NCBI RefSeq assembly: GCF_014652695.1
Contig: NZ_BMZH01000005.1
Coordinates: 124,001-188,000 of the forward strand
Length of the DNA: 64,000 nt
Reading direction: 5' to 3'
Source: Algimonas arctica
GTDB taxonomy: Bacteria > Pseudomonadota > Alphaproteobacteria > Caulobacterales > Maricaulaceae
Below, one piece after another: positions 1-64,000 of the stretch. A model generated the notes under the pieces. It worked only from the letters and a program-made list of their open reading frames with translations. It had not been told where the DNA came from and did not search any database. Each line of letters begins with the position of its first letter. The first letter of the stretch is position 1. The position numbers and the translations under genes were made by a program.

Positions 1-1359
1 GCTACGTGCTTCCACGTGGCGAGCAACGATACCGGCGGACTGCTCTTCCAATGTGGACTGAACAGAGCGGGCCAGAGACGCGGCGAAGCTGTGGATGATC
101 AAGAGCGGGATCGCCGCAATCAGACCCAACATCGTGGTCACAAGGGCCACCGAGATACCGCCAGCCATGAGCTGTGGATCACCGGCACCATAGATCATCA
201 TGGCTTGGAAGGTCTGGATCATACCGGTCACGGTACCGAGCAGGCCAAGCAGCGGTGCAATACCGGCGATCAGCTTGATGAAGTTCAAACCGAACTCCAA
301 TTTCGGGCTTTCCTTAAGGATAGCTTCGTCCAGCTTAAGCTCGACTGTGTCGGCGTCAGCATTGCGAGCGCCTTCATAAGCCAACATGACACGGCCCAAA
401 GCATTGGACTTAGAGGGCTGCGACTTCCGCTTCTGACCGGCAACCGCGATGCGGACCAAGAACAGGCGGATAATCAGGAGCAGACCGAACAGACCTGTCA
501 ACGTACCTAGAACGATGATGATCATACCAATGATACCACCTTGTTTGGCACGTTCCCATGGACCAGGGCGCAGATCGAATGTTTTAAGCAATTCACCGCG
601 TGTTGGATCGATTGGCGCATAAACCACCTCACCCGCACTAGCACTCAGTACACGACCAGCGGCAGATTGAATCGCACCACCGGGTTGTGCTGGCAGAAGC
701 GAGAGGAGCGGCAGGCTTTCACCCGTCGACGCAGGCGGATTATACTGCAAGAAGCGACCTTCTGTATCGAAAGACACGAACGGACCGACACGTGTTACAG
801 TTGTTTGACCGTCTGTCCCAGCAACCGCTGTGGTGAAGCTCTCAACTTCGCGCTGCTTACGAATTTCTTCCAGCATGGTCTGCCAGATCGCATTCAGATC
901 GTTCGTTGATGGAAGCGCATCAGAATTAGCAACTCGCGCCAAAACTTCAGTCCGGTTTGGAAGCTGAGCTGTGATCAAGGAACGGTCCAAAGTCGATTTG
1001 AACTCACCCGCCATAGAGCGAGCCAGACCAAACACTTCACCAAACTCACCCTGAGCGAGCGTAAGCTCACCCTTGAGCTGATCGATTTGACGTTGGTTGC
1101 CAGTGAACGTTGCTTCAACACGGCGCGCTTGTGCTTCGAGTTGCGACAGCTCTGAACGAGCACGTTGCAATTCAGCCGTCTGTGTATTGGCATTCGCTTG
1201 GAATGAACTTACGCGGTCAGAGTTGACGCGTTGCTGTTCAGCAGCATCAGCACGAACTTGATTCAGGAGATCCTGAATAGAGGTGATCTGCCCAAACGCC
1301 GGAGCGGCGAGAAGAGCCGTTCCCGCCAGGGCGGCCATTGCGGATTTAAAGAACTTCAT
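1..1359 (-). CDS. MotA/TolQ/ExbB-family proton channel with long periplasmic N-terminal region (3' end cut by window)
   Basis: Reading the minus strand gives 453 open codons from ATG at 1359 to the window edge with no stop, so the C-terminus is missing. Residues 1-23 look like a signal peptide (ends APAFGQ). Residues 25-120 are a Gln/Glu/Arg-rich coiled-coil-like stretch. A strong membrane segment lies at about 274-302. The rest is the MotA/TolQ/ExbB channel domain, with the typical LIAGIAPLLGLLGTVTGM stretch and a further hydrophobic hairpin. Known family: TtpC-like ExbB proteins, which harness the proton gradient for TonB-dependent uptake together with a DUF3450 partner. It lies 22 bp downstream of a DUF3450 gene on the same strand, which supports that role; ExbB2, ExbD and TonB genes would be expected beyond the edge. 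A GGGAAAG ribosome site precedes the ATG. Confidence 0.9.
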   Translation of the reverse strand, partial: MKFFKSAMAALAGTALLAAPAFGQITSIQDLLNQVRADAAEQQRVNSDRVSSFQANANTQTAELQRARSELSQLEAQARRVEATFTGNQRQIDQLKGELTLAQGEFGEVFGLARSMAGEFKSTLDRSLITAQLPNRTEVLARVANSDALPSTNDLNAIWQTMLEEIRKQREVESFTTAVAGTDGQTTVTRVGPFVSFDTEGRFLQYNPPASTGESLPLLSLLPAQPGGAIQSAAGRVLSASAGEVVYAPIDPTRGELLKTFDLRPGPWERAKQGGIIGMIIIVLGTLTGLFGLLLIIRLFLVRIAVAGQKRKSQPSKSNALGRVMLAYEGARNADADTVELKLDEAILKESPKLEFGLNFIKLIAGIAPLLGLLGTVTGMIQTFQAMMIYGAGDPQLMAGGISVALVTTMLGLIAAIPLLIIHSFAASLARSVQSTLEEQSAGIVARHVEARS

Positions 1360-1381
1360 GGTCTTATCTTTCCCTATTGGA

Positions 1382-2152
1382 TTAGTTGGCAGCCGTGACA
1401 GGCGCATAGATGACTTCAGGTGCTGCTTGTTCGCGAGCAACGCGGATTGTTTGACGGATTTGACCGATATCGACATCGTCGAGCGCGACCCAGCCTTTTG
1501 CGGCCATGTCATAACGCTTGGCCGAGTTGTCACGTTTATCAACGAAGATGAACGATGTCCGACCAAAGCGAATAAAGTCGACCACATTACCGGGCTCTTC
1601 AGGATGAACACCCTGATAGCTTTCTGTCGAATACCCGTAAGTTGCCTCAATCTTATAAGCATTGAGAACCTGACGATATTGCTCAGCCGGTGATACGGAT
1701 GGATTTGCCAGTGCGTTTTGAACACGCGTGACACGCGCTAGGCGCTCCGTCACACGAAACGGCACATCGGCCTTAATCGCATCTTCCAAAGCGACGGTCA
1801 TCCGCAGCATCATCGGGCTCATGCCCTGCTTGATCTGCTCAACTGTCCCAAGCTGGTTGCGAACCGAATTAATTTCGGACGCTTGGCTATCTAGGAAAAT
1901 TTGCTGTTGCGCGACAAAGAGGCGCGTGTTGTCCAACTGTTGCAGCACGGCGCGATATTCGCGAACGGCTGAACCAGCGGCGTCGTCAGCTTCTTCAACC
2001 TGACGCTGCGCGGCAGCGGAAGCGGCCGTTGACTGGCGCGCGGCGGAAAGAGCGGTTTCAAGCTGGGCCTGAGCCGGCAGCGCCGTCGTCAGGGCCAGCG
2101 CCCCGGCGGCACAAGCGAGCCAAGCCCGCTTTGCGGTGGATGTGATCAGCAT
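1382..2152 (-). CDS. DUF3450 family protein, TonB-system accessory (copy 1)
   Basis: 256-residue secreted protein, signal peptide ending ALPAQAQ. It has a helical, Gln-rich coiled-coil-like N-terminal half (AARQSTAASAAAQRQVEEAD onward) and the DUF3450 C-terminal part with the pattern VVDFIRFGRTSFIFVDKRD and then QIRQTIRVAREQAAP. Known family: DUF3450 proteins are encoded with TtpC/ExbB/ExbD/TonB2 and are thought to act in the periplasm as energy-coupling accessories. I start at 2152 because AAGGAAACC sits directly before that ATG; an ATG at 2176 would add eight residues. The ExbB-like gene follows after 22 bp, and a second DUF3450 gene precedes it by about 75 bp, so all three probably form one operon. 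Confidence 0.88.
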   Translation of the reverse strand: MLITSTAKRAWLACAAGALALTTALPAQAQLETALSAARQSTAASAAAQRQVEEADDAAGSAVREYRAVLQQLDNTRLFVAQQQIFLDSQASEINSVRNQLGTVEQIKQGMSPMMLRMTVALEDAIKADVPFRVTERLARVTRVQNALANPSVSPAEQYRQVLNAYKIEATYGYSTESYQGVHPEEPGNVVDFIRFGRTSFIFVDKRDNSAKRYDMAAKGWVALDDVDIGQIRQTIRVAREQAAPEVIYAPVTAAN

Positions 2153-2226
2153 GGTTTCCTTCCAAGTCTGGTTCATGTCGTTAAATCCCGTAATTCTAAT
2201 GTTTCGCGGCGAAAACTAGGCGAGGC

Positions 2227-3075
2227 CTAGCTGGCGTCGGCTCCGGCTTCACCAATACGAATTGGCGCCGTCATTGTCCCGATGGCACTTTCACCGCGAG
2301 CGATTCGCACATTCTGACGCAATCCCAACAGCTCTGAATTGGATAATTCATCCCACTGGCTTGTCGTCTGATTGTAACGATACCCTTCGGAACTATCCCG
2401 CTCGAGATAGAGCAAAGCGAGACGTCCAAAGTGGATGTAATTGCCATCGTAAAGCTGTTCTTCGAGATCTTCTATTTCAGCGCCATTCTCGAGAGCGATC
2501 TTCTGCTCTTTACTCAAGTCACAAGCGGGAGACTTAGCCTCAGCCAGACACGCCTTATAACGCTGTCCCTGACGATCGGCGATCGGGTTCAGACCCTGAT
2601 AAGAACTGACTTGCAGACCATATCCGACTTCTTGACTGTAAAGCTGCATCGCGCGGCGATAAACATCAAAAACCGAAACCTCTTCCGCTTGCAAATCAGC
2701 GCGAAGGTCATCGAGCAATGCAAAGCGACGCTCAATGCGGAACGGTAAATCTGACACCATGACTTTTTCAATCTCGGCGACCATTTCGCGCACAAGCGGC
2801 AAAAGTTCGTCACTCGCCGACGACGCAGAGTTTCCTGCGATACGGGTCGAGAGCGATGCGATCTCTTCGTTCTGCTGCTGAATATAAAATTGGCGCTGAG
2901 CCAGATTTGTGCGGCGATCAGAAATTTCCTGAAGAACCAGTTTATACTGATCGACCGATGGGGCGGCCCCATCTTGAGCAAAAGCCGGGCCAGCCATAAG
3001 GCCGACACAAACGGCGACTCCCAAACAGGCAGCTTTGCTCAATGCAAATTGCCGGGTAGTTAGGCTTGGCACCAC
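2227..3075 (-). CDS. DUF3450 family protein, TonB-system accessory (copy 2)
   Basis: 282 residues. It starts at a GTG, with a second GTG next to it and a good GGAGG site about 7 bases upstream. The signal peptide ends GPAFAQ. The body matches its neighbour in architecture: coiled-coil N-terminal half (ISDRRTNLAQRQFYIQQQNEE) and a DUF3450-like core with YIHFGRLALLYLERDSSEGYRY and LRQNVRIARGE. It carries an extra Cys pair (YKACLAEAKSPACDLS) absent from copy 1, possibly a disulfide loop. It is the first gene of the likely DUF3450-DUF3450-ExbB operon, and about 325 bp of non-coding DNA separates it from the tRNA, leaving room for the promoter. Tandem, diverged DUF3450 genes point to duplication and specialisation (inference). 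Confidence 0.85.
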   Translation of the reverse strand: MVPSLTTRQFALSKAACLGVAVCVGLMAGPAFAQDGAAPSVDQYKLVLQEISDRRTNLAQRQFYIQQQNEEIASLSTRIAGNSASSASDELLPLVREMVAEIEKVMVSDLPFRIERRFALLDDLRADLQAEEVSVFDVYRRAMQLYSQEVGYGLQVSSYQGLNPIADRQGQRYKACLAEAKSPACDLSKEQKIALENGAEIEDLEEQLYDGNYIHFGRLALLYLERDSSEGYRYNQTTSQWDELSNSELLGLRQNVRIARGESAIGTMTAPIRIGEAGADAS

Positions 3076-3400
3076 GCACGTCCTCCATATCGTTATTTGG
3101 CTTCTTGATGAGCCTTGTTTGGCGGTCGCCTACACGGACGACAGTCCTTTATCAATCACTACCTCCACAGGTATGCAACGGGTTTATTGAGCTTTTTCCA
3201 CGAAAAGAAATATTTTTCTGTATTGTTTTCGTATCTGAAGCGTTTGCGGAGGCGTTTTCAAATCGTCGACGCGACGTTGCGCCACGTTTAAACTATGTCC
3301 GACGCGCCAAAAAGTTCCAAGTCAAACTTCAAAAGAATCACATAACGAATATGATGCCGGATATGACGTCAGTCTCTGGAAGGTCATCACGGCCCGGGGA
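3076..3400. other. Intergenic region upstream of the DUF3450/ExbB operon
   Basis: 325 bases without a convincing gene. It is AT-rich around 3180-3240 and probably holds the promoter of the minus-strand TonB-system operon. The open frame across it on the plus strand runs into the tRNA and has no recognisable protein content. Confidence 0.6.
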
Positions 3401-3475
3401 TGGCTGGGGTGGCTGGATTCGAACCAGCGGTACATGCTACCAAAAAGCATTGCCTTACCACTTGGCTACACCCCA
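3401..3475 (-). tRNA. tRNA-Gln (anticodon TTG)
   Basis: The minus strand folds into a full cloverleaf. The acceptor stem is TGGGGTG with CACCCCA, the D stem GCC/GGC, and the anticodon stem ATGCT/AGCAT around the loop TTTTGGT, which gives anticodon TTG. The T arm is GCTGG-TTCGAAT-CCAGC. The 3' GCCA is encoded. Anticodon UUG reads CAA/CAG glutamine codons. It stands alone between the TonB-system operon and sppA. Confidence 0.95.
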
Positions 3476-3741
3476 TCATCCCGAAACTTGAACGCCCTGA
3501 ACTTTCGGACGTCCGTCTCTGGTGAGCGCGGCTTTTATGGGCCTGCCTTTGAAAAGGCAACGGCGAAAACAGACAGATTGCACAGGAAATTTCATAACTC
3601 TGTCTGACGGACACGTTGTCATGGAATCGCGCACCAACGTGAAACGCCTGCGCCGCAATGTCGGCCCCTCTTTAAATCTACATCGCGACATGCCACATAT
3701 CGAAAAACGGTAAGTCCCAATCCAATTGAAAGTGAGGATCT

Positions 3742-5547
3742 GTGTCCGACTCCCCTCCCTATAGTTTCACGCCCAAGCGCTTAAGTGGGACAAAAGTCTT
3801 CTTTGTCACCATCCTCAGCGTGGTGATCGGAATGTTCTTATTCTTTTTCCTACTCATCATGCTGTTTGTCACGATTGGCGCACTTGCAAACGGATCGGAC
3901 ACAATCAGCGAGCCTATTGTGCTTGAAATTGATCTACGCACACCGTTGATTGATAGTCCTGTCGGACCGACTTTGTTCGGAGACAGTCCCAAGTCTGTTG
4001 TCGGGATTGTACAATCGTTGAACAGAGCCAAGACAGATGACCAGATCAAAGGCGTCTTCATCCGCGGTGAAACCGGCGGCATGGCCCCGGCGAGCTCTGA
4101 GGAATTACGTTTGGCGTTGATCGACTTCCGCACCTCCGGCAAGTTTGTCATTACACATGCACAAGGCCTGAACAGCACATCCGTCATTCCCTACCAAGCG
4201 ATTAGCGCCTCGGATGAGATCTGGCTGCAAGCCAGCACGTCCGTTTCAACAGCAGGGATGTATTCACAGGCTGAATTTTTTGGCGGCGTGATGGAGAAGG
4301 TTGGCGCCCAACCTGAATTCATTCGGCACGGGGCCTATAAGAATGCCGTCAACAGCTACACTGAAGAAGGCTTCACACCGGAACACCGCGAAGCCATGAC
4401 GAGCATGCTAACGTCCTTGTTTGATAATGCTGTCGACAATATCGCGACAGATCGTGAGCTCTCGCGTGACGATGTTTTAGCTCTGCTGAATACCGCGCCT
4501 CACTCAGCCCGCGATGCCGTGGACGCCGGGTTGGTCGATACATTGGGCTATTTTGAAGATGCCCGAAAATATGCGGCCGAAAAAGCCGGTGATGAAGATA
4601 CAGTCTTTAAGCCGATTGCCGAGTACAAACCCAAGAGTAATTTCGGCAAACCCGTCATTGCATTGATTGAAGGCCAAGGCGCGATCATGTCAGGACAGAG
4701 CGGCGGGGACGGCATTTTCAATTCCGCGACGAACATAGGCAGCGAAACAATGGCGGCCGGGCTCGATGCCGCGCTGAAAGACGATAAGGTCAAAGCCGTG
4801 ATTTTGCGCGTCAGCTCGGGCGGTGGTTCAGCGGCCGCGTCTGATCAAATCATGGCCGCCGTCAAACGCGTCCAAGACGCAGACAAGCCTGTCATTATAA
4901 GTATGGGTCAATATGCAGCCAGCGGAGGCTACTATTTCGCCGCGCCGGCCGATCATATTGTCGCTATGCCACAGACGATTACTGGGTCGATCGGCGTGTT
5001 TGGAGGCAAGATTGCTTTTGAGAACACCTTCGCCAAGGTTGGCTATAATCTGGACTCCATCCGAATCGGTGGTGACTTTGCCGGTGTCTATAATATTGAC
5101 GAACCGTTCACCGACACACAACGCGCCAGCTATCAACGCGAGATGGACAAAATCTACGATGATTTTGTCGGGATTGTCGCAGAAGGCCGCAACATGAGCC
5201 GCGAGGCCGTGATTGCGGTTGCAGAAGGCCGGGTCTGGACTGGCGAACAAGCCTTGGAACGTGGTTTGGTTGACGAGCTCGGCGGATTTGAAACCGCTCT
5301 GCGTGCGGCGAAACGTTTTGCAGAGCTTGATGAAGACGCCGCCGTTCGCGTGAAACGCTTCCCACACCCTAAATCCCGTGAAGAGCTGTTCAACGATTTG
5401 CTCTCGGGGACAGCGAGCACAGGTCGCGATTTGGAACGGCTTGGCGCCTTGATGAATATGCCAGAAGTACAAGCCGCCATACGCATGCGTGAGCAAGCCA
5501 TGGCGGCAGGCAATGAGCTCAACGCGCAATTACCAACGGTAAGATAA
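3742..5547 (+). CDS. sppA: Signal peptide peptidase SppA, 67K (long) type
   Basis: 601 residues, GTG start with AGTGAGGA a few bases upstream. One N-terminal membrane anchor (about 18-48) is followed by two ClpP/crotonase-like domains, the long two-domain form also found in E. coli (618 residues). Catalytic residues are visible: general-base Lys200 in HGAYKNAVNSY and nucleophile Ser394 in GQYAASGGYYFAAP, followed by TITGSIGVFGG. The enzyme degrades leftover signal peptides in the membrane from the periplasmic side. It is the first gene after the tRNA and appears to be transcribed alone. Confidence 0.96.
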   Translation: MSDSPPYSFTPKRLSGTKVFFVTILSVVIGMFLFFFLLIMLFVTIGALANGSDTISEPIVLEIDLRTPLIDSPVGPTLFGDSPKSVVGIVQSLNRAKTDDQIKGVFIRGETGGMAPASSEELRLALIDFRTSGKFVITHAQGLNSTSVIPYQAISASDEIWLQASTSVSTAGMYSQAEFFGGVMEKVGAQPEFIRHGAYKNAVNSYTEEGFTPEHREAMTSMLTSLFDNAVDNIATDRELSRDDVLALLNTAPHSARDAVDAGLVDTLGYFEDARKYAAEKAGDEDTVFKPIAEYKPKSNFGKPVIALIEGQGAIMSGQSGGDGIFNSATNIGSETMAAGLDAALKDDKVKAVILRVSSGGGSAAASDQIMAAVKRVQDADKPVIISMGQYAASGGYYFAAPADHIVAMPQTITGSIGVFGGKIAFENTFAKVGYNLDSIRIGGDFAGVYNIDEPFTDTQRASYQREMDKIYDDFVGIVAEGRNMSREAVIAVAEGRVWTGEQALERGLVDELGGFETALRAAKRFAELDEDAAVRVKRFPHPKSREELFNDLLSGTASTGRDLERLGALMNMPEVQAAIRMREQAMAAGNELNAQLPTVR

Positions 5548-5648
5548 GTTATTCAATTGCTATTGGATGCGCTTTTGAGCTTTATCGTTTCATTGCACGC
5601 GGATTGTTCCGCTGAACATGTTAGAATGTCTCTTAGAGGGATTATAAA

Positions 5649-6197
5649 ATGAAGCCTGAAACTATGACGACCCGCCGGGGGTTAAACCGTCCGGCCAAGG
5701 TTTTTCTCGGGCTCTTGCTAGGCGCAAACTTGTGCGCCCCCGCTGCCGCGCAAACCACAAGCGCGGAGTCTATCAGCAATAGAGTGCTGCATTGCAGTCA
5801 AACGGCTGATTCGGAGCAGCGGTTGACATGCTACGACACGCTCGCGGCAACGATCACGACGTCGAAAGATGATTTTGGGGCGCGCGTCGATCTGCCGGAC
5901 GCTCTCCATGCTCCCTCAATAGCGCCGCCGGTCGCGTCCACTCCGCGAGCGCAAGAAAAGACCGCAAAAAAAATCAACGTCGAATTGGTTAGAACTGAGC
6001 AGTTTGGCTCAGGCCGAACACGTTTCTTCCTCGCAAATGATCAAGTTTGGGAGCAGTCGGAAGGTGGCTCTGTGCATATCCCGAACGAACGGGATGGTCG
6101 GCGCAACTCTGTCGCGATCCGCAGAGGCTTGATGGGAACTTACCTGCTTCGCGTAAATGGCAAGGGTCGCTCTGTTCGCGTTAAACGCATCCAATAG
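5649..6197 (+). CDS. Secreted hypothetical protein with CxxxxDxxxRLxCYD-type motif
   Basis: 182 residues. Signal peptide of about 35 residues ends APAAAQ. It is followed by a motif resembling one in many proteobacterial envelope proteins: two cysteines framing an acidic stretch (HCSQTADSEQRLTCYDTLAA), probably a disulfide. The C-terminal half contains TRFFLANDQVWEQSEG and GLMGTYLLRVNGKGRSVRVKR, which look like a small beta-barrel fold. I cannot assign a function. An AGAGGG site precedes the ATG. It is 100 bp after sppA and may be transcribed separately. Confidence 0.75.
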   Translation: MKPETMTTRRGLNRPAKVFLGLLLGANLCAPAAAQTTSAESISNRVLHCSQTADSEQRLTCYDTLAATITTSKDDFGARVDLPDALHAPSIAPPVASTPRAQEKTAKKINVELVRTEQFGSGRTRFFLANDQVWEQSEGGSVHIPNERDGRRNSVAIRRGLMGTYLLRVNGKGRSVRVKRIQ

Positions 6198-6333
6198 GCG
6201 CAACAGCAACCGCTTGCCCAATAATGGCTAACGCCTGATAAGTTACATCCTATCACCCTGTAGACCGCCCGTCGCTTCTGTGACGAGCGCGACACCGACC
6301 CCGCGTCACACTTTTGCCCAGACCACAATATTT

Positions 6334-7242
6334 ATGGCCATTCCTTACGTTCGAAATTTCACCTTTGAGTACGGCGTCGCCGAACGGCTTAGCCCCTTAA
6401 TTACCCGCGTAATCGCCGATAACCCCGGCCCGTTCACTTATACGGGAACCGGTGTCTATATCATCGGCGCCGGCCCATCGGTCTGTGTCATTGACCCCGG
6501 CCCGATCACGGACAAACATGTCGCGGCATTGGATCAGGCGCTTGAAGGCAAGACGGTCAGTCATGTCCTCGTCACGCACCATCATATGGACCACAGCCCC
6601 CTCGCCGCGCCTTTAGCGGCCAAGCATGGCTGTCTCGTTTACGGCCTTGGCCTACCGTCAGTTCCGCATGAAGACGACGAAACGCCGTTAGAAGCAGGCG
6701 ATGATTTGACGTTTAAACCCGATGTTGAAATCCGCGACGGCCATCGTTTTGAAGGCCCCGACTGGACCATCAACACACTGCATACGCCGGGCCACACATC
6801 CAACCACCTGTGCTTTGCGCTTGAGGAAGAAAACTGCTTGTTCTCTGGCGATCATATTATGGGCTGGTCAACCTCGGTCATATCGCCGCCGGATGGCGAC
6901 ATGGGAGATTATCTCGCCTCCCTAAACCGCGTGTTAGATCAGGATTTTGACATCATCCGCCCGACCCACGGCGCGGCAATCACAGACGTCCGAACATTTG
7001 TTCAAGCCTATATTGATCACCGCATGGCGCGCGACGCGCAGATCATTGACGCGATTGGGTCGGGTTTGGGTCAAATCAGCGATATTGTCGCATCGCTCTA
7101 TAAAGACGTCGACAAACGCTTGCATCCCGCCGCCGCCCATAGTGTTCTGTCGCACATTATTTATATGCGACAGACGGGCCGAGTGCGCTGTGATGGGCCG
7201 GACGGCTTACGCCAGACCTACAGTCTCACTCAACGCCCTTAA
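6334..7242 (+). CDS. MBL-fold metallo-hydrolase (LACTB2/glyoxalase II-like)
   Basis: 302 residues. The metallo-beta-lactamase signature THHHMDHSP supplies the HxHxDH zinc ligands, with further ligands in HTPGHTSNHLCF and FSGDHIMGW, and a late histidine in RPTHGAAI. The C-terminal winged-helix-like part (SGLGQISDIVASLYKDVDKRLHPAAAHSVLSHI) matches the LACTB2-like subgroup, which hydrolyses thioesters or nucleic acids; the substrate cannot be told. An in-frame GTG at 6280 would add 18 residues, but homology usually begins near MAIPYVRNF, so I use the ATG at 6334. Its stop lies inside the palindrome AACGCCCTTAAGGGCGTT, facing the convergent DUF1499 gene. Confidence 0.9.
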   Translation: MAIPYVRNFTFEYGVAERLSPLITRVIADNPGPFTYTGTGVYIIGAGPSVCVIDPGPITDKHVAALDQALEGKTVSHVLVTHHHMDHSPLAAPLAAKHGCLVYGLGLPSVPHEDDETPLEAGDDLTFKPDVEIRDGHRFEGPDWTINTLHTPGHTSNHLCFALEEENCLFSGDHIMGWSTSVISPPDGDMGDYLASLNRVLDQDFDIIRPTHGAAITDVRTFVQAYIDHRMARDAQIIDAIGSGLGQISDIVASLYKDVDKRLHPAAAHSVLSHIIYMRQTGRVRCDGPDGLRQTYSLTQRP

Positions 7243-7250
7243 GGGCGTTC

Positions 7251-8135
7251 CTACTCGGCAAGTTGTTCGAGAAACGCTTCGATTCGCGCCGCATTGGCCC
7301 CGATATCAGATCCGCCAACACGGCTGATCGAACGGACATCGACACGCGTGCCGTCGCCTTGGGCCGGACGCAAACGGATCGAGACATCGTCTTTAAAGCC
7401 ATACCAAAATGTCGTGTCCGTCGCGTCAATACGTCCGGTCGCGGCATCCGTTTCCTTGATCGCCCAGCCCATATCGCGGGCGACTTGCTCGGCACGACCA
7501 AAGGCGACGTCAGGGGACTCGTTTAACACGAGCGTCCGAATTTGTGGGTAGGCTTGTGTCTGCAAGGCGGAAACCAGTTTCATAACCGGTTTACCGTCCG
7601 CATCCTTGGTCTTTGTCGTCGCGCGCTTGCCGGCATAATCAACCGTGTTCACGCCCGGCAAGGCCGCGCGTTCGGCCATAATGACCGTGCCAAACGTCGG
7701 TGGGTCTTGAGTGTCAGTTGTGACATCATGAATGAACGGCAGGCTGGCGACCTTGGCCTGCGTGGCACGAATATTGACGAAAGCCGCGACCGGGATAATG
7801 ATGGCGATCACTGCAATCACGATCCCTTTGCGGGGCTTTATGAGCAGCGCAAGTAAGAGCGCGAACACTCCAACGACCAGCGTGATGATCATAAGCAATG
7901 GGGCGATTTTAAACGTCAACATGCCAAGGCCAAACTGCCAAGACCAAAGTCCGATTTTTGTGCCCAAAGCGGCCAGTATAAAGAGAAGCGGCGACGCAAT
8001 CGCGAGCCCTAATGCAATCCGCAGCACCCAACGCCGGAATTTTTGACGCTTAGAGACGGACGAGCCTTGGTCCAACATTTTGGGGGCCGGTGTCTCTGTT
8101 ACAACAGGGGGATGGTTCGGTGTTGGGTCGGTCAT
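7251..8135 (-). CDS. DUF1499 domain membrane protein
   Basis: 294 residues. A Pro-rich N-terminal tail (1-30) is followed by three hydrophobic segments between about 36 and 120 and then a soluble DUF1499 domain (about 160-294) with AYPQIRTLVLNESPDVAFGRAEQVARDMGW and ISRVGGSDIGANAARIEAFLEQL. Family function is unknown; the domain is common in marine bacteria and plastids. The gene lies 19 bp downstream of pdxH on the same strand, so the two are probably cotranscribed. Confidence 0.85.
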   Translation of the reverse strand: MTDPTPNHPPVVTETPAPKMLDQGSSVSKRQKFRRWVLRIALGLAIASPLLFILAALGTKIGLWSWQFGLGMLTFKIAPLLMIITLVVGVFALLLALLIKPRKGIVIAVIAIIIPVAAFVNIRATQAKVASLPFIHDVTTDTQDPPTFGTVIMAERAALPGVNTVDYAGKRATTKTKDADGKPVMKLVSALQTQAYPQIRTLVLNESPDVAFGRAEQVARDMGWAIKETDAATGRIDATDTTFWYGFKDDVSIRLRPAQGDGTRVDVRSISRVGGSDIGANAARIEAFLEQLAE

Positions 8136-8154
8136 ACGTAATCCTTAGACAGGT

Positions 8155-8811
8155 TTAGGGGTAAAGACGAGTCTTCTCCCAGCCCGATTGTGTGCGGGTG
8201 AAGAGAATCCTGTCATGCAGGCGGAATGCCCCGTCCTGCCAAAATTCGATCTGATCTGGGACCACGCGGTAGCCATACCAATGCGGCGGACGCGGCACGT
8301 CTTTCCCGTCAAAGCGCGTTTCAGTTTGGGTCATTGACGCGATGAGTTCATCACGATCGGTCGCGGGCGCTGATTGGGTCGAGGCCCACGCCGAGAGACG
8401 CGACCCGCGCGCACGGTTCTGGAAATAGGCGTCTGACCCCGCCTCCCCGACCTCAACGACAGCGCCCCGAACCCGCACTTGGCGACGCTGACTTTTCCAA
8501 TGAAAGCAAAGCGCAGCGCGTGGGCAATCGCCCAATTGCTTGCCCTTGGCAGAGCGAGAGTTCGTGTAAAAGGCAAACCCGGCCTCCGAAAGCCCTTTGA
8601 GTAGGACAATACGAACATCGGGCTGTCCTGCGCCATCAACGGTTGCGAGCGACATGGCATTCGGATCGTTAGGCTCGCTCTGGCCCGCCTGCGCTAACCA
8701 GTCATCAAACAGAACCATAGGGTCGGCGGCCTCAATCCAGCTTAAGTCGCGCTCGGTTGCGTCTGTGAGATAGTCCGTCGCTGTCGGCGAACCGGGAATC
8801 GAGTCGGTCAT
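8155..8811 (-). CDS. pdxH: Pyridoxamine 5'-phosphate oxidase
   Basis: 218 residues. PdxH oxidises pyridoxine- or pyridoxamine-5'-phosphate to pyridoxal phosphate with FMN and O2 in the cytosol. Visible family segments are RIVLLKGLSEAGFAFYTN followed by RSAKGKQL (FMN-binding), the LCFHWKSQRRQVRVRG strand, SAWASTQS, and the C-terminal PPHWYGYRVVPDQIEFWQ with a terminal LYP. A TTG at 8817 is possible, but the ATG at 8811 has AAGGA at a good distance. It is transcribed toward the DUF1499 gene. Confidence 0.95.
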   Translation of the reverse strand: MTDSIPGSPTATDYLTDATERDLSWIEAADPMVLFDDWLAQAGQSEPNDPNAMSLATVDGAGQPDVRIVLLKGLSEAGFAFYTNSRSAKGKQLGDCPRAALCFHWKSQRRQVRVRGAVVEVGEAGSDAYFQNRARGSRLSAWASTQSAPATDRDELIASMTQTETRFDGKDVPRPPHWYGYRVVPDQIEFWQDGAFRLHDRILFTRTQSGWEKTRLYP

Positions 8812-8922
8812 CTCCAAATCCTTGTAAAAATTAGCATAGAAAGATCGCGTTAACGACGTTCGTTAGGACGGCGTTGACTCTCTTCCGTCAAGTTCAGGTC
8901 TCATTAATCACATTACGTCGCA

Positions 8923-9162
8923 ATGACCAAAAAGGACGGCCCCTTCATGACACGCCAGAAAGCGCTTCTCATCCTCGGCTGTCCCATGAATGCCCGCGAA
9001 GCCGATATTCGCTCGGCATGGCGGAAGAAGGCGAAATTCTTTCACCCTGACAGCCCCTACTCTAATATTGGCGCGTTCATGCAGGCCAAAAATGCGTTTG
9101 AAACGCTAATCCCGCCTGCGCCGCAATCCGTCCGCGTCCGCGCAGGCGGGCGTCGGTTCTAA
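8923..9162 (+). CDS. Small J-domain protein
   Basis: 79 residues, essentially one J domain: LLILGC (helix I), EADIRSAWRKKAKFFHPD with the HPD tripeptide that stimulates DnaK ATPase, then AFMQAKNAFETL (helix III). No Gly/Phe or zinc region is present, so it is a stand-alone co-chaperone rather than DnaJ. A second ATG at 8947 has AAAGGAC upstream and may be the real start (71 residues). A strong hairpin terminator follows. Confidence 0.75.
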   Translation: MTKKDGPFMTRQKALLILGCPMNAREADIRSAWRKKAKFFHPDSPYSNIGAFMQAKNAFETLIPPAPQSVRVRAGGRRF

Positions 9163-9189
9163 ATTTGTCACGTTCACGATTACCCAATG

Positions 9190-9215
9190 AAAAAGCGGGC
9201 CAAAGCCCGCTTTTT
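9190..9215. terminator. Bidirectional rho-independent terminator
   Basis: AAAAAGCGGGC-caaa-GCCCGCTTTTT gives a GC-rich stem flanked by A and T runs on both sides. It lies between the plus-strand J-domain gene and the minus-strand OmpA gene and can serve both. Confidence 0.9.
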
Positions 9216-9241
9216 ACATTCTAGTCTGTAACGGCTGACAC

Positions 9242-9682
9242 CTATTTCATTGTCGGCAGCAATGTCAGAACAGCCCGTCGTTCGAAAGCATCCGGCTCTT
9301 CATCATCTAAAATTGTCCGCTCACCCATAGGCACAATGTTCACACGGTCCGCTGTCACGCCGCGATCGTTGAGTTCTTCCAGAACCATATTGGCCCGTCG
9401 CTCAGACAGATCTAAGTTAGACGCGCTGGCGCCAACACTATCGGCGTAGCCAACAACTTCGATTTGGAACAGATCGCAACCGTCATAGGCTTTGGACACC
9501 ATATCGAGGGTTGCATCCGCATCCTTATCAAGCGTGGCTGAGCCTGTGTTGAAGAACACAGCCATCGCTTGCGCTTCGCAATTGGCGTTCGTCACAATTG
9601 TTTCTTGAGGTCGATCCATCGACGCACACGCCGAGAGGCTGACCCCCAAAGCGAGGGTGGAAAGTGTTGCAAATTTACGCAT
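9242..9682 (-). CDS. OmpA-family lipoprotein
   Basis: 146 residues. N-terminal lipoprotein signal with lipobox LSAC (Cys19), so it is anchored to the outer membrane. The rest is an OmpA C-terminal peptidoglycan-binding domain: VFFNTGSATLDKDADATLDMV, VVGYADSVGASASNLDLSERRANMVLEEL (split here by description, not by gap), and VNIVPMGERTI. The Asp and Arg of NLDLSERRA are the residues that grip diaminopimelate in this family. It is a Pal-like wall tether without the usual tol operon context. Its 3' end faces the shared terminator. Confidence 0.88.
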   Translation of the reverse strand: MRKFATLSTLALGVSLSACASMDRPQETIVTNANCEAQAMAVFFNTGSATLDKDADATLDMVSKAYDGCDLFQIEVVGYADSVGASASNLDLSERRANMVLEELNDRGVTADRVNIVPMGERTILDDEEPDAFERRAVLTLLPTMK

Positions 9683-9817
9683 AAGAAAGTCTCCTTTTAA
9701 ATTATTGTCTGCCTAAACAACAGGCCGCCCCGCGGATGGTTCCCTTTTGGTGATCCGGTATGCGGTGAGAAAACTGAGAGTTGGACCTTGGCAATCGGGA
9801 CCGCTAAGCTCCGTCTT

Positions 9818-10897
9818 ATGTCTTTCAATTCATTTGGCCGCCTGTTCCGCGTTACCACCTGGGGGGAATCCCATGGGCCCGCGATTGGCTGCGTGGTTGA
9901 TGGGTGCCCGCCGCGGATCCCGCTGTCTGAATCCGACATTCAGCCTTTCATGGATGCGCGCCGCCCCGGCACCTCGCGCTTCGTCACCCAACGCAAAGAA
10001 CCCGATCAGGTTCGCATTCTGTCTGGCGTGTTCGACGGCCTGACAACCGGCACACCGATCAGCTTAATGATCGAGAATACGGACCAACGGTCCAAGGATT
10101 ATTCAGAGATAAAAGACCGCTACCGCCCCGGCCACGCGGATTACACCTATGATGCCAAATATGGTCACCGCGATTATCGCGGCGGCGGACGCAGTAGTGC
10201 GCGCGAAACAGCTTGCCGCGTGGCCGCCGGGGCCGTCGCACGCAAGATTATTGACGGTGTCACCATTCGCGGTGCGGTCATCTCTATCGGCGATCAAGAT
10301 ATTGACCGAGCCCGTTGGGATTGGGACACAACGTCGAACAACCCGTTCTGGTGTCCTGACCCTGTCGCCGCCCAACGGTGGGAAGCATACCTCGATATGA
10401 TTCGTAAATCCGGCAACTCAGTCGGCGCCATCGCCGAAGTCCATGCCGACGGCGTCCCCGTGGGCTGGGGCTCCCCTGTCTACGCCAAGCTCGATACAGA
10501 GATCGCGGCAGGCCTGATGAGCATTAATGCGGTCAAAGGGGTCGAAATCGGAGACGGCTTTAAAGCCGGTCGATCCAAAGGCACAGATAACGCTGACGAA
10601 ATGCGATTGGGTCCGAATGGCGAAATCGAATTTTTGGCCAATCATAGTGGCGGCGTCCTTGGCGGAATTAGTAATGGCAACACCATTACCGCTCGCCTTG
10701 CGATCAAACCGACCTCGTCCATGCTCACACCGACCAAATCCGTGAATGCGCGCGGCGAAGAAGTCGACGTCGTCACCAAAGGCCGTCACGACCCGTGCGT
10801 CGGCATCCGCGCCGTCCCCGTCGCCGAAGCCATGCTCGCCTGCGCCCTCGCCGACGCTTTTCTCATGCACCGCGCTCAGATTGGAACGCCCGAATGA
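9818..10897 (+). CDS. aroC: Chorismate synthase
   Basis: 359 residues. It catalyses the last shikimate-pathway step, EPSP to chorismate, with reduced FMN. Signatures are [17 protein letters not shown] at the N-terminus, [39 protein letters not shown] and [18 protein letters not shown] use the ATG at 9818 ([10 protein letters not shown]), which is where family members start. Its TGA overlaps the ATG of the next gene (ATGA). Confidence 0.97.
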
Positions 10898-11997
10898 TCC
10901 CTATTATCCTTGGAAGTGCCGCCCTTCTCGGCGGGGCCGCTTATGTGGCACGCCGTCGTTTGTCCGGGCCGTCTTTAAAGAAACATGACAGTCAACCGCC
11001 GCTTTTCCGAGACTGCGATCCGAACAGCGAGGGGGTGACGAAGGTCAATGCCTATCTGGTCGAGAACTTTATCAAGCCCGCCGCAGAGGCCGGGACGAAA
11101 TTAGGCGCAACAGTTGGATGGGAGGACAAGCGCGAACGGTTTGAAGAAGCCGGACTAGCCCGAACGGACCTGAAAGCCGAATATCGGGATGATTGGATTG
11201 AAGTCGAAGGCCGTAAGATCCACGGACGTTGGACCTTAGTCGACGGCCATGATCCAGATCGCCGTATCCTTTATTATCACGGCGGCGCGTTTACCGTAGG
11301 CTCGGACGTCTCGCACCGCCCCGCGACGGTGAACCTCGCCAAGCGCACAGGCTGCGCTGTGTTCGCGCCCAATTACCGGCTAATGCCGGAAAACAAGCGG
11401 CGCGATACGATTTCCGATGCCCGTGCGGCTTACCACTGGATTTTGGACAATGGGCCGGACGGCGAAGCGCCCGTTAAAGCGCTCGGCGTGGCCGGGGATA
11501 GTGCGGGCGGAAACCTGACCCTGATGATCAGTAATTATGCGCGCGATAATGGATTGCGCCAAGCCGACGCGATTTACGCGCTGTCACCGAGCACAGACAG
11601 CACGGCGGCGTCGCCAACGTTCAAACAGAACTTAGAGACCGACCTGATGCTGCAACCGCTGCTGCGGCCTATGATCAAAATTCCGCGCTCTCTCTTGCTG
11701 TTGGGCATGCGCAAATCCATCGCGATGAACCCGTCCCATACCGATGTCAGCCCGATCTTTGCCGATCTATCGAACCTGCCGCCAACACTGGTGCAAGCCA
11801 GCTCGACCGAAATGCTCTATGGTGACGCGGTGCGTTACGTGAACAAAGCGACGGCGGCGGGCACGGACGCGACGCTCCAAGCCTGGTCGCACATGCCGCA
11901 TGTGTTCCAGATCTTTGATGACGTGCTGCCCGAAGCGCATGACGCGTTGGATGAGGCGGCGGCCTTCTTCCGAAAGCATGGTGTCGCCAAGCCGTGA
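10894..11997 (+). CDS. Alpha/beta hydrolase, HSL (hormone-sensitive lipase) type
   Basis: 367 residues. The oxyanion-hole motif [11 protein letters not shown] and nucleophile elbow [11 protein letters not shown] place it in the HSL/acetyl-esterase family. The acid and base are probably the Asp of MLYGDAVRY and His of WSHMPHVFQ. The N-terminal 20 residues are hydrophobic ([20 protein letters not shown]), suggesting a membrane anchor. Substrate is unknown, probably a carboxylester. It overlaps aroC by 4 bp and the next gene by 4 bp (GTGA), so the three are translationally coupled. Confidence 0.9.
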
Positions 11998-12503
11998 AGG
12001 CTTCAGAACGCCGATTATTGGCGTTCTTCGGTGACTATGTTGCGGTCAACATTGCTTTCTACCTGATGGTCGGATTAGCAATCCGGCTCATTACCTCTGC
12101 CCTTGAAATGCCTGTTGCAGAAATGGAAAACCTTATTACCGACGTTCAGGAAGGGGCCGCATTATTCTTCGTCTGTCTGTATTTCACAGTTTCCGAAATA
12201 AGAAACGGGTCAACGTCTTTTAAAGATCTTTTCGGCTTGCACGTGAGCGGCACATCGCAACAAATCATCAAACGCAATATGCTAAAGTTTCTTCCGGTTT
12301 GGATATCTCTCCTCGGCAACATTATTTCAGATGATACGTGTTTAAAATGGCTCGAAATCGGTGGAACTGTGATGGTTATTGCCGGATCCTGTCTTGGCTT
12401 ATACTATCTCTCATCTGTCTTTTACGGTCCCAAGGGCACCCTTTACGATCGCCTGAGTGGCACCGTCGTTACTTACCACCCGACAATGGATAGAGGTTTC
12501 TGA
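11994..12503 (+). CDS. RDD-family membrane protein
   Basis: 169 residues, GTG start overlapping the preceding TGA. Three to four hydrophobic segments (about 20-42, 55-75, 100-120, 125-145). The RDD pattern is partly preserved: GDYVAVNIAF near the start, TSFKDLFGLHV in the middle and YDRLSGTVV near the end. RDD proteins are small membrane proteins, some linked to Na+/H+ exchange; the role here is unknown. Base composition is lower in GC than in the two genes before it. Confidence 0.75.
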   Translation: MKASERRLLAFFGDYVAVNIAFYLMVGLAIRLITSALEMPVAEMENLITDVQEGAALFFVCLYFTVSEIRNGSTSFKDLFGLHVSGTSQQIIKRNMLKFLPVWISLLGNIISDDTCLKWLEIGGTVMVIAGSCLGLYYLSSVFYGPKGTLYDRLSGTVVTYHPTMDRGF

Positions 12504-12660
12504 CCACATGTCAGGAACCACCATCAATCTTAATTCTCATTAACCGTAATCTAAACCGCGCATGAACGCGCGGCTCAGAGAGGCTTCAAGCGGCTTCGCC
12601 TAGAGACATCTTCATCGGCCCGGGAATCATCCCAGTCTGAGCAAACCAGGAGATGTTTCC

Positions 12661-13392
12661 ATGAAACAGTTTACAAAATCCCTGGCTGTCGCTTCCGTGG
12701 CCGCAGCCGCCTTCGCTTTACCGGCCACAGCGTCCGCCAGCGACTACCGCAAATGTAAAGACACCCAAGCCGCCATTGCGGGCGGGTTGATTGGCGGTTC
12801 GCTCGGCACGGTCCTTGGCGAAGAAATCGCCGGTCGTAATGACAAAACTGAAGGTGCCATTGCCGGTGCCCTAATCGGCGGCATCATCGGTGCCGCGATC
12901 GGTGACGGCGCGAGCGATTGCGAAAAAGATGATCGCACATACCGCAATAACCGCGTGATTAGCACGGCTCACACGCCGACCTATCAGACCGCACAATATC
13001 ACGGACGTCAGAACAATACGCGCGGCTATCAGCAGAACCAACGCGGTTACAATAATCGCGGGCAAAACAATCGCGGCTATAATGATCGCGGATACGGAAA
13101 TCAGCGGGGCTACAATGCCCAGCAGCATGACCAAGATTTGCGCCAAATTGATCGCCGTATGAGCCGACTTCGCGCCGAGCGTGACGATCTCAAACGCGCC
13201 CAGCGCTATCAACATGGTCGCCGCGGCATTCAACGTCGACTAAATGAGATCAGCTATCAGCTTGATGCGTTGAAAGATGAACGTCGCCAGGTGAAGCGGG
13301 CGTGGGATAATCGTCGCCAACCCCGCGGTCATCAAACGCAGACCCGTCGCGGCCACTATCATGGTCAGACCGTCTGTTACTCAGACCACTAA
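12661..13392 (+). CDS. Secreted glycine-zipper protein with Asn/Gly/Gln-Tyr-rich linker and basic coiled coil
   Basis: 243 residues, AGGAGAT site before the ATG. Signal peptide ends ATASAS. A glycine-zipper 2TM region follows (AAIAGGLIGGSLGTVLGEEIAG and EGAIAGALIGGIIGAAIGDG), expected to sit in the outer membrane or periplasm. Residues about 120-155 are low-complexity NRGYNNRGQNN repeats. Residues about 160-220 form an Arg/Lys/Asp/Leu-rich coiled coil. The tail is GHYHGQTVCYSDH, nearly shared with the protein encoded downstream at 13680. Function is unknown; glycine-zipper proteins often affect envelope integrity. Confidence 0.8.
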   Translation: MKQFTKSLAVASVAAAAFALPATASASDYRKCKDTQAAIAGGLIGGSLGTVLGEEIAGRNDKTEGAIAGALIGGIIGAAIGDGASDCEKDDRTYRNNRVISTAHTPTYQTAQYHGRQNNTRGYQQNQRGYNNRGQNNRGYNDRGYGNQRGYNAQQHDQDLRQIDRRMSRLRAERDDLKRAQRYQHGRRGIQRRLNEISYQLDALKDERRQVKRAWDNRRQPRGHQTQTRRGHYHGQTVCYSDH

Positions 13393-13450
13393 CCCTATTC
13401 GGGTCAGCGGGCGCGTCCGTCCCATTTGTCGCGTCTGCTGATTACGAAGG

Positions 13451-13480
13451 AACCCCGGTCCATGGACCGGGGTTTTTTTA
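13451..13480 (+). terminator. Rho-independent terminator after the first glycine-zipper gene
   Basis: An 11-bp perfect stem (AACCCCGGTCC with GGACCGGGGTT) with a two-base loop, followed by seven T residues. Confidence 0.9.
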
Positions 13481-13679
13481 TGATCGACCGCCCTCAATTT
13501 CGTCTGGGATTTTTGTCGGTATGGGCCGAAGACGCCCGATCTTAATCTTAGGTTCAGGCTTTATTCACTTTCGGTCCGCTTAAGGAACTCTTCGCTGTGT
13601 TAACCATTGGTTAAGATGAGAACCCACCGAAAGGGGCCAAGGGACGGGCACCTTTGCAATCGCAAAAGGACAACGACCC

Positions 13680-14354
13680 ATGATCAAATATATCGCAACG
13701 GCCGCCGCTGCTGTCGGCGCTTTGGCATTTGCCCCGCTTTCGGCGCAAGCGCACAATACGAACTATCAACATTACCACCAGAACCAAACGTCCAATAATA
13801 ACAATCAGGTCGTTGGCGGCTTGGTTGGGGCGGGTCTCGGCGCTGTCATCGGCAGCCAAGTCTCTGGCCGTGGCGCGCGGACCGAAGGCTCCGTCATTGG
13901 CGCCGTCGTCGGGGGGCTCGCCGGTGCCGCGATTGCGGGTAATGGCAATCAAAACCGCACCTATTATCAACAACCGCGAACGCGCCATTATAATACGGGT
14001 ACGACGTACTACCAGCAGCCGCGCACTCATTACCAACAGCCGCGGACTTACACGCAGCCTCGCACACACTACCAACAGCCGCGGACCTATTATCAGCCGC
14101 AGTCACATTATCAGCAACCGCGGACGCATTACCAACAGCCCCGGACCTATCAACAGCCGCGGACGCATTACCAGCAGCCGCGCGTTATCCATCAGCAACC
14201 GACATACCGGACCTACACGCCGTCTCGTCCGGGCGTCACGATCAGCGTCGGCAATGGCGGACATTATGGTCAGACCCATCGTCCGACTTACCGCCCTCAG
14301 CGACAACGTCGCAGTCACTATCACGGCCAGACAATTTGTTACGGCACTCACTAG
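13680..14354 (+). CDS. Secreted glycine-zipper protein with HYQQPRT repeats
   Basis: 224 residues. Signal peptide ends LSAQAH. The glycine zipper is at about 40-85 (VVGGLVGAGLGAVIGSQVSG, then EGSVIGAVVGGLAGAAIAG). Residues about 95-185 consist of roughly a dozen copies of a (H/T)YYQQPRT-like heptamer, very rich in Tyr, Gln, Pro and Arg. The tail SHYHGQTICYGTH matches that of the protein encoded at 12661. The two are paralogues sharing signal, zipper and tail but with unrelated low-complexity middles. Function is unknown; the middle looks suited to binding or bridging polyanions or wall polymers (inference). Confidence 0.78.
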   Translation: MIKYIATAAAAVGALAFAPLSAQAHNTNYQHYHQNQTSNNNNQVVGGLVGAGLGAVIGSQVSGRGARTEGSVIGAVVGGLAGAAIAGNGNQNRTYYQQPRTRHYNTGTTYYQQPRTHYQQPRTYTQPRTHYQQPRTYYQPQSHYQQPRTHYQQPRTYQQPRTHYQQPRVIHQQPTYRTYTPSRPGVTISVGNGGHYGQTHRPTYRPQRQRRSHYHGQTICYGTH

Positions 14355-14380
14355 GGTCCGTAAAAGCCATCTGAAACATT

Positions 14381-14412
14381 AAAAAAGGCCCGGTCATTGC
14401 CGGGCCTTTTCT
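14381..14412. terminator. Rho-independent terminator, usable from both sides
   Basis: AAAAAAGGCCCGG-tcattg-CCGGGCCTTTTCT: 7-bp GC stem extended by A/T pairs. It lies between the plus-strand glycine-zipper gene and the minus-strand DUF2807 gene. Confidence 0.88.
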
Positions 14413-14455
14413 ATGTCGAGTTCACTTTAATTTGGCGCGCTTAGACGGGCCCCGC

Positions 14456-15124
14456 TTAGCGTATTTTGACCTTGGACATAAAGCCGTCGTCAATGTCGCG
14501 GTGTTCAGGATCGCCGTAAACTTCAATACTGCCCAGTCCGCCAGCACTCGCATCAATGCGATTCGCTGCATAGACGGACAGTGTTCCGACACCGCCCAAG
14601 TCGGCGTCAACATCATCGCATTTCAGTGCCTCCGCATCGACTTCGCCAACGCCTGCCATGTCTATGTCCAGATGATCACACGTTCCGCTCAACGTGAGTT
14701 CTGAGACACCGGCGATATCAATATCAATATTCCCGCCCGTAAAAGCCGAAATCGTCCCGGTGGCAACGCCGGCGACTTCGAGGTCAATCAGGCGCGGCAT
14801 CGTAATGATGGCGCGCACGCCATTGGAGTTATTGTTTTTAGTCCAACGCTTACTTTTGGATTTTTTCATCCCTAAGCTCAATGTCCGGCCTTTAAGCGTC
14901 ACATCTTGCCATTTGGCGTCTTCTTCTGTCGCTTCTGTGCGAATGGAGAATGTGTCCCCTTCGCGGACGTCGAGCAAATAAACGCCTTCGATTGTAATTG
15001 AGTCAAAACCCGCAAAGTCATAATCCGATATGACATCGCGGTCGGCGTGTTTGGAATCGTGGGCATGGGCCGATCCGGCCATGAGCAAAGCGACGGTAGC
15101 ACCCGCAGCGAGTAAATGTTTCAT
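14456..15124 (-). CDS. DUF2807 (GIN domain) secreted protein
   Basis: 222 residues with a signal peptide ending GSAHAHD. The body begins DFAGFDSITIEGVYLLDVREGD, typical of the DUF2807 'putative auto-transporter adhesin head' domain, and continues as a regular beta-solenoid with many VAGVxxG/DIDIAGVSEL/DLGGVGTL turns. These proteins are exported and their role is poorly known (surface adhesion or cell-envelope stress). An AAGGAGAC site precedes the ATG. It seems monocistronic. Confidence 0.85.
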   Translation of the reverse strand: MKHLLAAGATVALLMAGSAHAHDSKHADRDVISDYDFAGFDSITIEGVYLLDVREGDTFSIRTEATEEDAKWQDVTLKGRTLSLGMKKSKSKRWTKNNNSNGVRAIITMPRLIDLEVAGVATGTISAFTGGNIDIDIAGVSELTLSGTCDHLDIDMAGVGEVDAEALKCDDVDADLGGVGTLSVYAANRIDASAGGLGSIEVYGDPEHRDIDDGFMSKVKIR

Positions 15125-15189
15125 AATCGTCTCCTTATCGAAAAACGATATATCACGACAGATGTCGTGTCAATCTACTCGTCGATATT

Positions 15190-16533
15190 TTAGAGGCTTT
15201 CCGCAAAGTGGTAAGGTTTGCCCTGTGCCTCGCCGATGATCTCACCATTCTGCATCACAATGCGTCCATCGATGATCGTATGCGTCGGCCAGCCCTGAAC
15301 TTCGCGCCCGTCATAAGGCGTCCAACCCGAGACATTGACCTGATCCGCGTCATGAATAGTCCGGGTTTCTTTCATATCGACGATGGTGATGTCGGCGTCG
15401 TAGCCGGCCGCCAAGCGACCTTTCCCGACAACGCCCCAAACCCGGTTAACCCCGTGACTGGTCAAATCGACGAAGCGTTCCAACGATAACGCGCCTTTAT
15501 TCACCCAATCCAACATCAGCGGCACGAAGGTCTGGACCCCTGGCATGCCGGACGGGCTGGCCGGATAAGGCATCGATTTTTCTTCGAGCGTATGCGGCGC
15601 GTGGTCCGTGCCCATCACATCAAATGTGCCATTTCGCACGCCTTCCCACAGGCCCATCGCGTTTTCATAATCGCGGATCGGCGGGTTTTGCTGCACCCGG
15701 CCTTCGAGCTTTTCGTAAGCCTCCGGCCCGTAAATCGAGAGGTGGTTGGGCAAAATTTCGCAGGTCACTAAATCTTTATTGGCCGCCAGTATCGGCACTT
15801 CTTCGGCGGTTGAGATATGCAGCACGTGAATGCGCTTCTTCGCTTCGCGCGCCATGCGGATGAGGCGTTCCGTGGACATAATCGCCGATTGCTTGTCCCG
15901 GACGTCCGTATGCGAGGTCCAGTCCCCATCGCGCGCTAAATGCCGCCGTTCGGCCATGCGCGCTTCGTCCTCGCTATGGAAACTGGCGCGACGATTGATC
16001 GAATTGAGCACACGGCGCAGACCCTCATCATCTGCGATTAGCAAATCACCCGTGGACGCGCCCATGAAAACTTTGACGCCGCAGCATCCCGGCAAACGTT
16101 CCAACTCATGCAAATGGTCGGCATTGGCGTGGGTACCGCCGACATAAAATGCGTGGTTACAAAACATCCCCCCGTGATCAACTTTGCCTGCGGCGCGGTC
16201 GAGTTTGTCTTGGAGCATCGATGCCGTCGAGGTCGTAGGATTGGTGTTGGGCATTTCGAACACGCCCGTCACCCCGCCGAGGACCGCGCCCATAGAGCCT
16301 GAGCGTAAGTTTTCCTTATGCGTCGGTCCGGGTTCACGAAAATGGACTTGGCTATCGATCACGCCGGGCAGAACATGCAGTCCCGTCGCATTGACCACCT
16401 CGCCGGCGCTGGCTTGGGATAAATCCCCAATGGCAACAATCTTACCGCCCCGAACCCCGACATCGGTGCGCGCCTGCCCAGATTGGTTCACGACCGTGCC
16501 ACCACGGATAAGGAGATCGAATGTTTGTGTCAT
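15190..16533 (-). CDS. pyrC: Dihydroorotase-family amidohydrolase
   Basis: 447 residues. The expected reaction is reversible cyclisation of carbamoyl-aspartate to dihydroorotate in pyrimidine synthesis. Class I features: DSQVHFREPGPTHKENLRSG, MPNTNPTT, the candidate carbamylated Lys in KVFMGAST, HSEDEARM, IHVLHISTAEE and catalytic Asp in GTDHAPHTLEEK. The first metal motif reads QVH rather than HVH; I recall related alphaproteobacterial members with the same change. The ATG at 16533 (MTQTFDLLIRGG) has GGAG just upstream; the longer frame to 16683 has no family similarity. Allantoinase or hydantoinase activity is a less likely alternative. Confidence 0.88.
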   Translation of the reverse strand: MTQTFDLLIRGGTVVNQSGQARTDVGVRGGKIVAIGDLSQASAGEVVNATGLHVLPGVIDSQVHFREPGPTHKENLRSGSMGAVLGGVTGVFEMPNTNPTTSTASMLQDKLDRAAGKVDHGGMFCNHAFYVGGTHANADHLHELERLPGCCGVKVFMGASTGDLLIADDEGLRRVLNSINRRASFHSEDEARMAERRHLARDGDWTSHTDVRDKQSAIMSTERLIRMAREAKKRIHVLHISTAEEVPILAANKDLVTCEILPNHLSIYGPEAYEKLEGRVQQNPPIRDYENAMGLWEGVRNGTFDVMGTDHAPHTLEEKSMPYPASPSGMPGVQTFVPLMLDWVNKGALSLERFVDLTSHGVNRVWGVVGKGRLAAGYDADITIVDMKETRTIHDADQVNVSGWTPYDGREVQGWPTHTIIDGRIVMQNGEIIGEAQGKPYHFAESL

Positions 16534-16683
16534 ATCTCCATCATACCAAAGCGCGGATGCGGTTACTAGGGAGCGCAAAGCGTTTGGCAGAACTGAGCCC
16601 CCCGACAAGCGACAACGACCCCCGTCCAGCGATGTGCAATTTGTCACGCCTGTCACGCCCGCGATTTCGGCGTATAAAGACAT

Positions 16684-17085
16684 ATGAGCCCCGAAGCTGT
16701 CTCCCGTCGCTGGCTGTCGTTACGCTGCTGGTTGATCCGCACCGTCTGTCCGGCGGCCATCGCCTTGATCGTGGTGCTCGGCTTATTGCGCGCCCTCGGC
16801 CCCAGCGAGACGACCCTTGATCATACGGCCGTGATGGTCGGGTTTGCGGCGCTTTATTTCACCCTGTTTCGCGGCGGGCATATGCTGATGATCCGCAGTC
16901 TTCATTCTGAGATGATGAAAAATCATCCCGACGCATACCGTGGAAAACTCGCGCGGATGACGCAAGGGGATTTGCGGCGGAGAAATCTGGGCTTTACGCT
17001 GGCGCGGGTGAAGCGGGATATATTGGTTGAGGCGCGCGACGCGGACACACGCAAGCGCGACCAGCTGTTTAATCGCAAGAAGTAA
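16684..17085 (+). CDS. Hypothetical membrane protein
   Basis: 133 residues with two hydrophobic stretches (about 15-40 and 47-65) and a basic C-terminal tail (RRRNLGFTLARVKRDILVEARDADTRKRDQLFNRKK). It is divergent from pyrC, with about 150 bp between the start codons. I do not recognise a family. Confidence 0.55.
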   Translation: MSPEAVSRRWLSLRCWLIRTVCPAAIALIVVLGLLRALGPSETTLDHTAVMVGFAALYFTLFRGGHMLMIRSLHSEMMKNHPDAYRGKLARMTQGDLRRRNLGFTLARVKRDILVEARDADTRKRDQLFNRKK

Positions 17086-17161
17086 GCGCGGCCCACTGGG
17101 CCCGCCCCTTCCACTTCACGCGCACTTTGACCAAACTGCACGTCTGTGGCAGCGGGTCAAC

Positions 17162-17722
17162 ATGCCAGAGATCATACCCCACGACCCCAGCACAGCCGAT
17201 GATTGGGCTCACATTCAATCCCTGTTCCCTCGCTCTGGCGGACGGCGCATCTTAAAGTGGGCCAGCGGTGTGAGCCCGAGGTTGGGACGACTTCGCCTCG
17301 CGCGCCTATTGGCGCTTCCCGCTGCGGGGCCGCTCGCCGCGCTTTTGGACCAACGGACATCAGGGCGTGTCAAAGCGCTCCGCACCTCTGCCGCGATCAA
17401 TATGGAGCAAGCCGCAGCCGCCATGCGCATGACCATCATCGTCAACGTCTCAACCCCGATCATTATTGTGACGATCCTCAGCCAGATTTCATCCGGACAG
17501 CTTTGGAATAATTTATGGTCAACCTACTCAGATGAACCCTATGGATGGCTCGCTATCGCCGCCCCAACAATCGTCGCTCTTTCCTGTCTCATCATTATTT
17601 TAGCTATCGGCGCCACGCGTTTGGGCCAAGCGCGGGACATTCGACACCTGATCGACTTATTCGCGGCTGATCGAGGGATATACTTCGGGTTGGACGATAC
17701 GGACTCACTTCACAGTCAATAG
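17162..17722 (+). CDS. Hypothetical membrane protein
   Basis: 186 residues from ATG at 17162. A long hydrophilic and basic N-terminal part carries GRRILKWASGVSPRLGRLRLARLLALP. Two clear membrane segments lie at about 95-115 (TIIVNVSTPIIIVTILSQI) and about 132-155 (WLAIAAPTIVALSCLIIILA). The C-terminus is cytosol-like and acidic. No family is recognised. An in-frame extension upstream to 17027 overlaps the preceding gene and looks like noise. It lies 76 bp after the previous small membrane protein gene and may share its transcript. Confidence 0.55.
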   Translation: MPEIIPHDPSTADDWAHIQSLFPRSGGRRILKWASGVSPRLGRLRLARLLALPAAGPLAALLDQRTSGRVKALRTSAAINMEQAAAAMRMTIIVNVSTPIIIVTILSQISSGQLWNNLWSTYSDEPYGWLAIAAPTIVALSCLIIILAIGATRLGQARDIRHLIDLFAADRGIYFGLDDTDSLHSQ

Positions 17723-17887
17723 CGCGGCCGCCATCAAGCGCTGTCGCCGCGCTTGCCATTTGCGCCGTGGATCGTTAACCCGCCCCCATGTTGATCGTTC
17801 GAATTACCACCCCGATACGCGCCCGCTAGCCCGGCCCGTATCGATGATTTTCGGCCCCATCGACCTTCCAGACCCAAAGACATTCTC

Positions 17888-20845
17888 ATGACCACTGCGC
17901 CCTCCACACCCGAGCCCCGCGACTATCGCGACACACTGTTCCTGCCCAAGACGGATTTTCCGATGCGCGCTGGCCTGCCGAAGGCTGAACCCAAGTGGAT
18001 TGAATTTTGGAATGAGCAGAAGCTTTACCAAACGCTACGCGAACAAAGCGAAGGCCGCGAGAGCTACACGTTGCATGACGGCCCGCCCTACGCCAACGGC
18101 CACATCCATATGGGCACGGCGCTCAATAAAATCCTCAAAGACCTGATCAACCGCAGCCACCAAATGCTCGGCCTGAACGCCAATTATGTGCCCGGTTGGG
18201 ATTGCCACGGCCTGCCGATTGAATGGAAAGTCGAAGAAGAATTCCGCGCCAAGGGTAAGTCCAAAGATGACGTCAAACCGTCCGAATTTCGCGCCCGCTG
18301 TCGTGAATATGCGAAACAATGGGTCGACGTGCAAAGCGACGAGTTTCAACGCCTCGGCGTCGTCGGCGATTGGGAAAACCCCTATTTGACCATGCGGTTC
18401 GAGAGTGAAGCCGTGATCTGCGGCGAACTGCTCAAGATCGCCCAATCCGGCCAGCTCTATCGCGGCTCAAAGCCGATCATGTGGAGCCCGGTGGAACAGA
18501 CGGCTTTGGCCGAAGCGGAAGTCGAGTATGCGGACCGCAAGGTCAGCCAGATTTATGTTCGATTTCCTGTTCGAAAAGACACTCCAAACATCGTGGTCGT
18601 AGGCGATGGCGCTGATATTTCACCTACGATTGCAAAACAAAATGCCTTGAACGAGAAAGACTATTCGGTCGTTATTTGGACGACGACGCCTTGGACTATC
18701 CCTGCGAATAGAGCCGTCTCCTATTCACAGTCTATCAGGTACGGACTTTACGAAATCGAAGAGTTGGAAGATGTTGAATTTACATTAGGACAAAATATCG
18801 GCGACAAGTTGATTGTGGCCGACGATTTGTGGGAAACGGTTTCAAAATCGAGCTTTATCAGATCGGGTAAACGCTTGTTTGAAATTAATGCTGCCGACTT
18901 GGGACAAATGGTTCTCGACCATCCTTTGCGTAAGGGCGATGACTTTAACTTCCCCGTCCCCATGCTCAAAGGCGACCACGTCACCGCCGACGCCGGCACG
19001 GGCTTCGTCCACACCGCGCCGTCCCACGGCGAGGACGACTATATGGTCTGGATGAGCAATGGCGATAAGCTGGTCAGCCTTGGCATCGACCCCGCTGTCC
19101 CCATGACGCTTGACGATAAGGGTTGCTACACGGATGTCATGCCGGAGCGCTTCCAAGGCCTCGACGTGATCCGCACATCGGGCAAGAAACGCGGGCAAGA
19201 CGGCAAGGCCAATGGCGAGGTGATCAAAGCCCTCGTCGAGTCCGGCAATCTGCTGGCCCGCGCGCCGATGACGCTACGCGACGCGCACTCATGGCGCTCC
19301 AAAGCCCCCGTCATCCGCCGCGCCACGCCGCAATGGTTTATCAGCATGTCCAAAGAGGGCCTGCGCGACAAAGCGCTAGCCGAGATCGACAAGACGCAAT
19401 TTTGGCCGGATCGCGGGCGCAACCGCATCGGCGCGATGGTGCGGGATCGTCCTGACTGGCTGATCTCTCGCCAGCGCAATTGGGGCGTGCCGATCACGCT
19501 GATCGTTGGCCCGAATGGCGAGCTGCATACAGAACGATCCGACGCCGACGCGATCAATGCGCGCATCTTAGAGGCGGTCTATCATCAGGGCGTGGATGGC
19601 TGGTTCGAAACCCCGCTGGACGACCTCATGCCCGATAATAATGCGGGCTGGACCAAGGTCACAGATATTCTCGACGTCTGGTTTGATAGTGGCTGCACCC
19701 ATGCGTTCTGCCTCAAACAACGTGACGACCTACCCGACCGCGCCGACCTGTATATGGAGGGGTCCGACCAACACCGCGGCTGGTTCCAATCCTCGCTGAT
19801 GGAGAGCTGTGCGGTTTACAGCGAAGCACCCTATAAGGGCATCCTCACGCACGGTTTCGTGGTCGACGCCAAGGGCCTAAAAATGTCCAAGAGCCTCGGC
19901 AATGTCATGGCGCCTGAAGACCTGATCAAGAAATTCGGCGCGGATATCGTCCGCCTCTGGGTCGCCAGTTCCGACGTCACCGAAGAAATTCGCATCTCGG
20001 ACGAAGTCATCAAAACCAACACTGATAGCTACCGCAAATTGCGCAACACGCTGCGCTATATGATCGGTGCGCTCGACGGCTATGACGACAGCGAAGAGGT
20101 CGCCTATGACGACATGCCCGCGCTGGAACGCTGGGTGTTGCACCGTTTGCATGAACTGGGCAGCGAGCATGAAGCGCTGGTCCGCGACCATGATCACCGC
20201 ACGATTTTCTCGAAACTGTTTAATTTCTGCACCAATGATCTCTCCGCTTTTTACTTCGATATTCGCAAGGATGCGCTTTATTGTGATCCACTCGACAGCA
20301 CACGCCGACGGGCCTGCCTCACGGTCATGAACGCGCTATTCGAGCGCCTGACCACATGGCTCGCGCCGATCTTGTGCTTCACGATGGAAGAAGTGTGGCA
20401 AGCCCGCCGTCCGGGGACGTCTGTGCATTTGGAAACGTTCCGGGATTGTCCGGAGAGTTGGAAGGACGCGGCCTTGTTCGCGCAAATGGCCAAAGTCCGC
20501 ACCGCGCGGGAATTAGTCAATGAGACCATTGAACCCCTGCGCCGAGAGAAAGTGATCAAGTCGAGCCTTGAAGCCGACGTCACAGTGCCGGACGCCGGAC
20601 TAGACGATGCGCTGTTCGCATTGGGCATTGTGATCGCCAATGACTACGCCATCCCAGCCGAGCCCACCGACACACTGGCCGACTACCTCATTGTGTCCTC
20701 TGCCGCCCTCGGTGACGCGATGTCAGTCGCTGATTTGAAAGAGACGGATGCGAAGAAGTGTCTCCGTAGTTGGAAATATTTCTACGGTGATGGCGAGATC
20801 ACGCCGCGTGATGCCGTGGCGGTAGAAGCACTAGACGCGCAATAA
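17888..20845 (+). CDS. ileS: Isoleucyl-tRNA synthetase
   Basis: 985 residues. Charges tRNA-Ile and edits misactivated valine. The class I motif HIHMG is at 72-76 (PYANGHIHMGTALNKI) and KMSKS near 664 (KGLKMSKSLGNV). The CP1 editing domain contains WTTTPWTIPANRA and GTGFVHTAPSHGEDDY. The anticodon-binding domain follows from about 700. Part of CP1, nucleotides about 18541-18950, has much lower GC and different codon choice from the rest of the gene, although the reading frame and family motifs are intact. The C-terminus lacks an obvious zinc knuckle. Confidence 0.96.
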   Translation: MTTAPSTPEPRDYRDTLFLPKTDFPMRAGLPKAEPKWIEFWNEQKLYQTLREQSEGRESYTLHDGPPYANGHIHMGTALNKILKDLINRSHQMLGLNANYVPGWDCHGLPIEWKVEEEFRAKGKSKDDVKPSEFRARCREYAKQWVDVQSDEFQRLGVVGDWENPYLTMRFESEAVICGELLKIAQSGQLYRGSKPIMWSPVEQTALAEAEVEYADRKVSQIYVRFPVRKDTPNIVVVGDGADISPTIAKQNALNEKDYSVVIWTTTPWTIPANRAVSYSQSIRYGLYEIEELEDVEFTLGQNIGDKLIVADDLWETVSKSSFIRSGKRLFEINAADLGQMVLDHPLRKGDDFNFPVPMLKGDHVTADAGTGFVHTAPSHGEDDYMVWMSNGDKLVSLGIDPAVPMTLDDKGCYTDVMPERFQGLDVIRTSGKKRGQDGKANGEVIKALVESGNLLARAPMTLRDAHSWRSKAPVIRRATPQWFISMSKEGLRDKALAEIDKTQFWPDRGRNRIGAMVRDRPDWLISRQRNWGVPITLIVGPNGELHTERSDADAINARILEAVYHQGVDGWFETPLDDLMPDNNAGWTKVTDILDVWFDSGCTHAFCLKQRDDLPDRADLYMEGSDQHRGWFQSSLMESCAVYSEAPYKGILTHGFVVDAKGLKMSKSLGNVMAPEDLIKKFGADIVRLWVASSDVTEEIRISDEVIKTNTDSYRKLRNTLRYMIGALDGYDDSEEVAYDDMPALERWVLHRLHELGSEHEALVRDHDHRTIFSKLFNFCTNDLSAFYFDIRKDALYCDPLDSTRRRACLTVMNALFERLTTWLAPILCFTMEEVWQARRPGTSVHLETFRDCPESWKDAALFAQMAKVRTARELVNETIEPLRREKVIKSSLEADVTVPDAGLDDALFALGIVIANDYAIPAEPTDTLADYLIVSSAALGDAMSVADLKETDAKKCLRSWKYFYGDGEITPRDAVAVEALDAQ
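18541..18950 (+). other. Low-GC segment inside ileS (CP1 editing domain)
   Basis: By hand count, four of the 60-base lines between 18601 and 18900 are 38-43% GC, while the lines just after 18960 are about two-thirds GC. Codons such as ATA-, TTA- and AGA-type choices (aga tcg, tct atc agg, aat aga gcc) appear here and are rare in the flanks. The change is abrupt at both ends. It looks like gene conversion or recombination with a foreign ileS, or relaxed codon selection in a variable insert. Confidence 0.6.
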
Positions 20846-20850
20846 AGCTT

Positions 20851-20934
20851 CCGCTCATCCCGACGAAAGTCGGGATCCAGGCTAGCGCCAGTATGCAATT
20901 TGAGCTGGATCCCGACTTTCGTCGGGATGAGCGG
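20851..20934. repeat. 30-bp perfect inverted repeat (REP-like hairpin pair)
   Basis: Arms at 20851-20880 and 20905-20934 are perfect reverse complements, separated by 24 bases. Each arm also folds by itself: CCCGAC-GAAA-GTCGGG, a 6-bp stem with a GNRA-type loop. It sits between the stop codons of convergent ileS and the CoA-transferase gene. This layout (two small hairpins in opposite orientation) is that of a REP/BIME-type element, and it may also end transcription. Confidence 0.85.
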
Positions 20935-20960
20935 CGATAAGTCGGGATGAGCGGCGATAA
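20921..20960. repeat. Tandem direct repeat, 2 x 20 bp
   Basis: The 20 bases at 20921-20940 are repeated exactly at 20941-20960. The first copy overlaps the right arm of the inverted repeat, so the tail of the REP-like element has been duplicated, probably by slippage. Confidence 0.9.
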
Positions 20961-20968
20961 GGTGTAAG

Positions 20969-22123
20969 CTACGTCTTGAGGTCATCCTCCGGCATCGCCT
21001 TACCCGCATGGCGCACAGAGCCGGGTGTCTTGCTGAGTTTCGGGAATACACCTTGCATCGGCACTAGGCCGTAGCGGTCGCTTTCCACCGTTATGACCGC
21101 GTCGCGCGCGGCGTAGTGCGGATCGGCGAGCATATCGGCGGCACGGTAGAGTTTGCTGCACGGGACACCGTGAGCGTCCATCACCCTTTGAACCTCGTCC
21201 GCCCTATGCGCTGACGTCCAGTCGGTAATTCGCGCGTCCAGTTCCGCTTGGTTCGCCCCGCGCGCCACATGGTCGGCATAGCGCGGATCAGTCGCCAGTT
21301 CTGGCGCGCCCATGGCGTCCGCAAGCCGTCCAAACACGGTGTCTTGGTTCGCGCCAATCACGACCTGCCCATCGGCGCAGTCATAGATATTGGAGGGCGC
21401 AATACCGGGTAGATAGCTGCCCGTGCGCTGGCGCACAAAATTCTCAATCGCGTGTTCGGGAATGGTTGCTTCCATCAGCGCCAGCACAGACTCATAGATG
21501 CTGGCGTCGACCACCTGCCCTTCACCCGTCCGCTCGCGGTGATGCAGCGCGGTCAGCGCGCCCATCATCGCGAACATCCCCGCAAGGCTGTCACCGAGGC
21601 TAATGCCTGCCCGCGCAGGCTTGCGATCCGGATCCCCAATCAACGCGCGCAGCCCGCCCATGGCTTCACCGACAGACGCATAGCCCGCGCGTTTGGCGTA
21701 AGGCCCCGTCTGGCCATAACCCGACACGCGCACCATGATCAGACCGGGGTTGAGCGCGGACAGCACATCATAGCCCAGACCCCATTTTTCCATCGTGCCG
21801 GGGCGGAAGTTTTCGATCAATATGTCGGCATCCGCGACAATCGCCTTCAGCGCCGCCTGCCCGGCGGGCTCGCGCAGGTTCAAAAACACGCTATCTTTGT
21901 TGCGGCCCAAAATTTCCCATGACAGCGGATAGCCCGCGCGGCCCCACGTCCGCATTGGATCGCCAATGCCGGGTTGTTCGACTTTGATGACCTGCGCACC
22001 ATGATCCGCCAGCAATTGCCCACAGAACGGCCCCGCGATCAGCTGTGCGCATTCAATGACCTTGAGGTCCGTCAGCGCGCCTTGTCGTGTGGAGGATCGA
22101 TCGGGGTTAGGAGGTGTTGTCAT
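20969..22123 (-). CDS. CaiB/BaiF family (class III) CoA-transferase
   Basis: 384 residues. Opens with LTDLKVIECAQLIAGPFCGQLLADHGAQVIKVE and continues NKDSVFLNLREPAGQAALKAIVADADILIENFRPGTMEKWGLGYD (cited in pieces), both diagnostic of the family. The expected catalytic Asp is in ISLGDSLAGMFAMMGAL. Such enzymes move CoA between carboxylic acids (formyl/oxalate, carnitine, succinate to itaconate or mesaconate); the substrate cannot be told. The ATG at 22123 has GAGGGGCGG upstream, better than the frame opening at 22180. Confidence 0.92.
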   Translation of the reverse strand: MTTPPNPDRSSTRQGALTDLKVIECAQLIAGPFCGQLLADHGAQVIKVEQPGIGDPMRTWGRAGYPLSWEILGRNKDSVFLNLREPAGQAALKAIVADADILIENFRPGTMEKWGLGYDVLSALNPGLIMVRVSGYGQTGPYAKRAGYASVGEAMGGLRALIGDPDRKPARAGISLGDSLAGMFAMMGALTALHHRERTGEGQVVDASIYESVLALMEATIPEHAIENFVRQRTGSYLPGIAPSNIYDCADGQVVIGANQDTVFGRLADAMGAPELATDPRYADHVARGANQAELDARITDWTSAHRADEVQRVMDAHGVPCSKLYRAADMLADPHYAARDAVITVESDRYGLVPMQGVFPKLSKTPGSVRHAGKAMPEDDLKT

Positions 22124-22154
22124 ATTACCGCCCCTCGCGGGAGACGCAGGATCG

Positions 22155-22601
22155 TTACAAACGGTCCGGCGTATAATCATCAGATCGGCGCAGCTCGTTT
22201 AGCCCAACAGGCACAACGCAGCCAATTACCCAAATATCATAGACCCGGTGATCCAGCGCAGACACGGCTGGCCGCGAGCCATACATCCAGCCAGAGAACA
22301 ACCGCTCGCCCTCGGCATCTTCGCTACCATCTTCCATCAGGCGGCGATCATCGACCTGCAAGAAAGCATAGGTTTCAGGCAAAGACGTCGGCGGGGTTTT
22401 TTCGCAATGTTTCGCGTGGATTGTCAGGCTACCAAAATCGAGGCTCTCGCCGATCGGCACAGTATAATCAAAAGTTCGCGCTGTGACTTTGTCGAGCGCC
22501 CGCAGCTGCACCGCCTCGCCCATCAAATTAGGCTCCACCGTGGCCGCGCTCACCATAACCGGGAGCGCTAGAATGGCGGAAAGGGTCAGCAGGCGACGCA
22601 T
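22155..22601 (-). CDS. DUF2155 domain periplasmic protein
   Basis: 148 residues from MRRLLTLSAILALPVMVSA (signal peptide). The DUF2155 core has LRALDKVTARTFDYTVPIGESLDFGSLTI, CEKTPP, AFLQVDD and FSGWMYGSRPAVSALDHRVYDIWVIGC. Two conserved cysteines may form a disulfide. Family function is unknown; it is almost always next to the NDUFA12-like gene in alphaproteobacteria, as here (13 bp apart). I start at 22601 because the longer frame overlaps the upstream gene. Confidence 0.88.
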   Translation of the reverse strand: MRRLLTLSAILALPVMVSAATVEPNLMGEAVQLRALDKVTARTFDYTVPIGESLDFGSLTIHAKHCEKTPPTSLPETYAFLQVDDRRLMEDGSEDAEGERLFSGWMYGSRPAVSALDHRVYDIWVIGCVVPVGLNELRRSDDYTPDRL

Positions 22602-22614
22602 CAGTGACGTTGTC

Positions 22615-23019
22615 CTAATCACCGGGCGTCCAGGCTTCATAATCCGCAGCAACCTGGTCCCGCTTTGCGCCGCGATCCAGTGACCCTTTGGGCTTATACG
22701 CCATCGGCGTACCGGTCATATTGGGTTTGTGCGGAAGCTGCCAATCGTGGCGTTTAATTTTTAGCTCGTCGGGCTTCTCATCATAGGTATGGTGCAACCA
22801 ACCATGCCATTCAGCCGCGATTGTTGTCGGATCGGCGTAGCCTTTATAGATCACCCAGCGGCGCGTGCGGCCTTCATATTCCGGGCTGGCTTTTTTGGCT
22901 TCGTGATAGCTATTGCCAAACGCGTCTTCACCAACTTTTGTAAAGTTGCGTTTGACCGACAGAAATGTCCCCGGCGTCGCGCCGTTCCACCAAGTAAAGA
23001 TGCGGGCAAAGAATTGCAT
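22615..23019 (-). CDS. NADH:ubiquinone oxidoreductase accessory subunit NDUFA12 (B17.2) family
   Basis: 134 residues from MQFFARIFTWWNGATPGTF. Family marks: VGEDAFGNSYHEAK, RRWVIYKGYADPTTIAAEWHGWLHH and HKPNMTGTP near the C-terminus. In alphaproteobacteria and mitochondria this is a supernumerary subunit of complex I on its cytosolic/matrix arm. It is one of the best phylogenetic markers in the window. The frame can be extended to 23142 but that part has no similarity. It is probably cotranscribed with the DUF2155 gene. Confidence 0.92.
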   Translation of the reverse strand: MQFFARIFTWWNGATPGTFLSVKRNFTKVGEDAFGNSYHEAKKASPEYEGRTRRWVIYKGYADPTTIAAEWHGWLHHTYDEKPDELKIKRHDWQLPHKPNMTGTPMAYKPKGSLDRGAKRDQVAADYEAWTPGD

Positions 23020-23204
23020 ATGAGTCGTGTCCGTTTCGGGTTCGCAAGCCTTATGCCCGCCGTAGCTTGGCGCGTAAAGCGGATTGGTGACGGGAATGTG
23101 GCATGTAGAGACCTTTAACAGCCCAATAACCATCACTGCCAAAATACTGGTTCCTTACGACTCCGTAAGTAGTAGCCCACGCGACATGTGATCATAACAC
23201 GGTC

Positions 23205-24113
23205 GTGAGCTATTACTCCCATCCAGCTACAGTGTCCCTGCTCGGCGTCGCACTGCTGTCTCTGCCTGTATCGGCAGCCGCGCAGTTGCGCGTCGACACA
23301 CGGATCGTCGCCTCATCCTCGTCCTGCGCGCAATGCGATTTATCGGGCAAACGGATGAATGGCATGACACTCAAAAATGCCAATTTCTCCGGGTCGCTCT
23401 TCAATAATTCCAACCTGTCCGGCGGTAAGCTGCATGGATCGGACCTGACCGGCGCGCATTTCCGCAAGGCGATGCTCTATGGTGTCACGGGCGAACAAGT
23501 CATCATGCGCGGCGCGGTCTTGGAAGACGCAACGTTAACAGAAGCGAACCTGTCCCACTCATCAATGCGCCAAGCCAATCTGCACCGCGCAGAAATGGCG
23601 CGCGGCGTGTTTCGCGATGATGATTTTCAATCGGCCAATTTGATTGGCGCGTCGGCTACATCGGCTGATTTCACCCGCTCTAATTTCGATCGCGCCCGGC
23701 TTGATAATATCGATCTGACAGACGCGACATTGGACGCCGGACAATTCACGGGTGTTCGCTTCGGCTTTGCCAATTTTGAAAACGCCACACTCAAGGATAC
23801 AAATTTCTCTGATGCCGATCTCACCCACGTGGTCGGCCTCACCCAAGTCCAATTGGACACGGCCTGCGGGAACATGAACACCCGCTTGCCGGACGGTTTA
23901 AGCCTCGGCTATTGCGACGGCGCGATGAGCGCCGCACCGCGCCCGCATCCCCCGCACCATCCGCGCGAAATGAAGTCCGCCATACAAGGATTGGACCGCG
24001 CTATACTGGATGTTGAAACTTTACTGGCTGTGCAAACAGACGCCCCAACGCGTAAACGGTTGCAACGCGTTCACCGCGATTTGACGCAGTCGCGTGAGGC
24101 CATGCGACGTTAG
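23205..24113 (+). CDS. Secreted pentapeptide-repeat protein
   Basis: 302 residues, GTG start. Signal peptide ends PVSAAAQ. Residues about 45-225 are A(D/N)LxX pentapeptide repeats (KNANFSGSLFNNSNLSGGKL, GSDLTGAHFRKAML, EANLSHSSMRQANLHRAEMA), which fold into a right-handed four-sided beta-helix. CAQCDLSG just before the helix may be a disulfide or metal site. The C-terminal part has a His/Pro patch (PRPHPPHHPRE) and a helical tail. Target unknown; secretion argues against a gyrase-protecting Qnr-type role. Confidence 0.85.
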   Translation: MSYYSHPATVSLLGVALLSLPVSAAAQLRVDTRIVASSSSCAQCDLSGKRMNGMTLKNANFSGSLFNNSNLSGGKLHGSDLTGAHFRKAMLYGVTGEQVIMRGAVLEDATLTEANLSHSSMRQANLHRAEMARGVFRDDDFQSANLIGASATSADFTRSNFDRARLDNIDLTDATLDAGQFTGVRFGFANFENATLKDTNFSDADLTHVVGLTQVQLDTACGNMNTRLPDGLSLGYCDGAMSAAPRPHPPHHPREMKSAIQGLDRAILDVETLLAVQTDAPTRKRLQRVHRDLTQSREAMRR

Positions 24114-24135
24114 AGCCCAAAACAATACCCCCACG

Positions 24136-24165
24136 AAAAAGCCGCCTCACAGGGCGGCTTTTTTT
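24136..24165. terminator. Bidirectional rho-independent terminator
   Basis: AAAAAGCCGCC-tcacag-GGCGGCTTTTTTT between convergent genes (pentapeptide protein and aspS). Confidence 0.9.
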
Positions 24166-24187
24166 ATGCGCATTTAAGAAAGACCGC

Positions 24188-26005
24188 CTACGTGTCTTTA
24201 TCAACCGGCACTAATTTCAGGTGCAGTTCTTTCAACAACGCCGCATCCACTTCGGCGGGTGCGTTCATCATCAAATCTTGCGCCTGACCGTTCATCGGGA
24301 ACAAGATGACGTCGCGGATTGTGTCCACGCCCGCGAGCAACATGACGATCCGGTCAACACCTGGTGCGATACCGCCGTGTGGCGGGGCGCCGTATTTAAA
24401 CGCATTGATCATGCCCGCAAATTCGGTGTCGACGACGTCTTTGGTGTAGCCGGCCAGCTCAAACGCTTTGTACATAATTTCCGGCTTGTGGTTCCGGATC
24501 GCGCCAGAGCTCAGCTCAACGCCGTTACAAACGATGTCATATTGCCACGCCAGCAGATCCAGTTGTTTTTCGACCGTATCAGCCGCTTGCAAGGCGGCCA
24601 TGCCGCCTTGTGGCATAGAGAATGGGTTGTGGCTGAATTCGACCTTTTTGGCGTCTTCGTCCCATTCATACATCGGGAAATCGACGATCCAACAGAACTT
24701 GAAAATGCCGTCTTCGATGAGGTCGAGGTCTGCGGCAACCTTATTACGGGCATGCCCCGCCAATTTGGCCGCGTCGAGCGGTTTGCCAGCAGAGAAGAAC
24801 ACGCCGTCCCCGGCCTTTAGGCCCATATGGCCCAGCAACGCCGCCAAGTGATCGGGATCGAAATTCTTGAGCGCCGGATCCGGACTGACAACTTTACCGT
24901 CTTCTTCGCGAAGACGCGCATAGCCAAGTCCGGGCGCCTGCATTTCCTTCTTGGCCCACTTGTCGAGACTATCGAAGAATTTTCGGCTTTGACTGTCTGT
25001 GGCGCCAGGGGCGGGAATAGCGATAACCTTGCCGCCGCCCTTTGTGATCTTGGCGAAAATGCCGAAACCCGTCTTGGACTCGTCCGTGAAGAACTCTGAT
25101 ACATCGGATAGCTCAAACGGAATACGCAGGTCCGGCTTGTCCGTGCCGTATTTCTCCATCGACTCCAAATAAGGAATACGCGGGAACGGCGTCTCGACCG
25201 TACGACCGTCGGCGAATTCCTCGAACACGCCCGCCATGACAGGCTCAATCGCGGAGAATACGTCTTCTTGCGTCACGAAGCTCATCTCGACATCGAGTTG
25301 ATAGAACTCACCCGGCGAGCGATCGGCGCGCGCGTCTTCGTCGCGGAAACACGGCGCGATTTGGAAGTAACGATCAAAGCCCGCGACCATGATCAACTGT
25401 TTGAACTGCTGCGGCGCTTGCGGCAGCGCGTAAAATTTACCGGGATTCAGACGCGATGGGACAAGGAAATCGCGCGCGCCTTCGGGCGAGCTGGCGGTCA
25501 AGATCGGGGTTTGAAACTCCGTGAAGCCTTGATCAATCATGCGGCTTCGCAACGAGTTGACGACTTGCCCACGGAGCAGGATGTTCTTGTGCAAAGTTTC
25601 ACGACGTAAATCGAGATAGCGGTGCGTCAGGCGGATATCCTCAGGATAGTCCGGCTCACCAAAGACAGGGAGCGGCAACGGATCGGCGGCGCTCTCGACG
25701 ATGAATTCCATCGCGCGGACTTCGATATCGCCTGTCTCGATTTCAGCGTTCTTGGCGTCCGCATCGCGGGCCAAAACGTCACCAGTGACGGTGATGACAC
25801 TCTCGGCGGTCACGCGTTTAGCGGTCTCGTAAAAATCGGCGGTCGGGTAGATCACGACTTGTGTAAGGCCGTAATGGTCGCGCAAATCGATAAACAAGGC
25901 GTTGGCGTGTTCGCGTTTACGGTGGACCCAGCCGGATAGGCGGGCGGTTTCGCCCACATGATCAGAGCGAAGTTCGTTGCAAGTATGGCTACGGTAGTCG
26001 TGCAT
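24188..26005 (-). CDS. aspS: Aspartyl-tRNA synthetase
   Basis: 605 residues. Class II enzyme charging tRNA-Asp. The N-terminal OB domain has [22 protein letters not shown]. Motif 2 is [19 protein letters not shown]. The bacterial GAD insert lies at about 300-420. Motif 3 is [11 protein letters not shown] near the C-terminus. Length fits bacterial AspRS. The ATG at 26005 ([13 protein letters not shown]) is the normal family start; the open frame continues to 26083. Many alphaproteobacteria use a non-discriminating form that also makes Asp-tRNA-Asn; gatCAB is not visible here. Confidence 0.97.
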
Positions 26006-26114
26006 GGGAAATTTCCGGCAATGGTAAGTCGCGCTGGCCATAACCGTATGACCTCGCGCCTTCAAGCGGCACGGTCTGTTCATCCGTGCGTTTTGCGTTT
26101 ACAGTGGGCCGGAT

Positions 26115-26300
26115 ATGAAAGCGCTCATCCGTCCTCTATTTGTCATCTTCGCGATCTTCCTTATCGGGATGTCGATCCGCCGCGGCATGACGGGCGGCAG
26201 CGTCGATTATGTCAGCCTCGGCCTCGCGATCGCGACCTTAGTCCTCGTGTTCATGGTGAGCCGCTCTGAAAAAGAGGATGATCAGGACGACGCGCCCTGA
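26115..26300 (+). CDS. Small hypothetical membrane protein
   Basis: 61 residues. Two hydrophobic helices (LIRPLFVIFAIFLIGMSI and VSLGLAIATLVLVFMVS) and a charged tail, EKEDDQDDAP. It is divergent from aspS. Its 3' end overlaps the end of the convergent TlyA gene by 19 bp. No family recognised. Confidence 0.6.
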   Translation: MKALIRPLFVIFAIFLIGMSIRRGMTGGSVDYVSLGLAIATLVLVFMVSRSEKEDDQDDAP

Positions 26301-27016
26301 TGCACAGTTTGCAGGCGCACCGCATGCAGCAGATATTCTGAATTTCCAGACCCGCCCTCAATCGGGCTGTCGACTGTCGACACGGTCTGCCACCCCTCAC
26401 CGCGCAACCAGACTTTGACGGCCTCTAACGCCTCTTCTGCGCCGTCCTTCACAATCCCGCCGCGACCGATATTATCGCGTCCGACCTCAAACTGCGGTTT
26501 GACCAACATCACGGCCTCACGGCTCAGTGATAAGGGCACACCCAACACTTTCGACAGCGCGATAAAGCTGGCGTCGCACACCATCAGGTCGAGCATTTCC
26601 GGGAACTGGATCGGGCTGAGCGCGCGCGCGTCTTGGCCTTCCATCGAGATGACCTGCTTATGATCGCGCAGACTGGGGTGAAGCTGATCGCGTCCGACAT
26701 CAACGGCGTAGACCCGCGTCGCACCGCGCCGCAGCAACACATCGGTAAACCCGCCTGTTGAGCTGCCCACATCGAGGCAAATTCGTCCGGCGGGATCAAC
26801 ATTGAATACGTCCAGCGCATGGGCCAGCTTCATCCCGCCGCGCGAAACATACGGGTGAACATCGCCGGACGTGACCTTTGCCCCGTCCGGAATATTCGCC
26901 GAAGGTTTCTTGAGCACGCGTCCGCCGACCTTGACCAAACCGGCCTTTATCGCCGCTTGCGCCCGCGCGCGACTGTCAAAATGACCATGTTCAACGAGGT
27001 AGAGATCAGCGCGCAT
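26282..27016 (-). CDS. tlyA: TlyA-family 2'-O-methyltransferase (S4 + FtsJ-like)
   Basis: 244 residues. An S4 RNA-binding domain at the start (RADLYLVEHGHFDSRARAQAAIKAG) is followed by an FtsJ/RrmJ-like SAM methyltransferase: YVSRGGMKLAHALDVF, LDVGSSTGGFTDVLLRRGA (SAM motif I), DASFIALSKVL and LVKPQFEVGRD. TlyA methylates ribosomal RNA riboses and was first named as a haemolysin. In alphaproteobacteria it often lies downstream of dxs; here dxs is about 4 kb away. I chose ATG 27016; no good ribosome site is visible, and a TTG at 27058 is the alternative. Confidence 0.9.
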   Translation of the reverse strand: MRADLYLVEHGHFDSRARAQAAIKAGLVKVGGRVLKKPSANIPDGAKVTSGDVHPYVSRGGMKLAHALDVFNVDPAGRICLDVGSSTGGFTDVLLRRGATRVYAVDVGRDQLHPSLRDHKQVISMEGQDARALSPIQFPEMLDLMVCDASFIALSKVLGVPLSLSREAVMLVKPQFEVGRDNIGRGGIVKDGAEEALEAVKVWLRGEGWQTVSTVDSPIEGGSGNSEYLLHAVRLQTVHQGASS

Positions 27017-27076
27017 GGGGCTGACTACACGGATCAGCCCAGAAATATAGACGCTCAATACAACGTCTCTGATGGA

Positions 27077-27304
27077 TTACAGGGCTGTATCGCCTTTCAG
27101 CTCACGTTCAATTTTTAAAGCTGATTTGAACAATAGTCTTGTAAAAATGGCGATCGGGATAAGCATTAAGGCTTCCCCAGAATAAAGGATGGGTTTCGGG
27201 GCATGAAGCCCACTCATCAAAAGCCATATGATGGTCATGCACACGGGCGCTAAAATCGCGACCAGAAAAATCGTATTAACGATCGCCCCAAAAACCGCTT
27301 TCAT
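27077..27304 (-). CDS. Small hypothetical membrane protein
   Basis: 75 residues, two membrane helices (IVNTIFLVAILAPVCMTIIWLLM and ALMLIPIAIFTRLLF), with a charged end KIERELKGD. AAAAGGATTAAAC precedes the ATG. No family recognised. Confidence 0.55.
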   Translation of the reverse strand: MKAVFGAIVNTIFLVAILAPVCMTIIWLLMSGLHAPKPILYSGEALMLIPIAIFTRLLFKSALKIERELKGDTAL

Positions 27305-27332
27305 GTTTAATCCTTTTAGTTTGAGAACTCCT

Positions 27333-27370
27333 TTACCCCCCTCAAAATGGGATTGTTTTGAGGGGGGTAA
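27333..27370. terminator. 15-bp perfect inverted repeat, probable terminator-like hairpin
   Basis: TTACCCCCCTCAAAA at 27333-27347 pairs perfectly with 27356-27370 around an 8-base loop. It lies 30 bp after the stop of the minus-strand CBS gene and 29 bp before the start of the small membrane protein. There is no T-run, so it is either a weak terminator or an mRNA-stabilising stem. Confidence 0.6.
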
Positions 27371-27399
27371 TGAGACTTGTTGGAAATATGAGTATCGAC

Positions 27400-27858
27400 T
27401 TAGGCCGCGAAGGACGCGCGCGCCGCAATGGCAATGTCACGAAGAATGCTGTTTTCGAGCGCTTTTTCATCGTGGAGTTTCCGCAAAATGTCGCGGATGC
27501 TGACAATGGCAACAGGTTTACCCTCCTGCGCAACGACGAGGTGGCGGATATGATGTTTGCCCATCAAATCCAAGGATGCCGACATTGACGTCTCAGGCGG
27601 CGCCGTCACGACAGTCGCTGTCATCCACTTTGAGACATGCTCACTATAAACCGTGCCGGCATTGTCCTGTTGGCCATATATCGCCCGCATAATATCGTGG
27701 TCCGTCAATATGCCAGCGATCCTGCCATCCGAGTCGACAACAGCCACGGCATTCTTCTTTCCCGTGACCATGGTCTCAATCGCTTCGTCTATAAAATTTG
27801 ACGGAACACAAGAGACAAGCGTCAGGCTATTCTCTGTAATAAGCGTCTGTAAATCCAT
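27400..27858 (-). CDS. Tandem CBS-domain protein
   Basis: 152 residues made of two CBS domains: AVAVVDSDGRIAGILTDHDIMRAI (about 38-62) and MSASLDLMGKHHIRHLVVAQEGKPVAIVSIRDILRKL (about 92-128, cited in shortened form). CBS pairs bind adenine nucleotides and act as energy sensors. It lies 15 bp downstream of a MarR-type gene and is probably cotranscribed, which suggests regulation by that factor. Confidence 0.88.
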   Translation of the reverse strand: MDLQTLITENSLTLVSCVPSNFIDEAIETMVTGKKNAVAVVDSDGRIAGILTDHDIMRAIYGQQDNAGTVYSEHVSKWMTATVVTAPPETSMSASLDLMGKHHIRHLVVAQEGKPVAIVSIRDILRKLHDEKALENSILRDIAIAARASFAA

Positions 27859-27873
27859 GATAGAGTCCTCAGT

Positions 27874-28392
27874 TTAAATCGAAGCAGCCATCGTAATGGT
27901 GTCTTGAAACAGGGCGGGAACAGCGTGATCAATCATGATTAGCCCGCCCACCAAAGCGGCCAGTCTTTCTTTGAGATTGGTTTTCATCTCAACCAGGCTA
28001 CCGCTCAATCTGGTTCTATCGTCTTGAGAAATTCCACTGAGCGCATCATCCCGTAAGGCGTCTGGGACATCGCTAAGATCGTCAATGGTCGTCTCCGCCA
28101 AAGGCGTTAAGCTCAGCAAATAGGATCTGCGGTCATTGGGATCATTGTCCCGGTCCACGAAACCGCGTTCGACCAAACGATCGACCAAACGCCCAACCGT
28201 GGCGTTACCCAGTTCTAGGTTCGTGGCTAAACTCGATTGACTGATATGCGGGTTGTCTTGGATCACACCAAGCGCCAACCATTTGACCCGTGTCAGGTTA
28301 TGGACCTTCAATCGGTCGTCAATATCGAGCCGCAAAAGATGTGCCACATCATGGATCAAGGATCCCAGCAAGTCTTTGTCTTTACCGATCAT
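27874..28392 (-). CDS. MarR-family transcriptional regulator
   Basis: 172 residues. Winged-helix region: LTRVKWLALGVIQDNPHISQSSLATNLELGNATVGRLVDRL (cited as the span of about 33-73), then the wing GFVDRDNDPNDRRSYLLSLT with the conserved DxRxxxLxLT pattern. It probably binds DNA as a dimer and releases it on binding a small molecule. A 12-bp palindrome lies 13 bases upstream of its start. The CBS gene follows directly. Confidence 0.9.
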   Translation of the reverse strand: MIGKDKDLLGSLIHDVAHLLRLDIDDRLKVHNLTRVKWLALGVIQDNPHISQSSLATNLELGNATVGRLVDRLVERGFVDRDNDPNDRRSYLLSLTPLAETTIDDLSDVPDALRDDALSGISQDDRTRLSGSLVEMKTNLKERLAALVGGLIMIDHAVPALFQDTITMAASI

Positions 28393-28405
28393 GCAATGTA
28401 TTTAT

Positions 28406-28417
28406 TATGTATACATA
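28406..28417. promoter_or_regulatory. Candidate MarR operator (TATGTATACATA palindrome)
   Basis: A perfect 12-bp palindrome in an AT-rich stretch 13-25 bases upstream of the marR-type start codon, overlapping where a promoter would lie. The size fits MarR half-sites. This is inference from position and symmetry. Confidence 0.45.
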
Positions 28418-28664
28418 TCTTATGCAAGTCGTCTTAAGTGAACTTATAGTCAGGGGACGGCCAGAATTCAGGGGTTCATTCTGTTTTAGGCTTATTCGTC
28501 GGGCCGATCTGGATGGGTATCAGAACCATCTCGAGGCGTTTGTTGCCAAGCTCCGCCAATAGCGAATCCGCCGTGTCATGCGCTTGACGCATGGCTTTGG
28601 CTGGCCCCAGAACTGAGCATAAGAGGGAGTTGCGTCACACCCTTCAAACGGGCAAACTCAGCCC

Positions 28665-29438
28665 ATGGACATAGCTCGAAAACTATTACTCTGTGCCTCA
28701 GCCCTTGGCGCGGCAGTCTTCCTATTCTTCTTGATCCTTTTGTCGACAGACCCGGCGCGCTTCGAAACCCGGTTAAAAGAATTCGCCGTCGAAATCGTCA
28801 AATCTGAAACGACTGAATTTGCGCAATCCAAAGGCATCACATTGCCCGACACGCTTGGCGATAGCGACCTTCAGGCCCGATTAGCGGACCGGTTTACCCA
28901 GCGCAGTGAAACCATGAAAGCGGCTCTGGATGCCAAAGTCGATGTGTTTGTGGCGAATGTCTTGGCCAGCGCCTGTTCCCTTGATTGCGAACGCCGCGAC
29001 GAGATTCAAAGCACTGTGCGCAGCCTGATCACCGCCACGTCAGAGCGGTATCTCGGCGGCGCGACAACGTTGCAGGCGTTCGCCAAGGACCGTTACGACG
29101 CTACCGTTCGCGCGCTACATCGGGACTTATTGATCGTGTCCTTCAGTAATTTGGTCGTGTTTCTATTCATCATTGCGCTGACGGTCAAAAAGCCGCGTTT
29201 TATGCCTATTTTGGTGAAATTAGGCGCAGTGGCGTTCGTCTCTGTGGTCTTGATGATTTATTGGTATGTGTTCGGACAGGACTGGATCACAACGATTATT
29301 TTTAACGCCTATGTCGGTTGGGCTTATGCCGTTTTCATCGGGGTTCTGTTCTTATCCCTATGCGATCTCGCCTTCAATGAAGGTCGCGTCTTAAACGGGA
29401 TTTTTAGCAGTATCGGGAACTTCTCGATCACGTGCTGA
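28665..29438 (+). CDS. Hypothetical membrane protein
   Basis: 257 residues. One N-terminal helix (LLLCASALGAAVFLFFLILL), a soluble, mostly helical periplasmic domain (about 30-160) with a CSLDC Cys pair, then three membrane helices (about 163-182, 190-212 and 220-245). No family recognised. Convergent with dxs, 7 bp between stops. Confidence 0.65.
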   Translation: MDIARKLLLCASALGAAVFLFFLILLSTDPARFETRLKEFAVEIVKSETTEFAQSKGITLPDTLGDSDLQARLADRFTQRSETMKAALDAKVDVFVANVLASACSLDCERRDEIQSTVRSLITATSERYLGGATTLQAFAKDRYDATVRALHRDLLIVSFSNLVVFLFIIALTVKKPRFMPILVKLGAVAFVSVVLMIYWYVFGQDWITTIIFNAYVGWAYAVFIGVLFLSLCDLAFNEGRVLNGIFSSIGNFSITC

Positions 29439-29445
29439 GGCTTAA

Positions 29446-31350
29446 CTAAGCCCGCACTGCCGCCTGCTCGCGTCCTAGCGCGGCAAACACACGCTCGACA
29501 ATTGCGTCGGCATCGAGACCGGCTTGCTTATACATCAGCTCCGGCGTGTCCTGATCAATGAATGTGTCCGGTAGGACCATCGTGCGAATTTTAACACCTG
29601 AATCCAGCGCGCCAGAGGCAGAGAGGTCATGCAAGCAAAACGCGCCAAATCCGCCGACGGAACCTTCTTCGATGGTGATCAGGACGTCGTGCTCACGCGC
29701 CAGACGGTGCAGTAACTCGCTATCGAGCGGCTTTGCAAACCGCGCGTCCGCGACTGTGGTCGACAAGCCGTGACTATCAAGCCGTTCCGCCGCCAACAGG
29801 GCTTCTCCCAGACGCGTTCCGTAAGAGTAAATCGCCACTTGCGAGCCTTCGCGAATGATCCGACCTTTGCCGATTTCGAGCGGTTGCGGGTCTTCGGGAA
29901 TTTCAATCCCTGTCGCTTCGCCGCGCGCATAACGAAATGCCGTCGGGCCATCATTGCGGGCAGCTGCCGTGGCGACCATACGGGCCAGATCGGCTTCATC
30001 CGCCGCCGCCATGAGCACCATGTTCGGCAAGCAGCCAAGATAGGCGATATCAAATGCGCCCGCGTGGGTCGGCCCGTCGGCACCTACCAATCCGGCGCGA
30101 TCCATCGCGAAACGGACTGGCAGGTTTTGGATACAGACATCATGCACGACTTGGTCATAACCCCGTTGCAAGAAGGTCGAATAAATCGCGCAGAACGGCT
30201 TATAACCATCCGCCGCAAGACCGGCTGCAAACGTCACAGCATGTTGTTCGGCAATACCGACATCAAACATACGGTCCGGAAATACTTGGCCGAATTCTTT
30301 CATGCCCGTGCCGCCCGGCATCGCCGCCGTGATGCCCACCACTTTATCGTCTTTGCGGGCTTCGTGGATCAGGCTGTTGGCAAAAACTTTGGTGTAGCTC
30401 GGCGCGTTCGGGATCGACTTGGATTGCTCGCCCGTGACCACGTTAAACTTCGAGACACCGTGATATTTATCGGCTGAGTTCTCAGCTGGCGCGTAGCCTT
30501 TGCCTTTTTGCGTGACGACATGGATGAGCACCGGACCGGTCTTCATATCGCGCACATTTTCCAAAACAGGAATCAATGCGTCAAGGTCATGACCATCGAC
30601 GGGACCGACATATTGAAAGCCCAATTCTTCGAACCAAGTTCCGCCCATAAACATGCCACGGGTATATTCTTCGGCTTTTTTCGCCGTGTTTTTAATCGGT
30701 CGCGGTGCGTCTTTGACGATCCGTTTGGCAGCGCCGCGCAAGGCTTGGTAGCCGCCGGAGCTGACCGTGCGGGAGAGCAAGTGGCTCATCGCGCCAACGG
30801 GCGGAGCGATGGACATGTCATTATCATTGAGAATAACGATCTGGCGGCTATCCGATGCGCCCGCATTATTCATCGCCTCATAGGCCATGCCCGCTGTAAT
30901 CGAGCCGTCACCAATGACGGAAATCACATTATTGTTGCGGCCATCCAGATCGCGCGCGACGGCAAAGCCCATGCCCGCACTGATCGAGGTCGAACTATGC
31001 GCGGCGCCAAACGGGTCATATTCGCTCTCAGCGCGTTTAGTGAAGCCGGACAGGCCGCCGCCTTTACGAATCGTGCGCATGCGCTCCCGACGTCCGGTCA
31101 GCACTTTATGCGGATAGCATTGGTGGCCCACGTCCCAGATCAGCTTGTCATCCGGCGTATTGAAAACATGGTGGATCGCGACCGTCAGCTCGACCACGCC
31201 AAGGCCCGCGCCGAGATGTCCGCCCGTAACCGACACCGCATCAATCACTTCACTACGAACTTCATTAGCGAGTTGCTTGATCTGATCGCGCGTAAACGTG
31301 CGCGTGTCAGCCGGCAATGTGACGGTGTCCAAAAGTGGCGTATCGACCAT
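29446..31350 (-). CDS. dxs: 1-deoxy-D-xylulose-5-phosphate synthase
   Basis: 634 residues. Thiamine-diphosphate enzyme condensing pyruvate and glyceraldehyde-3-phosphate, first step of the MEP isoprenoid pathway. Visible marks: [37 protein letters not shown], the ThDP/Mg motif [18 protein letters not shown], then [20 protein letters not shown] and [20 protein letters not shown]. Start taken at ATG 31350 (MVDTPLL); an upstream TTG is weaker. It lies 45 bp after ispA on the same strand, so two isoprenoid genes are adjacent. Confidence 0.97.
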
Positions 31351-31395
31351 TAAATCAAATCCAATGCGCGCCAAATGTGACGCTTAACTGTGCGC

Positions 31396-32304
31396 CTAAT
31401 GTTGGCGCTCTAAAACAAAGTCTACGGTCCCTACTAAAGCCTGCGCCTTTTCCCCATAGGGTGCAAGAGCAGCCCGCGCCGTCTCGCCAAGTTGTCGCGC
31501 TTTCTCTTTCGCGCCATCAAGGCCCAAGAGCGACACGAATGTGGCCTTTCCAAGGTCTGCGTCCTTGCCCACGGCTTTGCCAACCAACGCGGCGTCGCCT
31601 TCCACATCCAAGATATCGTCGCGAATTTGAAACGCCAACCCAAGTGCGTCTGAATAGCGATCAAGCGCCGCTATATCATGCGGCTGCGCGCCCGAAATCA
31701 ATCCGCCAGCCTTGGTCGCAAAGCGGATCAAAGCCCCCGTTTTCATGGCCTGCAACTGTGTGATCAGCGCCGTATCCCGTTCGTTTTCCGCCACAGTGAT
31801 ATCAACAACCTGTCCGCCGATCATGCCGTTCGTGCCGCTGGCGCGGGCTAATTCTAGGACAAGCCGCGCCCTGATAGCGGGATCAATATGCGCGCCCTCG
31901 CTGGCCATCAGTTCAAACGCATGTGTCAGCAATCCATCGCCCGCCAGAACAGCAATCGCTTCATCATAGCGTCTATGCACCGTTGGCTTACCTCGGCGCA
32001 GATCATCATCGTCCATACAGGGCAAATCATCGTGCACGAGGCTGTAAACATGGAGGCATTCGAGCGCGCACCCAACCGTCATGGCGTGGTCCATATCCCC
32101 GCCCAACATCCGCGCTGTTTCTAGAACCAAGAAAGGTCGCAGCCGCTTACCACCGCCTAACGCGGCATAGCGCATCGCCTCAGCTACGACGGCATGGTGG
32201 CCGGTGGGAGCAGGCAACACCCGATCCAGCGCCGCCTCGACCGCATCCGCCGTAACGCGCAAATGGTCACGATATGAGGTTTCGAGTGACGTCTTATGCA
32301 GCAC
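31396..32304 (-). CDS. ispA: Polyprenyl (farnesyl) diphosphate synthase
   Basis: 302 residues. Builds farnesyl diphosphate from IPP and DMAPP. GGGKRLRPFL, the first Asp-rich motif in YSLVHDDLPCMDDDDLRRGKPT and the second in FQIRDDILDVEGD are clear. The GTG at 32304 is 1 bp after the xseB stop and gives a length like E. coli IspA (299). An ATG at 32343 would add 13 residues and overlap xseB by 38 bp; neither has a strong ribosome site. The typical xseB-ispA-dxs order is kept. Confidence 0.93.
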   Translation of the reverse strand: MLHKTSLETSYRDHLRVTADAVEAALDRVLPAPTGHHAVVAEAMRYAALGGGKRLRPFLVLETARMLGGDMDHAMTVGCALECLHVYSLVHDDLPCMDDDDLRRGKPTVHRRYDEAIAVLAGDGLLTHAFELMASEGAHIDPAIRARLVLELARASGTNGMIGGQVVDITVAENERDTALITQLQAMKTGALIRFATKAGGLISGAQPHDIAALDRYSDALGLAFQIRDDILDVEGDAALVGKAVGKDADLGKATFVSLLGLDGAKEKARQLGETARAALAPYGEKAQALVGTVDFVLERQH

Positions 32305-32305
32305 G

Positions 32306-32545
32306 TTATTCAGCGTCGAAGCTTTCTGTACTCGCGCTGCCATCTGGGGCGAGGACGATTTTTTCGACTTTCAACTGCGCATCTTTCAGCTTGCCCTCGC
32401 AATGGGCTTTTAGCTTCGCGCCGCGTTGATAGATGGCGATGCTCTCTTCGAGCGGCGCATCGCCGCGCTCAAGCTGTTGCACAATAAGTTCGAGCTCGCT
32501 TAGCGCGTCCTCAAAGCTGAGACTTTTGATCGGTGTGTCGCTCAC
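32306..32545 (-). CDS. xseB: Exodeoxyribonuclease VII small subunit
   Basis: 79 residues, usual length for XseB. The sequence SFEDALSELELIVQQLERGD and LEESIAIYQRGAKLKAHCEGKL are the two family helices. It wraps around XseA, which is not in this window. Overlaps the upstream phosphatase gene by 4 bp. Confidence 0.93.
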   Translation of the reverse strand: MSDTPIKSLSFEDALSELELIVQQLERGDAPLEESIAIYQRGAKLKAHCEGKLKDAQLKVEKIVLAPDGSASTESFDAE

Positions 32546-33156
32546 GCGGCGTCCCCTTGTTCTAGTTCAGTATTGCGGGTGGGCCTGACCATGCGGCGTC
32601 GGCTCCAGTGTAAATCGCCATTCTGGCTTTTACAGCGCCAACCCCGCGCCATCAGGCTGCCTTTAATCATGCGGTTAAACCATCCATGACCCGAGACATA
32701 GACCGTTCGGCCTGAGGACGCACAGTCCTCTAGCTGGATGCAGACAGAATTGGCGCGATCGCGCGCCTCGGTGTGACTTTCCATTCCGTCGCTATACCCG
32801 AGATACCAAAGGATACGCGCCACCGTGCCCCAGCTTTTGGGGCGGAGTTTCAAGGGGCCCAGCGGCGGTGACGGCAAAGCGGCCTCGACCAACCCCGGCA
32901 AGGTCATGTCCGGGCTGCGGCCCGCGGCAAGCTCGACGCTTTCGACCGCCCGGCGCAGCGGAGATGACAAAATAATATCCGCGTCCTTTGCCCATTGGAC
33001 CACTTTTTTCGGGGGAGTTTGTCCCGGTTTAATTCCGCCCTCATCATAGCGGATCCACCAATCTCGAAATTCACGCCATGTCAGGCGTATCTTACGCGAC
33101 AGAGCAGGTTTGCCGTGACGCACCAGAATAATCGTATCAACGGACGGGGAACTCAT
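32542..33156 (-). CDS. Histidine phosphatase-superfamily protein
   Basis: 204 residues. Catalytic RHG at the start (IILVRHGKPAL), partner Arg in SSPLRRAVESVE, and the second His in VSGHGWFNRM. The substrate is unknown; the SixA or phosphoglycerate-mutase branch is possible. It overlaps both neighbours by 4 bp, inside the lepB-phosphatase-xseB-ispA-dxs run. Confidence 0.85.
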   Translation of the reverse strand: MSSPSVDTIILVRHGKPALSRKIRLTWREFRDWWIRYDEGGIKPGQTPPKKVVQWAKDADIILSSPLRRAVESVELAAGRSPDMTLPGLVEAALPSPPLGPLKLRPKSWGTVARILWYLGYSDGMESHTEARDRANSVCIQLEDCASSGRTVYVSGHGWFNRMIKGSLMARGWRCKSQNGDLHWSRRRMVRPTRNTELEQGDAA

Positions 33157-33980
33157 AATCGAGACGGAGCCCGGTCCACAGCGGGACAGCGCAGACCTTC
33201 TGATCGGTCGCAGCGATTAAAAGAAAACATCAACATGTCGGCTCGGCCAATCAAATTATTGATCGGCACAAAACCGGGTCCGAAGTCACTTTCTGACAAA
33301 ATGCGTCCAAACGGGTCGACACGGTTCACGCGCGAATCGGTGGATCGATCACGATTATCGCCCATGAAAAACACATGCCCCTGCGGCACGATGAAAATAT
33401 CCGTGTTATCCAGTGGCGCATTATCGCGATGTTCAAAAATCGCGTGAGGTGCACTATCCCCGGGCAAGCTCTCCAAATATTCTGTGGCCCCAGATACCGT
33501 GCGGAATGTGTCGCGCGTGCGGTAAAGGAAGTCGCCCAACGCTTCGCGCGGAACGATTGATCCATTGAGATAAAGCTGACCGCCCAACACTTGAACCTCA
33601 TCGCCGGGAAGGCCGACAGTACGCTTGATCATCACTGTGCCATTATTGGGATTGCGAAAAACAACGATATCGCTGCGTTGCGGCAGCCGCGCAAAGATAC
33701 GCCCTTCCGGCAACGGCAAATTATGTAAGCCGAGCGGGAGCGAGTGCCGCGAGTAGCCATAGGCAAACTTTGAGACATAAATATGATCGCCCACTTCCAA
33801 CGTCGGCTGCATCGATTCAGACGGAATTTTGTAATGGCCCCAGACCAACGTCAGCACCGCCAACATGACAGCGGCCAGTTTAGCAAAGAACCGCAATTCA
33901 GCCCACAAACGGGACAGCCAAGACGGTCGATCCGAAGGAACGGAGCGCGCATCAGCAATGTGTGAACTTTTGACGGACAT
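33153..33980 (-). CDS. lepB: Signal peptidase I
   Basis: 275 residues. One N-terminal membrane helix (about 33-49). Catalytic Ser56 in PSESMQPTL and Lys119 in VMIKRTVGLPGDEV. Later family boxes are the GHVFFMGDNRDRSTDSR stretch and NNLIGRADM. It cleaves signal peptides of Sec/Tat exports on the outer face of the inner membrane. The ATG at 33980 gives the usual start; the frame open to 34235 overlaps tsaC and is noise. It heads the five-gene minus-strand run. Confidence 0.96.
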   Translation of the reverse strand: MSVKSSHIADARSVPSDRPSWLSRLWAELRFFAKLAAVMLAVLTLVWGHYKIPSESMQPTLEVGDHIYVSKFAYGYSRHSLPLGLHNLPLPEGRIFARLPQRSDIVVFRNPNNGTVMIKRTVGLPGDEVQVLGGQLYLNGSIVPREALGDFLYRTRDTFRTVSGATEYLESLPGDSAPHAIFEHRDNAPLDNTDIFIVPQGHVFFMGDNRDRSTDSRVNRVDPFGRILSESDFGPGFVPINNLIGRADMLMFSFNRCDRSEGLRCPAVDRAPSRL

Positions 33981-34054
33981 ATGGACCTGCCAATGACAAG
34001 CTGCGTCGTCGCTTTCAACTGTCAATACGCAGTCAGGATGGCTAGTTAGGCCCA

Positions 34055-34990
34055 ATGAGCGCAAAAGTGATGACAGCAGGCCCCGATGCCTATGCGCGCG
34101 CCGCGAAAACGCTGCAGGCGGGCGGGCTTGTCGCCCTGCCGACAGAGACAGTCTACGGCCTCGCGGGGGATGCAAAATCCGACGCCGCGATCGCCGCAAT
34201 CTATAATGCGAAAGGCCGACCGTCGAATAACCCACTGATTACCCATCTCCTCGCCCCAGAACACGCCGCGCGCTACGCGGTGATCCCTGCTCTCGCGACT
34301 GAGTTGATGGCGCAATTCTGGCCGGGGCCGCTGACGCTGGTTCTGCCACGCCGCGACAGCGATCTCGCCGAACGCGCGTCTGCGGGTCTCGACACGATTG
34401 CGCTGCGCTGTCCCGATGCGCCGTGGCGCGCCGGATTAATCGCGGCGGGGTGGTCGGGTCCCTTAGTGATGCCCAGCGCGAACCTGTCAGGACATGTTAG
34501 CCCCACCACAGCCGCCCATGTCGCGGCCGATCTGGGCGACCGCATTCCCCTCATTATTGACGGCGGGGCCTGTGCGCGCGGGCTGGAATCAACCGTAATC
34601 CGCGTTGACGCAGGCGGCGCGATCTTATTGCGAAGCGGCGCCATCGCCGAAGATGTCATCGCCGCCATCACTGGGCCGCTCGCGCAGCCAAACCCTGAGG
34701 GTCCGCTCGCCTCTCCGGGTATGCTCGCGCGGCACTATGCGCCCCAAGCCTCGCTACGCCTCAACGCCAACAAAGCCAGTGACGGCGAAACGCTGATAGG
34801 GTTTGGCCCGGCCTATCGTGAGCCGAGCTTGTCGCAATCCGGCGACCTGTCAGAGGCGGCACGCAACCTCTACCGCCTCCTGCGCGACCTAGACGGCCCG
34901 CATGTGCGCCTTGCGGTCGCGCCGATTCCTAACACAGGGCTGGGCATTGCCATCAACGACCGCTTGCGACGCGCCGCTCTGGGCCGTTAG
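34055..34990 (+). CDS. L-threonylcarbamoyladenylate synthase, Sua5 long form
   Basis: 311 residues. YrdC-like domain: GGLVALPTETVYGLAGDA, IYNAKGRPSNNPLITHL, FWPGPLTLVLPR, MPSANLSGHVSPTTA. This is followed by a linker with SPGMLARHYAPQ and a C-terminal Sua5 domain (about 225-311). It makes threonylcarbamoyl-AMP for the t6A37 modification of ANN-reading tRNAs. The Sua5 domain separates it from short TsaC. Divergent from lepB by 74 bp; a FAD oxidase gene follows after 9 bp. Confidence 0.95.
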   Translation: MSAKVMTAGPDAYARAAKTLQAGGLVALPTETVYGLAGDAKSDAAIAAIYNAKGRPSNNPLITHLLAPEHAARYAVIPALATELMAQFWPGPLTLVLPRRDSDLAERASAGLDTIALRCPDAPWRAGLIAAGWSGPLVMPSANLSGHVSPTTAAHVAADLGDRIPLIIDGGACARGLESTVIRVDAGGAILLRSGAIAEDVIAAITGPLAQPNPEGPLASPGMLARHYAPQASLRLNANKASDGETLIGFGPAYREPSLSQSGDLSEAARNLYRLLRDLDGPHVRLAVAPIPNTGLGIAINDRLRRAALGR

Positions 34991-34999
34991 AACGGTCCC

Positions 35000-36400
35000 A
35001 TGACCTCACCCGGAATTAACGCACTGAAAGCGGCCCTGCCCGCCAAGGCATGGACGCAAGACGCGGATATGATCGCCCCCCATCTGGTCGAATGGCGCGA
35101 AAAATATTTCGGCACGACGCCGATTTTGCTGATGCCCAGCTCAACCGCGGACGTCGCAACAGCGGTTAAAATTTGCGCAGACCATGGCCTGTCGATTGTG
35201 CCGCAAGGCGGTAATACGGGTCTTGTCGGCGGACAGACCCCCCAAGGCGAAGTGCTCCTGAGCCTCAAACGCATGACAAAAATCCGCGAGGTCAACCCCG
35301 TCGCGGACGCGATCACGGTCGAGGCTGGCGCGACACTCCAGACGGTGCAAGACGCCGCCACAGCCGCCAACCGCAAGTTCCCGTTGACCCTATCATCCGA
35401 GGGCAGCTGCACCGTCGGCGGCGTGCTGTCGACCAATGCCGGCGGCAATCATGTGTTGAAATACGGCACAACTAAAGACCTTGTCTTTGGGGTCGAAGCC
35501 GTGCTCGCCGATGGGCAAATCTTCAACGGGCTGACGTCCTTACACAAAAATAATACGGGCTATGACTTGTCGCGCTTGTTCCTCGGCGCAGAAGGGACAC
35601 TCGGCATCATCACGGCGGCGACGCTGAAACTGTTCGCGCAACCGGGCCACGTCACGCGGGTGATGATGGCCGTAGCCTCAGTCACAGATGCGGTCGCCCT
35701 GCTCACGCAATTACGCGGACCCGCGCTGGCGATGTTCGAGGTCATGCCGCGCATTGGCTTTGCCGCTGTCACCGATAATTTCGAGACCGACCGCGATCCG
35801 TTCACAGCGGTCCACCCGTGGTATGTCCTCGCTGATTTCGAAGTCGACAATGCTGAGGCCGGAGAGGCTCTGGTTATGCCACTGTTAGAAAAGGCGATGG
35901 CCTCGGGACTGGTCCGAGATGCGGTGCTCGCGCAATCTGACACACAATTTCGCGCTCTCGGCGCGATCCGTGAACATATGAGCGCGGGCCAGAAATTCCT
36001 CGGCGGATCGATCAAACAAGACATCACCGTGCCGATCGACCGGATCGCCGACTTCTTCACCCGCGCTAACGCAACCGTCCAACGCATCGTCCCCGGCTGC
36101 CGCCCGGTTGGGTTCGGCCATTTCGGCGACGGCAATATCCATTACAACATCGCCCAACCCGCCAGCGCCAACCTCGCCGCCAATCGCGACGCGTTCCTCG
36201 CCCATTGGGACGATATAAGCGAAGCTATTTTCGACATTGTCGACAGTCTCGGCGGCTCGATCAGCGCCGAACATGGCATCGGCATTATGAAACGCGAGAC
36301 CCTCGCCAAACGCGCCGATCCAGTGAAGATGGCGCTACTCCGGCGCGTGAAGGCCGCGATGGACCCGGACGGGATTATGAACCCACGCGTGATGGTTTAG
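35000..36400 (+). CDS. FAD-linked oxidase, D-2-hydroxyacid (D-2-hydroxyglutarate/D-lactate) dehydrogenase type
   Basis: 466 residues. The FAD-binding PCMH domain carries VPQGGNTGLVGGQTPQGEVLLSL and SSEGSCTVGGVLSTNAGG. The C-terminal oxidase domain carries GHFGDGNIHYNI and SAEHGIGIMKRETL. The last two boxes, with their metal-ligand histidines, are typical of D2HGDH/GlcD/DLD enzymes. The product of the oxidation is a 2-keto acid, with electrons passed to a quinone or ETF. The exact substrate is not decidable. It probably shares a transcript with the Sua5 gene. Confidence 0.9.
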   Translation: MTSPGINALKAALPAKAWTQDADMIAPHLVEWREKYFGTTPILLMPSSTADVATAVKICADHGLSIVPQGGNTGLVGGQTPQGEVLLSLKRMTKIREVNPVADAITVEAGATLQTVQDAATAANRKFPLTLSSEGSCTVGGVLSTNAGGNHVLKYGTTKDLVFGVEAVLADGQIFNGLTSLHKNNTGYDLSRLFLGAEGTLGIITAATLKLFAQPGHVTRVMMAVASVTDAVALLTQLRGPALAMFEVMPRIGFAAVTDNFETDRDPFTAVHPWYVLADFEVDNAEAGEALVMPLLEKAMASGLVRDAVLAQSDTQFRALGAIREHMSAGQKFLGGSIKQDITVPIDRIADFFTRANATVQRIVPGCRPVGFGHFGDGNIHYNIAQPASANLAANRDAFLAHWDDISEAIFDIVDSLGGSISAEHGIGIMKRETLAKRADPVKMALLRRVKAAMDPDGIMNPRVMV

Positions 36401-36867
36401 TTGATAGCGACATAATCACGACTCATCGTCAATAATCGAACGGCGCAACTTGCCCACAGGACGACACAGAGTAACGTTCGCATGTCCCCGAAAGCGGACC
36501 ATAGTTAGCGTCTGACTTGAGGCGATTTTAGGACGCTCGGTTATCGGTTAAACATCCCCAACGTAGATTTAGTTAATTGGGTTGCTCTAGAGTTTCGTCT
36601 GGCTGTTTATGCTTGTCATTGCGGCAAAGTGAGACGCTAAAATTCAAGCCCCCTAGAAGTCAGATTATCACACAGTTCATCCCCTATGATTGACACGAAA
36701 AGGCTAATCGATCAGCGTTTCGCTCTGGCCCAAGGAACATGCTCTACTTCTTTTTAGGCTTTGATACGAGTTGAACAAAATGGACTGTCAGTTATCGTTA
36801 TAATAAAGCCGTATAATGTCCCGCGGAATACGCTCGGAATTCCCGACAATATAGAAAGATAGACGAG
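36401..36867. other. 467-bp intergenic region, boundary of the arsenic/phosphate cluster
   Basis: No credible gene on either strand. GC falls clearly compared with the FAD oxidase gene. The right end carries the promoter-like sequence of arsC (see 36785-36817). The rest shows no recognisable feature. Confidence 0.6.
36785..36817 (+). promoter_or_regulatory. Candidate Pho-box promoter of arsC
   Basis: CTGTCAG at 36785-36791 is close to a Pho-box half-site. It is followed 11 bases later by a weak second half (CGTTATA). A perfect -10 hexamer, TATAAT (36812-36817), lies about 10 bases after that. No good -35 hexamer is present, as expected for a PhoB-activated promoter. The second half is poor, so this is tentative. 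Confidence 0.4.
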
Positions 36868-37287
36868 ATGATTGTCATCCATCATAATCCCGATTGCGGT
36901 ACGTCTCGTAATGTTTTGGGAATTATTCGGGCTGCTGGATACGAGCCAGTTGTTGTGGACTATTTGAATGAAGGCTGGACACGCTCTCAGCTTCAGGCCT
37001 TACTAGCCGCGGCGGGCTTAAAACCGAGTGAAGCTCTTCGTAAAACGAAATCACCTGCCAAGGAGTTGGGTCTACTGAAAGAAGGTTTATGCGAGGAGCA
37101 TATCATAGCCTGCATGCTAGACCACCCAGTTCTCGTGAACCGTCCGATTGTCTGCACACAAAAAGGCGTCAAGCTTTGCCGACCAAGCGAGGCTGTTCTT
37201 GACCTGCTGGAGAATAAACCCAAAAAGCCGTTTCATAAAGAGCACGGAGAACTTCTAATTGATGAGCAAGGTCGAATATGTGTTTAA
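36868..37287 (+). CDS. arsC: Arsenate reductase, glutaredoxin-coupled ArsC
   Basis: 139 residues, full length for the E. coli-plasmid-type enzyme. The catalytic Cys10 sits in HNPDCGTSRNVL, and the arsenate-gripping arginines lie in EALRKTKSP and NRPIVCTQKGVKLCRP. It reduces arsenate to arsenite with glutathione and glutaredoxin. It converges on the pst/arsM operon with 192 bp between. GATAGACGAG before the ATG is a modest ribosome site. No arsenite exporter is next to it. Confidence 0.95.
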   Translation: MIVIHHNPDCGTSRNVLGIIRAAGYEPVVVDYLNEGWTRSQLQALLAAAGLKPSEALRKTKSPAKELGLLKEGLCEEHIIACMLDHPVLVNRPIVCTQKGVKLCRPSEAVLDLLENKPKKPFHKEHGELLIDEQGRICV

Positions 37288-37479
37288 CAATCGGAAAAAA
37301 GAATCTTTTATATCGAAACTCCAGTTGAGTGATCTAACAGCACTACTCAAAGTGTGCTAAGTGGGATTGTCACACACCTCTGTGTCGGAATCGCGCTACC
37401 TTGAACCACCATAAATTTGTATTTCATGATTTTGTCAGTTCTCGGCGGTGCGTCGATGATCGTCATAATTTTTCTGAGC

Positions 37480-38295
37480 TTAACAGTCGCAAAAATCTTC
37501 TGTGATATAGGTTTTAGTTTTTGCGGAACAGCGCGGGGAAAACATATGTGCGCGCGTGCCTTGCTCAACAATTTTACCATCACATAAAAATACGACGTGA
37601 TCTGAAATTCGTTTCGCTTGACCAATATTGTGCGTGACCATAACGATCGATATTTTGCGACCCAGAGAGATCACGAGCTCTTCAATCGCGTGGGATGAAA
37701 TCGGGTCAATCGACGCCGTTGGTTCATCGAGTAAAAGCACATCGGGCTCCAAAACCAAAGCGCGCGCCAAACACAGCCGTTGTTGCTGCCCGAGTGACAA
37801 TGAATCGGCCCGCCCTTCCAGCCGATTAGAAACCTCATCCCACAGTGATGCCAATTTCAGTCCGTGTTCAACGATGTCTCTGGCCTGCGCCTTTGAGAGT
37901 TTTTGGGTGCGTAAACCCATCAGTATATTGTCATAGATGGAACATGGAAAAACACAGGGTTGCTGAAAGACCATTCCAACGCGACGGCGCAGTTCCGTTA
38001 CATCCGGATAACCGCTCATAATATCGCGACCTAAAACCTTTACTGTCCCGGAGAAAGATGCACTTTCTGTTTCCTCATTTATACGGTTCAACCATCTCAG
38101 TATTGTAGATTTACCCGCACCCGAGGGTCCGACTAAACAGGTCACACCTTTTATCGGGAGCTTCAAATTGATGTCTGATACGATGCAGTTCTTGCCATAA
38201 TAAGCCGAAAAGCCATCAAGGCGGATCGAGTGAGATTGCACATCGACATCGCTGGATTGATTGCTGCTGACCAATAATAAATTAGGAATGTTCAT
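37480..38295 (-). CDS. pstB: Phosphate ABC transporter ATP-binding protein
   Basis: 271 residues. Walker A GPSGAGKST, the PstB-typical LNRINEETESASFSGTV, Q-loop VFQQPCVFPCSIYDN, signature region SLSLGQQQRLCLARAL, Walker B VLLLDEPTASIDPIS and switch VTHNIGQA. The signature reads LSLGQ rather than the canonical LSGGQ. It is the last gene of the operon; its ATG shares one base with the pstA stop (TAATG). The frame open to 38610 is read-through of pstA and not coding. Confidence 0.95.
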   Translation of the reverse strand: MNIPNLLLVSSNQSSDVDVQSHSIRLDGFSAYYGKNCIVSDINLKLPIKGVTCLVGPSGAGKSTILRWLNRINEETESASFSGTVKVLGRDIMSGYPDVTELRRRVGMVFQQPCVFPCSIYDNILMGLRTQKLSKAQARDIVEHGLKLASLWDEVSNRLEGRADSLSLGQQQRLCLARALVLEPDVLLLDEPTASIDPISSHAIEELVISLGRKISIVMVTHNIGQAKRISDHVVFLCDGKIVEQGTRAHMFSPRCSAKTKTYITEDFCDC

Positions 38296-39158
38296 TACTT
38301 CTGTCCCCGACCTGTAAGACGGCTGCGGGCAAACAAAGCCAAAAGACTGAAACCGCTGACCAGAAGCACCAGAATTAAACTGGCCCCCCACGCATTTTGT
38401 AGAGCTTGGGGATCCGTCGATTGTTGGGCGAGTTCTAAAATATGTGTGGGGAGGGTCGAGACCGGCTCCACCAAACTTTTGGGAACAGAAACGCCTGAGA
38501 ATGCCGTTGCGATAAACATGATGGGAGCTGTTTCTCCGATTGCGCGCGCTAATCCAATTAACGAACCCGTGACAATGCCATGAAAGCTCTGTGGCAATGT
38601 CACGCGCCAAATGATCTGCGATTTGCTGAGGCCTAATGCAGCGGCATTTTCATGATAAATTTTCGGGATAGCGACCATCGCTTGATAGGTAGACAGCGTC
38701 GTGGTCGGCAGCATCATAATCGCGAGTATCATTGAGCCGACAAACCAAGAAATACCGGTATTCAGAAAGTTAACGAAAAATATCAGTCCAAAAATACCGT
38801 AGGTGATCGAGGGGATTGCATTGAGCGCGTAGAGGCTTTGTTCAAGCAAATACCCGATGCTTGTTCGCGTGTTAAACGCATATTGAAACAGGGATGTCCC
38901 AATGGCCAGCGGAACAACCAATGCTGCGGCGACAAGCACCATCAACATACTGCCGAGAATTTGATAAAACACGCCCCCCGATTTCCCAAATTCCATAGCG
39001 GGCATGAACAGAAACTGCAGACTAATCGCACCAATCCCTTTGACAAAAATGGACCCTAACAAAAAGATCAATGTGCCCGCACATATCAATAGAGAGGCGC
39101 GCAAGACCAAGGCGAAACACCTTTCTTTGGTATGTCTGATATTTACCCGATCACACAT
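38295..39158 (-). CDS. pstA: Phosphate ABC transporter permease PstA
   Basis: 287 residues, six predicted membrane helices. Contains the binding-protein-dependent permease loop (EAA-type) AAALGLSKSQIIWRVTLPQS and GSLIGLARAIGETAPIMF, typical of PstA. It pairs with PstC as the membrane channel. Overlaps pstC by 8 bp. Codon use is AT-richer than in the backbone genes. Confidence 0.95.
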   Translation of the reverse strand: MCDRVNIRHTKERCFALVLRASLLICAGTLIFLLGSIFVKGIGAISLQFLFMPAMEFGKSGGVFYQILGSMLMVLVAAALVVPLAIGTSLFQYAFNTRTSIGYLLEQSLYALNAIPSITYGIFGLIFFVNFLNTGISWFVGSMILAIMMLPTTTLSTYQAMVAIPKIYHENAAALGLSKSQIIWRVTLPQSFHGIVTGSLIGLARAIGETAPIMFIATAFSGVSVPKSLVEPVSTLPTHILELAQQSTDPQALQNAWGASLILVLLVSGFSLLALFARSRLTGRGQK

Positions 39159-40053
39159 TTTCGGGCGTTTTCCTGAACAAATATCGAGACGTAATTGTTA
39201 GAATAACTGTTATTGAGACGAGTATCAGGCTCATGAAAACCAATGCGCTGAAGTGTACTGAGCCAAAGGCGCTTTCTGCCACTTCTCGGCCAAGTTTAGA
39301 GGTAATTGTTTGTCCGGATGACAAAGGGTTAAACAAAGGTGAGGGCAATCGGTCCAACGATCCAATCACCAACATGACGGCCATTGTTTCGCCGAGAGCG
39401 CGTCCCAATGCTAGCAGACCGGCCCCGGCGATTCCTGTTTTGGCCTGGGGAAGTATAACGCTGAAGAAAACCTCGTGCCTATAAAGGCCGAGGGACTTTG
39501 CATTTTCTCTGAACTTTGTCGGGATCGCAGAAATCGCATCTTCAGTTAACGTCAAAAACGTCGGCAGGATCATTATTCCAAGCAATATGCCAGCCGTTAA
39601 AATAACCCGACCCGATTGAAGGTCAAATATATCCGCAACCCAAATATTAAGGTGAGCCACACCGATCAAACCATAAACGATAGAGGGGATGCCCACCAAC
39701 ATTTCCAGAAAGAACTTGATGAGCCGTCTTAATCTAGACGACCGCGTTTCGGCAATATAGACGGCCGCTAACAGGCCTAGTGGGAATGCGACTGATACGG
39801 CAATGATCATGACAAAGACGGAGCCAAACAACATCGGCAAAACACCAAACTGACCTTTGTCCGGATTCCAACTCGTGCTCATAAGTCCACTGTTTTCCGC
39901 GAGCAATACCGGGCCGCTTTGCACGAATAGTGTCACGATGATCGTCAGGACAATAGACAGCGATAAGGCAGCGGATATCAGAGCATATATCTGTAAGCCC
40001 TTTAGCTTTCCAAATATCCGATTTGGCCACGTTGGAGAAAGACTGCGGCTCAA
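39151..40053 (-). CDS. pstC: Phosphate ABC transporter permease PstC
   Basis: 300 residues, six membrane helices. Typical stretches: GKLKGLQIYALISAALSLSI, EMLVGIPSIVYGLIGV, AKSLGLYRHEVFFSVILPQA and LALGRALGETMAVMLVIGS. The start is a TTG overlapping the pstS TGA (TTGA), suggesting translational coupling. No other start fits. Confidence 0.94.
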   Translation of the reverse strand: MSRSLSPTWPNRIFGKLKGLQIYALISAALSLSIVLTIIVTLFVQSGPVLLAENSGLMSTSWNPDKGQFGVLPMLFGSVFVMIIAVSVAFPLGLLAAVYIAETRSSRLRRLIKFFLEMLVGIPSIVYGLIGVAHLNIWVADIFDLQSGRVILTAGILLGIMILPTFLTLTEDAISAIPTKFRENAKSLGLYRHEVFFSVILPQAKTGIAGAGLLALGRALGETMAVMLVIGSLDRLPSPLFNPLSSGQTITSKLGREVAESAFGSVHFSALVFMSLILVSITVILTITSRYLFRKTPENV

Positions 40054-40877
40054 TTAGCGATTCCAATATATCCAGAGTTATTGACCATTTTCTGCCCGTT
40101 TGGCCCCAGTAAGTAATCAATAAATTCTTTGGCGGGCGGTTTTACGTCGCCCCGTATGACGACATTTAAATCTCTGACAAACGGGTATGAACCTGCTTGA
40201 ATGTTTTCATGAGTGGCTTCAACGACTTCGCCATCCTGTAGAATAATTGCGAGCCCCCGGACGTCCTCATTTAACCACGCGACAGAAAGCATCCCAATGG
40301 CTGCATCGCTTTGGACGAGGGCGGTTTGCTCTTCATTATTGGACCCGGTTACCAAGTCAGTCCCAGGCGCTTCGGCTTTAGGGTCTCCTAATACGACCCG
40401 CATGAAGACTTGCCGTGTGCCTCGGCTTGCTTCTTTATCAATCACAAATATGGCGCGATCCGGTCCACCGACTTCGGACCAGTTTTGCACTTTGCCCGTG
40501 TAGATGCCTGCGATTTGAGGTAGGGTAAGTGCCTGAACGCCTGCGTCATAAATTTCCGATGAGATACTTGGCACAACCGCATCACGCCCAATTGCAATTT
40601 CCGTAAAGTTGAAGGACTTGAAGGCGTCTCGTTCACCGTCGGTGATATTGCGGGACATCATGCCAATGTCACTTTGGCCCTCTGCCAACTGATTAAAGCC
40701 TCCACCAGATCCGCCGGCATTCACTATAACTGAAATGCCTGTCTCAGATGAAAATAGGTCAGCAGCTTTTGAGACCGGGGGCAGAACTGTTGACGAACCG
40801 GAAACATAGATAGCTTCCGGCGCAGAACAGGCCGCGAGCAGTACTGCTAAACTTAAAATACCAAAATTTTTAAACAT
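40050..40877 (-). CDS. pstS: Phosphate ABC transporter substrate-binding lipoprotein
   Basis: 275 residues. Lipobox LAAC (Cys17), so it is tethered outside the membrane. The PBP-like domain opens IYVSGSSTVLPPVSKAADLF and has GGSGGGFNQLAEGQSDIGMMSR, IYTGKVQNWSEVGGPD and EASRGTRQVF, which are the loops that bind phosphate in PstS. Shorter than E. coli PstS (346). Whether it prefers phosphate over arsenate cannot be read from the sequence. 18 bp separate it from arsM. Confidence 0.93.
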   Translation of the reverse strand: MFKNFGILSLAVLLAACSAPEAIYVSGSSTVLPPVSKAADLFSSETGISVIVNAGGSGGGFNQLAEGQSDIGMMSRNITDGERDAFKSFNFTEIAIGRDAVVPSISSEIYDAGVQALTLPQIAGIYTGKVQNWSEVGGPDRAIFVIDKEASRGTRQVFMRVVLGDPKAEAPGTDLVTGSNNEEQTALVQSDAAIGMLSVAWLNEDVRGLAIILQDGEVVEATHENIQAGSYPFVRDLNVVIRGDVKPPAKEFIDYLLGPNGQKMVNNSGYIGIAN

Positions 40878-40895
40878 GCTAAAGACAATCTTGGA

Positions 40896-41960
40896 CTAGC
40901 AGCAGCTGCTACCGCCTGAGAATGGGTTATTTTCAACCGCCGGTACATCTTCAAAAATTTGAGGGGCTTTGCAATTTGGGAACTTTCCGAAATGCGTTTT
41001 ACCTTCACCCACAACTTCAAAATAGGACGTGAAACGCGTGTCCTTTAACATCGATAATGTGTTGCCGCAGACAGGAAAGACCCGGCCGGCTTCAATTTCG
41101 TGATCTGTGTCGAGTTTGAAAACGCGCTCCATGCCCGGCACGCCGCCTTTATAAATGACGGCCTGACCATAATCTTCACATCCGGCGTCAGCATTCTCAA
41201 GCTTCATCAGACGCGCTGTGACAGATGCAAATTTGATAGACTCGATTTTATCTTTCACTTTTTGATCAATAATTGAAAGCGGTCTGTGATCGAAAACGCG
41301 CGGATCTAAAAATCCAGCCGTTTTTGCAATTTGAATATAATCATCCCAATACAGCGCACCTGACAAACACTCGCCATAAAGCACCTCGTCTTCGATCAAG
41401 TGTTGGGGAATGCGTCGATCAGAATAAACATCCGCGAAGTAGACCTCCCCGCCATCTTTCAACAAGTCATAAGTGGCTTTGAAAACGGCTGGTTTATCAA
41501 CGCAAAGATTAAAGACACAATTTGATATGATCAGATCGAAACTTCCCTTTTCAAGGTCAAGTTCGTCCAGCTTCTCGAGATAGCCTTCAAGGAACCGTGT
41601 GTTCGGATTGTCGTAGCCAAATTTTTCCGCATGCCACGTCTCATGCGCCCGCGCGACTTCGAGCTGTTCAGGTGTCATATCGACACCTGTCACATGGCCA
41701 TTCGGTCCGACGAGCTTTGCTAGGGCGTAAACATCGCGGCCTGCCCCGCATCCTAAATCTAAGACTTTCAAACCGTCGAGGCATTCCGGAATGGCTAGAC
41801 CACACCCGTAGTAACGAGATGAGACTTCATCATGGATAAGGCTAAGTGCGTCCCGAATTTGGAGTGTCGGTATTTCCAATGTAGAACAGGCGTCCGTTTT
41901 TAAATCACACGTCCCTCCCAGCGTATCTCCGTAATACGTTTTGACAACTTCATGTAACAT
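40896..41960 (-). CDS. arsM: Arsenite S-adenosylmethionine methyltransferase ArsM
   Basis: 354 residues. SAM-binding motif VLDLGCGAGRDVYALAKLVG. The three cysteines needed for As(III) binding and methylation are visible: Cys53 (YYGCG), Cys148 (SNCVFNL) and Cys198 (YGECLSGALYW). An extra N-terminal pair (Cys18, Cys25) and a C-terminal GGSSCC tail could also bind arsenic. It adds methyl groups to arsenite, giving mono- to trimethylated species. Encoded between the radical SAM gene (33 bp upstream) and pstS (18 bp downstream), so arsenic chemistry and phosphate uptake share one transcript. Confidence 0.95.
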   Translation of the reverse strand: MLHEVVKTYYGDTLGGTCDLKTDACSTLEIPTLQIRDALSLIHDEVSSRYYGCGLAIPECLDGLKVLDLGCGAGRDVYALAKLVGPNGHVTGVDMTPEQLEVARAHETWHAEKFGYDNPNTRFLEGYLEKLDELDLEKGSFDLIISNCVFNLCVDKPAVFKATYDLLKDGGEVYFADVYSDRRIPQHLIEDEVLYGECLSGALYWDDYIQIAKTAGFLDPRVFDHRPLSIIDQKVKDKIESIKFASVTARLMKLENADAGCEDYGQAVIYKGGVPGMERVFKLDTDHEIEAGRVFPVCGNTLSMLKDTRFTSYFEVVGEGKTHFGKFPNCKAPQIFEDVPAVENNPFSGGSSCC

Positions 41961-41993
41961 TTGAAACTCTTTTCTTTAAAAAATAAGTTGGGT

Positions 41994-42941
41994 TTAAGCG
42001 GAGCAACTTCCGCCCCCTAAGACGCAAAACGTCGCGCAGTAGGGGTGGTTAAGCGAAACGGATTGACGCGATTCCTCGAGCGTATTGCCTAATTCAAAAC
42101 GTTCATCATAAGGGATAAGCGTGCAGGCAACAACAGAGGTCTTTCCAGCTCCTTTTCTTTTCACAATCATCCGGCTGTTTGAACACATTTGGTCTGCGGG
42201 CGATTTATCCAAAATACCCCAGCAAGCATTTGTGATTTCAGGCGGATCGTCCGTTCCCTTCATTTCAGGGAACAAGACCAAACGCGTTGTGTCATTCGGG
42301 TCTATGCCAAGTTTATGATCTTTTATAAGTTTTGCGTAGCCCGCCCGGGAGACCTCTTCACTTTCACCCCACACAGTCCTCCCCGCGAGATCGAGCTCAA
42401 ACCCTTCAGCCGCAAGCCAACTGAGCCCAATTGAGGCAGAAGCGAACGCGCCTCGACCGCGTTCCACATTGTGTAATTCTTCTGAGTAATGATCAAGACT
42501 TACCCGGAAGCGCATTTGTTCATTATAGCGCTCTTGCAAAGCCTTGAGACTGCTTTGAACCCGCTTGCGCATGAGAGGTTTCATGGCGTTTGTGAGGACC
42601 AATGCTGTGTGCCCTCGGCTGACGACGGCTTCGATTATGGCCACCATGTCCGGTGCAAGAAATGGCTCACCGCCCGTGAACCCAATTTCAATGCCGTGTT
42701 CTCCAGCGACGTCAAGCTCATCTAAGTAAGGGACGACATCATCGACGCTCAGATAAACAAGGCGGTCATTCGTGGGCGAGCTCTCAATGTAACAATTCAG
42801 GCACTCAATATTGCACAAAGTGCCCGTGTTGAACCAAAGGGTTTTTGTGCCTTGATACTTAATCCAAGCGCGCGCCTCCCCTTTCATAGTCCGATGGGGA
42901 TCGGAAAACTTAGTTTCAGGCAGGATTTGAAGGTTACTCAT
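41994..42941 (-). CDS. Radical SAM protein linked to arsM
   Basis: 315 residues. Canonical CxxxCxxC cluster motif at Cys43, Cys47 and Cys50 (GTLCNIECLNCYIES), then GFTGGEPFLAPDM and a TIM-barrel-like core. The C-terminal third holds seven more cysteines (ITNACWGIL, DQMCSNS, VVACTLIPYD, HPYCATFCVLGGGSCS, which include the terminal triad), possibly an auxiliary iron-sulfur cluster or arsenic ligands. It lacks the NMPI.RF-type C-terminal signature I associate with ArsS, the known arsenosugar enzyme, and it has the canonical cysteine motif, unlike what I recall of ArsL. Reaction unknown; acting on a methylated arsenical is inference from position. ATG at 42941 chosen; a TTG at 42950 is possible. 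Confidence 0.85.
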   Translation of the reverse strand: MSNLQILPETKFSDPHRTMKGEARAWIKYQGTKTLWFNTGTLCNIECLNCYIESSPTNDRLVYLSVDDVVPYLDELDVAGEHGIEIGFTGGEPFLAPDMVAIIEAVVSRGHTALVLTNAMKPLMRKRVQSSLKALQERYNEQMRFRVSLDHYSEELHNVERGRGAFASASIGLSWLAAEGFELDLAGRTVWGESEEVSRAGYAKLIKDHKLGIDPNDTTRLVLFPEMKGTDDPPEITNACWGILDKSPADQMCSNSRMIVKRKGAGKTSVVACTLIPYDERFELGNTLEESRQSVSLNHPYCATFCVLGGGSCSA

Positions 42942-42976
42942 TTGGCTCAAACTTTTTAAGACTTCGTCAACGCATG

Positions 42977-42994
42977 TTTACAGCGAATTTACAC
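42977..42994 (-). promoter_or_regulatory. Candidate Pho box of the radical SAM-arsM-pst operon
   Basis: On the minus strand, GTGTAAA (42994-42988) and CTGTAAA (42983-42977) are direct repeats with 11-bp periodicity, the spacing of Pho-box half-sites (CTGTCAT, 4-bp gap, CTGTCAT). A T-to-A/C change keeps the TGT core. They lie 36-53 bases before the ATG at 42941, with an AT-rich TCTTAAAAA where a -10 could sit. Confidence 0.45.
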
Positions 42995-43137
42995 ATTTCC
43001 AATTCACTTTGTATGGCGCTTTCGTGATGACAAGAAAGATATTGTAGGGCTTTACTATCAAAAAAAGCCCTGGCTAACGAAGCCGAAAAAACTTGTGCGA
43101 GTGTTCTACTTTGATTGTTTGTGGCCATATCGGCAAA

Positions 43138-43163
43138 CATTACCAGCGGCCTTCTTTGGGCGG
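43138..43163 (+). repeat. Dispersed repeat, copy A
   Basis: Contains CCAGCGGCCTTCTTTGGGC; 23 of 24 bases match copy B (44118) over CATTACCAGCG(G/T)CC... to GGGC. It lies in the gap between the radical SAM and DUF6090-like genes. Confidence 0.7.
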
Positions 43164-43240
43164 AAATGGCCTCTAGTGTCAGCGGCTGTTATGAGGCGAC
43201 TTAGAGCTACTCACAAAAAGGCTGGTTTTCTGTAGGAAGA

Positions 43241-44014
43241 TCATGGGGCGGCTTCGCTCTTTTGACCAAGTTCGATCATCAGCTCGTCGAGGAGCCCTCT
43301 GGCGATTTCAGAGTTTCCTTGGACAATTATGTTTGCCACTTCCAGTGCCGAAACCCAGTAGCGTAATTCGTCCAGAATAGGTTCGCTTGAGTTGAGGCGG
43401 TCAATAACGGGCTGAATTTCTGAGTCTTCTGCAGGCGCGGAGCAGGATTTCAACGTCTGAATACCGCCGTCAGTTTGGTAGCAGTTGGACCAGATATATA
43501 ATTGCATGCGCACAGGTATGATGCTCCGAACATGCTCCCGATAAGGCGGACGTTCGCGCAGACTTTCATAACCGGGATAAGCATAATACTCGGAAAGTTG
43601 GCTGCGCAGGTGCGCGTCGCGTATAAGGCCGAGCTCACCCGCACTTTTCAATTCCTCAAACGTCGCGTTTGAAGGGAAAAATTCAGCCACTTGGCTCGCC
43701 TGAAAATAGGCTAGTAAAAGCTCCCAAGGCTTGAGCAATTTGCCGCCATTGTTGGCTTCATCCAGCACAACCAGACCATTATCAGAAACCTGCCGCCAAA
43801 ACTGTATCCGGTCATCATAAATCGCGATTTCTTTAACCAGATCGGTGGCTATCCTTTCAAGATATTGCTCCGAACGTGCTTGGCTCGCACGCGCTTCATT
43901 CCAATTCGCGACCTGAAGCCCGATGAATACGCCGCCGACAACGATGACAAAGTCGAGTGCAACCGCGAACCAATTCTGGTCTTTCACATGTTTGGATATG
44001 CTTCGAAGTAACAT
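43241..44014 (-). CDS. Hypothetical membrane-anchored protein, DUF6090-like
   Basis: 257 residues. An N-terminal helix (about 17-38) carries the pattern VVGGVFIGLQVANWNEAR, which recurs at the start of many marine bacterial proteins annotated as DUF6090. The rest is a soluble helical domain, with ERIATDLVKEIAIYDDRI typical of that group. A Cys pair (SNCYQ, LKSCS) may form a disulfide. Function unknown. Transcribed alone on the minus strand. Confidence 0.7.
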   Translation of the reverse strand: MLLRSISKHVKDQNWFAVALDFVIVVGGVFIGLQVANWNEARASQARSEQYLERIATDLVKEIAIYDDRIQFWRQVSDNGLVVLDEANNGGKLLKPWELLLAYFQASQVAEFFPSNATFEELKSAGELGLIRDAHLRSQLSEYYAYPGYESLRERPPYREHVRSIIPVRMQLYIWSNCYQTDGGIQTLKSCSAPAEDSEIQPVIDRLNSSEPILDELRYWVSALEVANIIVQGNSEIARGLLDELMIELGQKSEAAP

Positions 44015-44117
44015 GGTGCGCCCCTGACCCCCGTTAAGCAGAACATAGCGCTTTGCATAATCGTGTCTAGTCGTGGTTGAGAGGCTTCATTTGGGCAAAA
44101 CTCACCATTTTGACAGT

Positions 44118-44175
44118 CATTACCAGCGTCCTTCTTTGGGCATTTTAAGCCTCTGAGAAAACGCAGCGAGATCCC
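44118..44175 (+). repeat. Dispersed repeat, copy B (longest)
   Basis: The left part matches copies A and D (AGCGTCCTTCTTTGGGC, then TTTTAAGCC). The right part matches copy C (TTAAGCCTC, GAGAAAACG, AGATCCC). It therefore bridges the two halves of the family. Confidence 0.75.
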
Positions 44176-44566
44176 CAAAGCTGACCTTAGCCCAAACCCT
44201 CAATTGGTTTGTGTAATCGATAATTTTCCGCCATTTGTCTAAACGCCCTAACGCTTCACAGTTGAATTTCTCGTCCAAAAAACCCGTCCAACAATCAACT
44301 TGTCCGAAAACTCATCTGGCTCCAGCTTGCAGGACAGCAAAGCACAGTCCGTTAATCGAAGGTTTGATGGACACATCGTATTGGCTGAATTTCGGAGACA
44401 TCCTGACCGATATTGTTCGCTCCGCAGTAGCCTTCTAGGCTGTCGTTGCGGCGACTACCCAAGGTCACGCGTTCAAGCAACATTAGCCAGGAGCGAGTGG
44501 CCAGCACAAAGATACTTTCAGGTTCTGAAGCGGCGTGACACGTCAACAAAAAAGATGCCGACAAAG

Positions 44567-44593
44567 AAAAAGGCCCAGTCCAAGGACCGGGCC
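44567..44593 (-). terminator. Terminator-like hairpin on the minus strand
   Basis: 10-bp stem GGCCCGGTCC/GGACTGGGCC with one mismatch and a two-base loop, followed on the minus strand by TTTTTC. There is no annotated gene on its upstream side, so it either ends an unrecognised RNA or is a relic. Confidence 0.6.
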
Positions 44594-45207
44594 AAAGGTG
44601 TGAAGAGGTTCTAGCATGCGAGGGGAATCGCCAATGCATCCGAGCTTCAATTACGACTCTAACCAATAGCGCCAAGCCTCTGCAGCCCAATCCGGATTGC
44701 TGCGGCCATTCCGAGCACATGCACAATCCTGTCACCCGCATCCTCCAACATTGCTCAATCGGTGAGCAGTCGAGATGCCTCTCGGACGTATCCGAGGGAC
44801 GCAAAGCCCTTCACGCTTAGAGAGCACGGGACGGCCCAAAACCTGATCCCCATCGTCCATCGGTGCAGCAAGATGTTGGCTTCTGCGCCTGAAACTTAGA
44901 CGCTCAATCGCATTTGATCGATCGGCTACCCGCTTTCTTTGCATTGCGGTTCCGCATACGCCTTTGTGTGTTCGTGGCCTCCATGCAGGCTCGATACTAC
45001 GGTTAGAACAGCGGTCGTTATACCAAACGAGCGCGCCGGACAATTCGTCTTAAGTTGCTGTTATTACTTATGTTTTTCTGCATAGCAGTCACGCCGATAG
45101 TGTGGGTTCCACCAAACTGGAGCTTATGCCAATCCAAAGATGATTGGCGACGAGGGTCGTGACCTCGCCGCCTTTCGCTCGACACTCAAATGGAAAGGAA
45201 CCTTCCA

Positions 45208-45630
45208 ATGCTTACCAAACGAAAAACCTCCATGACCCCGCGTGTGGTCCGCGTCAACAAAATCGCCAAGGCTTCACTCGGCCTGCTGGCGCTGGCAACC
45301 ACAGCTATGGCTCCCAGCGCTTTTGCAGACGACCGCAATCTTATGGACCGGACAGTCACAGTAAAGTTCGACAAGTCCGACCTGCTGTCACCCAAGGGCG
45401 TCGACGGCGTTTACGCCAAACTGGTCAAAACCGCGAAACGATCCTGCAAATCCGATCCGGTCTCCGTTCTATATCTCGGCCAGAGCATGAAGGAGTGCGC
45501 AGACGATCTCGTCGCCCAGTTCGTCGCGAACGCAGACTTCGATGTCCTGACTCGTTATCACCTTGCTGCGGTCCCAACGCAGGAGCGTGTGCAGCTCGCG
45601 CAGTCCGATGTATCGGTTGCGACACCGTAG
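45208..45630 (+). CDS. UrcA-family secreted protein
   Basis: 140 residues from ATG 45208, which has GAAAGGAA about 8 bases upstream; an ATG at 45190 is less well placed. A basic N-terminus and signal sequence end APSAFAD. The UrcA core follows: VKFDKSDLLSPKGVDGVYAKLVKTAKRSC with a second Cys in KECADDLV, expected to form a disulfide. UrcA proteins are small exported alphaproteobacterial proteins of unknown role. A hairpin follows. Confidence 0.82.
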   Translation: MLTKRKTSMTPRVVRVNKIAKASLGLLALATTAMAPSAFADDRNLMDRTVTVKFDKSDLLSPKGVDGVYAKLVKTAKRSCKSDPVSVLYLGQSMKECADDLVAQFVANADFDVLTRYHLAAVPTQERVQLAQSDVSVATP

Positions 45631-45653
45631 TTCGCCCGGCGTAGCCAAAAATG

Positions 45654-45682
45654 AGCCCGCCTGCTGATGTAGGCGGGCTTTC
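45654..45682 (+). terminator. Rho-independent terminator after the UrcA gene
   Basis: AGCCCGCCT and AGGCGGGCT form a 9-bp stem around an 8-base loop, followed by a short T-rich tail (TTCATCT). Confidence 0.75.
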
Positions 45683-46013
45683 ATCTGGTGGCTAAGGATT
45701 ATTCAACCGACAAAAAACGCTCTGCCTGAGAAAGACCTGACCGAATCATGGGCGCGCAGGTGCAATTGACAAACTTTGCGAGATTGTAGGCAAAGGCTGT
45801 GTGGCAGAGGCTCCATCGCGTTATCCAACCGGCTAAAACAACTGTGTCCATCAAACCACCGCTTGCCGGACAAATGTATGAGCTGAGGTCAGCTGCGCCC
45901 ATTAGTAGAAATAAACGAGCGTCCTATTGTGAGCGTATTAAGCCTCCGAGAAAACGTAGAAAGATCCCCTGAGCGGACGTTAGCAGCGGATTAAAACACC
46001 CAAAATAAGCCGC
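45683..46013. other. 331-bp intergenic region
   Basis: No gene supported. Contains dispersed repeat copy C near its right end; nothing else is recognised. Confidence 0.6.
45918..45969 (+). repeat. Dispersed repeat, copy C
   Basis: Begins AGCGTCCT and shares with copy B the run TTAAGCCTC(C/T)GAGAAAACG then AG and AGATCCC. It lies just downstream of the serine hydrolase gene. Confidence 0.7.
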
Positions 46014-47270
46014 TCAGTCTCGTGCTTTTTCAGTTCTTAGAATGACCTCTTGTGCAATGGCGTGAACCAAATTCCAAAGCTCACCAACACCGTCCATCTG
46101 GCGATTTACCGTAATAGCAATCGACATATCATGTTCGGGATACATAATCAGAAAAGCGATGCCTCCCATTGCGACGCCGCCATGATGTGAAATCATAACC
46201 TCACGGCCGTCGTCAAATATGTCAGTCGACAAATGGCTCCGCCAACCAAAAGCATAGCTCTGCTCGTTTACCTCGCCGGTCGCCAGTTTTTGTGGCGTAT
46301 AAAATAAGGATTCACGTGTAGCAGGGGCTACGTAATCCTGGGTTAAAATTGCCTGGGTCATCAATATTAAGTCTATTGGTGTGGAAAGAAAGCCGCCACC
46401 AGCCGTCTTGTTGGAGCTGTCCACTGGATACGCTTTTTTATATTGCCCGTCTTTTATGACATAGGGCACTGCGAAATCACCATCAGCCAAGCCTTCACGT
46501 AATGTGTTTTTCATACCCAAAGGCGTCGTAAGCTTCGTTTCTATTAAGCTATCAAAAGATTGACCGCTCGCGCCTTCCATTGCCGCAGATGCTAAGGTGA
46601 CGCCATATGAGCTATATGAAAAATCCGTTCCGGGCTCAAAAAGAAGCGCTGATTTTGAGAAACGACCAATAGCGCTTTCGACGCTGTCATGATGTTTTTG
46701 ATTGCTGTACTCATCAAAAGGAAAACAGAGGCAAGGCCCGTAATGGCGAATACCGGCCGTGTGAGTCATGAGCTGACGAGTGGTGATATCGAAGGCTTTT
46801 TGCGGGTAATAAGGCACCAAGTCTTTGATCGACGCATCTATGTCCAAGACCCCTTCATCGGAAAGCCTGGCTGCTGTTGTCGCGGTCACAGCCTTTGAAA
46901 CGCTACCAATCCTAAATTTAGTCTGAAGTGTGACTGGCACTTCATTCTTGATGTCCCGAAATCCTGCAGCGCGCGCCCAAATCAGCGCTCCATTTTTACC
47001 TAGAGCAACGGAAACTGCAGGAAAATCATTCGTCAAGATGGCTTCATCCAGGCTTCTATTGGCCGCAAGAATGATATCGGCATAACCTTCGGGTATGGCC
47101 GTTTGCTCTCCAATTAGCCGATCTTTATTGGTGAGCGTTTGCCAGCCGCTATTCCAAACAAATACCGGTTCAAATAACCTAAAGATAAAATAGGCCGGAA
47201 GTACGAATGCAGATAAAATGATTGCGAGGAGTTTTAGGCCTCGTCTGCTTCGGGTTTTGTGCTCAGTCAT
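46014..47270 (-). CDS. Membrane-anchored serine hydrolase, beta-lactamase/class C-like (LACTB-type)
   Basis: 418 residues. One N-terminal membrane helix (about 12-34) keeps the domain outside. Catalytic Ser123 and Lys126 are in IGSVSKAVTA. The second motif is YSS (Tyr219, FSYSSYGV) in place of YxN, and the third is HGG in ISHHGGVAMGG. This matches the LACTB and D-aminopeptidase branch rather than true antibiotic-hydrolysing enzymes. Last gene of a three-gene unit with an XRE regulator 2 bp upstream. GC is lower than in the backbone. Confidence 0.88.
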   Translation of the reverse strand: MTEHKTRSRRGLKLLAIILSAFVLPAYFIFRLFEPVFVWNSGWQTLTNKDRLIGEQTAIPEGYADIILAANRSLDEAILTNDFPAVSVALGKNGALIWARAAGFRDIKNEVPVTLQTKFRIGSVSKAVTATTAARLSDEGVLDIDASIKDLVPYYPQKAFDITTRQLMTHTAGIRHYGPCLCFPFDEYSNQKHHDSVESAIGRFSKSALLFEPGTDFSYSSYGVTLASAAMEGASGQSFDSLIETKLTTPLGMKNTLREGLADGDFAVPYVIKDGQYKKAYPVDSSNKTAGGGFLSTPIDLILMTQAILTQDYVAPATRESLFYTPQKLATGEVNEQSYAFGWRSHLSTDIFDDGREVMISHHGGVAMGGIAFLIMYPEHDMSIAITVNRQMDGVGELWNLVHAIAQEVILRTEKARD

Positions 47271-47272
47271 GA

Positions 47273-47524
47273 TTATTGTCCGTCAGAAGAGTATTTAGAT
47301 TTTGCGTCTTCAAGGTTTATCCAGAAGAAAAGATCGTCAACACCACAATCAAAAACACATGCCAGCTTCATAGCAAGTTCAAGAGAGGGAGCGTAACGGG
47401 AGGTTTCGAGAGCAACAATAGTTTGCCGTGTGACGCCAACATTCTTCGAAAGTTGGGCTTGGGTCATCTCACCCTTTAGAAACCGAAGTTTGCGCAAATG
47501 GTTGCCAATTTGGAGATCAGTCAT
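47273..47524 (-). CDS. XRE-family (YozG-like) transcriptional regulator
   Basis: 83 residues. Helix-turn-helix: LRKLRFLKGEMTQAQLSKNVGVTRQTIVALETSRY, in shortened form the stretch of about 9-43, followed by PSLELAMKLACVFDCGVDDLF. Small XRE proteins of this shape usually sit beside a membrane protein, as here. Starts at ATG 47524, 8 bp inside the membrane-protein gene, so the two are translationally coupled. It probably recognises the palindrome at 48163-48203. Confidence 0.9.
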   Translation of the reverse strand: MTDLQIGNHLRKLRFLKGEMTQAQLSKNVGVTRQTIVALETSRYAPSLELAMKLACVFDCGVDDLFFWINLEDAKSKYSSDGQ

Positions 47525-48143
47525 TCTCAAGCCTCATCGATAATGCGGCCTCAGTATCTTGGGCATACCCAATCAGCTGGATTGTGTACTTGAACGTAAT
47601 GGAGAGCAGAATGATCGCGACCAGAATATTTGCGAGCGTGAAGTAATTTAGCTCCACTAGAATGTGCATGGGTAAAAACCCCAGAAGAGATAACAGTAAA
47701 ATAAGCATACCAATAAGGGATAAATAACCAACTTTTGTCCCTCTTGCGGTTATTGAATCATCTCTCTCGTCTCTGACAGTTGAACCCTGACGAAACAAAA
47801 ATCCTGCGATTAGCAAGGCGGCAACCATAGTCCATGAGTCGATCGCCAGACTGTTTCCTTGACCAACGTGAAGGTCCAGTTCGGGATGAGCGAGTGTTGC
47901 AAGCAAATGCCCCAATAAGAGTGCTGTACCAACTGTCCGTAACCGTAAGACTTGTTCAGGACCGCTAGGTTCAAGACCTGTCTGCGTTTGAGCACGCGCC
48001 CATTTTTTGCGTGACCGCACGGCCCATACGATAAGCGCAAGCCCACCTATCCATCCAGTTGGAACATGTAGCCGCACGGATAAGATAGCCAGTGCCGTGC
48101 CAGCGACCGCTGCCACAGCAACGAAAATCAAGGATTTTAACAC
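47517..48143 (-). CDS. Hypothetical multi-pass membrane protein, partner of the XRE regulator
   Basis: 208 residues, GTG start with AAGAGGC upstream. Five or so hydrophobic segments: about 3-22, 28-45, 70-85, 100-118, 140-160 and 165-190. A loop carries RDERDDSITARGTKVGYLS, a pattern seen in small membrane proteins paired with YozG-like regulators. Function unknown. First gene of the operon. Confidence 0.75.
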   Translation of the reverse strand: MLKSLIFVAVAAVAGTALAILSVRLHVPTGWIGGLALIVWAVRSRKKWARAQTQTGLEPSGPEQVLRLRTVGTALLLGHLLATLAHPELDLHVGQGNSLAIDSWTMVAALLIAGFLFRQGSTVRDERDDSITARGTKVGYLSLIGMLILLLSLLGFLPMHILVELNYFTLANILVAIILLSITFKYTIQLIGYAQDTEAALSMRLEND

Positions 48144-48162
48144 GATAAGAGCCTCTTTTTAT

Positions 48163-48203
48163 ATGTCCGTTAAACCAGACATAATGTCTGGTTTAACGGA
48201 CAT
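48163..48203. promoter_or_regulatory. 41-bp palindrome: candidate operator of the XRE operon
   Basis: Arms at 48163-48182 and 48184-48203 are perfect 20-bp reverse complements with a single base between. Each arm itself has half-symmetry (ATGTC, 10 bases, GACAT), so the element contains ATGTC/GACAT boxes in a repeated layout. It ends 20 bases before the start codon of the membrane protein gene. The spacing suits a dimer or tetramer of the XRE protein; a transcribed hairpin is the alternative. Confidence 0.65.
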
Positions 48204-49059
48204 CAAGAGTAGGCATGAGCTCGTTACATGTAGAGCGGTTTCGCAGGGGTCATTTTTTGGATGCTCAAACTTGGCTAAGGTGAGTGTCTTAAAGTCGCCT
48301 GGTTTAAGTCATGGGGTTAAGTTCCGCTTGCGGGAATTACTAGAAATTAGCGAGCGGCCTTCTTTGGGCGTTTTAAGCCGCTCGTCTAAGGTCCGCTTCG
48401 CCCCCCTAAGCGAACGTCCACGCGTTAGGTTGATCGGCACCACCCCTTAATACGGCTGTTGATAAAACCCCGTCCACGCTCGCGGTTCTCGTCGTGTTCA
48501 ATCCGACTGCAATCCAAACAACCTCATCCCCGCTGTCCAAAACGCCTGCACTTTACCCTCACCCGCTTCGGACACGAGAGAGGCATTGCTCTTATGCTGG
48601 CGGGGGTTTGGTGGGCTGGACGGTGGGCGAGGTAATGCGGCGCGCGCGGTTCCATCCGACAAAGCGATTGATGATGGATTGGGGGCTGTTTGGCATAATG
48701 GCGAAAGCCTGAATGTCAGAGGGACACCTAATTTATCGGTAGAGAGGACCAGACCGAAAGTCCGCCATCCTGTCTCACCGTCCCGGACGTGATGAAGATC
48801 TGCCGGGTCACAAGGCTTTGTTTGGATGCGCCCCCAAGCGCGCGGGCTCTGCCTTCGTGTAAATCGGTTCTCTATTGCTCTACCCGTCACGGGGGAGCGC
48901 CCGCGGTCGTGTCATTTTTGACGCAAACGCAGACTTAGCCGCGACCCTGATGTCCGGTTGGCGTGGATGTCTGTCTTGACTTCATCCCCTGTCCTTGCGA
49001 CCCCTCCTCATACCCACGCGGACAAGCCAATTCCGGCTCGCTGTTATGAGGACGAAACG
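48204..49059. other. 856-bp region without a convincing gene
   Basis: Contains dispersed repeat copy D at 48353-48379. A minus-strand frame of 130 codons at 48498-48890 has no recognisable content. I checked by eye for tmRNA, RNase P and SRP RNA signatures and saw none. GC rises toward yaaA, so the accessory-to-backbone border is probably in here. Confidence 0.55.
48353..48379 (+). repeat. Dispersed repeat, copy D
   Basis: AGCGGCCTTCTTTGGGC followed by GTTTTAAGCC; 25 of 27 bases equal to copy B. It is followed by AAGCGAACGTCC-type sequence. Confidence 0.7.
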
Positions 49060-49845
49060 ATGTTGACCTTACTCTCCCCTGCTAAAAAATTGAATATGGA
49101 TGCGTATGACGGGCCCGTGCCTGTCACCCAGCCGCGCCTGCTGAGCGACACACAACTGCTGGCTAAAACGGCCAAGGAGCAATCGCTTGGCGACCTGAAA
49201 CGGCTCATGCATTTATCCGATAATTTGGCGCAATTAAACGTCGACCGGTTCGCGCGCTTTGACATGGACGGTCAGACGGACGGCATGAAACCGGCGGGTC
49301 TGGCTTTTGATGGCGATGTCTATTGGGGCCTCGAGGCGAAAAGCCTGTCTGCGGCTGATTTAAACTACGCCCAAACCCACCTCCGCATTTTGTCTGGACT
49401 TTACGGTCTGCTTCGCCCGATGGACGAAATTCAGCCCTATCGCTTGGAAATGGGCACGCGCATGGACAATGATCGCGGCAAAAATCTCTATCAATTCTGG
49501 GGCGAAAAAATCGGCGAACAGATCCGAGCCGATTTGAACGGCCATCATGATCAAACCGTGTTGAACCTGGCCTCCAATGAATATTTTAAAGCCGTCAATG
49601 CCAAGACACTCGACCGCCCCGTCATTGAGGTTAAGTTCCTCGAAGAAAAGGATGGGAAAGCCCGGCCTGTCCAATATTACACCAAATTTGGACGCGGTTT
49701 GTTTGCCCGCTGGGTGATACAAAACCAGATCAACACCGCCGCCGACCTCAGACACTTCAACGAGAATGGCTATACACTGTCAAAAGAGCGATCGTCCGAG
49801 ATGGAATTAGTTTTCGAACGCCTGCAACCCCCGAAAAAATCCTAA
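49060..49845 (+). CDS. yaaA: Peroxide stress protein YaaA (DUF328/UPF0246)
   Basis: 261 residues from ATG 49060, GAGGAC a few bases upstream; the frame open from 48958 lacks family similarity. The N-terminus MLTLLSPAKKLN is diagnostic, followed by PAGLAFDGDVYWGL, RILSGLYGLLRPMDEIQPYRLEMG (split by description), NLASNEYFKAV and TKFGRGLFARWVIQNQI. In E. coli it lowers free iron and limits DNA damage under peroxide stress. The YihY-like gene follows after 15 bp. Confidence 0.95.
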   Translation: MLTLLSPAKKLNMDAYDGPVPVTQPRLLSDTQLLAKTAKEQSLGDLKRLMHLSDNLAQLNVDRFARFDMDGQTDGMKPAGLAFDGDVYWGLEAKSLSAADLNYAQTHLRILSGLYGLLRPMDEIQPYRLEMGTRMDNDRGKNLYQFWGEKIGEQIRADLNGHHDQTVLNLASNEYFKAVNAKTLDRPVIEVKFLEEKDGKARPVQYYTKFGRGLFARWVIQNQINTAADLRHFNENGYTLSKERSSEMELVFERLQPPKKS

Positions 49846-49860
49846 GCGACCCGCGCTGAC

Positions 49861-50994
49861 ATGAAAATTGCTTCTCTTGATTTTGTCCAGCGCGACGTCA
49901 GAAGTCCGCTTCAATTTCGACCGCATGAGTATGCGCAAATTGTCGCGCGCATGTTTGTGCAGACCAGCCGCGATAATGTTCCCGTGGTCGCAGCGGGCGT
50001 GGCGTTTTTTGCGCTACTGTCGATCTTCCCTCTGATCTCGGCGTCACTGTCAATTTACGGTTATTTTGCGGACCTCTCCGACATTCAAGGCTTGGCGAAT
50101 TTCCTGCGTCCTCTGATGCCCGAAAGCGCGTGGGTCATTATTTCGGATCAGATCGCGTCCGTTGTCAGCGCCCCGTCAACGGAACTCTCATTGCGGATCG
50201 TGTTCTCTCTGCTGTTCGCGCTCTACACGGCTGGGGCCGGCATACGCGCCATTTTACGCGCCATGAACGTGGCCTATGGCGAAGAAGAAAAACGCTCCGT
50301 TTTACAATTTTATGCTGTCGCGTTTGGGATGACCTTGGGCATGTTTGCCTTTGTCTATCTGTCTTTGCTGATCATTATCGGCATACCCGCCGCGCTCGCC
50401 TTCCTCAATTTGGACCGCACAGCGTCCGTTTTCGCGGGTAATTTACCGTGGGTCGTTTTGATTACAGTTTTCATGCTGGGATCCGGTTTCGTCTATCGCT
50501 TCGGCCCGTCGCGTCGCTGGGCGCGCAAACGCTGGATCGTTCCGGGCGTATTGTTCACGACCGTGAGTTGGTTGATGATCAGCTGGGCCTTTTCATTTTT
50601 TGTCCGCAACTTCGGGCAATATGAAGCAACTTATGGCGGCATTTCCGCCGTTGTTGTGTTGCTGCTGTGGTTTTGGCTGACGGCCATGACGGTCATCATT
50701 GGTGCCGAACTCAACGCCGAAATGGAACGCCAGACCCTCGCCGACACGACGCGCGGACCGGAACGCCCGGTTGGAAAACGTCATGCGCGTATGTCGGATT
50801 TCCTCACGGGGGCGATGCGCCGGCTATTCCCTGAAAAATTCGTCCATGCCCCGAGTTTGAACGAACAAGATAAGCCCGTTAATCCCAGTGCGCCCGATTT
50901 GCATCTGCTAGATATTGATCTTCCCGACACTGATCCGGACGATATGGATCCCGCCGACATTGATTTGCCCAAGTCTGAAACAGACCCGTCATGA
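49861..50994 (+). CDS. YihY/BrkB-family inner-membrane protein
   Basis: 377 residues, six membrane segments between about 40 and 290. Typical features: DNVPVVAAGVAFFALLSIFPL near the start, RAILRAMNVAYGEEEKRSV, PSRRWARKRWIVPGVLFTT and the C-terminal GGISAVVVLLLWFWLTAMTVIIGAELNAEME (cited as a span). The C-terminal 60 residues are hydrophilic and end in an Asp/Pro repeat (DIDLPDTDPDDMDPADIDLP). Once called ribonuclease BN, now of unknown function. Confidence 0.93.
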   Translation: MKIASLDFVQRDVRSPLQFRPHEYAQIVARMFVQTSRDNVPVVAAGVAFFALLSIFPLISASLSIYGYFADLSDIQGLANFLRPLMPESAWVIISDQIASVVSAPSTELSLRIVFSLLFALYTAGAGIRAILRAMNVAYGEEEKRSVLQFYAVAFGMTLGMFAFVYLSLLIIIGIPAALAFLNLDRTASVFAGNLPWVVLITVFMLGSGFVYRFGPSRRWARKRWIVPGVLFTTVSWLMISWAFSFFVRNFGQYEATYGGISAVVVLLLWFWLTAMTVIIGAELNAEMERQTLADTTRGPERPVGKRHARMSDFLTGAMRRLFPEKFVHAPSLNEQDKPVNPSAPDLHLLDIDLPDTDPDDMDPADIDLPKSETDPS

Positions 50995-51008
50995 CGGTTT
51001 GCTGTGCG

Positions 51009-51692
51009 TTAAACGGCCGGCGTAATCAGCGCCGACCCGCCCGCGCGGTTGGAATTGACAGCCCGGTCTACCTCCCAAAAAATCAAATCATCTGCGCTCA
51101 AGGCCGAATCCAAAACCCGCTCAGCTGTCGAGTCCGGGTCAAGCCACGCCGCCCATTCTGTTTCCGGCAATCGCACCGGCATCCGGTGGTGCAGCCGTTT
51201 GATCGGCCCATCGCTGTCCATCGTCAGAATTGTGCAGGACAGCAGGCTGACGCCGTCCTCAACCCGCCATTGATCCCACAGGCCGGCAAAGGCGAACAGG
51301 CCGCTCTCTTGGGGACTCGCGTCCGGCTTAATGCACCACGGCACTTTCCCGCCCTGTTCGCCCGTCCATTCATACCAATGGCTCGCGGGGATCAGCGCGC
51401 GACGGCGGCGCCACGGCGTCCGGAACGATGGTTTGTCCGCGGCCGTTTCTGCGCGCGCATTAAACAGCGGGCGGCCCTGCGGCATGTCTTTCCGCCAATG
51501 CGGATGCAAGCCCCAGCGCATCGGCACCAATTTGCGGGCCTTTGTTCCATCGAGGGCAATTGTCGGAACAACGGTCATCGGCGTGATGTTGTAATTCGGT
51601 TCCCAAGTCCACAAACCAAGATCGCTAATCTCGGCCTCAAATCGCGCCGCGACCTGACCTTGGTTGGTATCAATGACATAGCGGCCACACAT
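51009..51692 (-). CDS. SRAP (SOS response-associated peptidase) protein, YedK/HMCES family
   Basis: 227 residues. Catalytic Cys2 directly after the initiator (MCGRY), which forms a DNA-protein crosslink to abasic sites once the Met is removed. Other family sites: NYNITPM (the Asn), WGLHPHW, NARAET, IPASHWYEW (active-site Glu) and KRLHHRMPV (active-site His). The protein protects abasic sites in single-stranded DNA. Only the ATG at 51692 places Cys second, which fixes the start. Confidence 0.95.
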   Translation of the reverse strand: MCGRYVIDTNQGQVAARFEAEISDLGLWTWEPNYNITPMTVVPTIALDGTKARKLVPMRWGLHPHWRKDMPQGRPLFNARAETAADKPSFRTPWRRRRALIPASHWYEWTGEQGGKVPWCIKPDASPQESGLFAFAGLWDQWRVEDGVSLLSCTILTMDSDGPIKRLHHRMPVRLPETEWAAWLDPDSTAERVLDSALSADDLIFWEVDRAVNSNRAGGSALITPAV

Positions 51693-51792
51693 AGTTTCAA
51701 AGCTAGCACAGAGCGAGGTCAGCGCAATCACCCCTGAGCCAACAAAGCGAACAGATTGCGTCGGGGTCGCCTGTTTTCGCGATGACACTGTC

Positions 51793-52164
51793 TTGTTGAT
51801 CCGCCGCGCCAACCCGCCGCGCGCGGGCGAATGGTCGCTGCCCGGCGGCCGGATCGAACCCGGCGAGAGCGAAGCTGACGCGGCTCTGCGTGAACTCACG
51901 GAAGAGACGGGCGTGACCGCCATGCTTGGCGAGAAAGTTGCGGTCATTGAGGCTGATTTCGAAGGCTTTTGTTACCGACTTCACGATTATGCCGCCGTCT
52001 GGACGAGCGGCGATCCCTGCGGGGCCGATGATGCGTTAGAGGCCCGGTTTATCCCCGTCGCCGATATTGGCGCGCTCGGCATGTGGTCAAAGACCAACAC
52101 CGTTATTCGCGACGCCTATTCTGCAATCGAGTCTCGCCCTGTTAAGAAAGGGGGGCTAGCGTAG
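51793..52164 (+). CDS. Nudix hydrolase
   Basis: The Nudix box is intact: GGRIEPGESEADAALRELTEETGV (24-residue span at about 18-41 of this frame), with the REL.EE core that binds Mg2+. It hydrolyses nucleoside diphosphate-X compounds; substrate unknown. 51793 is the first conventional start (a TTG), but the preceding codons read VGVACFRDDTV, the normal first strand of the fold, so translation should begin earlier. Between the in-frame stop at 51679 and 51793 there is no ATG, GTG, TTG or CTG. ATC at 51727 would give (M)TPEPTKRTDCVGVA. Divergent from the SRAP gene. Confidence 0.85.
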   Translation: MLIRRANPPRAGEWSLPGGRIEPGESEADAALRELTEETGVTAMLGEKVAVIEADFEGFCYRLHDYAAVWTSGDPCGADDALEARFIPVADIGALGMWSKTNTVIRDAYSAIESRPVKKGGLA

Positions 52165-52168
52165 GCCT

Positions 52169-52603
52169 ATGCGTCATTTGTTCGTCATCATCCTGCTCCT
52201 GCTGCCGCTCAGCGCGCTCGCGCAGGATACACAGAGCGAGGAGGACCGCCGCGCCGCACGTGAAGCGGCTGAATTGCGGATCGAGGCTGACATGGTTCGG
52301 ATGACGAGCCTCGTTGAAGCCTTGGCGAAAAACCTCGGTCAGATGCACTATTTGCGCACCTTATGCTTTGGTGAGGATGATCAGCAATGGCGTGAATATA
52401 TGTCCGACATGCTCGATATTGAAGCGCCCGGCGATACGTCAAAACAACGTGAGCTCACGCAGGCCTTTAACGCCGGATATTACCTCGAAAAAAAGAGACA
52501 TAGCGTATGTAGCCAATCGGTCAGCGCCGACGTTGCCGCCTTGGCTGAAAATGGTCGCTCCGTATCGCGCATGCTTGGCGATCCCTATCGGGAGATGAAT
52601 TAA
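52169..52603 (+). CDS. TIGR02301-type periplasmic protein
   Basis: 144 residues with a signal peptide ending SALAQ. The helical body has LVEALAKNLGQMHYLRTLCFGEDDQQWREYM (span) and RELTQAFNAGYYLEKKRHSVCSQSV, with two cysteines probably bonded. The family is restricted to alphaproteobacteria and of unknown function. Close behind the Nudix gene (4 bp) and coupled to the next gene through TAATG. Confidence 0.85.
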   Translation: MRHLFVIILLLLPLSALAQDTQSEEDRRAAREAAELRIEADMVRMTSLVEALAKNLGQMHYLRTLCFGEDDQQWREYMSDMLDIEAPGDTSKQRELTQAFNAGYYLEKKRHSVCSQSVSADVAALAENGRSVSRMLGDPYREMN

Positions 52604-53013
52604 TGATCGGTCGCGTTGTTGGCTCGCTCGTCCTCATGGTCGCGCTGGGTGCCTGTCAAAAAGCCATTAGTCACGCCGCCAATCGGCCGCTAGCGACCTT
52701 GGCTGGGACAGAATGGGGGCCCATCCAAGGCGGTGTCGATCAGTTTGTGGCCTTTAAGAGTGAGGGCGAAGTCGTCGGCTCTGGTGGCTGTAATAATTTC
52801 TTCGGCAGCTTCACCCAAAATGGCCGCCTCATCACCTTTGGTCCTCTGGCGAGCACCAAGAAAGCCTGCCCGCCGCCGATTATGGACGCCGAGCGCGACT
52901 TTTTGCAATTGCTTGAACAAGTCCGCGCCGTCGATGCGACGTTCAAAGAACTGACGCTCTACGGCGAAGACAACCAAGTTCTCACGACACTCCGTCGTCG
53001 CGATTGGGATTAA
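52603..53013 (+). CDS. META-domain lipoprotein (HslJ-like)
   Basis: 136 residues. Lipobox LGAC (Cys18). The META domain has LAGTEWGPIQGG, GSGGCNNFFGSFTQNGRLITFGPLASTKKACPPPIMDAERDFLQLL (span), then FKELTLYG. The conserved Cys pair is present. HslJ-type proteins relate to heat shock and novobiocin resistance in E. coli; role here unknown. Start and previous stop share a base (TAATG). Confidence 0.88.
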   Translation: MIGRVVGSLVLMVALGACQKAISHAANRPLATLAGTEWGPIQGGVDQFVAFKSEGEVVGSGGCNNFFGSFTQNGRLITFGPLASTKKACPPPIMDAERDFLQLLEQVRAVDATFKELTLYGEDNQVLTTLRRRDWD

Positions 53014-53038
53014 AAAAAGCCGCCCCAAGGGGCGGCTT
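53012..53038 (-). terminator. Rho-independent terminator of clpA
   Basis: Read on the minus strand: AAGCCGCCCC-TT-GGGGCGGCTT followed by a T-run (TTTTTTTA). It lies 47 bp after the clpA stop and touches the end of the META gene on the other strand, for which it has only a poor T-run. Confidence 0.88.
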
Positions 53039-53084
53039 AAATATTACACGGTGACTCTTTATTCGGTGACTCTAAGGTCGACGT

Positions 53085-55397
53085 TTATGCGTCTTCTTTG
53101 GGTGTCGCTTCGGAATTGTCTTCTTCCGGGGCTTTTGGCTTCGGCGTCGGAACAAATTTGAAGGTCAAATTTTCCTTCTTCCGATCGACGCCGACTTTGA
53201 CCAGACCGCCATATTTCAGCTTCCCGAACAGGATTTCGTCAGCCAGTGGCTTTTTGACATATTCCTGAATCGTGCGTCCGAGCGGACGCGCGCCGTAACG
53301 CTTGTCATACCCTTTGTCCGCAATCCATTGGTTCGCACCCTTGGACACTTCAAATTCGATTTTACGGTCAGCCAACTGAGCTTCGAGCTGAATAACGAAT
53401 TTATCGACAACCCGGCCAATGTGCTCTTTGGACAACGGCGCGAACATGACGGTCGCATCGAGGCGGTTGCGGAATTCTGGCGTGAAGCGCCGTTTAATCG
53501 CCACCTCTTGCTCATCATCCTTCATGCCACGACCAAAGCCAATCTCTGACTTTGCCGCATCGGCTGCGCCTGCATTTGTCGTCATAATAATGATGACATT
53601 GCGGAAGTCGACCTTGCGACCATTCGAGTCCGTCAAGAAGCCATTATCCATCACTTGCAACAAGATGTTGTAGATGTCCGGATGGGCTTTTTCGATTTCG
53701 TCGAGCAACAGCACACTATGCGGATTCTGATTAACCGCATCTGTCAGCAGACCACCTTGATCATAACCCACATAGCCGGGAGGCGCCCCGATCAAACGCG
53801 ACACAGTGTGACGTTCCATATATTCGGACATGTCAAAGCGGAGCAGTTCCAGACCTTGCGTCATCGCCAGCTGGCGAGCGACTTCGGTTTTACCCACACC
53901 TGTCGGCCCCGCGAAGAGGTAAGACCCAATCGGCTTATTCGGCTCACGCAAACCTGCGCGCGCGAGTTTCACCGCAGCGGCGACCTGATCAATGGCTGAG
54001 TCTTGACCAAACACCATGCGCTTGAGATCTTGCGGAAGACTCTTGAGTGCTTTCTCATCATCACGCGAAATCGACTTGGGCGGGATACGCGCGATTTTGG
54101 ACACGACGGCTTCGATTTCCTTGATGCCGATGAGCGACTTGCGCTCTTCTTCAGGCACAAGTTTCGTGCGTGCGCCCGCTTCATCAATGATGTCGATGGC
54201 TTTATCGGGCAATTTGCGGTCCGTGATATGGCGCACAGATAGCTGCACAGCCGCATCAATCGCCTCGGTCGAATATTCGACCTTATGGAATTCCTCAAAA
54301 TAGGTTTTTAGCCCGTGAAGGATCAGCACCGCATCCTCGGGAGTTGGCTCAGAGACATCGATTTTGAGGAAGCGACGCGCAAGCGCGCGGTCTTTCTCGA
54401 AATGTTGACGATATTCCTTATAGGTCGTCGACCCCATGCAACGAAGCTTGCCGCTTTGCAGCGCTGGTTTGAGCAAGTTTGACGCATCCATTGCGCCGCC
54501 ACTTGTTGCGCCAGCGCCGATGATGGTGTGAATTTCGTCGATGAATAGAACCGCACCCGGCGTGTCCTGCAATTTGGTCACAACCGCTTTCAACCGTTCT
54601 TCAAAATCACCGCGGTAGCGTGTGCCCGCAAGCAACGCGCCCATATCAAGTGAGTAAATCGTGGCGTCCGCGAGCACGTCCGGCACATCATCATTGACGA
54701 TGCGGCGCGCGATACCTTCGGCAATCGCCGTTTTACCGACACCCGGATCCCCCACGAGGAGCGGGTTATTTTTGCGTCGGCGCGACAGCACCATGATACA
54801 GCGTTCGACTTCCTCAGCGCGTCCGATCAGCGGATCAATATCGCCTTCACGGGCCTTCTGATTCAAATTGACCGTATATTCGGCCAACGGATCTTTGCCT
54901 TGTGCTTCTTCGCTATCTTCGTTCACGCCGGTTGGCGTTTTAGGCGCCGCCGCTGTCCCGTTTTTGGCGATGCCGTGGCTAATATAATTGACCGCATCGT
55001 AACGGGTCATGTCCCGTTCTTGCAGGAAATAGACGGCGTGTGACTCACGCTCGGCGAACAAAGCGACCAGCGCGTTGGCGCCCGTGACTTCTTCGCGGCC
55101 AGAGGATTGCACGTGAATAACCGCGCGTTGAATAACACGGTGGAAACCCGCCGTTGGGCGCGCTTCTTCAAATTCCTCGACGATCAATGAGGCGAGGTCT
55201 TCGTCCAAATAACGCGTAACGTCCGCTCGAAGCGGTTCAATATCAACACTACACGCCGTCACAACGGCGGCAGAGTCTTTGTCATCCAACAGCGCGAGCA
55301 ACAAATGCTCCAGCGTTGCGAGTTCGTGTTTCCGGTCACTCGCAAGCGTCAGGGCGCGATGAATGGTTTCTTCCAAGACTGGAGAGAATGAGGCCAT
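53085..55397 (-). CDS. clpA: ATP-dependent Clp protease ATP-binding subunit ClpA
   Basis: 770 residues. N-terminal Clp repeat domain ([32 protein letters not shown]). First AAA+ module: Walker [14 protein letters not shown]. Second module: Walker [14 protein letters not shown]. It also has the ClpP-binding-type loop region IGFGRG and the C-terminal D2-small part, ending with an acidic [14 protein letters not shown] tail. It unfolds substrates for ClpP and takes N-degron substrates from ClpS. Start at ATG 55397 with AGGAAGC upstream; the frame continuing to 55664 is not family-like. It lies 154 bp downstream of clpS. Confidence 0.97.
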
Positions 55398-55551
55398 AAT
55401 TAAGCTTCCTTTCGAATACTCGACTTGGGAAGTCGGGGATCGATATTCAATGCGGCGCGAGGCGATGTGGCTGCACGAAACCGTGAAAAGTGTGTCTGCT
55501 CTGCAACAATAGCGGAATTTGACTTCAAACTCGGCAAGTGAGCGACGAAAA

Positions 55552-55938
55552 TCATTCTTTCTCCAACGTGCATTGTAGCGGGTGCATGTTGCGTTTGGCG
55601 GCGTCCATGACTTGCGCGACTTTGGTTTCGGCGACTTCAAATGTATAGACACCGCATGTGCCAATGCCGGTTTGATGCACCGCGAGCATGACTTGCGTGG
55701 CCTCTTCCTGAGACTTTTTGAAAATCCCCATCAAGATCGAAATCACAAATTCCATCGGCGTGTAATCGTCGTTCATCAGCAAGACGCGGTACATGGAGGG
55801 CTTTTTGGTCTTCTCGCGCGTCTTGGTTGCGACACCGCGTTCCATACCGTCATCGGACCCATCATCCGGTTTTCCCGGTCGTCCATTTGCGCCCTTATCC
55901 GGGCCAGCCAATTTTATAGGTGTCGTCAAGTTGAGCAT
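55552..55938 (-). CDS. clpS: ATP-dependent Clp protease adaptor ClpS
   Basis: 128 residues. A disordered, charged N-terminal tail ([20 protein letters not shown]) precedes the folded domain: [20 protein letters not shown] (the NDDYT/MEFV pocket for N-terminal residues), then [22 protein letters not shown]. ClpS delivers N-degron proteins to ClpA. Start at ATG 55938. The clpS-clpA order is conserved. Confidence 0.95.
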
Positions 55939-56097
55939 TATTCTCACTTACTATGGCAGCGCATCGCGTTTGAAAAGTCGCCCACGCGACAAAGTCATAC
56001 TCAACACACTACGCGTTTATGGGGTTGCCCTGATATTTTCAGGGCATGGTTAAGGCATATTAACCTGTCCCTAACCGACCCCGTTTAGCGGTTCGTC

Positions 56098-57195
56098 ATG
56101 AATTGGGTTCGTCTCGCCATAATTGCAATAGCGCTTTGCGTCGCGGCGCCGGCTTATGCGGAACAACAAGGTCGCTACGCCTCGATTATTGTTGATGCCA
56201 ATAGTCTCGACATTTTGCATGCGCGCCAGATTGACGCCCAGCGCCATCCTGCAAGCCTGACCAAGATCATGACACTTTACCTCACTTTTGAAGCGCTGGA
56301 GTCAGGCCAAGTGACGTTGGATTTGGCCGTTCCAGTTTCCGCTCATGCGGCCAGCACGGCCCCGATCAAAATGGGATTGCGGCGCGGACAAAACGTTCGG
56401 ATAGACACGCTCATCCAAGCTGTTGCGGTGCGCAGTTCCAATGATGCCGCAGTCGTTTTGGCGGAAGCGATCGGGGGTAGTGAAGCACAATTCGTTGAGC
56501 GGATGAATGCGGCCGCGATCGCGCTTGGCATGCGTAGCACAACATTTCGAAATCCGCACGGGCTACCCGACGCGGCGCAAGTCACAACGGCGCGGGACAT
56601 GGCGAAGTTAGCCATTGCCACGCGCACGCGATTTCCACAGCATTATCATTATTTCGGGCAAACCCATTTTCGCGGACGCGAAAGTACGAACAAGCTTCTG
56701 AAAGAACGCGCCGACGTTGATGGTTTCAAAACGGGTTATACGAATGCCTCTGGCTACAACCTTGTTATCAGCGCTGTGCGTGACGAGGCTCGGATCATTG
56801 CCGTCGTGCTTGGCGGTGCGTCGAGCGGATCCCGCAATAGCCATATGTCGGACCTGATCGACCGTGGCTTTGACGTCATTGGCGCGAAAACCGATCCCGT
56901 CATCGCAGTCAGCGCACTGACGCAATCCCCCATGCACAAACGACACTGGGCGATGCAGATCGATGGCTTCGATAGTCCCGCTGAAACCGCCATTTTTACC
57001 GACACCTTGATTCGGAGTGCGGGGATTGGCGCGGCAGCCTCTCGCAGTCACACGCGCGGCGACCACATATCCCACAGCGTACGGGTCGAAGCACTTGATC
57101 AAACCACGGCGCGTAATCTGTGCGCTCACCATGGCGAATTATTAAAAATAGCGCCGCGTCGATGTAAGGTTTTATCCATCGCAAATTCCGGTTAG
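56098..57195 (+). CDS. D-alanyl-D-alanine carboxypeptidase (peptidase S11)
   Basis: 365 residues, signal peptide ending PAYAE. The three active-site motifs are present: SxxK with Ser53 and Lys56 (PASLTKIM), SxN at Ser113-Asn115 (VRSSNDAAV), and KTG at 211-213 (GFKTGYTNASGYN). The enzyme trims the terminal D-Ala of peptidoglycan pentapeptides (PBP5/DacF group). The C-terminal part (about 260-365) is an unusual extension without a clear membrane-anchoring helix. Confidence 0.93.
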   Translation: MNWVRLAIIAIALCVAAPAYAEQQGRYASIIVDANSLDILHARQIDAQRHPASLTKIMTLYLTFEALESGQVTLDLAVPVSAHAASTAPIKMGLRRGQNVRIDTLIQAVAVRSSNDAAVVLAEAIGGSEAQFVERMNAAAIALGMRSTTFRNPHGLPDAAQVTTARDMAKLAIATRTRFPQHYHYFGQTHFRGRESTNKLLKERADVDGFKTGYTNASGYNLVISAVRDEARIIAVVLGGASSGSRNSHMSDLIDRGFDVIGAKTDPVIAVSALTQSPMHKRHWAMQIDGFDSPAETAIFTDTLIRSAGIGAAASRSHTRGDHISHSVRVEALDQTTARNLCAHHGELLKIAPRRCKVLSIANSG

Positions 57196-57245
57196 GGGGA
57201 GCGGCATTCTCGCCACTCTACTGATTGAGACGGAGCAGCCTGCCG

Positions 57246-58115
57246 ATGAATTTGATTCTGCCCACTGTCGAGACAAAGACCGCATTGCGCGCGCGCATGT
57301 CGGGCTATGCGTCGGACAGGAAAACGACCGTTCTCGTTCCGACTATGGGCGCGCTACATGCGGGCCACCTCTCCCTGATTCAGATCGCCAAACGCGTCGC
57401 CGATAAGGTTATCGTCTCGATTTTTGTCAATCCGACGCAATTTGCGCCCGGCGAAGACTTCGAGGCCTACCCTCGTGATATTAGTGCCGATATGGCGCTC
57501 TTGGCCCGAGAGAATATTGATCTGCTGTATCTCCCCGCCCCCGATGCGATGTATTTTGGGGATCACAGCACCCGGGTCATTGTTGGGGATGTAGGCGAAG
57601 GATTGGAAACCGATCACCGCCCAACGTTTTTCCACGGCGTTGCCTTGGTTGTGAACAAGCTTCTCAACCAAGTTCGGCCCGACATCGCCATCTTCGGCGA
57701 GAAAGATTACCAGCAGCTCGCCGTCATCCGCCGTATGGTACGGGATTTGGATATGCCAATCGAGATCATCGGCGCCCCAATTGCACGCGACCCGCACGGG
57801 TTGGCGCTGTCATCACGAAATCGCTATTTCGACGCCGAGGGACTCGCTGTTGCCCGGACACTCAATCATATTTTGTTTGCGGCTCGTGACGCGCTGCAAG
57901 GCGGCGCTGAGATTTCAGAGACGTTGTCTAACGCCAAGCAAAAATTGGTCCATGCTGGGCTATCGGATATTGATTATGTGAGCCTCGCTGACGCAGCCAC
58001 GCTCGCGCTTAAAACAGACGGTCACGTTGCTGCCCGGATGCGCTTGCTGATAGCAACCCATTGCCGAGGCGTTCGTTTGATCGATAATTGCGCCGTTATA
58101 TCCCAAGAAAGTTAG
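57246..58115 (+). CDS. panC: Pantothenate synthetase (pantoate-beta-alanine ligase)
   Basis: 289 residues. ATP-dependent ligation of pantoate and beta-alanine in CoA synthesis. Nucleotidyl-transferase motifs: VPTMGALHAGHLSLI, FVNPTQFAPGEDFEAYPR, FGEKDYQQLAVIRRMV, LALSSRNRY. I start at ATG 57246; a TTG at 57225 would add seven residues. panB is not in view. A GST gene begins 2 bp after the stop. Confidence 0.96.
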   Translation: MNLILPTVETKTALRARMSGYASDRKTTVLVPTMGALHAGHLSLIQIAKRVADKVIVSIFVNPTQFAPGEDFEAYPRDISADMALLARENIDLLYLPAPDAMYFGDHSTRVIVGDVGEGLETDHRPTFFHGVALVVNKLLNQVRPDIAIFGEKDYQQLAVIRRMVRDLDMPIEIIGAPIARDPHGLALSSRNRYFDAEGLAVARTLNHILFAARDALQGGAEISETLSNAKQKLVHAGLSDIDYVSLADAATLALKTDGHVAARMRLLIATHCRGVRLIDNCAVISQES

Positions 58116-58117
58116 TG

Positions 58118-58789
58118 ATGATTACACTGCACCACCTCGAAAACTCTCAATCCATTCGCATTCTCTGGCTCCTTGAAGAGCTGGGCGGGGAATATGGGTT
58201 CAAAATGTATGACCGAGATACGGAGACCATGTTAGCGCCGGATGATTATAAGGCGATTTCACCGCTCGGGACGGCGCCTTTCATAACAGATGGCAAAACC
58301 GTTTTGGCGGAGAGCAATGCGATTATAGACTATATTTTAGATCAGACAGACGGGCACGCTCTGCGTCCCGCCCCGAAGACCGCGGATCGCGCACAATATT
58401 TGTTCTGGTTTCATGCCGCCCAAGGCAGTTATCAATCGCTGCAAACTGGGCGGTTTATCAATAGTATTGCGGTCGACCGCTCGCCCCGCCTTGTGCGCGG
58501 CATCATTCGTAAGGTGATGGGGATGTTGGACGCGGCATTTTACAGCCCGCGCCTGAATACTGTTATGAACCTGATGGAAGATGACCTGTCTCGCCATCCG
58601 TTTTTAGCGGGTGAAGCCTTCACAGCCGCCGATATCGCCTTTGGATACACTCTACAAATGGCGTCAATGCGCGGAGATTTGGGCGAAAACTATCCGCATA
58701 CCCAAGCCTATGTTGACCGGATGGAAGCGCGTCCCGCGTGGCAAGCGGCATTGGCCAAGGACGGCAAATTCACTGGCGTTCCAACGTAA
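58118..58789 (+). CDS. Glutathione S-transferase family protein
   Basis: 223 residues. Thioredoxin-like N-terminal domain (MITLHHLENSQSIRILWLLEELG; Ser11-type active-site region) with SPLGTAPFITDGKTVLAESNAIIDYI. The all-helical C-terminal domain has HPFLAGEAFTAADIAFGYTL. Conjugation substrate unknown. Starts at ATG 58118 immediately after panC. Confidence 0.9.
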   Translation: MITLHHLENSQSIRILWLLEELGGEYGFKMYDRDTETMLAPDDYKAISPLGTAPFITDGKTVLAESNAIIDYILDQTDGHALRPAPKTADRAQYLFWFHAAQGSYQSLQTGRFINSIAVDRSPRLVRGIIRKVMGMLDAAFYSPRLNTVMNLMEDDLSRHPFLAGEAFTAADIAFGYTLQMASMRGDLGENYPHTQAYVDRMEARPAWQAALAKDGKFTGVPT

Positions 58790-58814
58790 TATTCCGGTCA
58801 AATTTGGTTTGATC

Positions 58815-59336
58815 TCAAATTGTTTTGATCATGGTGTAAAGAGGCACAGGAACGCCGCCCTTGTCGTCGAAAAACTTGTTCTCAACCCTATACCCACAAC
58901 GCGCATAAAATGGCCGCCCCGCTTCGGTTGCGGCCATTTCAAGGCCCGTGAACCCGCGCGCTTTCGCCGCTGCCTCTGATCGATCCAAGATGAGCCGCCC
59001 AATCCCCCGCCGAGCGTGATCGGGGTGCGTGTACATGGCGCGTATCCTTGCCCGATCCGTTGCAGAGTCAAGTTCGCGTGCGCTGCGGCCCGCTGAATGA
59101 TTGCCGCCATATAGGGTCGCGCGATATGACCAGCCGCCACATCCGACCAGCGTTTCGCCATCAAAAACACAAAAATACGTCCCATCAGAGATTAATTGCG
59201 TGTCCAACCCCATTGACGCTTCGGAGGCCTTTATTTGCGCGTCATCCAGATAACCCTTTTGAAGTTCATGGATAGCAAGGGTTTGAAGGCGTTGAATTTT
59301 TGGGACATCGCCCAAGTTTGCAGCAGAAACGAACAC
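58815..59336 (-). CDS. GNAT-family N-acetyltransferase
   Basis: 173 residues from a GTG at 59336 that has GAGGG about 7 bases upstream; an open GTG at 59408 adds 24 residues of poor similarity. Acetyl-CoA motif A is visible in RIRAMYTHPDHARRGIGRLILDRSEAAAKA (span), where RRGIGR is the CoA-pyrophosphate loop, then PFYARCGYRVENKF. Acceptor unknown. Convergent with the GST gene. Confidence 0.85.
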   Translation of the reverse strand: MFVSAANLGDVPKIQRLQTLAIHELQKGYLDDAQIKASEASMGLDTQLISDGTYFCVFDGETLVGCGGWSYRATLYGGNHSAGRSARELDSATDRARIRAMYTHPDHARRGIGRLILDRSEAAAKARGFTGLEMAATEAGRPFYARCGYRVENKFFDDKGGVPVPLYTMIKTI

Positions 59337-59544
59337 TGTAGCACCCTCATGCGTCGTGGATAAAAACACCCGACTCGAAATGTTGCACGAATGACACAGA
59401 GTCGCCACAATCCATTAATGCGAGGGCAAAGTTGATTGCAAAATGTTAATCTTTGCCTTAGCGAAGATAAGTCTTTCCGATTACGATCAGTCAAGGGGGC
59501 TTGATCTTAACGCAAAGACACTCAGAGAAATATAGGGATTCCTA

Positions 59545-62232
59545 ATGAAAAACACTGATCTTAAGGTTTGGCTCGCCGCAAGCGCTTCGTCCGTCATGCT
59601 CGCGACTATGTTGAGCGCAGGTACAGCCTATGCCCAAGACAGTTCTGATGACACTGTCACCCAAGACGAAATCATTACGATCGGTACGCGCCGGACGCAG
59701 CGCTCTGCCGCTGATACACCCGCGCCGGTTGACGTTATTTCTGGCATTGAGTTTACCCGTAACGCGGCTGACGATGTGCAGGATTTGCTTCGCACATCCG
59801 TCCCGTCCTTTAACATCAATACGCAACCGATCTCTGACGCTGCATCCATTGTGCGTCCTGCCAACTTACGCGGCCTGTCACCTGACCAAACCTTGGTTTT
59901 GATTAACGGCAAACGACGCCACCGCGGCTCAGTCATCTCTTTCCTCGGCGGCGGCATTTCCGACGGCGCTCAGGGTGCAGATATCTCTGCTATCCCGTCC
60001 ATTGCTCTCAAACAGGTTGAAGTCCTACGTGACGGCGCATCCTCACAATATGGTTCAGATGCCATCGCGGGTGTATTGAACTTTGTCCTTAAAGACTCCG
60101 CAGAAGGTGGTTCCTTCGAAGCAAAATATGGCACGACCTATGACGGTGACGGCGATACTTATCGTTTCTCTGGCAACATCGGCCTTCCTTTGGGTGACCA
60201 AGGCTTCGTCAACGTCTCCGCCGAATATGGCGACACAAACGGCACAGTCCGCTCCGTAAACCGCAATGATGTGACAGAACTTGTCGGTCTGGGTTTGGTG
60301 ACGAACGATTATAGCCGCATCAACACTTACACCGACTCTGTTCCTCAATATTGGGGGCAGCCGGATGTCGAAGATGACCTGAAACTCTTCTATAACTCTG
60401 CGCTCGAACTTTCCGATAATGCGGAAATTTACAGCTTCGGTAGCTATGCGTCTCGGACCGTTACGGGTGGCTTCTTTTACCGCACCCCTTACGCAAACAG
60501 CTTCGGCGGTGCCCGTGGCGGTGTCTATGCCGGCCCAACAATCAACGGGAACCCATCCGTCCTCGTTGGCGATCTTGATGGCCTCGGCGTCGGCGGTGCC
60601 TGCCCGGCTGGTATCGAAATGGTCAACCAGCTACCCGACCCAACGGTTCTGGCCCAAGTTCAAGCGGATCCAAATTGTTTCAGCTTCATTGAGACGATCC
60701 CGAACGGCTTCACACCCCGCTTTGGCGGTGACAATACGGACTATAGTTTTGCCGTTGGTTTACGCGGCGATGTCAGCATTGGCGACGGTCTCGCTTATGA
60801 CCTGTCGATGACACACGGTCGAAACAAGACCGAGTTTTTCATCAACAATACAATCAACGCCTCGCTGGGCCCGAACACGCCGCGCGACTTCCGTCCAGGT
60901 GGACAGCAGCAGACTGAAACAGTGCTGAATGCTGATTTCGCTTATTTGTTGCCAACAGGCATGGCGTCCGATCTGTCGATCGCTTTTGGTGCGGAATACC
61001 GCAAAGAAGAATTTGAACTCTTCCAAGGTGACCCCGCATCATTCGCGTTGGGCCCTCTCGCCGATCAAGGCTTCTCATCCTCATCAAATGGTTTTGGTGG
61101 GTTCGCCAACGCGAGCGTCGCCTCACAAGACTCTTATGGTGTATACACAGAGCTTGAAGCTGACGTGACGGACCGCCTCACTGTACAAGGGGCAATCCGA
61201 TACGAAGACTACTCAGCCTTTGGTGATACATTCAATTACAAGCTGGCTGGCCTTTTCAAAGTCACGGATTCATTCAGAATTCGCGGGTCCCACTCGACGG
61301 GCTTCCACGCGCCAACAGCGGGTCAAGCGAACATCACCAATGTGACAACCCAAAACGTCGGTGGCGTCTTGATTGATCAAGGAACGTTGCCCCTCAGCTC
61401 AGCTGCGGGTCAATTGGCCGCAACCTTCATTGAGAACCGTGACGGCACGCGTCCGGCTCTTGCCACTGAAGATGCGACGATCTTCACATTGGGGGCTGCA
61501 TTCGACCTTGGCCCGACAAGCTGGACCGTTGATAGCTACCAGATTGATGTGGATGACCGCATTGCGCTCGGTGCCAATATCGACTTCCTGCAAGTGCTGG
61601 AAAGCCTCAACACGTCAGCCACGGCCTTTACGTCCGTCAATGATGGCCTGACTCAACTGAGTGCTGCCAACGTGATCAACCGGAGTGAGTTTATCGGTCT
61701 GGACGATCTGTCCCAGTTCCGATTCTTCGCCAACAGCTTCGATACCCGGACGCGCGGTATTGATGTCGTCGGTCGGATGCCATTCGCCTTCTTGAACGGC
61801 AACTCAGAACTCACACTTGCGGCAAACTACAATGAGACAGAAGTCACACGTCGTGCTGCCGCCGGTCAAATTCAACGGATTGACGATGGCCGCGTTGCAT
61901 CCCTCGAAGATCTGCTTCCAAACTGGAAAGGCTTCGCGCAGTGGACCCACACACAAGGTCGACTACGGACTCTCGTTCGGGCCAATTATTTTGGTCAATG
62001 GGATGACACCGGCAATGGCGTCAATGACATTTCGTCTGAAATCCTTGTCGATGCGGAAGTCGGTTACAATGTGACGAAAGCGGTCGAGCTCGTCGTCGGG
62101 GCCAGCAACATCTTTGACAACTATCCAGATGAGAACCCCGGCCAAGGTGGCACAGGGCAACTTTATCCAGAGGCGGCTCCAACAGGTTTCTCTGGTGGCC
62201 AGTATTACGGTAAAATCCGGATCACCTTCTAG
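59545..62232 (+). CDS. TonB-dependent outer-membrane receptor
   Basis: 895 residues, signal peptide ending GTAYAQ. A likely TonB box lies at DEIITIGTRR. The plug domain contains VDVISGIEF, LRGLSPDQTLVLINGKRRH and EVLRDGASSQYGSDAIAGVLNFVL. The rest is a 22-strand beta-barrel ending in aromatic Phe (YYGKIRITF). It resembles the iron-complex/vitamin or carbohydrate receptors common in marine alphaproteobacteria; the ligand is unknown. TATAGGG is a weak ribosome site. It would rely on a TonB/ExbB system such as the one whose ExbB gene begins at 1359. Confidence 0.94.
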   Translation: MKNTDLKVWLAASASSVMLATMLSAGTAYAQDSSDDTVTQDEIITIGTRRTQRSAADTPAPVDVISGIEFTRNAADDVQDLLRTSVPSFNINTQPISDAASIVRPANLRGLSPDQTLVLINGKRRHRGSVISFLGGGISDGAQGADISAIPSIALKQVEVLRDGASSQYGSDAIAGVLNFVLKDSAEGGSFEAKYGTTYDGDGDTYRFSGNIGLPLGDQGFVNVSAEYGDTNGTVRSVNRNDVTELVGLGLVTNDYSRINTYTDSVPQYWGQPDVEDDLKLFYNSALELSDNAEIYSFGSYASRTVTGGFFYRTPYANSFGGARGGVYAGPTINGNPSVLVGDLDGLGVGGACPAGIEMVNQLPDPTVLAQVQADPNCFSFIETIPNGFTPRFGGDNTDYSFAVGLRGDVSIGDGLAYDLSMTHGRNKTEFFINNTINASLGPNTPRDFRPGGQQQTETVLNADFAYLLPTGMASDLSIAFGAEYRKEEFELFQGDPASFALGPLADQGFSSSSNGFGGFANASVASQDSYGVYTELEADVTDRLTVQGAIRYEDYSAFGDTFNYKLAGLFKVTDSFRIRGSHSTGFHAPTAGQANITNVTTQNVGGVLIDQGTLPLSSAAGQLAATFIENRDGTRPALATEDATIFTLGAAFDLGPTSWTVDSYQIDVDDRIALGANIDFLQVLESLNTSATAFTSVNDGLTQLSAANVINRSEFIGLDDLSQFRFFANSFDTRTRGIDVVGRMPFAFLNGNSELTLAANYNETEVTRRAAAGQIQRIDDGRVASLEDLLPNWKGFAQWTHTQGRLRTLVRANYFGQWDDTGNGVNDISSEILVDAEVGYNVTKAVELVVGASNIFDNYPDENPGQGGTGQLYPEAAPTGFSGGQYYGKIRITF

Positions 62233-62256
62233 TCGGTCTTCGACACATGAATATTA

Positions 62257-62288
62257 AAAGGCCCGGTCAAGCGACCGGGCCTTTTTTT
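62257..62288 (+). terminator. Rho-independent terminator of the TonB receptor gene
   Basis: AAAAGGCCCGGTC-aagc-GACCGGGCCTTTTTTT: 9-bp GC stem extended by A/T pairs, followed by a T-run. Confidence 0.92.
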
Positions 62289-62307
62289 CATGTCTAACTA
62301 AAAAGCG

Positions 62308-62739
62308 CTACCACGCACCAAGTTCGACGAGCTTTCGCATCAGCTTGGTTGGCAACTCATCGTCGTCGCCAATTGCCTCACCCATATCGTGGGGGGCGTC
62401 TTCGGGTTTAAGGTATCGCCAGCCCTGAAAGGCCCGACGCGGCGTCGGCATCACAGGAATCAACGTCGATTCCATCAGGATGGAGCACGCTTTGACTCCG
62501 TCCCGACGAACGACCTCTTCCAACCGGACGATCGGATTTCGGCACAAAATCATGCCTTTAATGACCCAGAAGATCGACCCGCCAGCTTCAAGCGCATCCT
62601 TCTGTTTCGGGAACATGCGCGTGACATGCTCATGATGCGCCGACAATCCGGCCGCCTTTCGACGGTCGACAACCGTCTCTTGCCAATCAGCCAGCGTTTC
62701 GATCGATTTCGATCCGACGGAGAGTTTCTGCAAATGCAT
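62308..62739 (-). CDS. DUF1489 family protein
   Basis: 143 residues from MHLQKLSVGSKSIETLADW. Family marks: THEH-like HHEHVTRMFPKQ, GGSIFWVIKGMILCRNPIVRLE, LIPVMPTPRRAFQGWRYL. The family is confined to alphaproteobacteria, with no known function. The ATG at 62739 is family-typical. Its 3' end faces the receptor's terminator. Confidence 0.9.
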   Translation of the reverse strand: MHLQKLSVGSKSIETLADWQETVVDRRKAAGLSAHHEHVTRMFPKQKDALEAGGSIFWVIKGMILCRNPIVRLEEVVRRDGVKACSILMESTLIPVMPTPRRAFQGWRYLKPEDAPHDMGEAIGDDDELPTKLMRKLVELGAW

Positions 62740-62816
62740 CACACGACAGAGATAGCGCCCCCCTCTGGTCGTGCAAGGGAGTAGCGCCCGGGCATACACA
62801 GGCGTATAGTCACGAT

Positions 62817-63419
62817 ATGAAACATTACCTCCTTCCCCTCGCCCTTACCTTGTCCGCCTGTGGCGCCACGGATGATGGACGCCCGAACGTGGTTCTTGAC
62901 ACGGAGCTCGGCGAAATTGAGATCGAAGTTCATCTCGATACGGCGCCTATTTCCGGCGCTGATTTCCTCATGCATGTCGATAAAGGCCTCTATGTCGATC
63001 AAGGGTTTTACCGGGTCGTGCGGGCCGATAATGACCCGCGCGGAATGGGGATGAGCTTGATCCAAGGCGGGATTTTATCGCAAGAGTTCGACACGCCGCT
63101 TATCGCTCATGAACTGACGACCGACACAGGCCTATCTAACACGCGCGGCGTGATCAGCATCGCGCGCGACGCCCCCGGCACAGGCAGCGCGGGCTACTTT
63201 TTCATCAATATCGGCGATAATAGCTTCCTCGACACAGGCGGCGACCGTAATCCAGATGGGGCCGGCTACGCCACATTTGGCACGATCATTCGCGGCATGG
63301 ACGTCGTCGAAAACATTCATAGCAAAGACGCAAGCGGCGACAGCCCTAGCCCCGTGACAGATAATCAATATCTGACACAGCCCGTCAAAATCGTCCGCGC
63401 CTACAGGGTAGAGAATTAG
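62817..63419 (+). CDS. Cyclophilin-type peptidyl-prolyl isomerase, lipoprotein
   Basis: 200 residues. Lipobox LSAC (Cys15), so it acts in the periplasm. Cyclophilin core: ELGEIEIEVHLDTAPISGADF, FYRVVRADNDP (catalytic Arg region), GVISIARDAPGTGSAGYFFINIGDN (span; Phe-phi-x-N core), GYATFGTIIRGMDVVENI. Catalyses proline cis-trans isomerisation. Divergent from DUF1489; the DsbA-family gene follows after 33 bp. Confidence 0.92.
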   Translation: MKHYLLPLALTLSACGATDDGRPNVVLDTELGEIEIEVHLDTAPISGADFLMHVDKGLYVDQGFYRVVRADNDPRGMGMSLIQGGILSQEFDTPLIAHELTTDTGLSNTRGVISIARDAPGTGSAGYFFINIGDNSFLDTGGDRNPDGAGYATFGTIIRGMDVVENIHSKDASGDSPSPVTDNQYLTQPVKIVRAYRVEN

Positions 63420-63452
63420 ACAAGGACTTCGCGCTTCGTTAAGCGCCAAACC

Positions 63453-64000
63453 ATGCAAGATATTCCCATTCAAGTCGACTTGGTGTCAGATTTTGTCTGT
63501 CCGTGGTGCTGGCTCGGTTACAAGCAATATGCCCAAGCCGCGAAGGGCGCGAAGCCCCGCCCCTCCATGACATTTCGCCCTTATATGCTCGACCCGACCG
63601 TGCCTGAAGAAGGCCAGGATTACCGCGAATATATGGCGGCTAAGTTTGGCACGGATTCCAAAGACCGGCTCAAAGGCTCTCGAGAGCGTTTAGAACAAGC
63701 AGGAAAAGATTATGGCATTGCGTTCAATTTTTCCGCCATTACACGCCGTCCAAACAGTCTTAACGCGCATCGTCTCTTGAAATGGTCGCAAGGACAAGAG
63801 GCCGGTGACGCCGTTGCGGAGGCCATTTTCCGAGCCTTTCACGAAGAAGGCAAAGACATAGGCGATACGGACGTTCTGGTGACGATCGCGAATGACGCGG
63901 GGCTTGACGGTGAACTGATCCGTGACCTGTTGGCGCGCGACGATGATAAGCTCGAAATTCAGCAAGAAATCATGTTTTTCCGCGGCCTGGGGATCTCTGG
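63453..64000 (+). CDS. DsbA-family (FrnE-like) oxidoreductase, 3' end cut by window
   Basis: 182 complete codons to the window edge, no stop. Thioredoxin-fold start VDLVSDFVCPWCWLGYKQY with the CPWC redox motif, followed by RPYMLDPTVPEEGQDYREY and a helical insertion with SNPITRRPN-like SAITRRPNSLNAHRLL. This is the FrnE/2-hydroxychromene-2-carboxylate isomerase-like group. No signal peptide, so cytoplasmic. The last part of the fold lies outside the window. Confidence 0.9.
   Translation, partial: MQDIPIQVDLVSDFVCPWCWLGYKQYAQAAKGAKPRPSMTFRPYMLDPTVPEEGQDYREYMAAKFGTDSKDRLKGSRERLEQAGKDYGIAFNFSAITRRPNSLNAHRLLKWSQGQEAGDAVAEAIFRAFHEEGKDIGDTDVLVTIANDAGLDGELIRDLLARDDDKLEIQQEIMFFRGLGIS

Follow-up and report, generated by a model that had tools for sequence, protein, structure and literature searches.

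A radical SAM-arsM operon with an attached Pst phosphate importer as a candidate arsenic-converting unit in Algimonas arctica

Introduction

Arsenosugars and arsenolipids are major arsenic forms of marine food. Their synthesis is known to begin with the enzymes ArsM and ArsS, which are best documented in cyanobacteria. Phosphate importers of the Pst type also occur near arsenic genes. According to the excerpted text of PMC3954881, one Pst encoded close to arsenite oxidase genes reportedly binds both phosphate and arsenate, and another is cited as at least 1000-fold phosphate-selective. Here, we analyze a locus of Algimonas arctica in which arsM, a radical SAM gene (rSAM), and a complete set of pst genes are combined. 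The locus lies in a 64,000-nucleotide stretch of DNA, referred to as the window.

Results

Organization of the operon

The arsC gene converges on a minus-strand operon with the order rSAM-arsM-pstS-pstC-pstA-pstB (Table 1). Gaps of 33 bp between rSAM and arsM and 18 bp between arsM and pstS separate the first genes, and the pst genes overlap; the coordinates thus confirm the originally predicted order and spacing. The rSAM gene starts with ATG and has an alternative in-frame TTG at position 42950. The GC content of arsC is 0.476, similar to that of the operon, and its product scores above the arsenate reductase cut-off. Contig L002 from the same genus retains rSAM-arsM-pstS-pstC and stops within pstC; its two gaps measure 32 and 18 bp. 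Between the window and L002, the dN/dS ratios are 0.088 for rSAM, 0.038 for arsM, and 0.070 for pstS. The kept spacing and the purifying selection place the arrangement of the cluster beyond chance. A literature search found no paper joining arsM, radical SAM, and pst (or arsenosugar).

Table 1 Features of the arsenic gene cluster and its upstream regions in the window.
Feature	Positions	Strand	Evidence
same 17-bp element as ahead of the operon, upstream of arsC	36804..36820	+	suggestive only
arsC, glutaredoxin-type arsenate reductase	36868..37287	+	TIGR00014 107.6 bits, cut-off 106.05
pstB, ATPase of divergent Pst	37480..38313	-	TIGR00972 292 bits, cut-off 343.2
pstA, permease	38295..39158	-	TIGR00974 192.9 bits, cut-off 193.45
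pstC, permease	39151..40053	-	TIGR02138 232.6 bits, cut-off 196.45
pstS, phosphate-binding protein	40050..40877	-	TIGR02136 182.9 bits, cut-off 206.6; PDB 4q8r E 1.9e-28
arsM, arsenite methyltransferase	40896..41960	-	PDB 5evj E 3.6e-92; 4fr0 E 9.6e-76
rSAM, radical SAM protein, remote ArsS homologue	41994..42941	-	PF04055
17-bp promoter-like element ahead of the operon	43038..43054	-	in L002 with 2 mismatches

ArsM and the lack of arsenite exporters

Homology to solved ArsM enzymes and conserved cysteines identify the ArsM of the operon as an arsenite methyltransferase in the general sense. The predicted Cys53, Cys148, and Cys198 are present, together with Cys25, whose counterpart in the alignment is a cysteine in both solved enzymes, 5evj and 4fr0. 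The protein remains below the cut-off of NF008823 (150.1 of 263 bits) and falls outside the arsenosugar ArsM family NF038099 (93.2 bits, cut-off 400). A second ArsM-like enzyme is encoded in the genome. ArsM was found in 25 of 149 relatives, and the flanks of 23 of these 25 were surveyed (all except G508 and G512). Attachment of pst to arsM is limited there to the source genome (G000) and G396; conservation of the six-gene order in relatives, as first proposed, is not borne out.

The cluster contains neither ArsR nor an arsenite exporter and therefore does not qualify as a canonical ars operon. The pst genes are its only transporter genes, and it has no arsQ-like gene. The predicted absence of ArsB, Acr3, and ArsR from the locus holds. 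In the whole genome (99.98% complete), we found no ArsB, no ArsP, and no SBF (Acr3-type) protein over the cut-off. None of the seven ArsR-type matches in the genome carries a CxC or CxxC motif.

Radical SAM protein

Judged by profile comparison, rSAM is a remote homologue of ArsS. The match spans 142 columns at default settings (E 1.6e-14) and 291 columns at a permissive setting (E 3.5e-17), where five C-terminal cysteines are in register with the C-terminal cysteine set of ArsS, defined from four ArsS sequences. The C-terminal half alone scores 26.1 against ArsS over only 20 columns, compared to 19.7 for the best of 60 shuffles. Membership in the named ArsS family was rejected, as rSAM reaches 49.3 bits against the TIGR04167 cut-off of 300, over residues 31-185 only. 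The top NCBIfam match is the Rv1681 radical SAM family NF049973 (84.6 bits versus 49.3 for ArsS), whose 380-bit cut-off rSAM misses; this match ends at residue 211, short of the C-terminal cysteines. Similarly, a Mycolicibacterium protein that matches rSAM with an E-value of 1.9e-26 has no matching C-terminus.

The rSAM protein is 318 residues long. In an alignment of 50 sequences, it has six conserved cysteines beyond the radical SAM three, five of them invariant and one present at 92%. Matching the C-terminal cysteines by regular expression proved too strict, recovering 16 of 50 rSAM and four of four ArsS sequences; across all fetched loci, 28 of 1446 ORFs matched, a number that includes the rSAM copies. 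An AlphaFold2 model calculated from a two-sequence alignment has a mean pLDDT of 34.2. A search of a phage collection with ArsS gave no match.

The location of rSAM next to arsM is reminiscent of the arsinothricin genes arsQML, as presented in the excerpted text of PMC8552651. In a pathway of this kind, rSAM would act as ArsL and attach a 3-amino-3-carboxypropyl group, and ArsM would methylate next. However, the ArsL described in that excerpt has 428 residues, and only its three radical SAM cysteines are conserved, a pattern on which we rejected rSAM as ArsL. The pst genes as the only transporter genes also speak against an arsinothricin-like pathway, which we consider highly improbable.

Distribution and neighborhoods of rSAM

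Of 385 genomes sampled from the class, 116 (about 30%) encode a member of the rSAM family. Among the matches listed, and with kinship ignored, TIGR04283 glycosyltransferases occur in 109 of the 116 rSAM genomes versus 37 of the 269 others. A threshold of E <= 1e-30 was applied to TIGR04283, since weaker hits lack specificity and turn up in 13 of 14 control genomes. Within the same limits, all 11 carriers of the window-type ArsM have rSAM, as do 33 of the 41 carriers of any ArsM-type match, or 22 of 30 when the window type is set aside. At least 16 of the 109 genomes have TIGR04283 no more than 10 kb from rSAM, where 0.6 to 1.1 would be expected.

Neighborhood maps span the fetched loci, a subset of the 116 rSAM genomes. 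In these maps, ArsM is beside or near rSAM in the source genome and in G116, G167, G244, G319, G325, G396, G406, G480, and G523. Annotated ArsS genes have the same kinds of neighbors. On a tree of 49 rSAM rows from the fetched loci, with the very long G116 row dropped and G480 left unlabelled although its rSAM is near arsM, the ArsM-rSAM link was gained or lost several times; 33 of 500 shuffles took as few changes. In the source genome, TIGR04283-like and TIGR04282-like genes adjoin each other on C9, a contig other than that of the operon, and both score below the cut-off. The genome also encodes an MTAP homologue on C17 and a second protein of the rSAM family, whose gene follows BtuC/BtuD-like transporter genes.

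The rSAM family may act on something else than arsenic, because 83 of the 116 rSAM genomes lack an ArsM-type match at the applied threshold. In that case, rSAM and the glycosyltransferases would make a non-arsenic compound in most of the class, and the adjacent ArsM would yield simple methylarsenicals here. The proximity of the rSAM core to Rv1681-type proteins and the position of the second rSAM copy are consistent with such a role. Nevertheless, we regard it as rather unlikely, given the presence of rSAM in every carrier of the window-type ArsM, its co-occurrence with other ArsM types, and the recurrence of ArsM-rSAM adjacency across different rSAM lineages.

Pst importer and regulation

The Pst of the operon is the third, divergent Pst of the genome (Pst3); two other PstB proteins encoded in the genome exceed the TIGR00972 cut-off. 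In 14 relatives, Pst3 occurs without a window-type arsM beside it, and one of these stand-alone loci adjoins phoU and a response-regulator gene. The PstS ligand motifs, compared as motif blocks, are the same as those of the stand-alone relatives. The stand-alone copies and unchanged motifs led us to reject Pst3 as an arsenic-only transporter, and they count against an arsenate-dedicated inlet.

No Pho-box-like site was detected upstream of the operon or arsC. The best site upstream of rSAM is equalled by 210 of 300 random segments, and that upstream of arsC by 297 of 300. The operon thus lacks the combination of a Pho box and a linked phoU that characterizes a Pho-controlled Pst; phoU is linked at C16, where a Pho-box-like site (0/300) precedes the gene before pstS. 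The site at C17 is equalled by 5 of 300 segments in the nearest 82 bp and by 37 of 300 over 348 bp. Four of the 14 stand-alone Pst3 loci have notable sites, L163 (0/300), L173 (10), and L170 and L172 (22 each), and the other ten score 49/300 or worse. The proposed low-phosphate control of the operon is accordingly not favored, yet most stand-alone Pst3 copies likewise lack such a site.

In the original prediction, Pst admits arsenate under low phosphate, and the arsenate is then converted. The coupling of importer and converting enzymes in one operon agrees with this, as does the reported binding of both ions by one of the arsenite-oxidase-linked Pst proteins in the excerpt of PMC3954881. We nonetheless judge an arsenate inlet quite improbable: a Pho-box-like site is absent, the PstS motifs match those of relatives without arsenic genes, and the other Pst in that excerpt is cited as strongly phosphate-selective.

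Alternatively, a rearrangement may have placed pst behind arsM, where it would be expressed by read-through with no functional tie. Attachment in two genomes only, and Pst3 at other sites in the 14 relatives, would fit such an origin. However, L002 retains the 18-bp gap despite widely diverged synonymous sites, pstS is under purifying selection, and Pst3 is divergent to another ArsM-like gene in G455 and G427. We therefore find the lack of a functional tie unlikely.

The 17-bp element common to the upstream regions of the operon and arsC (Table 1) is suggestive only. A promoter and terminator scan gave 12 and 8 sites, compared to 8.9 and 7.9 in shuffles.

Discussion

We hypothesize that the locus is a compact unit that converts arsenic to an arsenosugar-like product rather than exporting it, and that has recruited a general Pst; we give this reading an even chance. 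The identities of the genes and the structure of the operon are established, as are the purifying selection, the co-occurrence, and the recurrent adjacency; the chemical steps, product, regulation, and role of Pst are inferred as follows. ArsC would reduce arsenate to arsenite, and ArsM would convert arsenite to dimethylarsinite. The rSAM protein may then join a SAM-derived 5'-deoxyadenosyl group to the methylated arsenic. Adenine would be removed by the MTAP-like phosphorylase, and the arsenoribose could be activated by the TIGR04282-like protein and transferred by the TIGR04283-like glycosyltransferase, all encoded elsewhere in the genome. The likeliest job of the recruited Pst would be the entry of phosphate ahead of arsenate. 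The unit would be arsenic-responsive.

The arsenosugar idea of the original prediction gains support from the remote homology of rSAM to ArsS and its co-occurrence and adjacency with glycosyltransferases and ArsM, and because the genome has the glycosyltransferase pair, a second rSAM, and a second ArsM-like enzyme. The similarity of the rSAM core to Rv1681 and the sub-cut-off glycosyltransferases on another contig weigh against an arsenosugar-like product, and the attachment in only two genomes against a unit that includes Pst. More tentatively, and with less than even confidence, we propose that rSAM represents a second, unrecognized lineage of As-adenosylating radical SAM proteins working with MTAP, TIGR04282, and TIGR04283 proteins to give arsenosugar- or arsenolipid-like products; in this genus, the lineage would be part of a Pst-containing, arsenic-responsive operon that ties the supply of phosphate to the conversion of arsenic in a genome without an ArsB, ArsP, or Acr3-type exporter.

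The operon draws attention to an enzyme family that has received little notice and may enable many relatives to make such compounds. If the rSAM family performs the ArsS reaction, candidate producers would be found in many genomes of the class, and a defined set of genes would be open to testing through expression and arsenic speciation. In addition, the operon offers a simple system for the separation of phosphate and arsenate in a cell that would convert, not export, arsenic.

The locus resembles several known systems in part. It resembles the arsenosugar pathway (ArsM, ArsS of TIGR04167, and TIGR04282/TIGR04283 proteins) in the types of partner genes found near radical SAM and in the remote homology of rSAM to ArsS, but here rSAM and ArsM both miss the arsenosugar-family cut-offs, the glycosyltransferases are on another contig, and a Pst is attached. 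As in arsinothricin arsQML (excerpt of PMC8552651), ArsM adjoins a radical SAM gene, whereas rSAM differs in cysteine pattern and length, and an arsQ-like gene is missing. Like the Pst operons adjacent to genes for arsenite oxidase and to ars genes in the excerpt of PMC3954881, the locus has a high-affinity phosphate importer next to arsenic genes; its partners here, however, are rSAM and arsM, joined with it in one operon.

Gene order and distribution of the operon

The arsC gene of the window faces a tight minus-strand operon ordered rSAM (the radical SAM gene), arsM, pstS, pstC, pstA and pstB, with gaps of 33 and 18 bp and overlapping pst genes, in agreement with the original prediction. 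The rSAM gene likely starts at an ATG, with which a TTG is in frame. The GC content of the operon stretch, 0.473 at position 36500, is the minimum among the 6-kb steps of the window (mean 0.543, sd 0.027). Since arsC has the same composition (0.476), the low GC would suit acquisition of arsC and the operon as a single piece. A 17-mer is common to the regions upstream of the operon and of arsC. It is equalled in 17/1000 random 120-bp pairs and in 25/200 full-length pairs, and a pattern built from both copies has no further site with up to three mismatches in the 64 kb. Pfam gave no match (E <= 1e-5) to the 257-residue protein encoded upstream of the operon.

Scanning genome contigs for rSAM retrieved a single locus, L002. 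This Caulobacterales MAG contig reappears as genome G396 of the same genus. In L002, rSAM-arsM-pstS-pstC is retained up to the contig end at pstC, the gaps being 32 and 18 bp, and the 17-mer occurs with two mismatches; the gene flanking its operon upstream is not the same as in the window. The dN/dS values between the two loci are 0.088 for rSAM, 0.038 for arsM and 0.070 for pstS. ArsM (E <= 1e-40) is present in 25/149 relatives. Among the 23 with inspected flanks, rSAM adjoins arsM or is close to it in five (G000, the genome carrying the window, G396, G406, G480 and G523), and pst genes are attached to arsM solely in G000 and G396. The six-gene order is therefore a genus-level arrangement and is not widely conserved. 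PstS3, the binding protein of the window importer, occurs in 16/149 relatives (E <= 1e-25), and in the 14 besides G000 and G396 the pst genes lack an adjoining window-type arsM (the contig of one, G385, runs out inside pstA). ArsM is present and unlinked in the PstS3 carrier G524, a second ArsM-like gene is divergent to the pst genes in G455 and G427, and phoU and a response-regulator gene adjoin those of G385.

Locations of features in the window, in G000 and in fetched loci (L)
Feature	Position	Strand
arsC	36868-37287	+
rSAM start, ATG (likely)	42941	-
TTG in frame with rSAM	42950	-
Gene upstream of operon	43241-44014	-
Second rSAM copy, G000	C2:169653-170570	
Second rSAM copy and preceding genes	L052 6094-9574	
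ArsM-like gene, G000	C12:25366-26547	
Roseomonas plasmid group	L147 2043-9003	
Mycolicibacterium plasmid pair	L188 1946-3762	
AhpD-like gene	L132 7961-8497	
AhpD-like gene	L103 10521-11093	
AhpD-like gene	L175 3601-4161	
AhpD-like gene	L189 2453-3019	

Family of the radical SAM protein

The rSAM protein (E <= 1e-15) occurs in 116/385 genomes of the class, G000 included. It failed as a member of the arsenosugar enzyme family ArsS (TIGR04167; 49.3 bits, 300 required), and its best NCBIfam match, the Rv1681 family, yielded 84.6 bits, yet 380 are required. No solved structure matched it by sequence. All 50 rSAM sequences from fetched loci share the CxxxCxxC motif and Cys243, 256, 276, 305 and 309, and 92% also have Cys316. 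The rSAM profile aligns with one ArsS over 142 core columns (E 1.6e-14). At a permissive setting, the alignment with four ArsS extends over 291 columns (E 3.5e-17) and places five C-terminal cysteines in register. The controls limit the weight of these alignments. Three of them give closer core matches than ArsS: a Mycolicibacterium protein of the Rv1681 type (E 1.9e-26, 172 columns), a protein from Miltoncostaea (E 2.2e-23) and a frame on a Marinobacter plasmid (E 9.3e-26). A second rSAM of Roseomonas gives a poorer match (E 3.4e-8). The C-terminal half alone scores 26.1 over 20 columns against ArsS, whereas 60 shuffles peak at 19.7. As judged from these profile matches and controls, rSAM is not ArsS but a member of a separate family with remote homology to it. 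A distant rSAM relative (31%) on a Mycolicibacterium vanbaalenii plasmid lies directly 3' of a PhnD/SsuA-type binding-protein gene.

Association of rSAM with arsenic genes

The predicted organoarsenical function is strengthened by the genes linked to rSAM and shifts to an enzyme family distinct from ArsS. The rSAM gene is grouped in G319 with the "arsenosugar" glycosyltransferase families TIGR04282 and TIGR04283, the phosphorylase MTAP and ArsM. Its group in G329 comprises homologues of the first three, and that in G116 ArsM and both glycosyltransferases. ArsM adjoins rSAM in G406, G523 and G167, and is near it in G244, G325 and G480. The ArsM-linked rSAM of G406 is an orthologue of the second G000 copy (support 100/99); the ArsM-linked label requires six changes on the rSAM tree, five forced by well-supported branches. 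With kinship ignored here and in the counts below, TIGR04283 (E <= 1e-30, among the matches listed) occurs in 109/116 rSAM genomes versus 37/269 without rSAM; rSAM is present in 11/11 genomes with window-type ArsM (11/385 of the class), in 33/41 with ArsM-type matches (NF008823, E <= 1e-30; 41/385), and in 22/30 of the latter without the window type. TIGR04283 lies within 10 kb of rSAM in at least 16/109 genomes (0.6 to 1.1 expected), and 8/9 genomes with a C12-type ArsM-like gene (9/147) contain rSAM. Annotated plasmid ArsS genes have the same kinds of partners: ArsM in Pseudanabaena, TIGR04283, an epimerase and DUF547 in Hymenobacter, and TIGR04282 with a fatty-acid-hydroxylase-type gene in Thiodictyon. 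On Roseomonas haemaphysalidis plasmid p546-1, a window-type rSAM lies between TIGR04282, DUF547, another radical SAM gene and an importer of the PhnD/PhnE type that is accompanied by a metallophosphoesterase. This is a further case of the rSAM paired with an ABC importer of the oxyanion type.

At the NF008823 threshold, 83/116 rSAM genomes have no ArsM-type match; the family may act on another substrate, on imported methylarsenic, or with unrecognised methyltransferase partners. Seven ArsM-type matches of the class (G196:C228, G313:C143, G208:C28, G093:C75, G281:C24, G194:C88, G287:C79) each contain one in-frame TGA, which might encode selenocysteine rather than mark a broken gene. Four loci carry an AhpD-like carboxymuconolactone decarboxylase gene close to ArsM, ArsM-like or rSAM genes.

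The G000 assembly (3.25 Mb, 49 contigs, 99.98% complete) also encodes a second rSAM copy (57%), preceded by BtuC- and BtuD-like transporter genes, an ArsM-like gene, an MTAP homologue on C17 (45%), and a C9 pair below family cut-offs (TIGR04283-like, 161.5 bits of 182; TIGR04282-like, 128.2 of 134). In a search of the whole genome, ArsB and ArsP have no match, SBF (Acr3-type) has none above cut-off, and none of seven ArsR-type matches contains CxC or CxxC. One SBF-like fragment near the start of C28 reaches 20.5 bits, below the Pfam cut-off, and NCBIfam gives no match to it at E <= 0.01.

We hypothesize that arsenate would enter through phosphate routes, ArsC would reduce it, ArsM would produce dimethylarsinite, and rSAM would add a 5'-deoxyadenosyl group. 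Gene neighbourhoods suggest that the MTAP-like enzyme could split off adenine and the CofC-like TIGR04282 protein activate the arsenoribose, which TIGR04283 may transfer to an acceptor, for example glycerol or a lipid. For ArsM and ArsS, the scheme corresponds to the known route, as outlined in PMC8552651 and PMC12159101.

Phosphate control and the role of Pst

With 395.8 and 365.4 bits, two further PstB proteins of G000 exceed the curated cut-off. A Pho-box-like site precedes the C16 pst operon (equalled by 0/300 random segments), and another precedes C17 (5/300; 37/300 when 348 bp are scanned). The best sites upstream of the window rSAM and arsC are equalled by 210/300 and 297/300, at chance level, and do not support the proposed uptake under phosphate starvation. 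At 14 stand-alone Pst3 loci, the sites are equalled by 0 (one locus), 10 (one), 22 (two) and at least 49 (ten) per 300 segments; since most lack a Pho box, its absence at the operon proves little alone. The ligand motifs of PstS3 are the same as in stand-alone orthologues, an indication that Pst is an ordinary phosphate importer. We favour the interpretation that the operon is an arsenic-responsive unit in which Pst would protect the phosphate supply. Pst genes beside arsenic genes are already known from arsenite-oxidase islands; in PMC3954881, one such Pst is cited as phosphate-selective by at least 1000-fold and another is reported to bind both ions.
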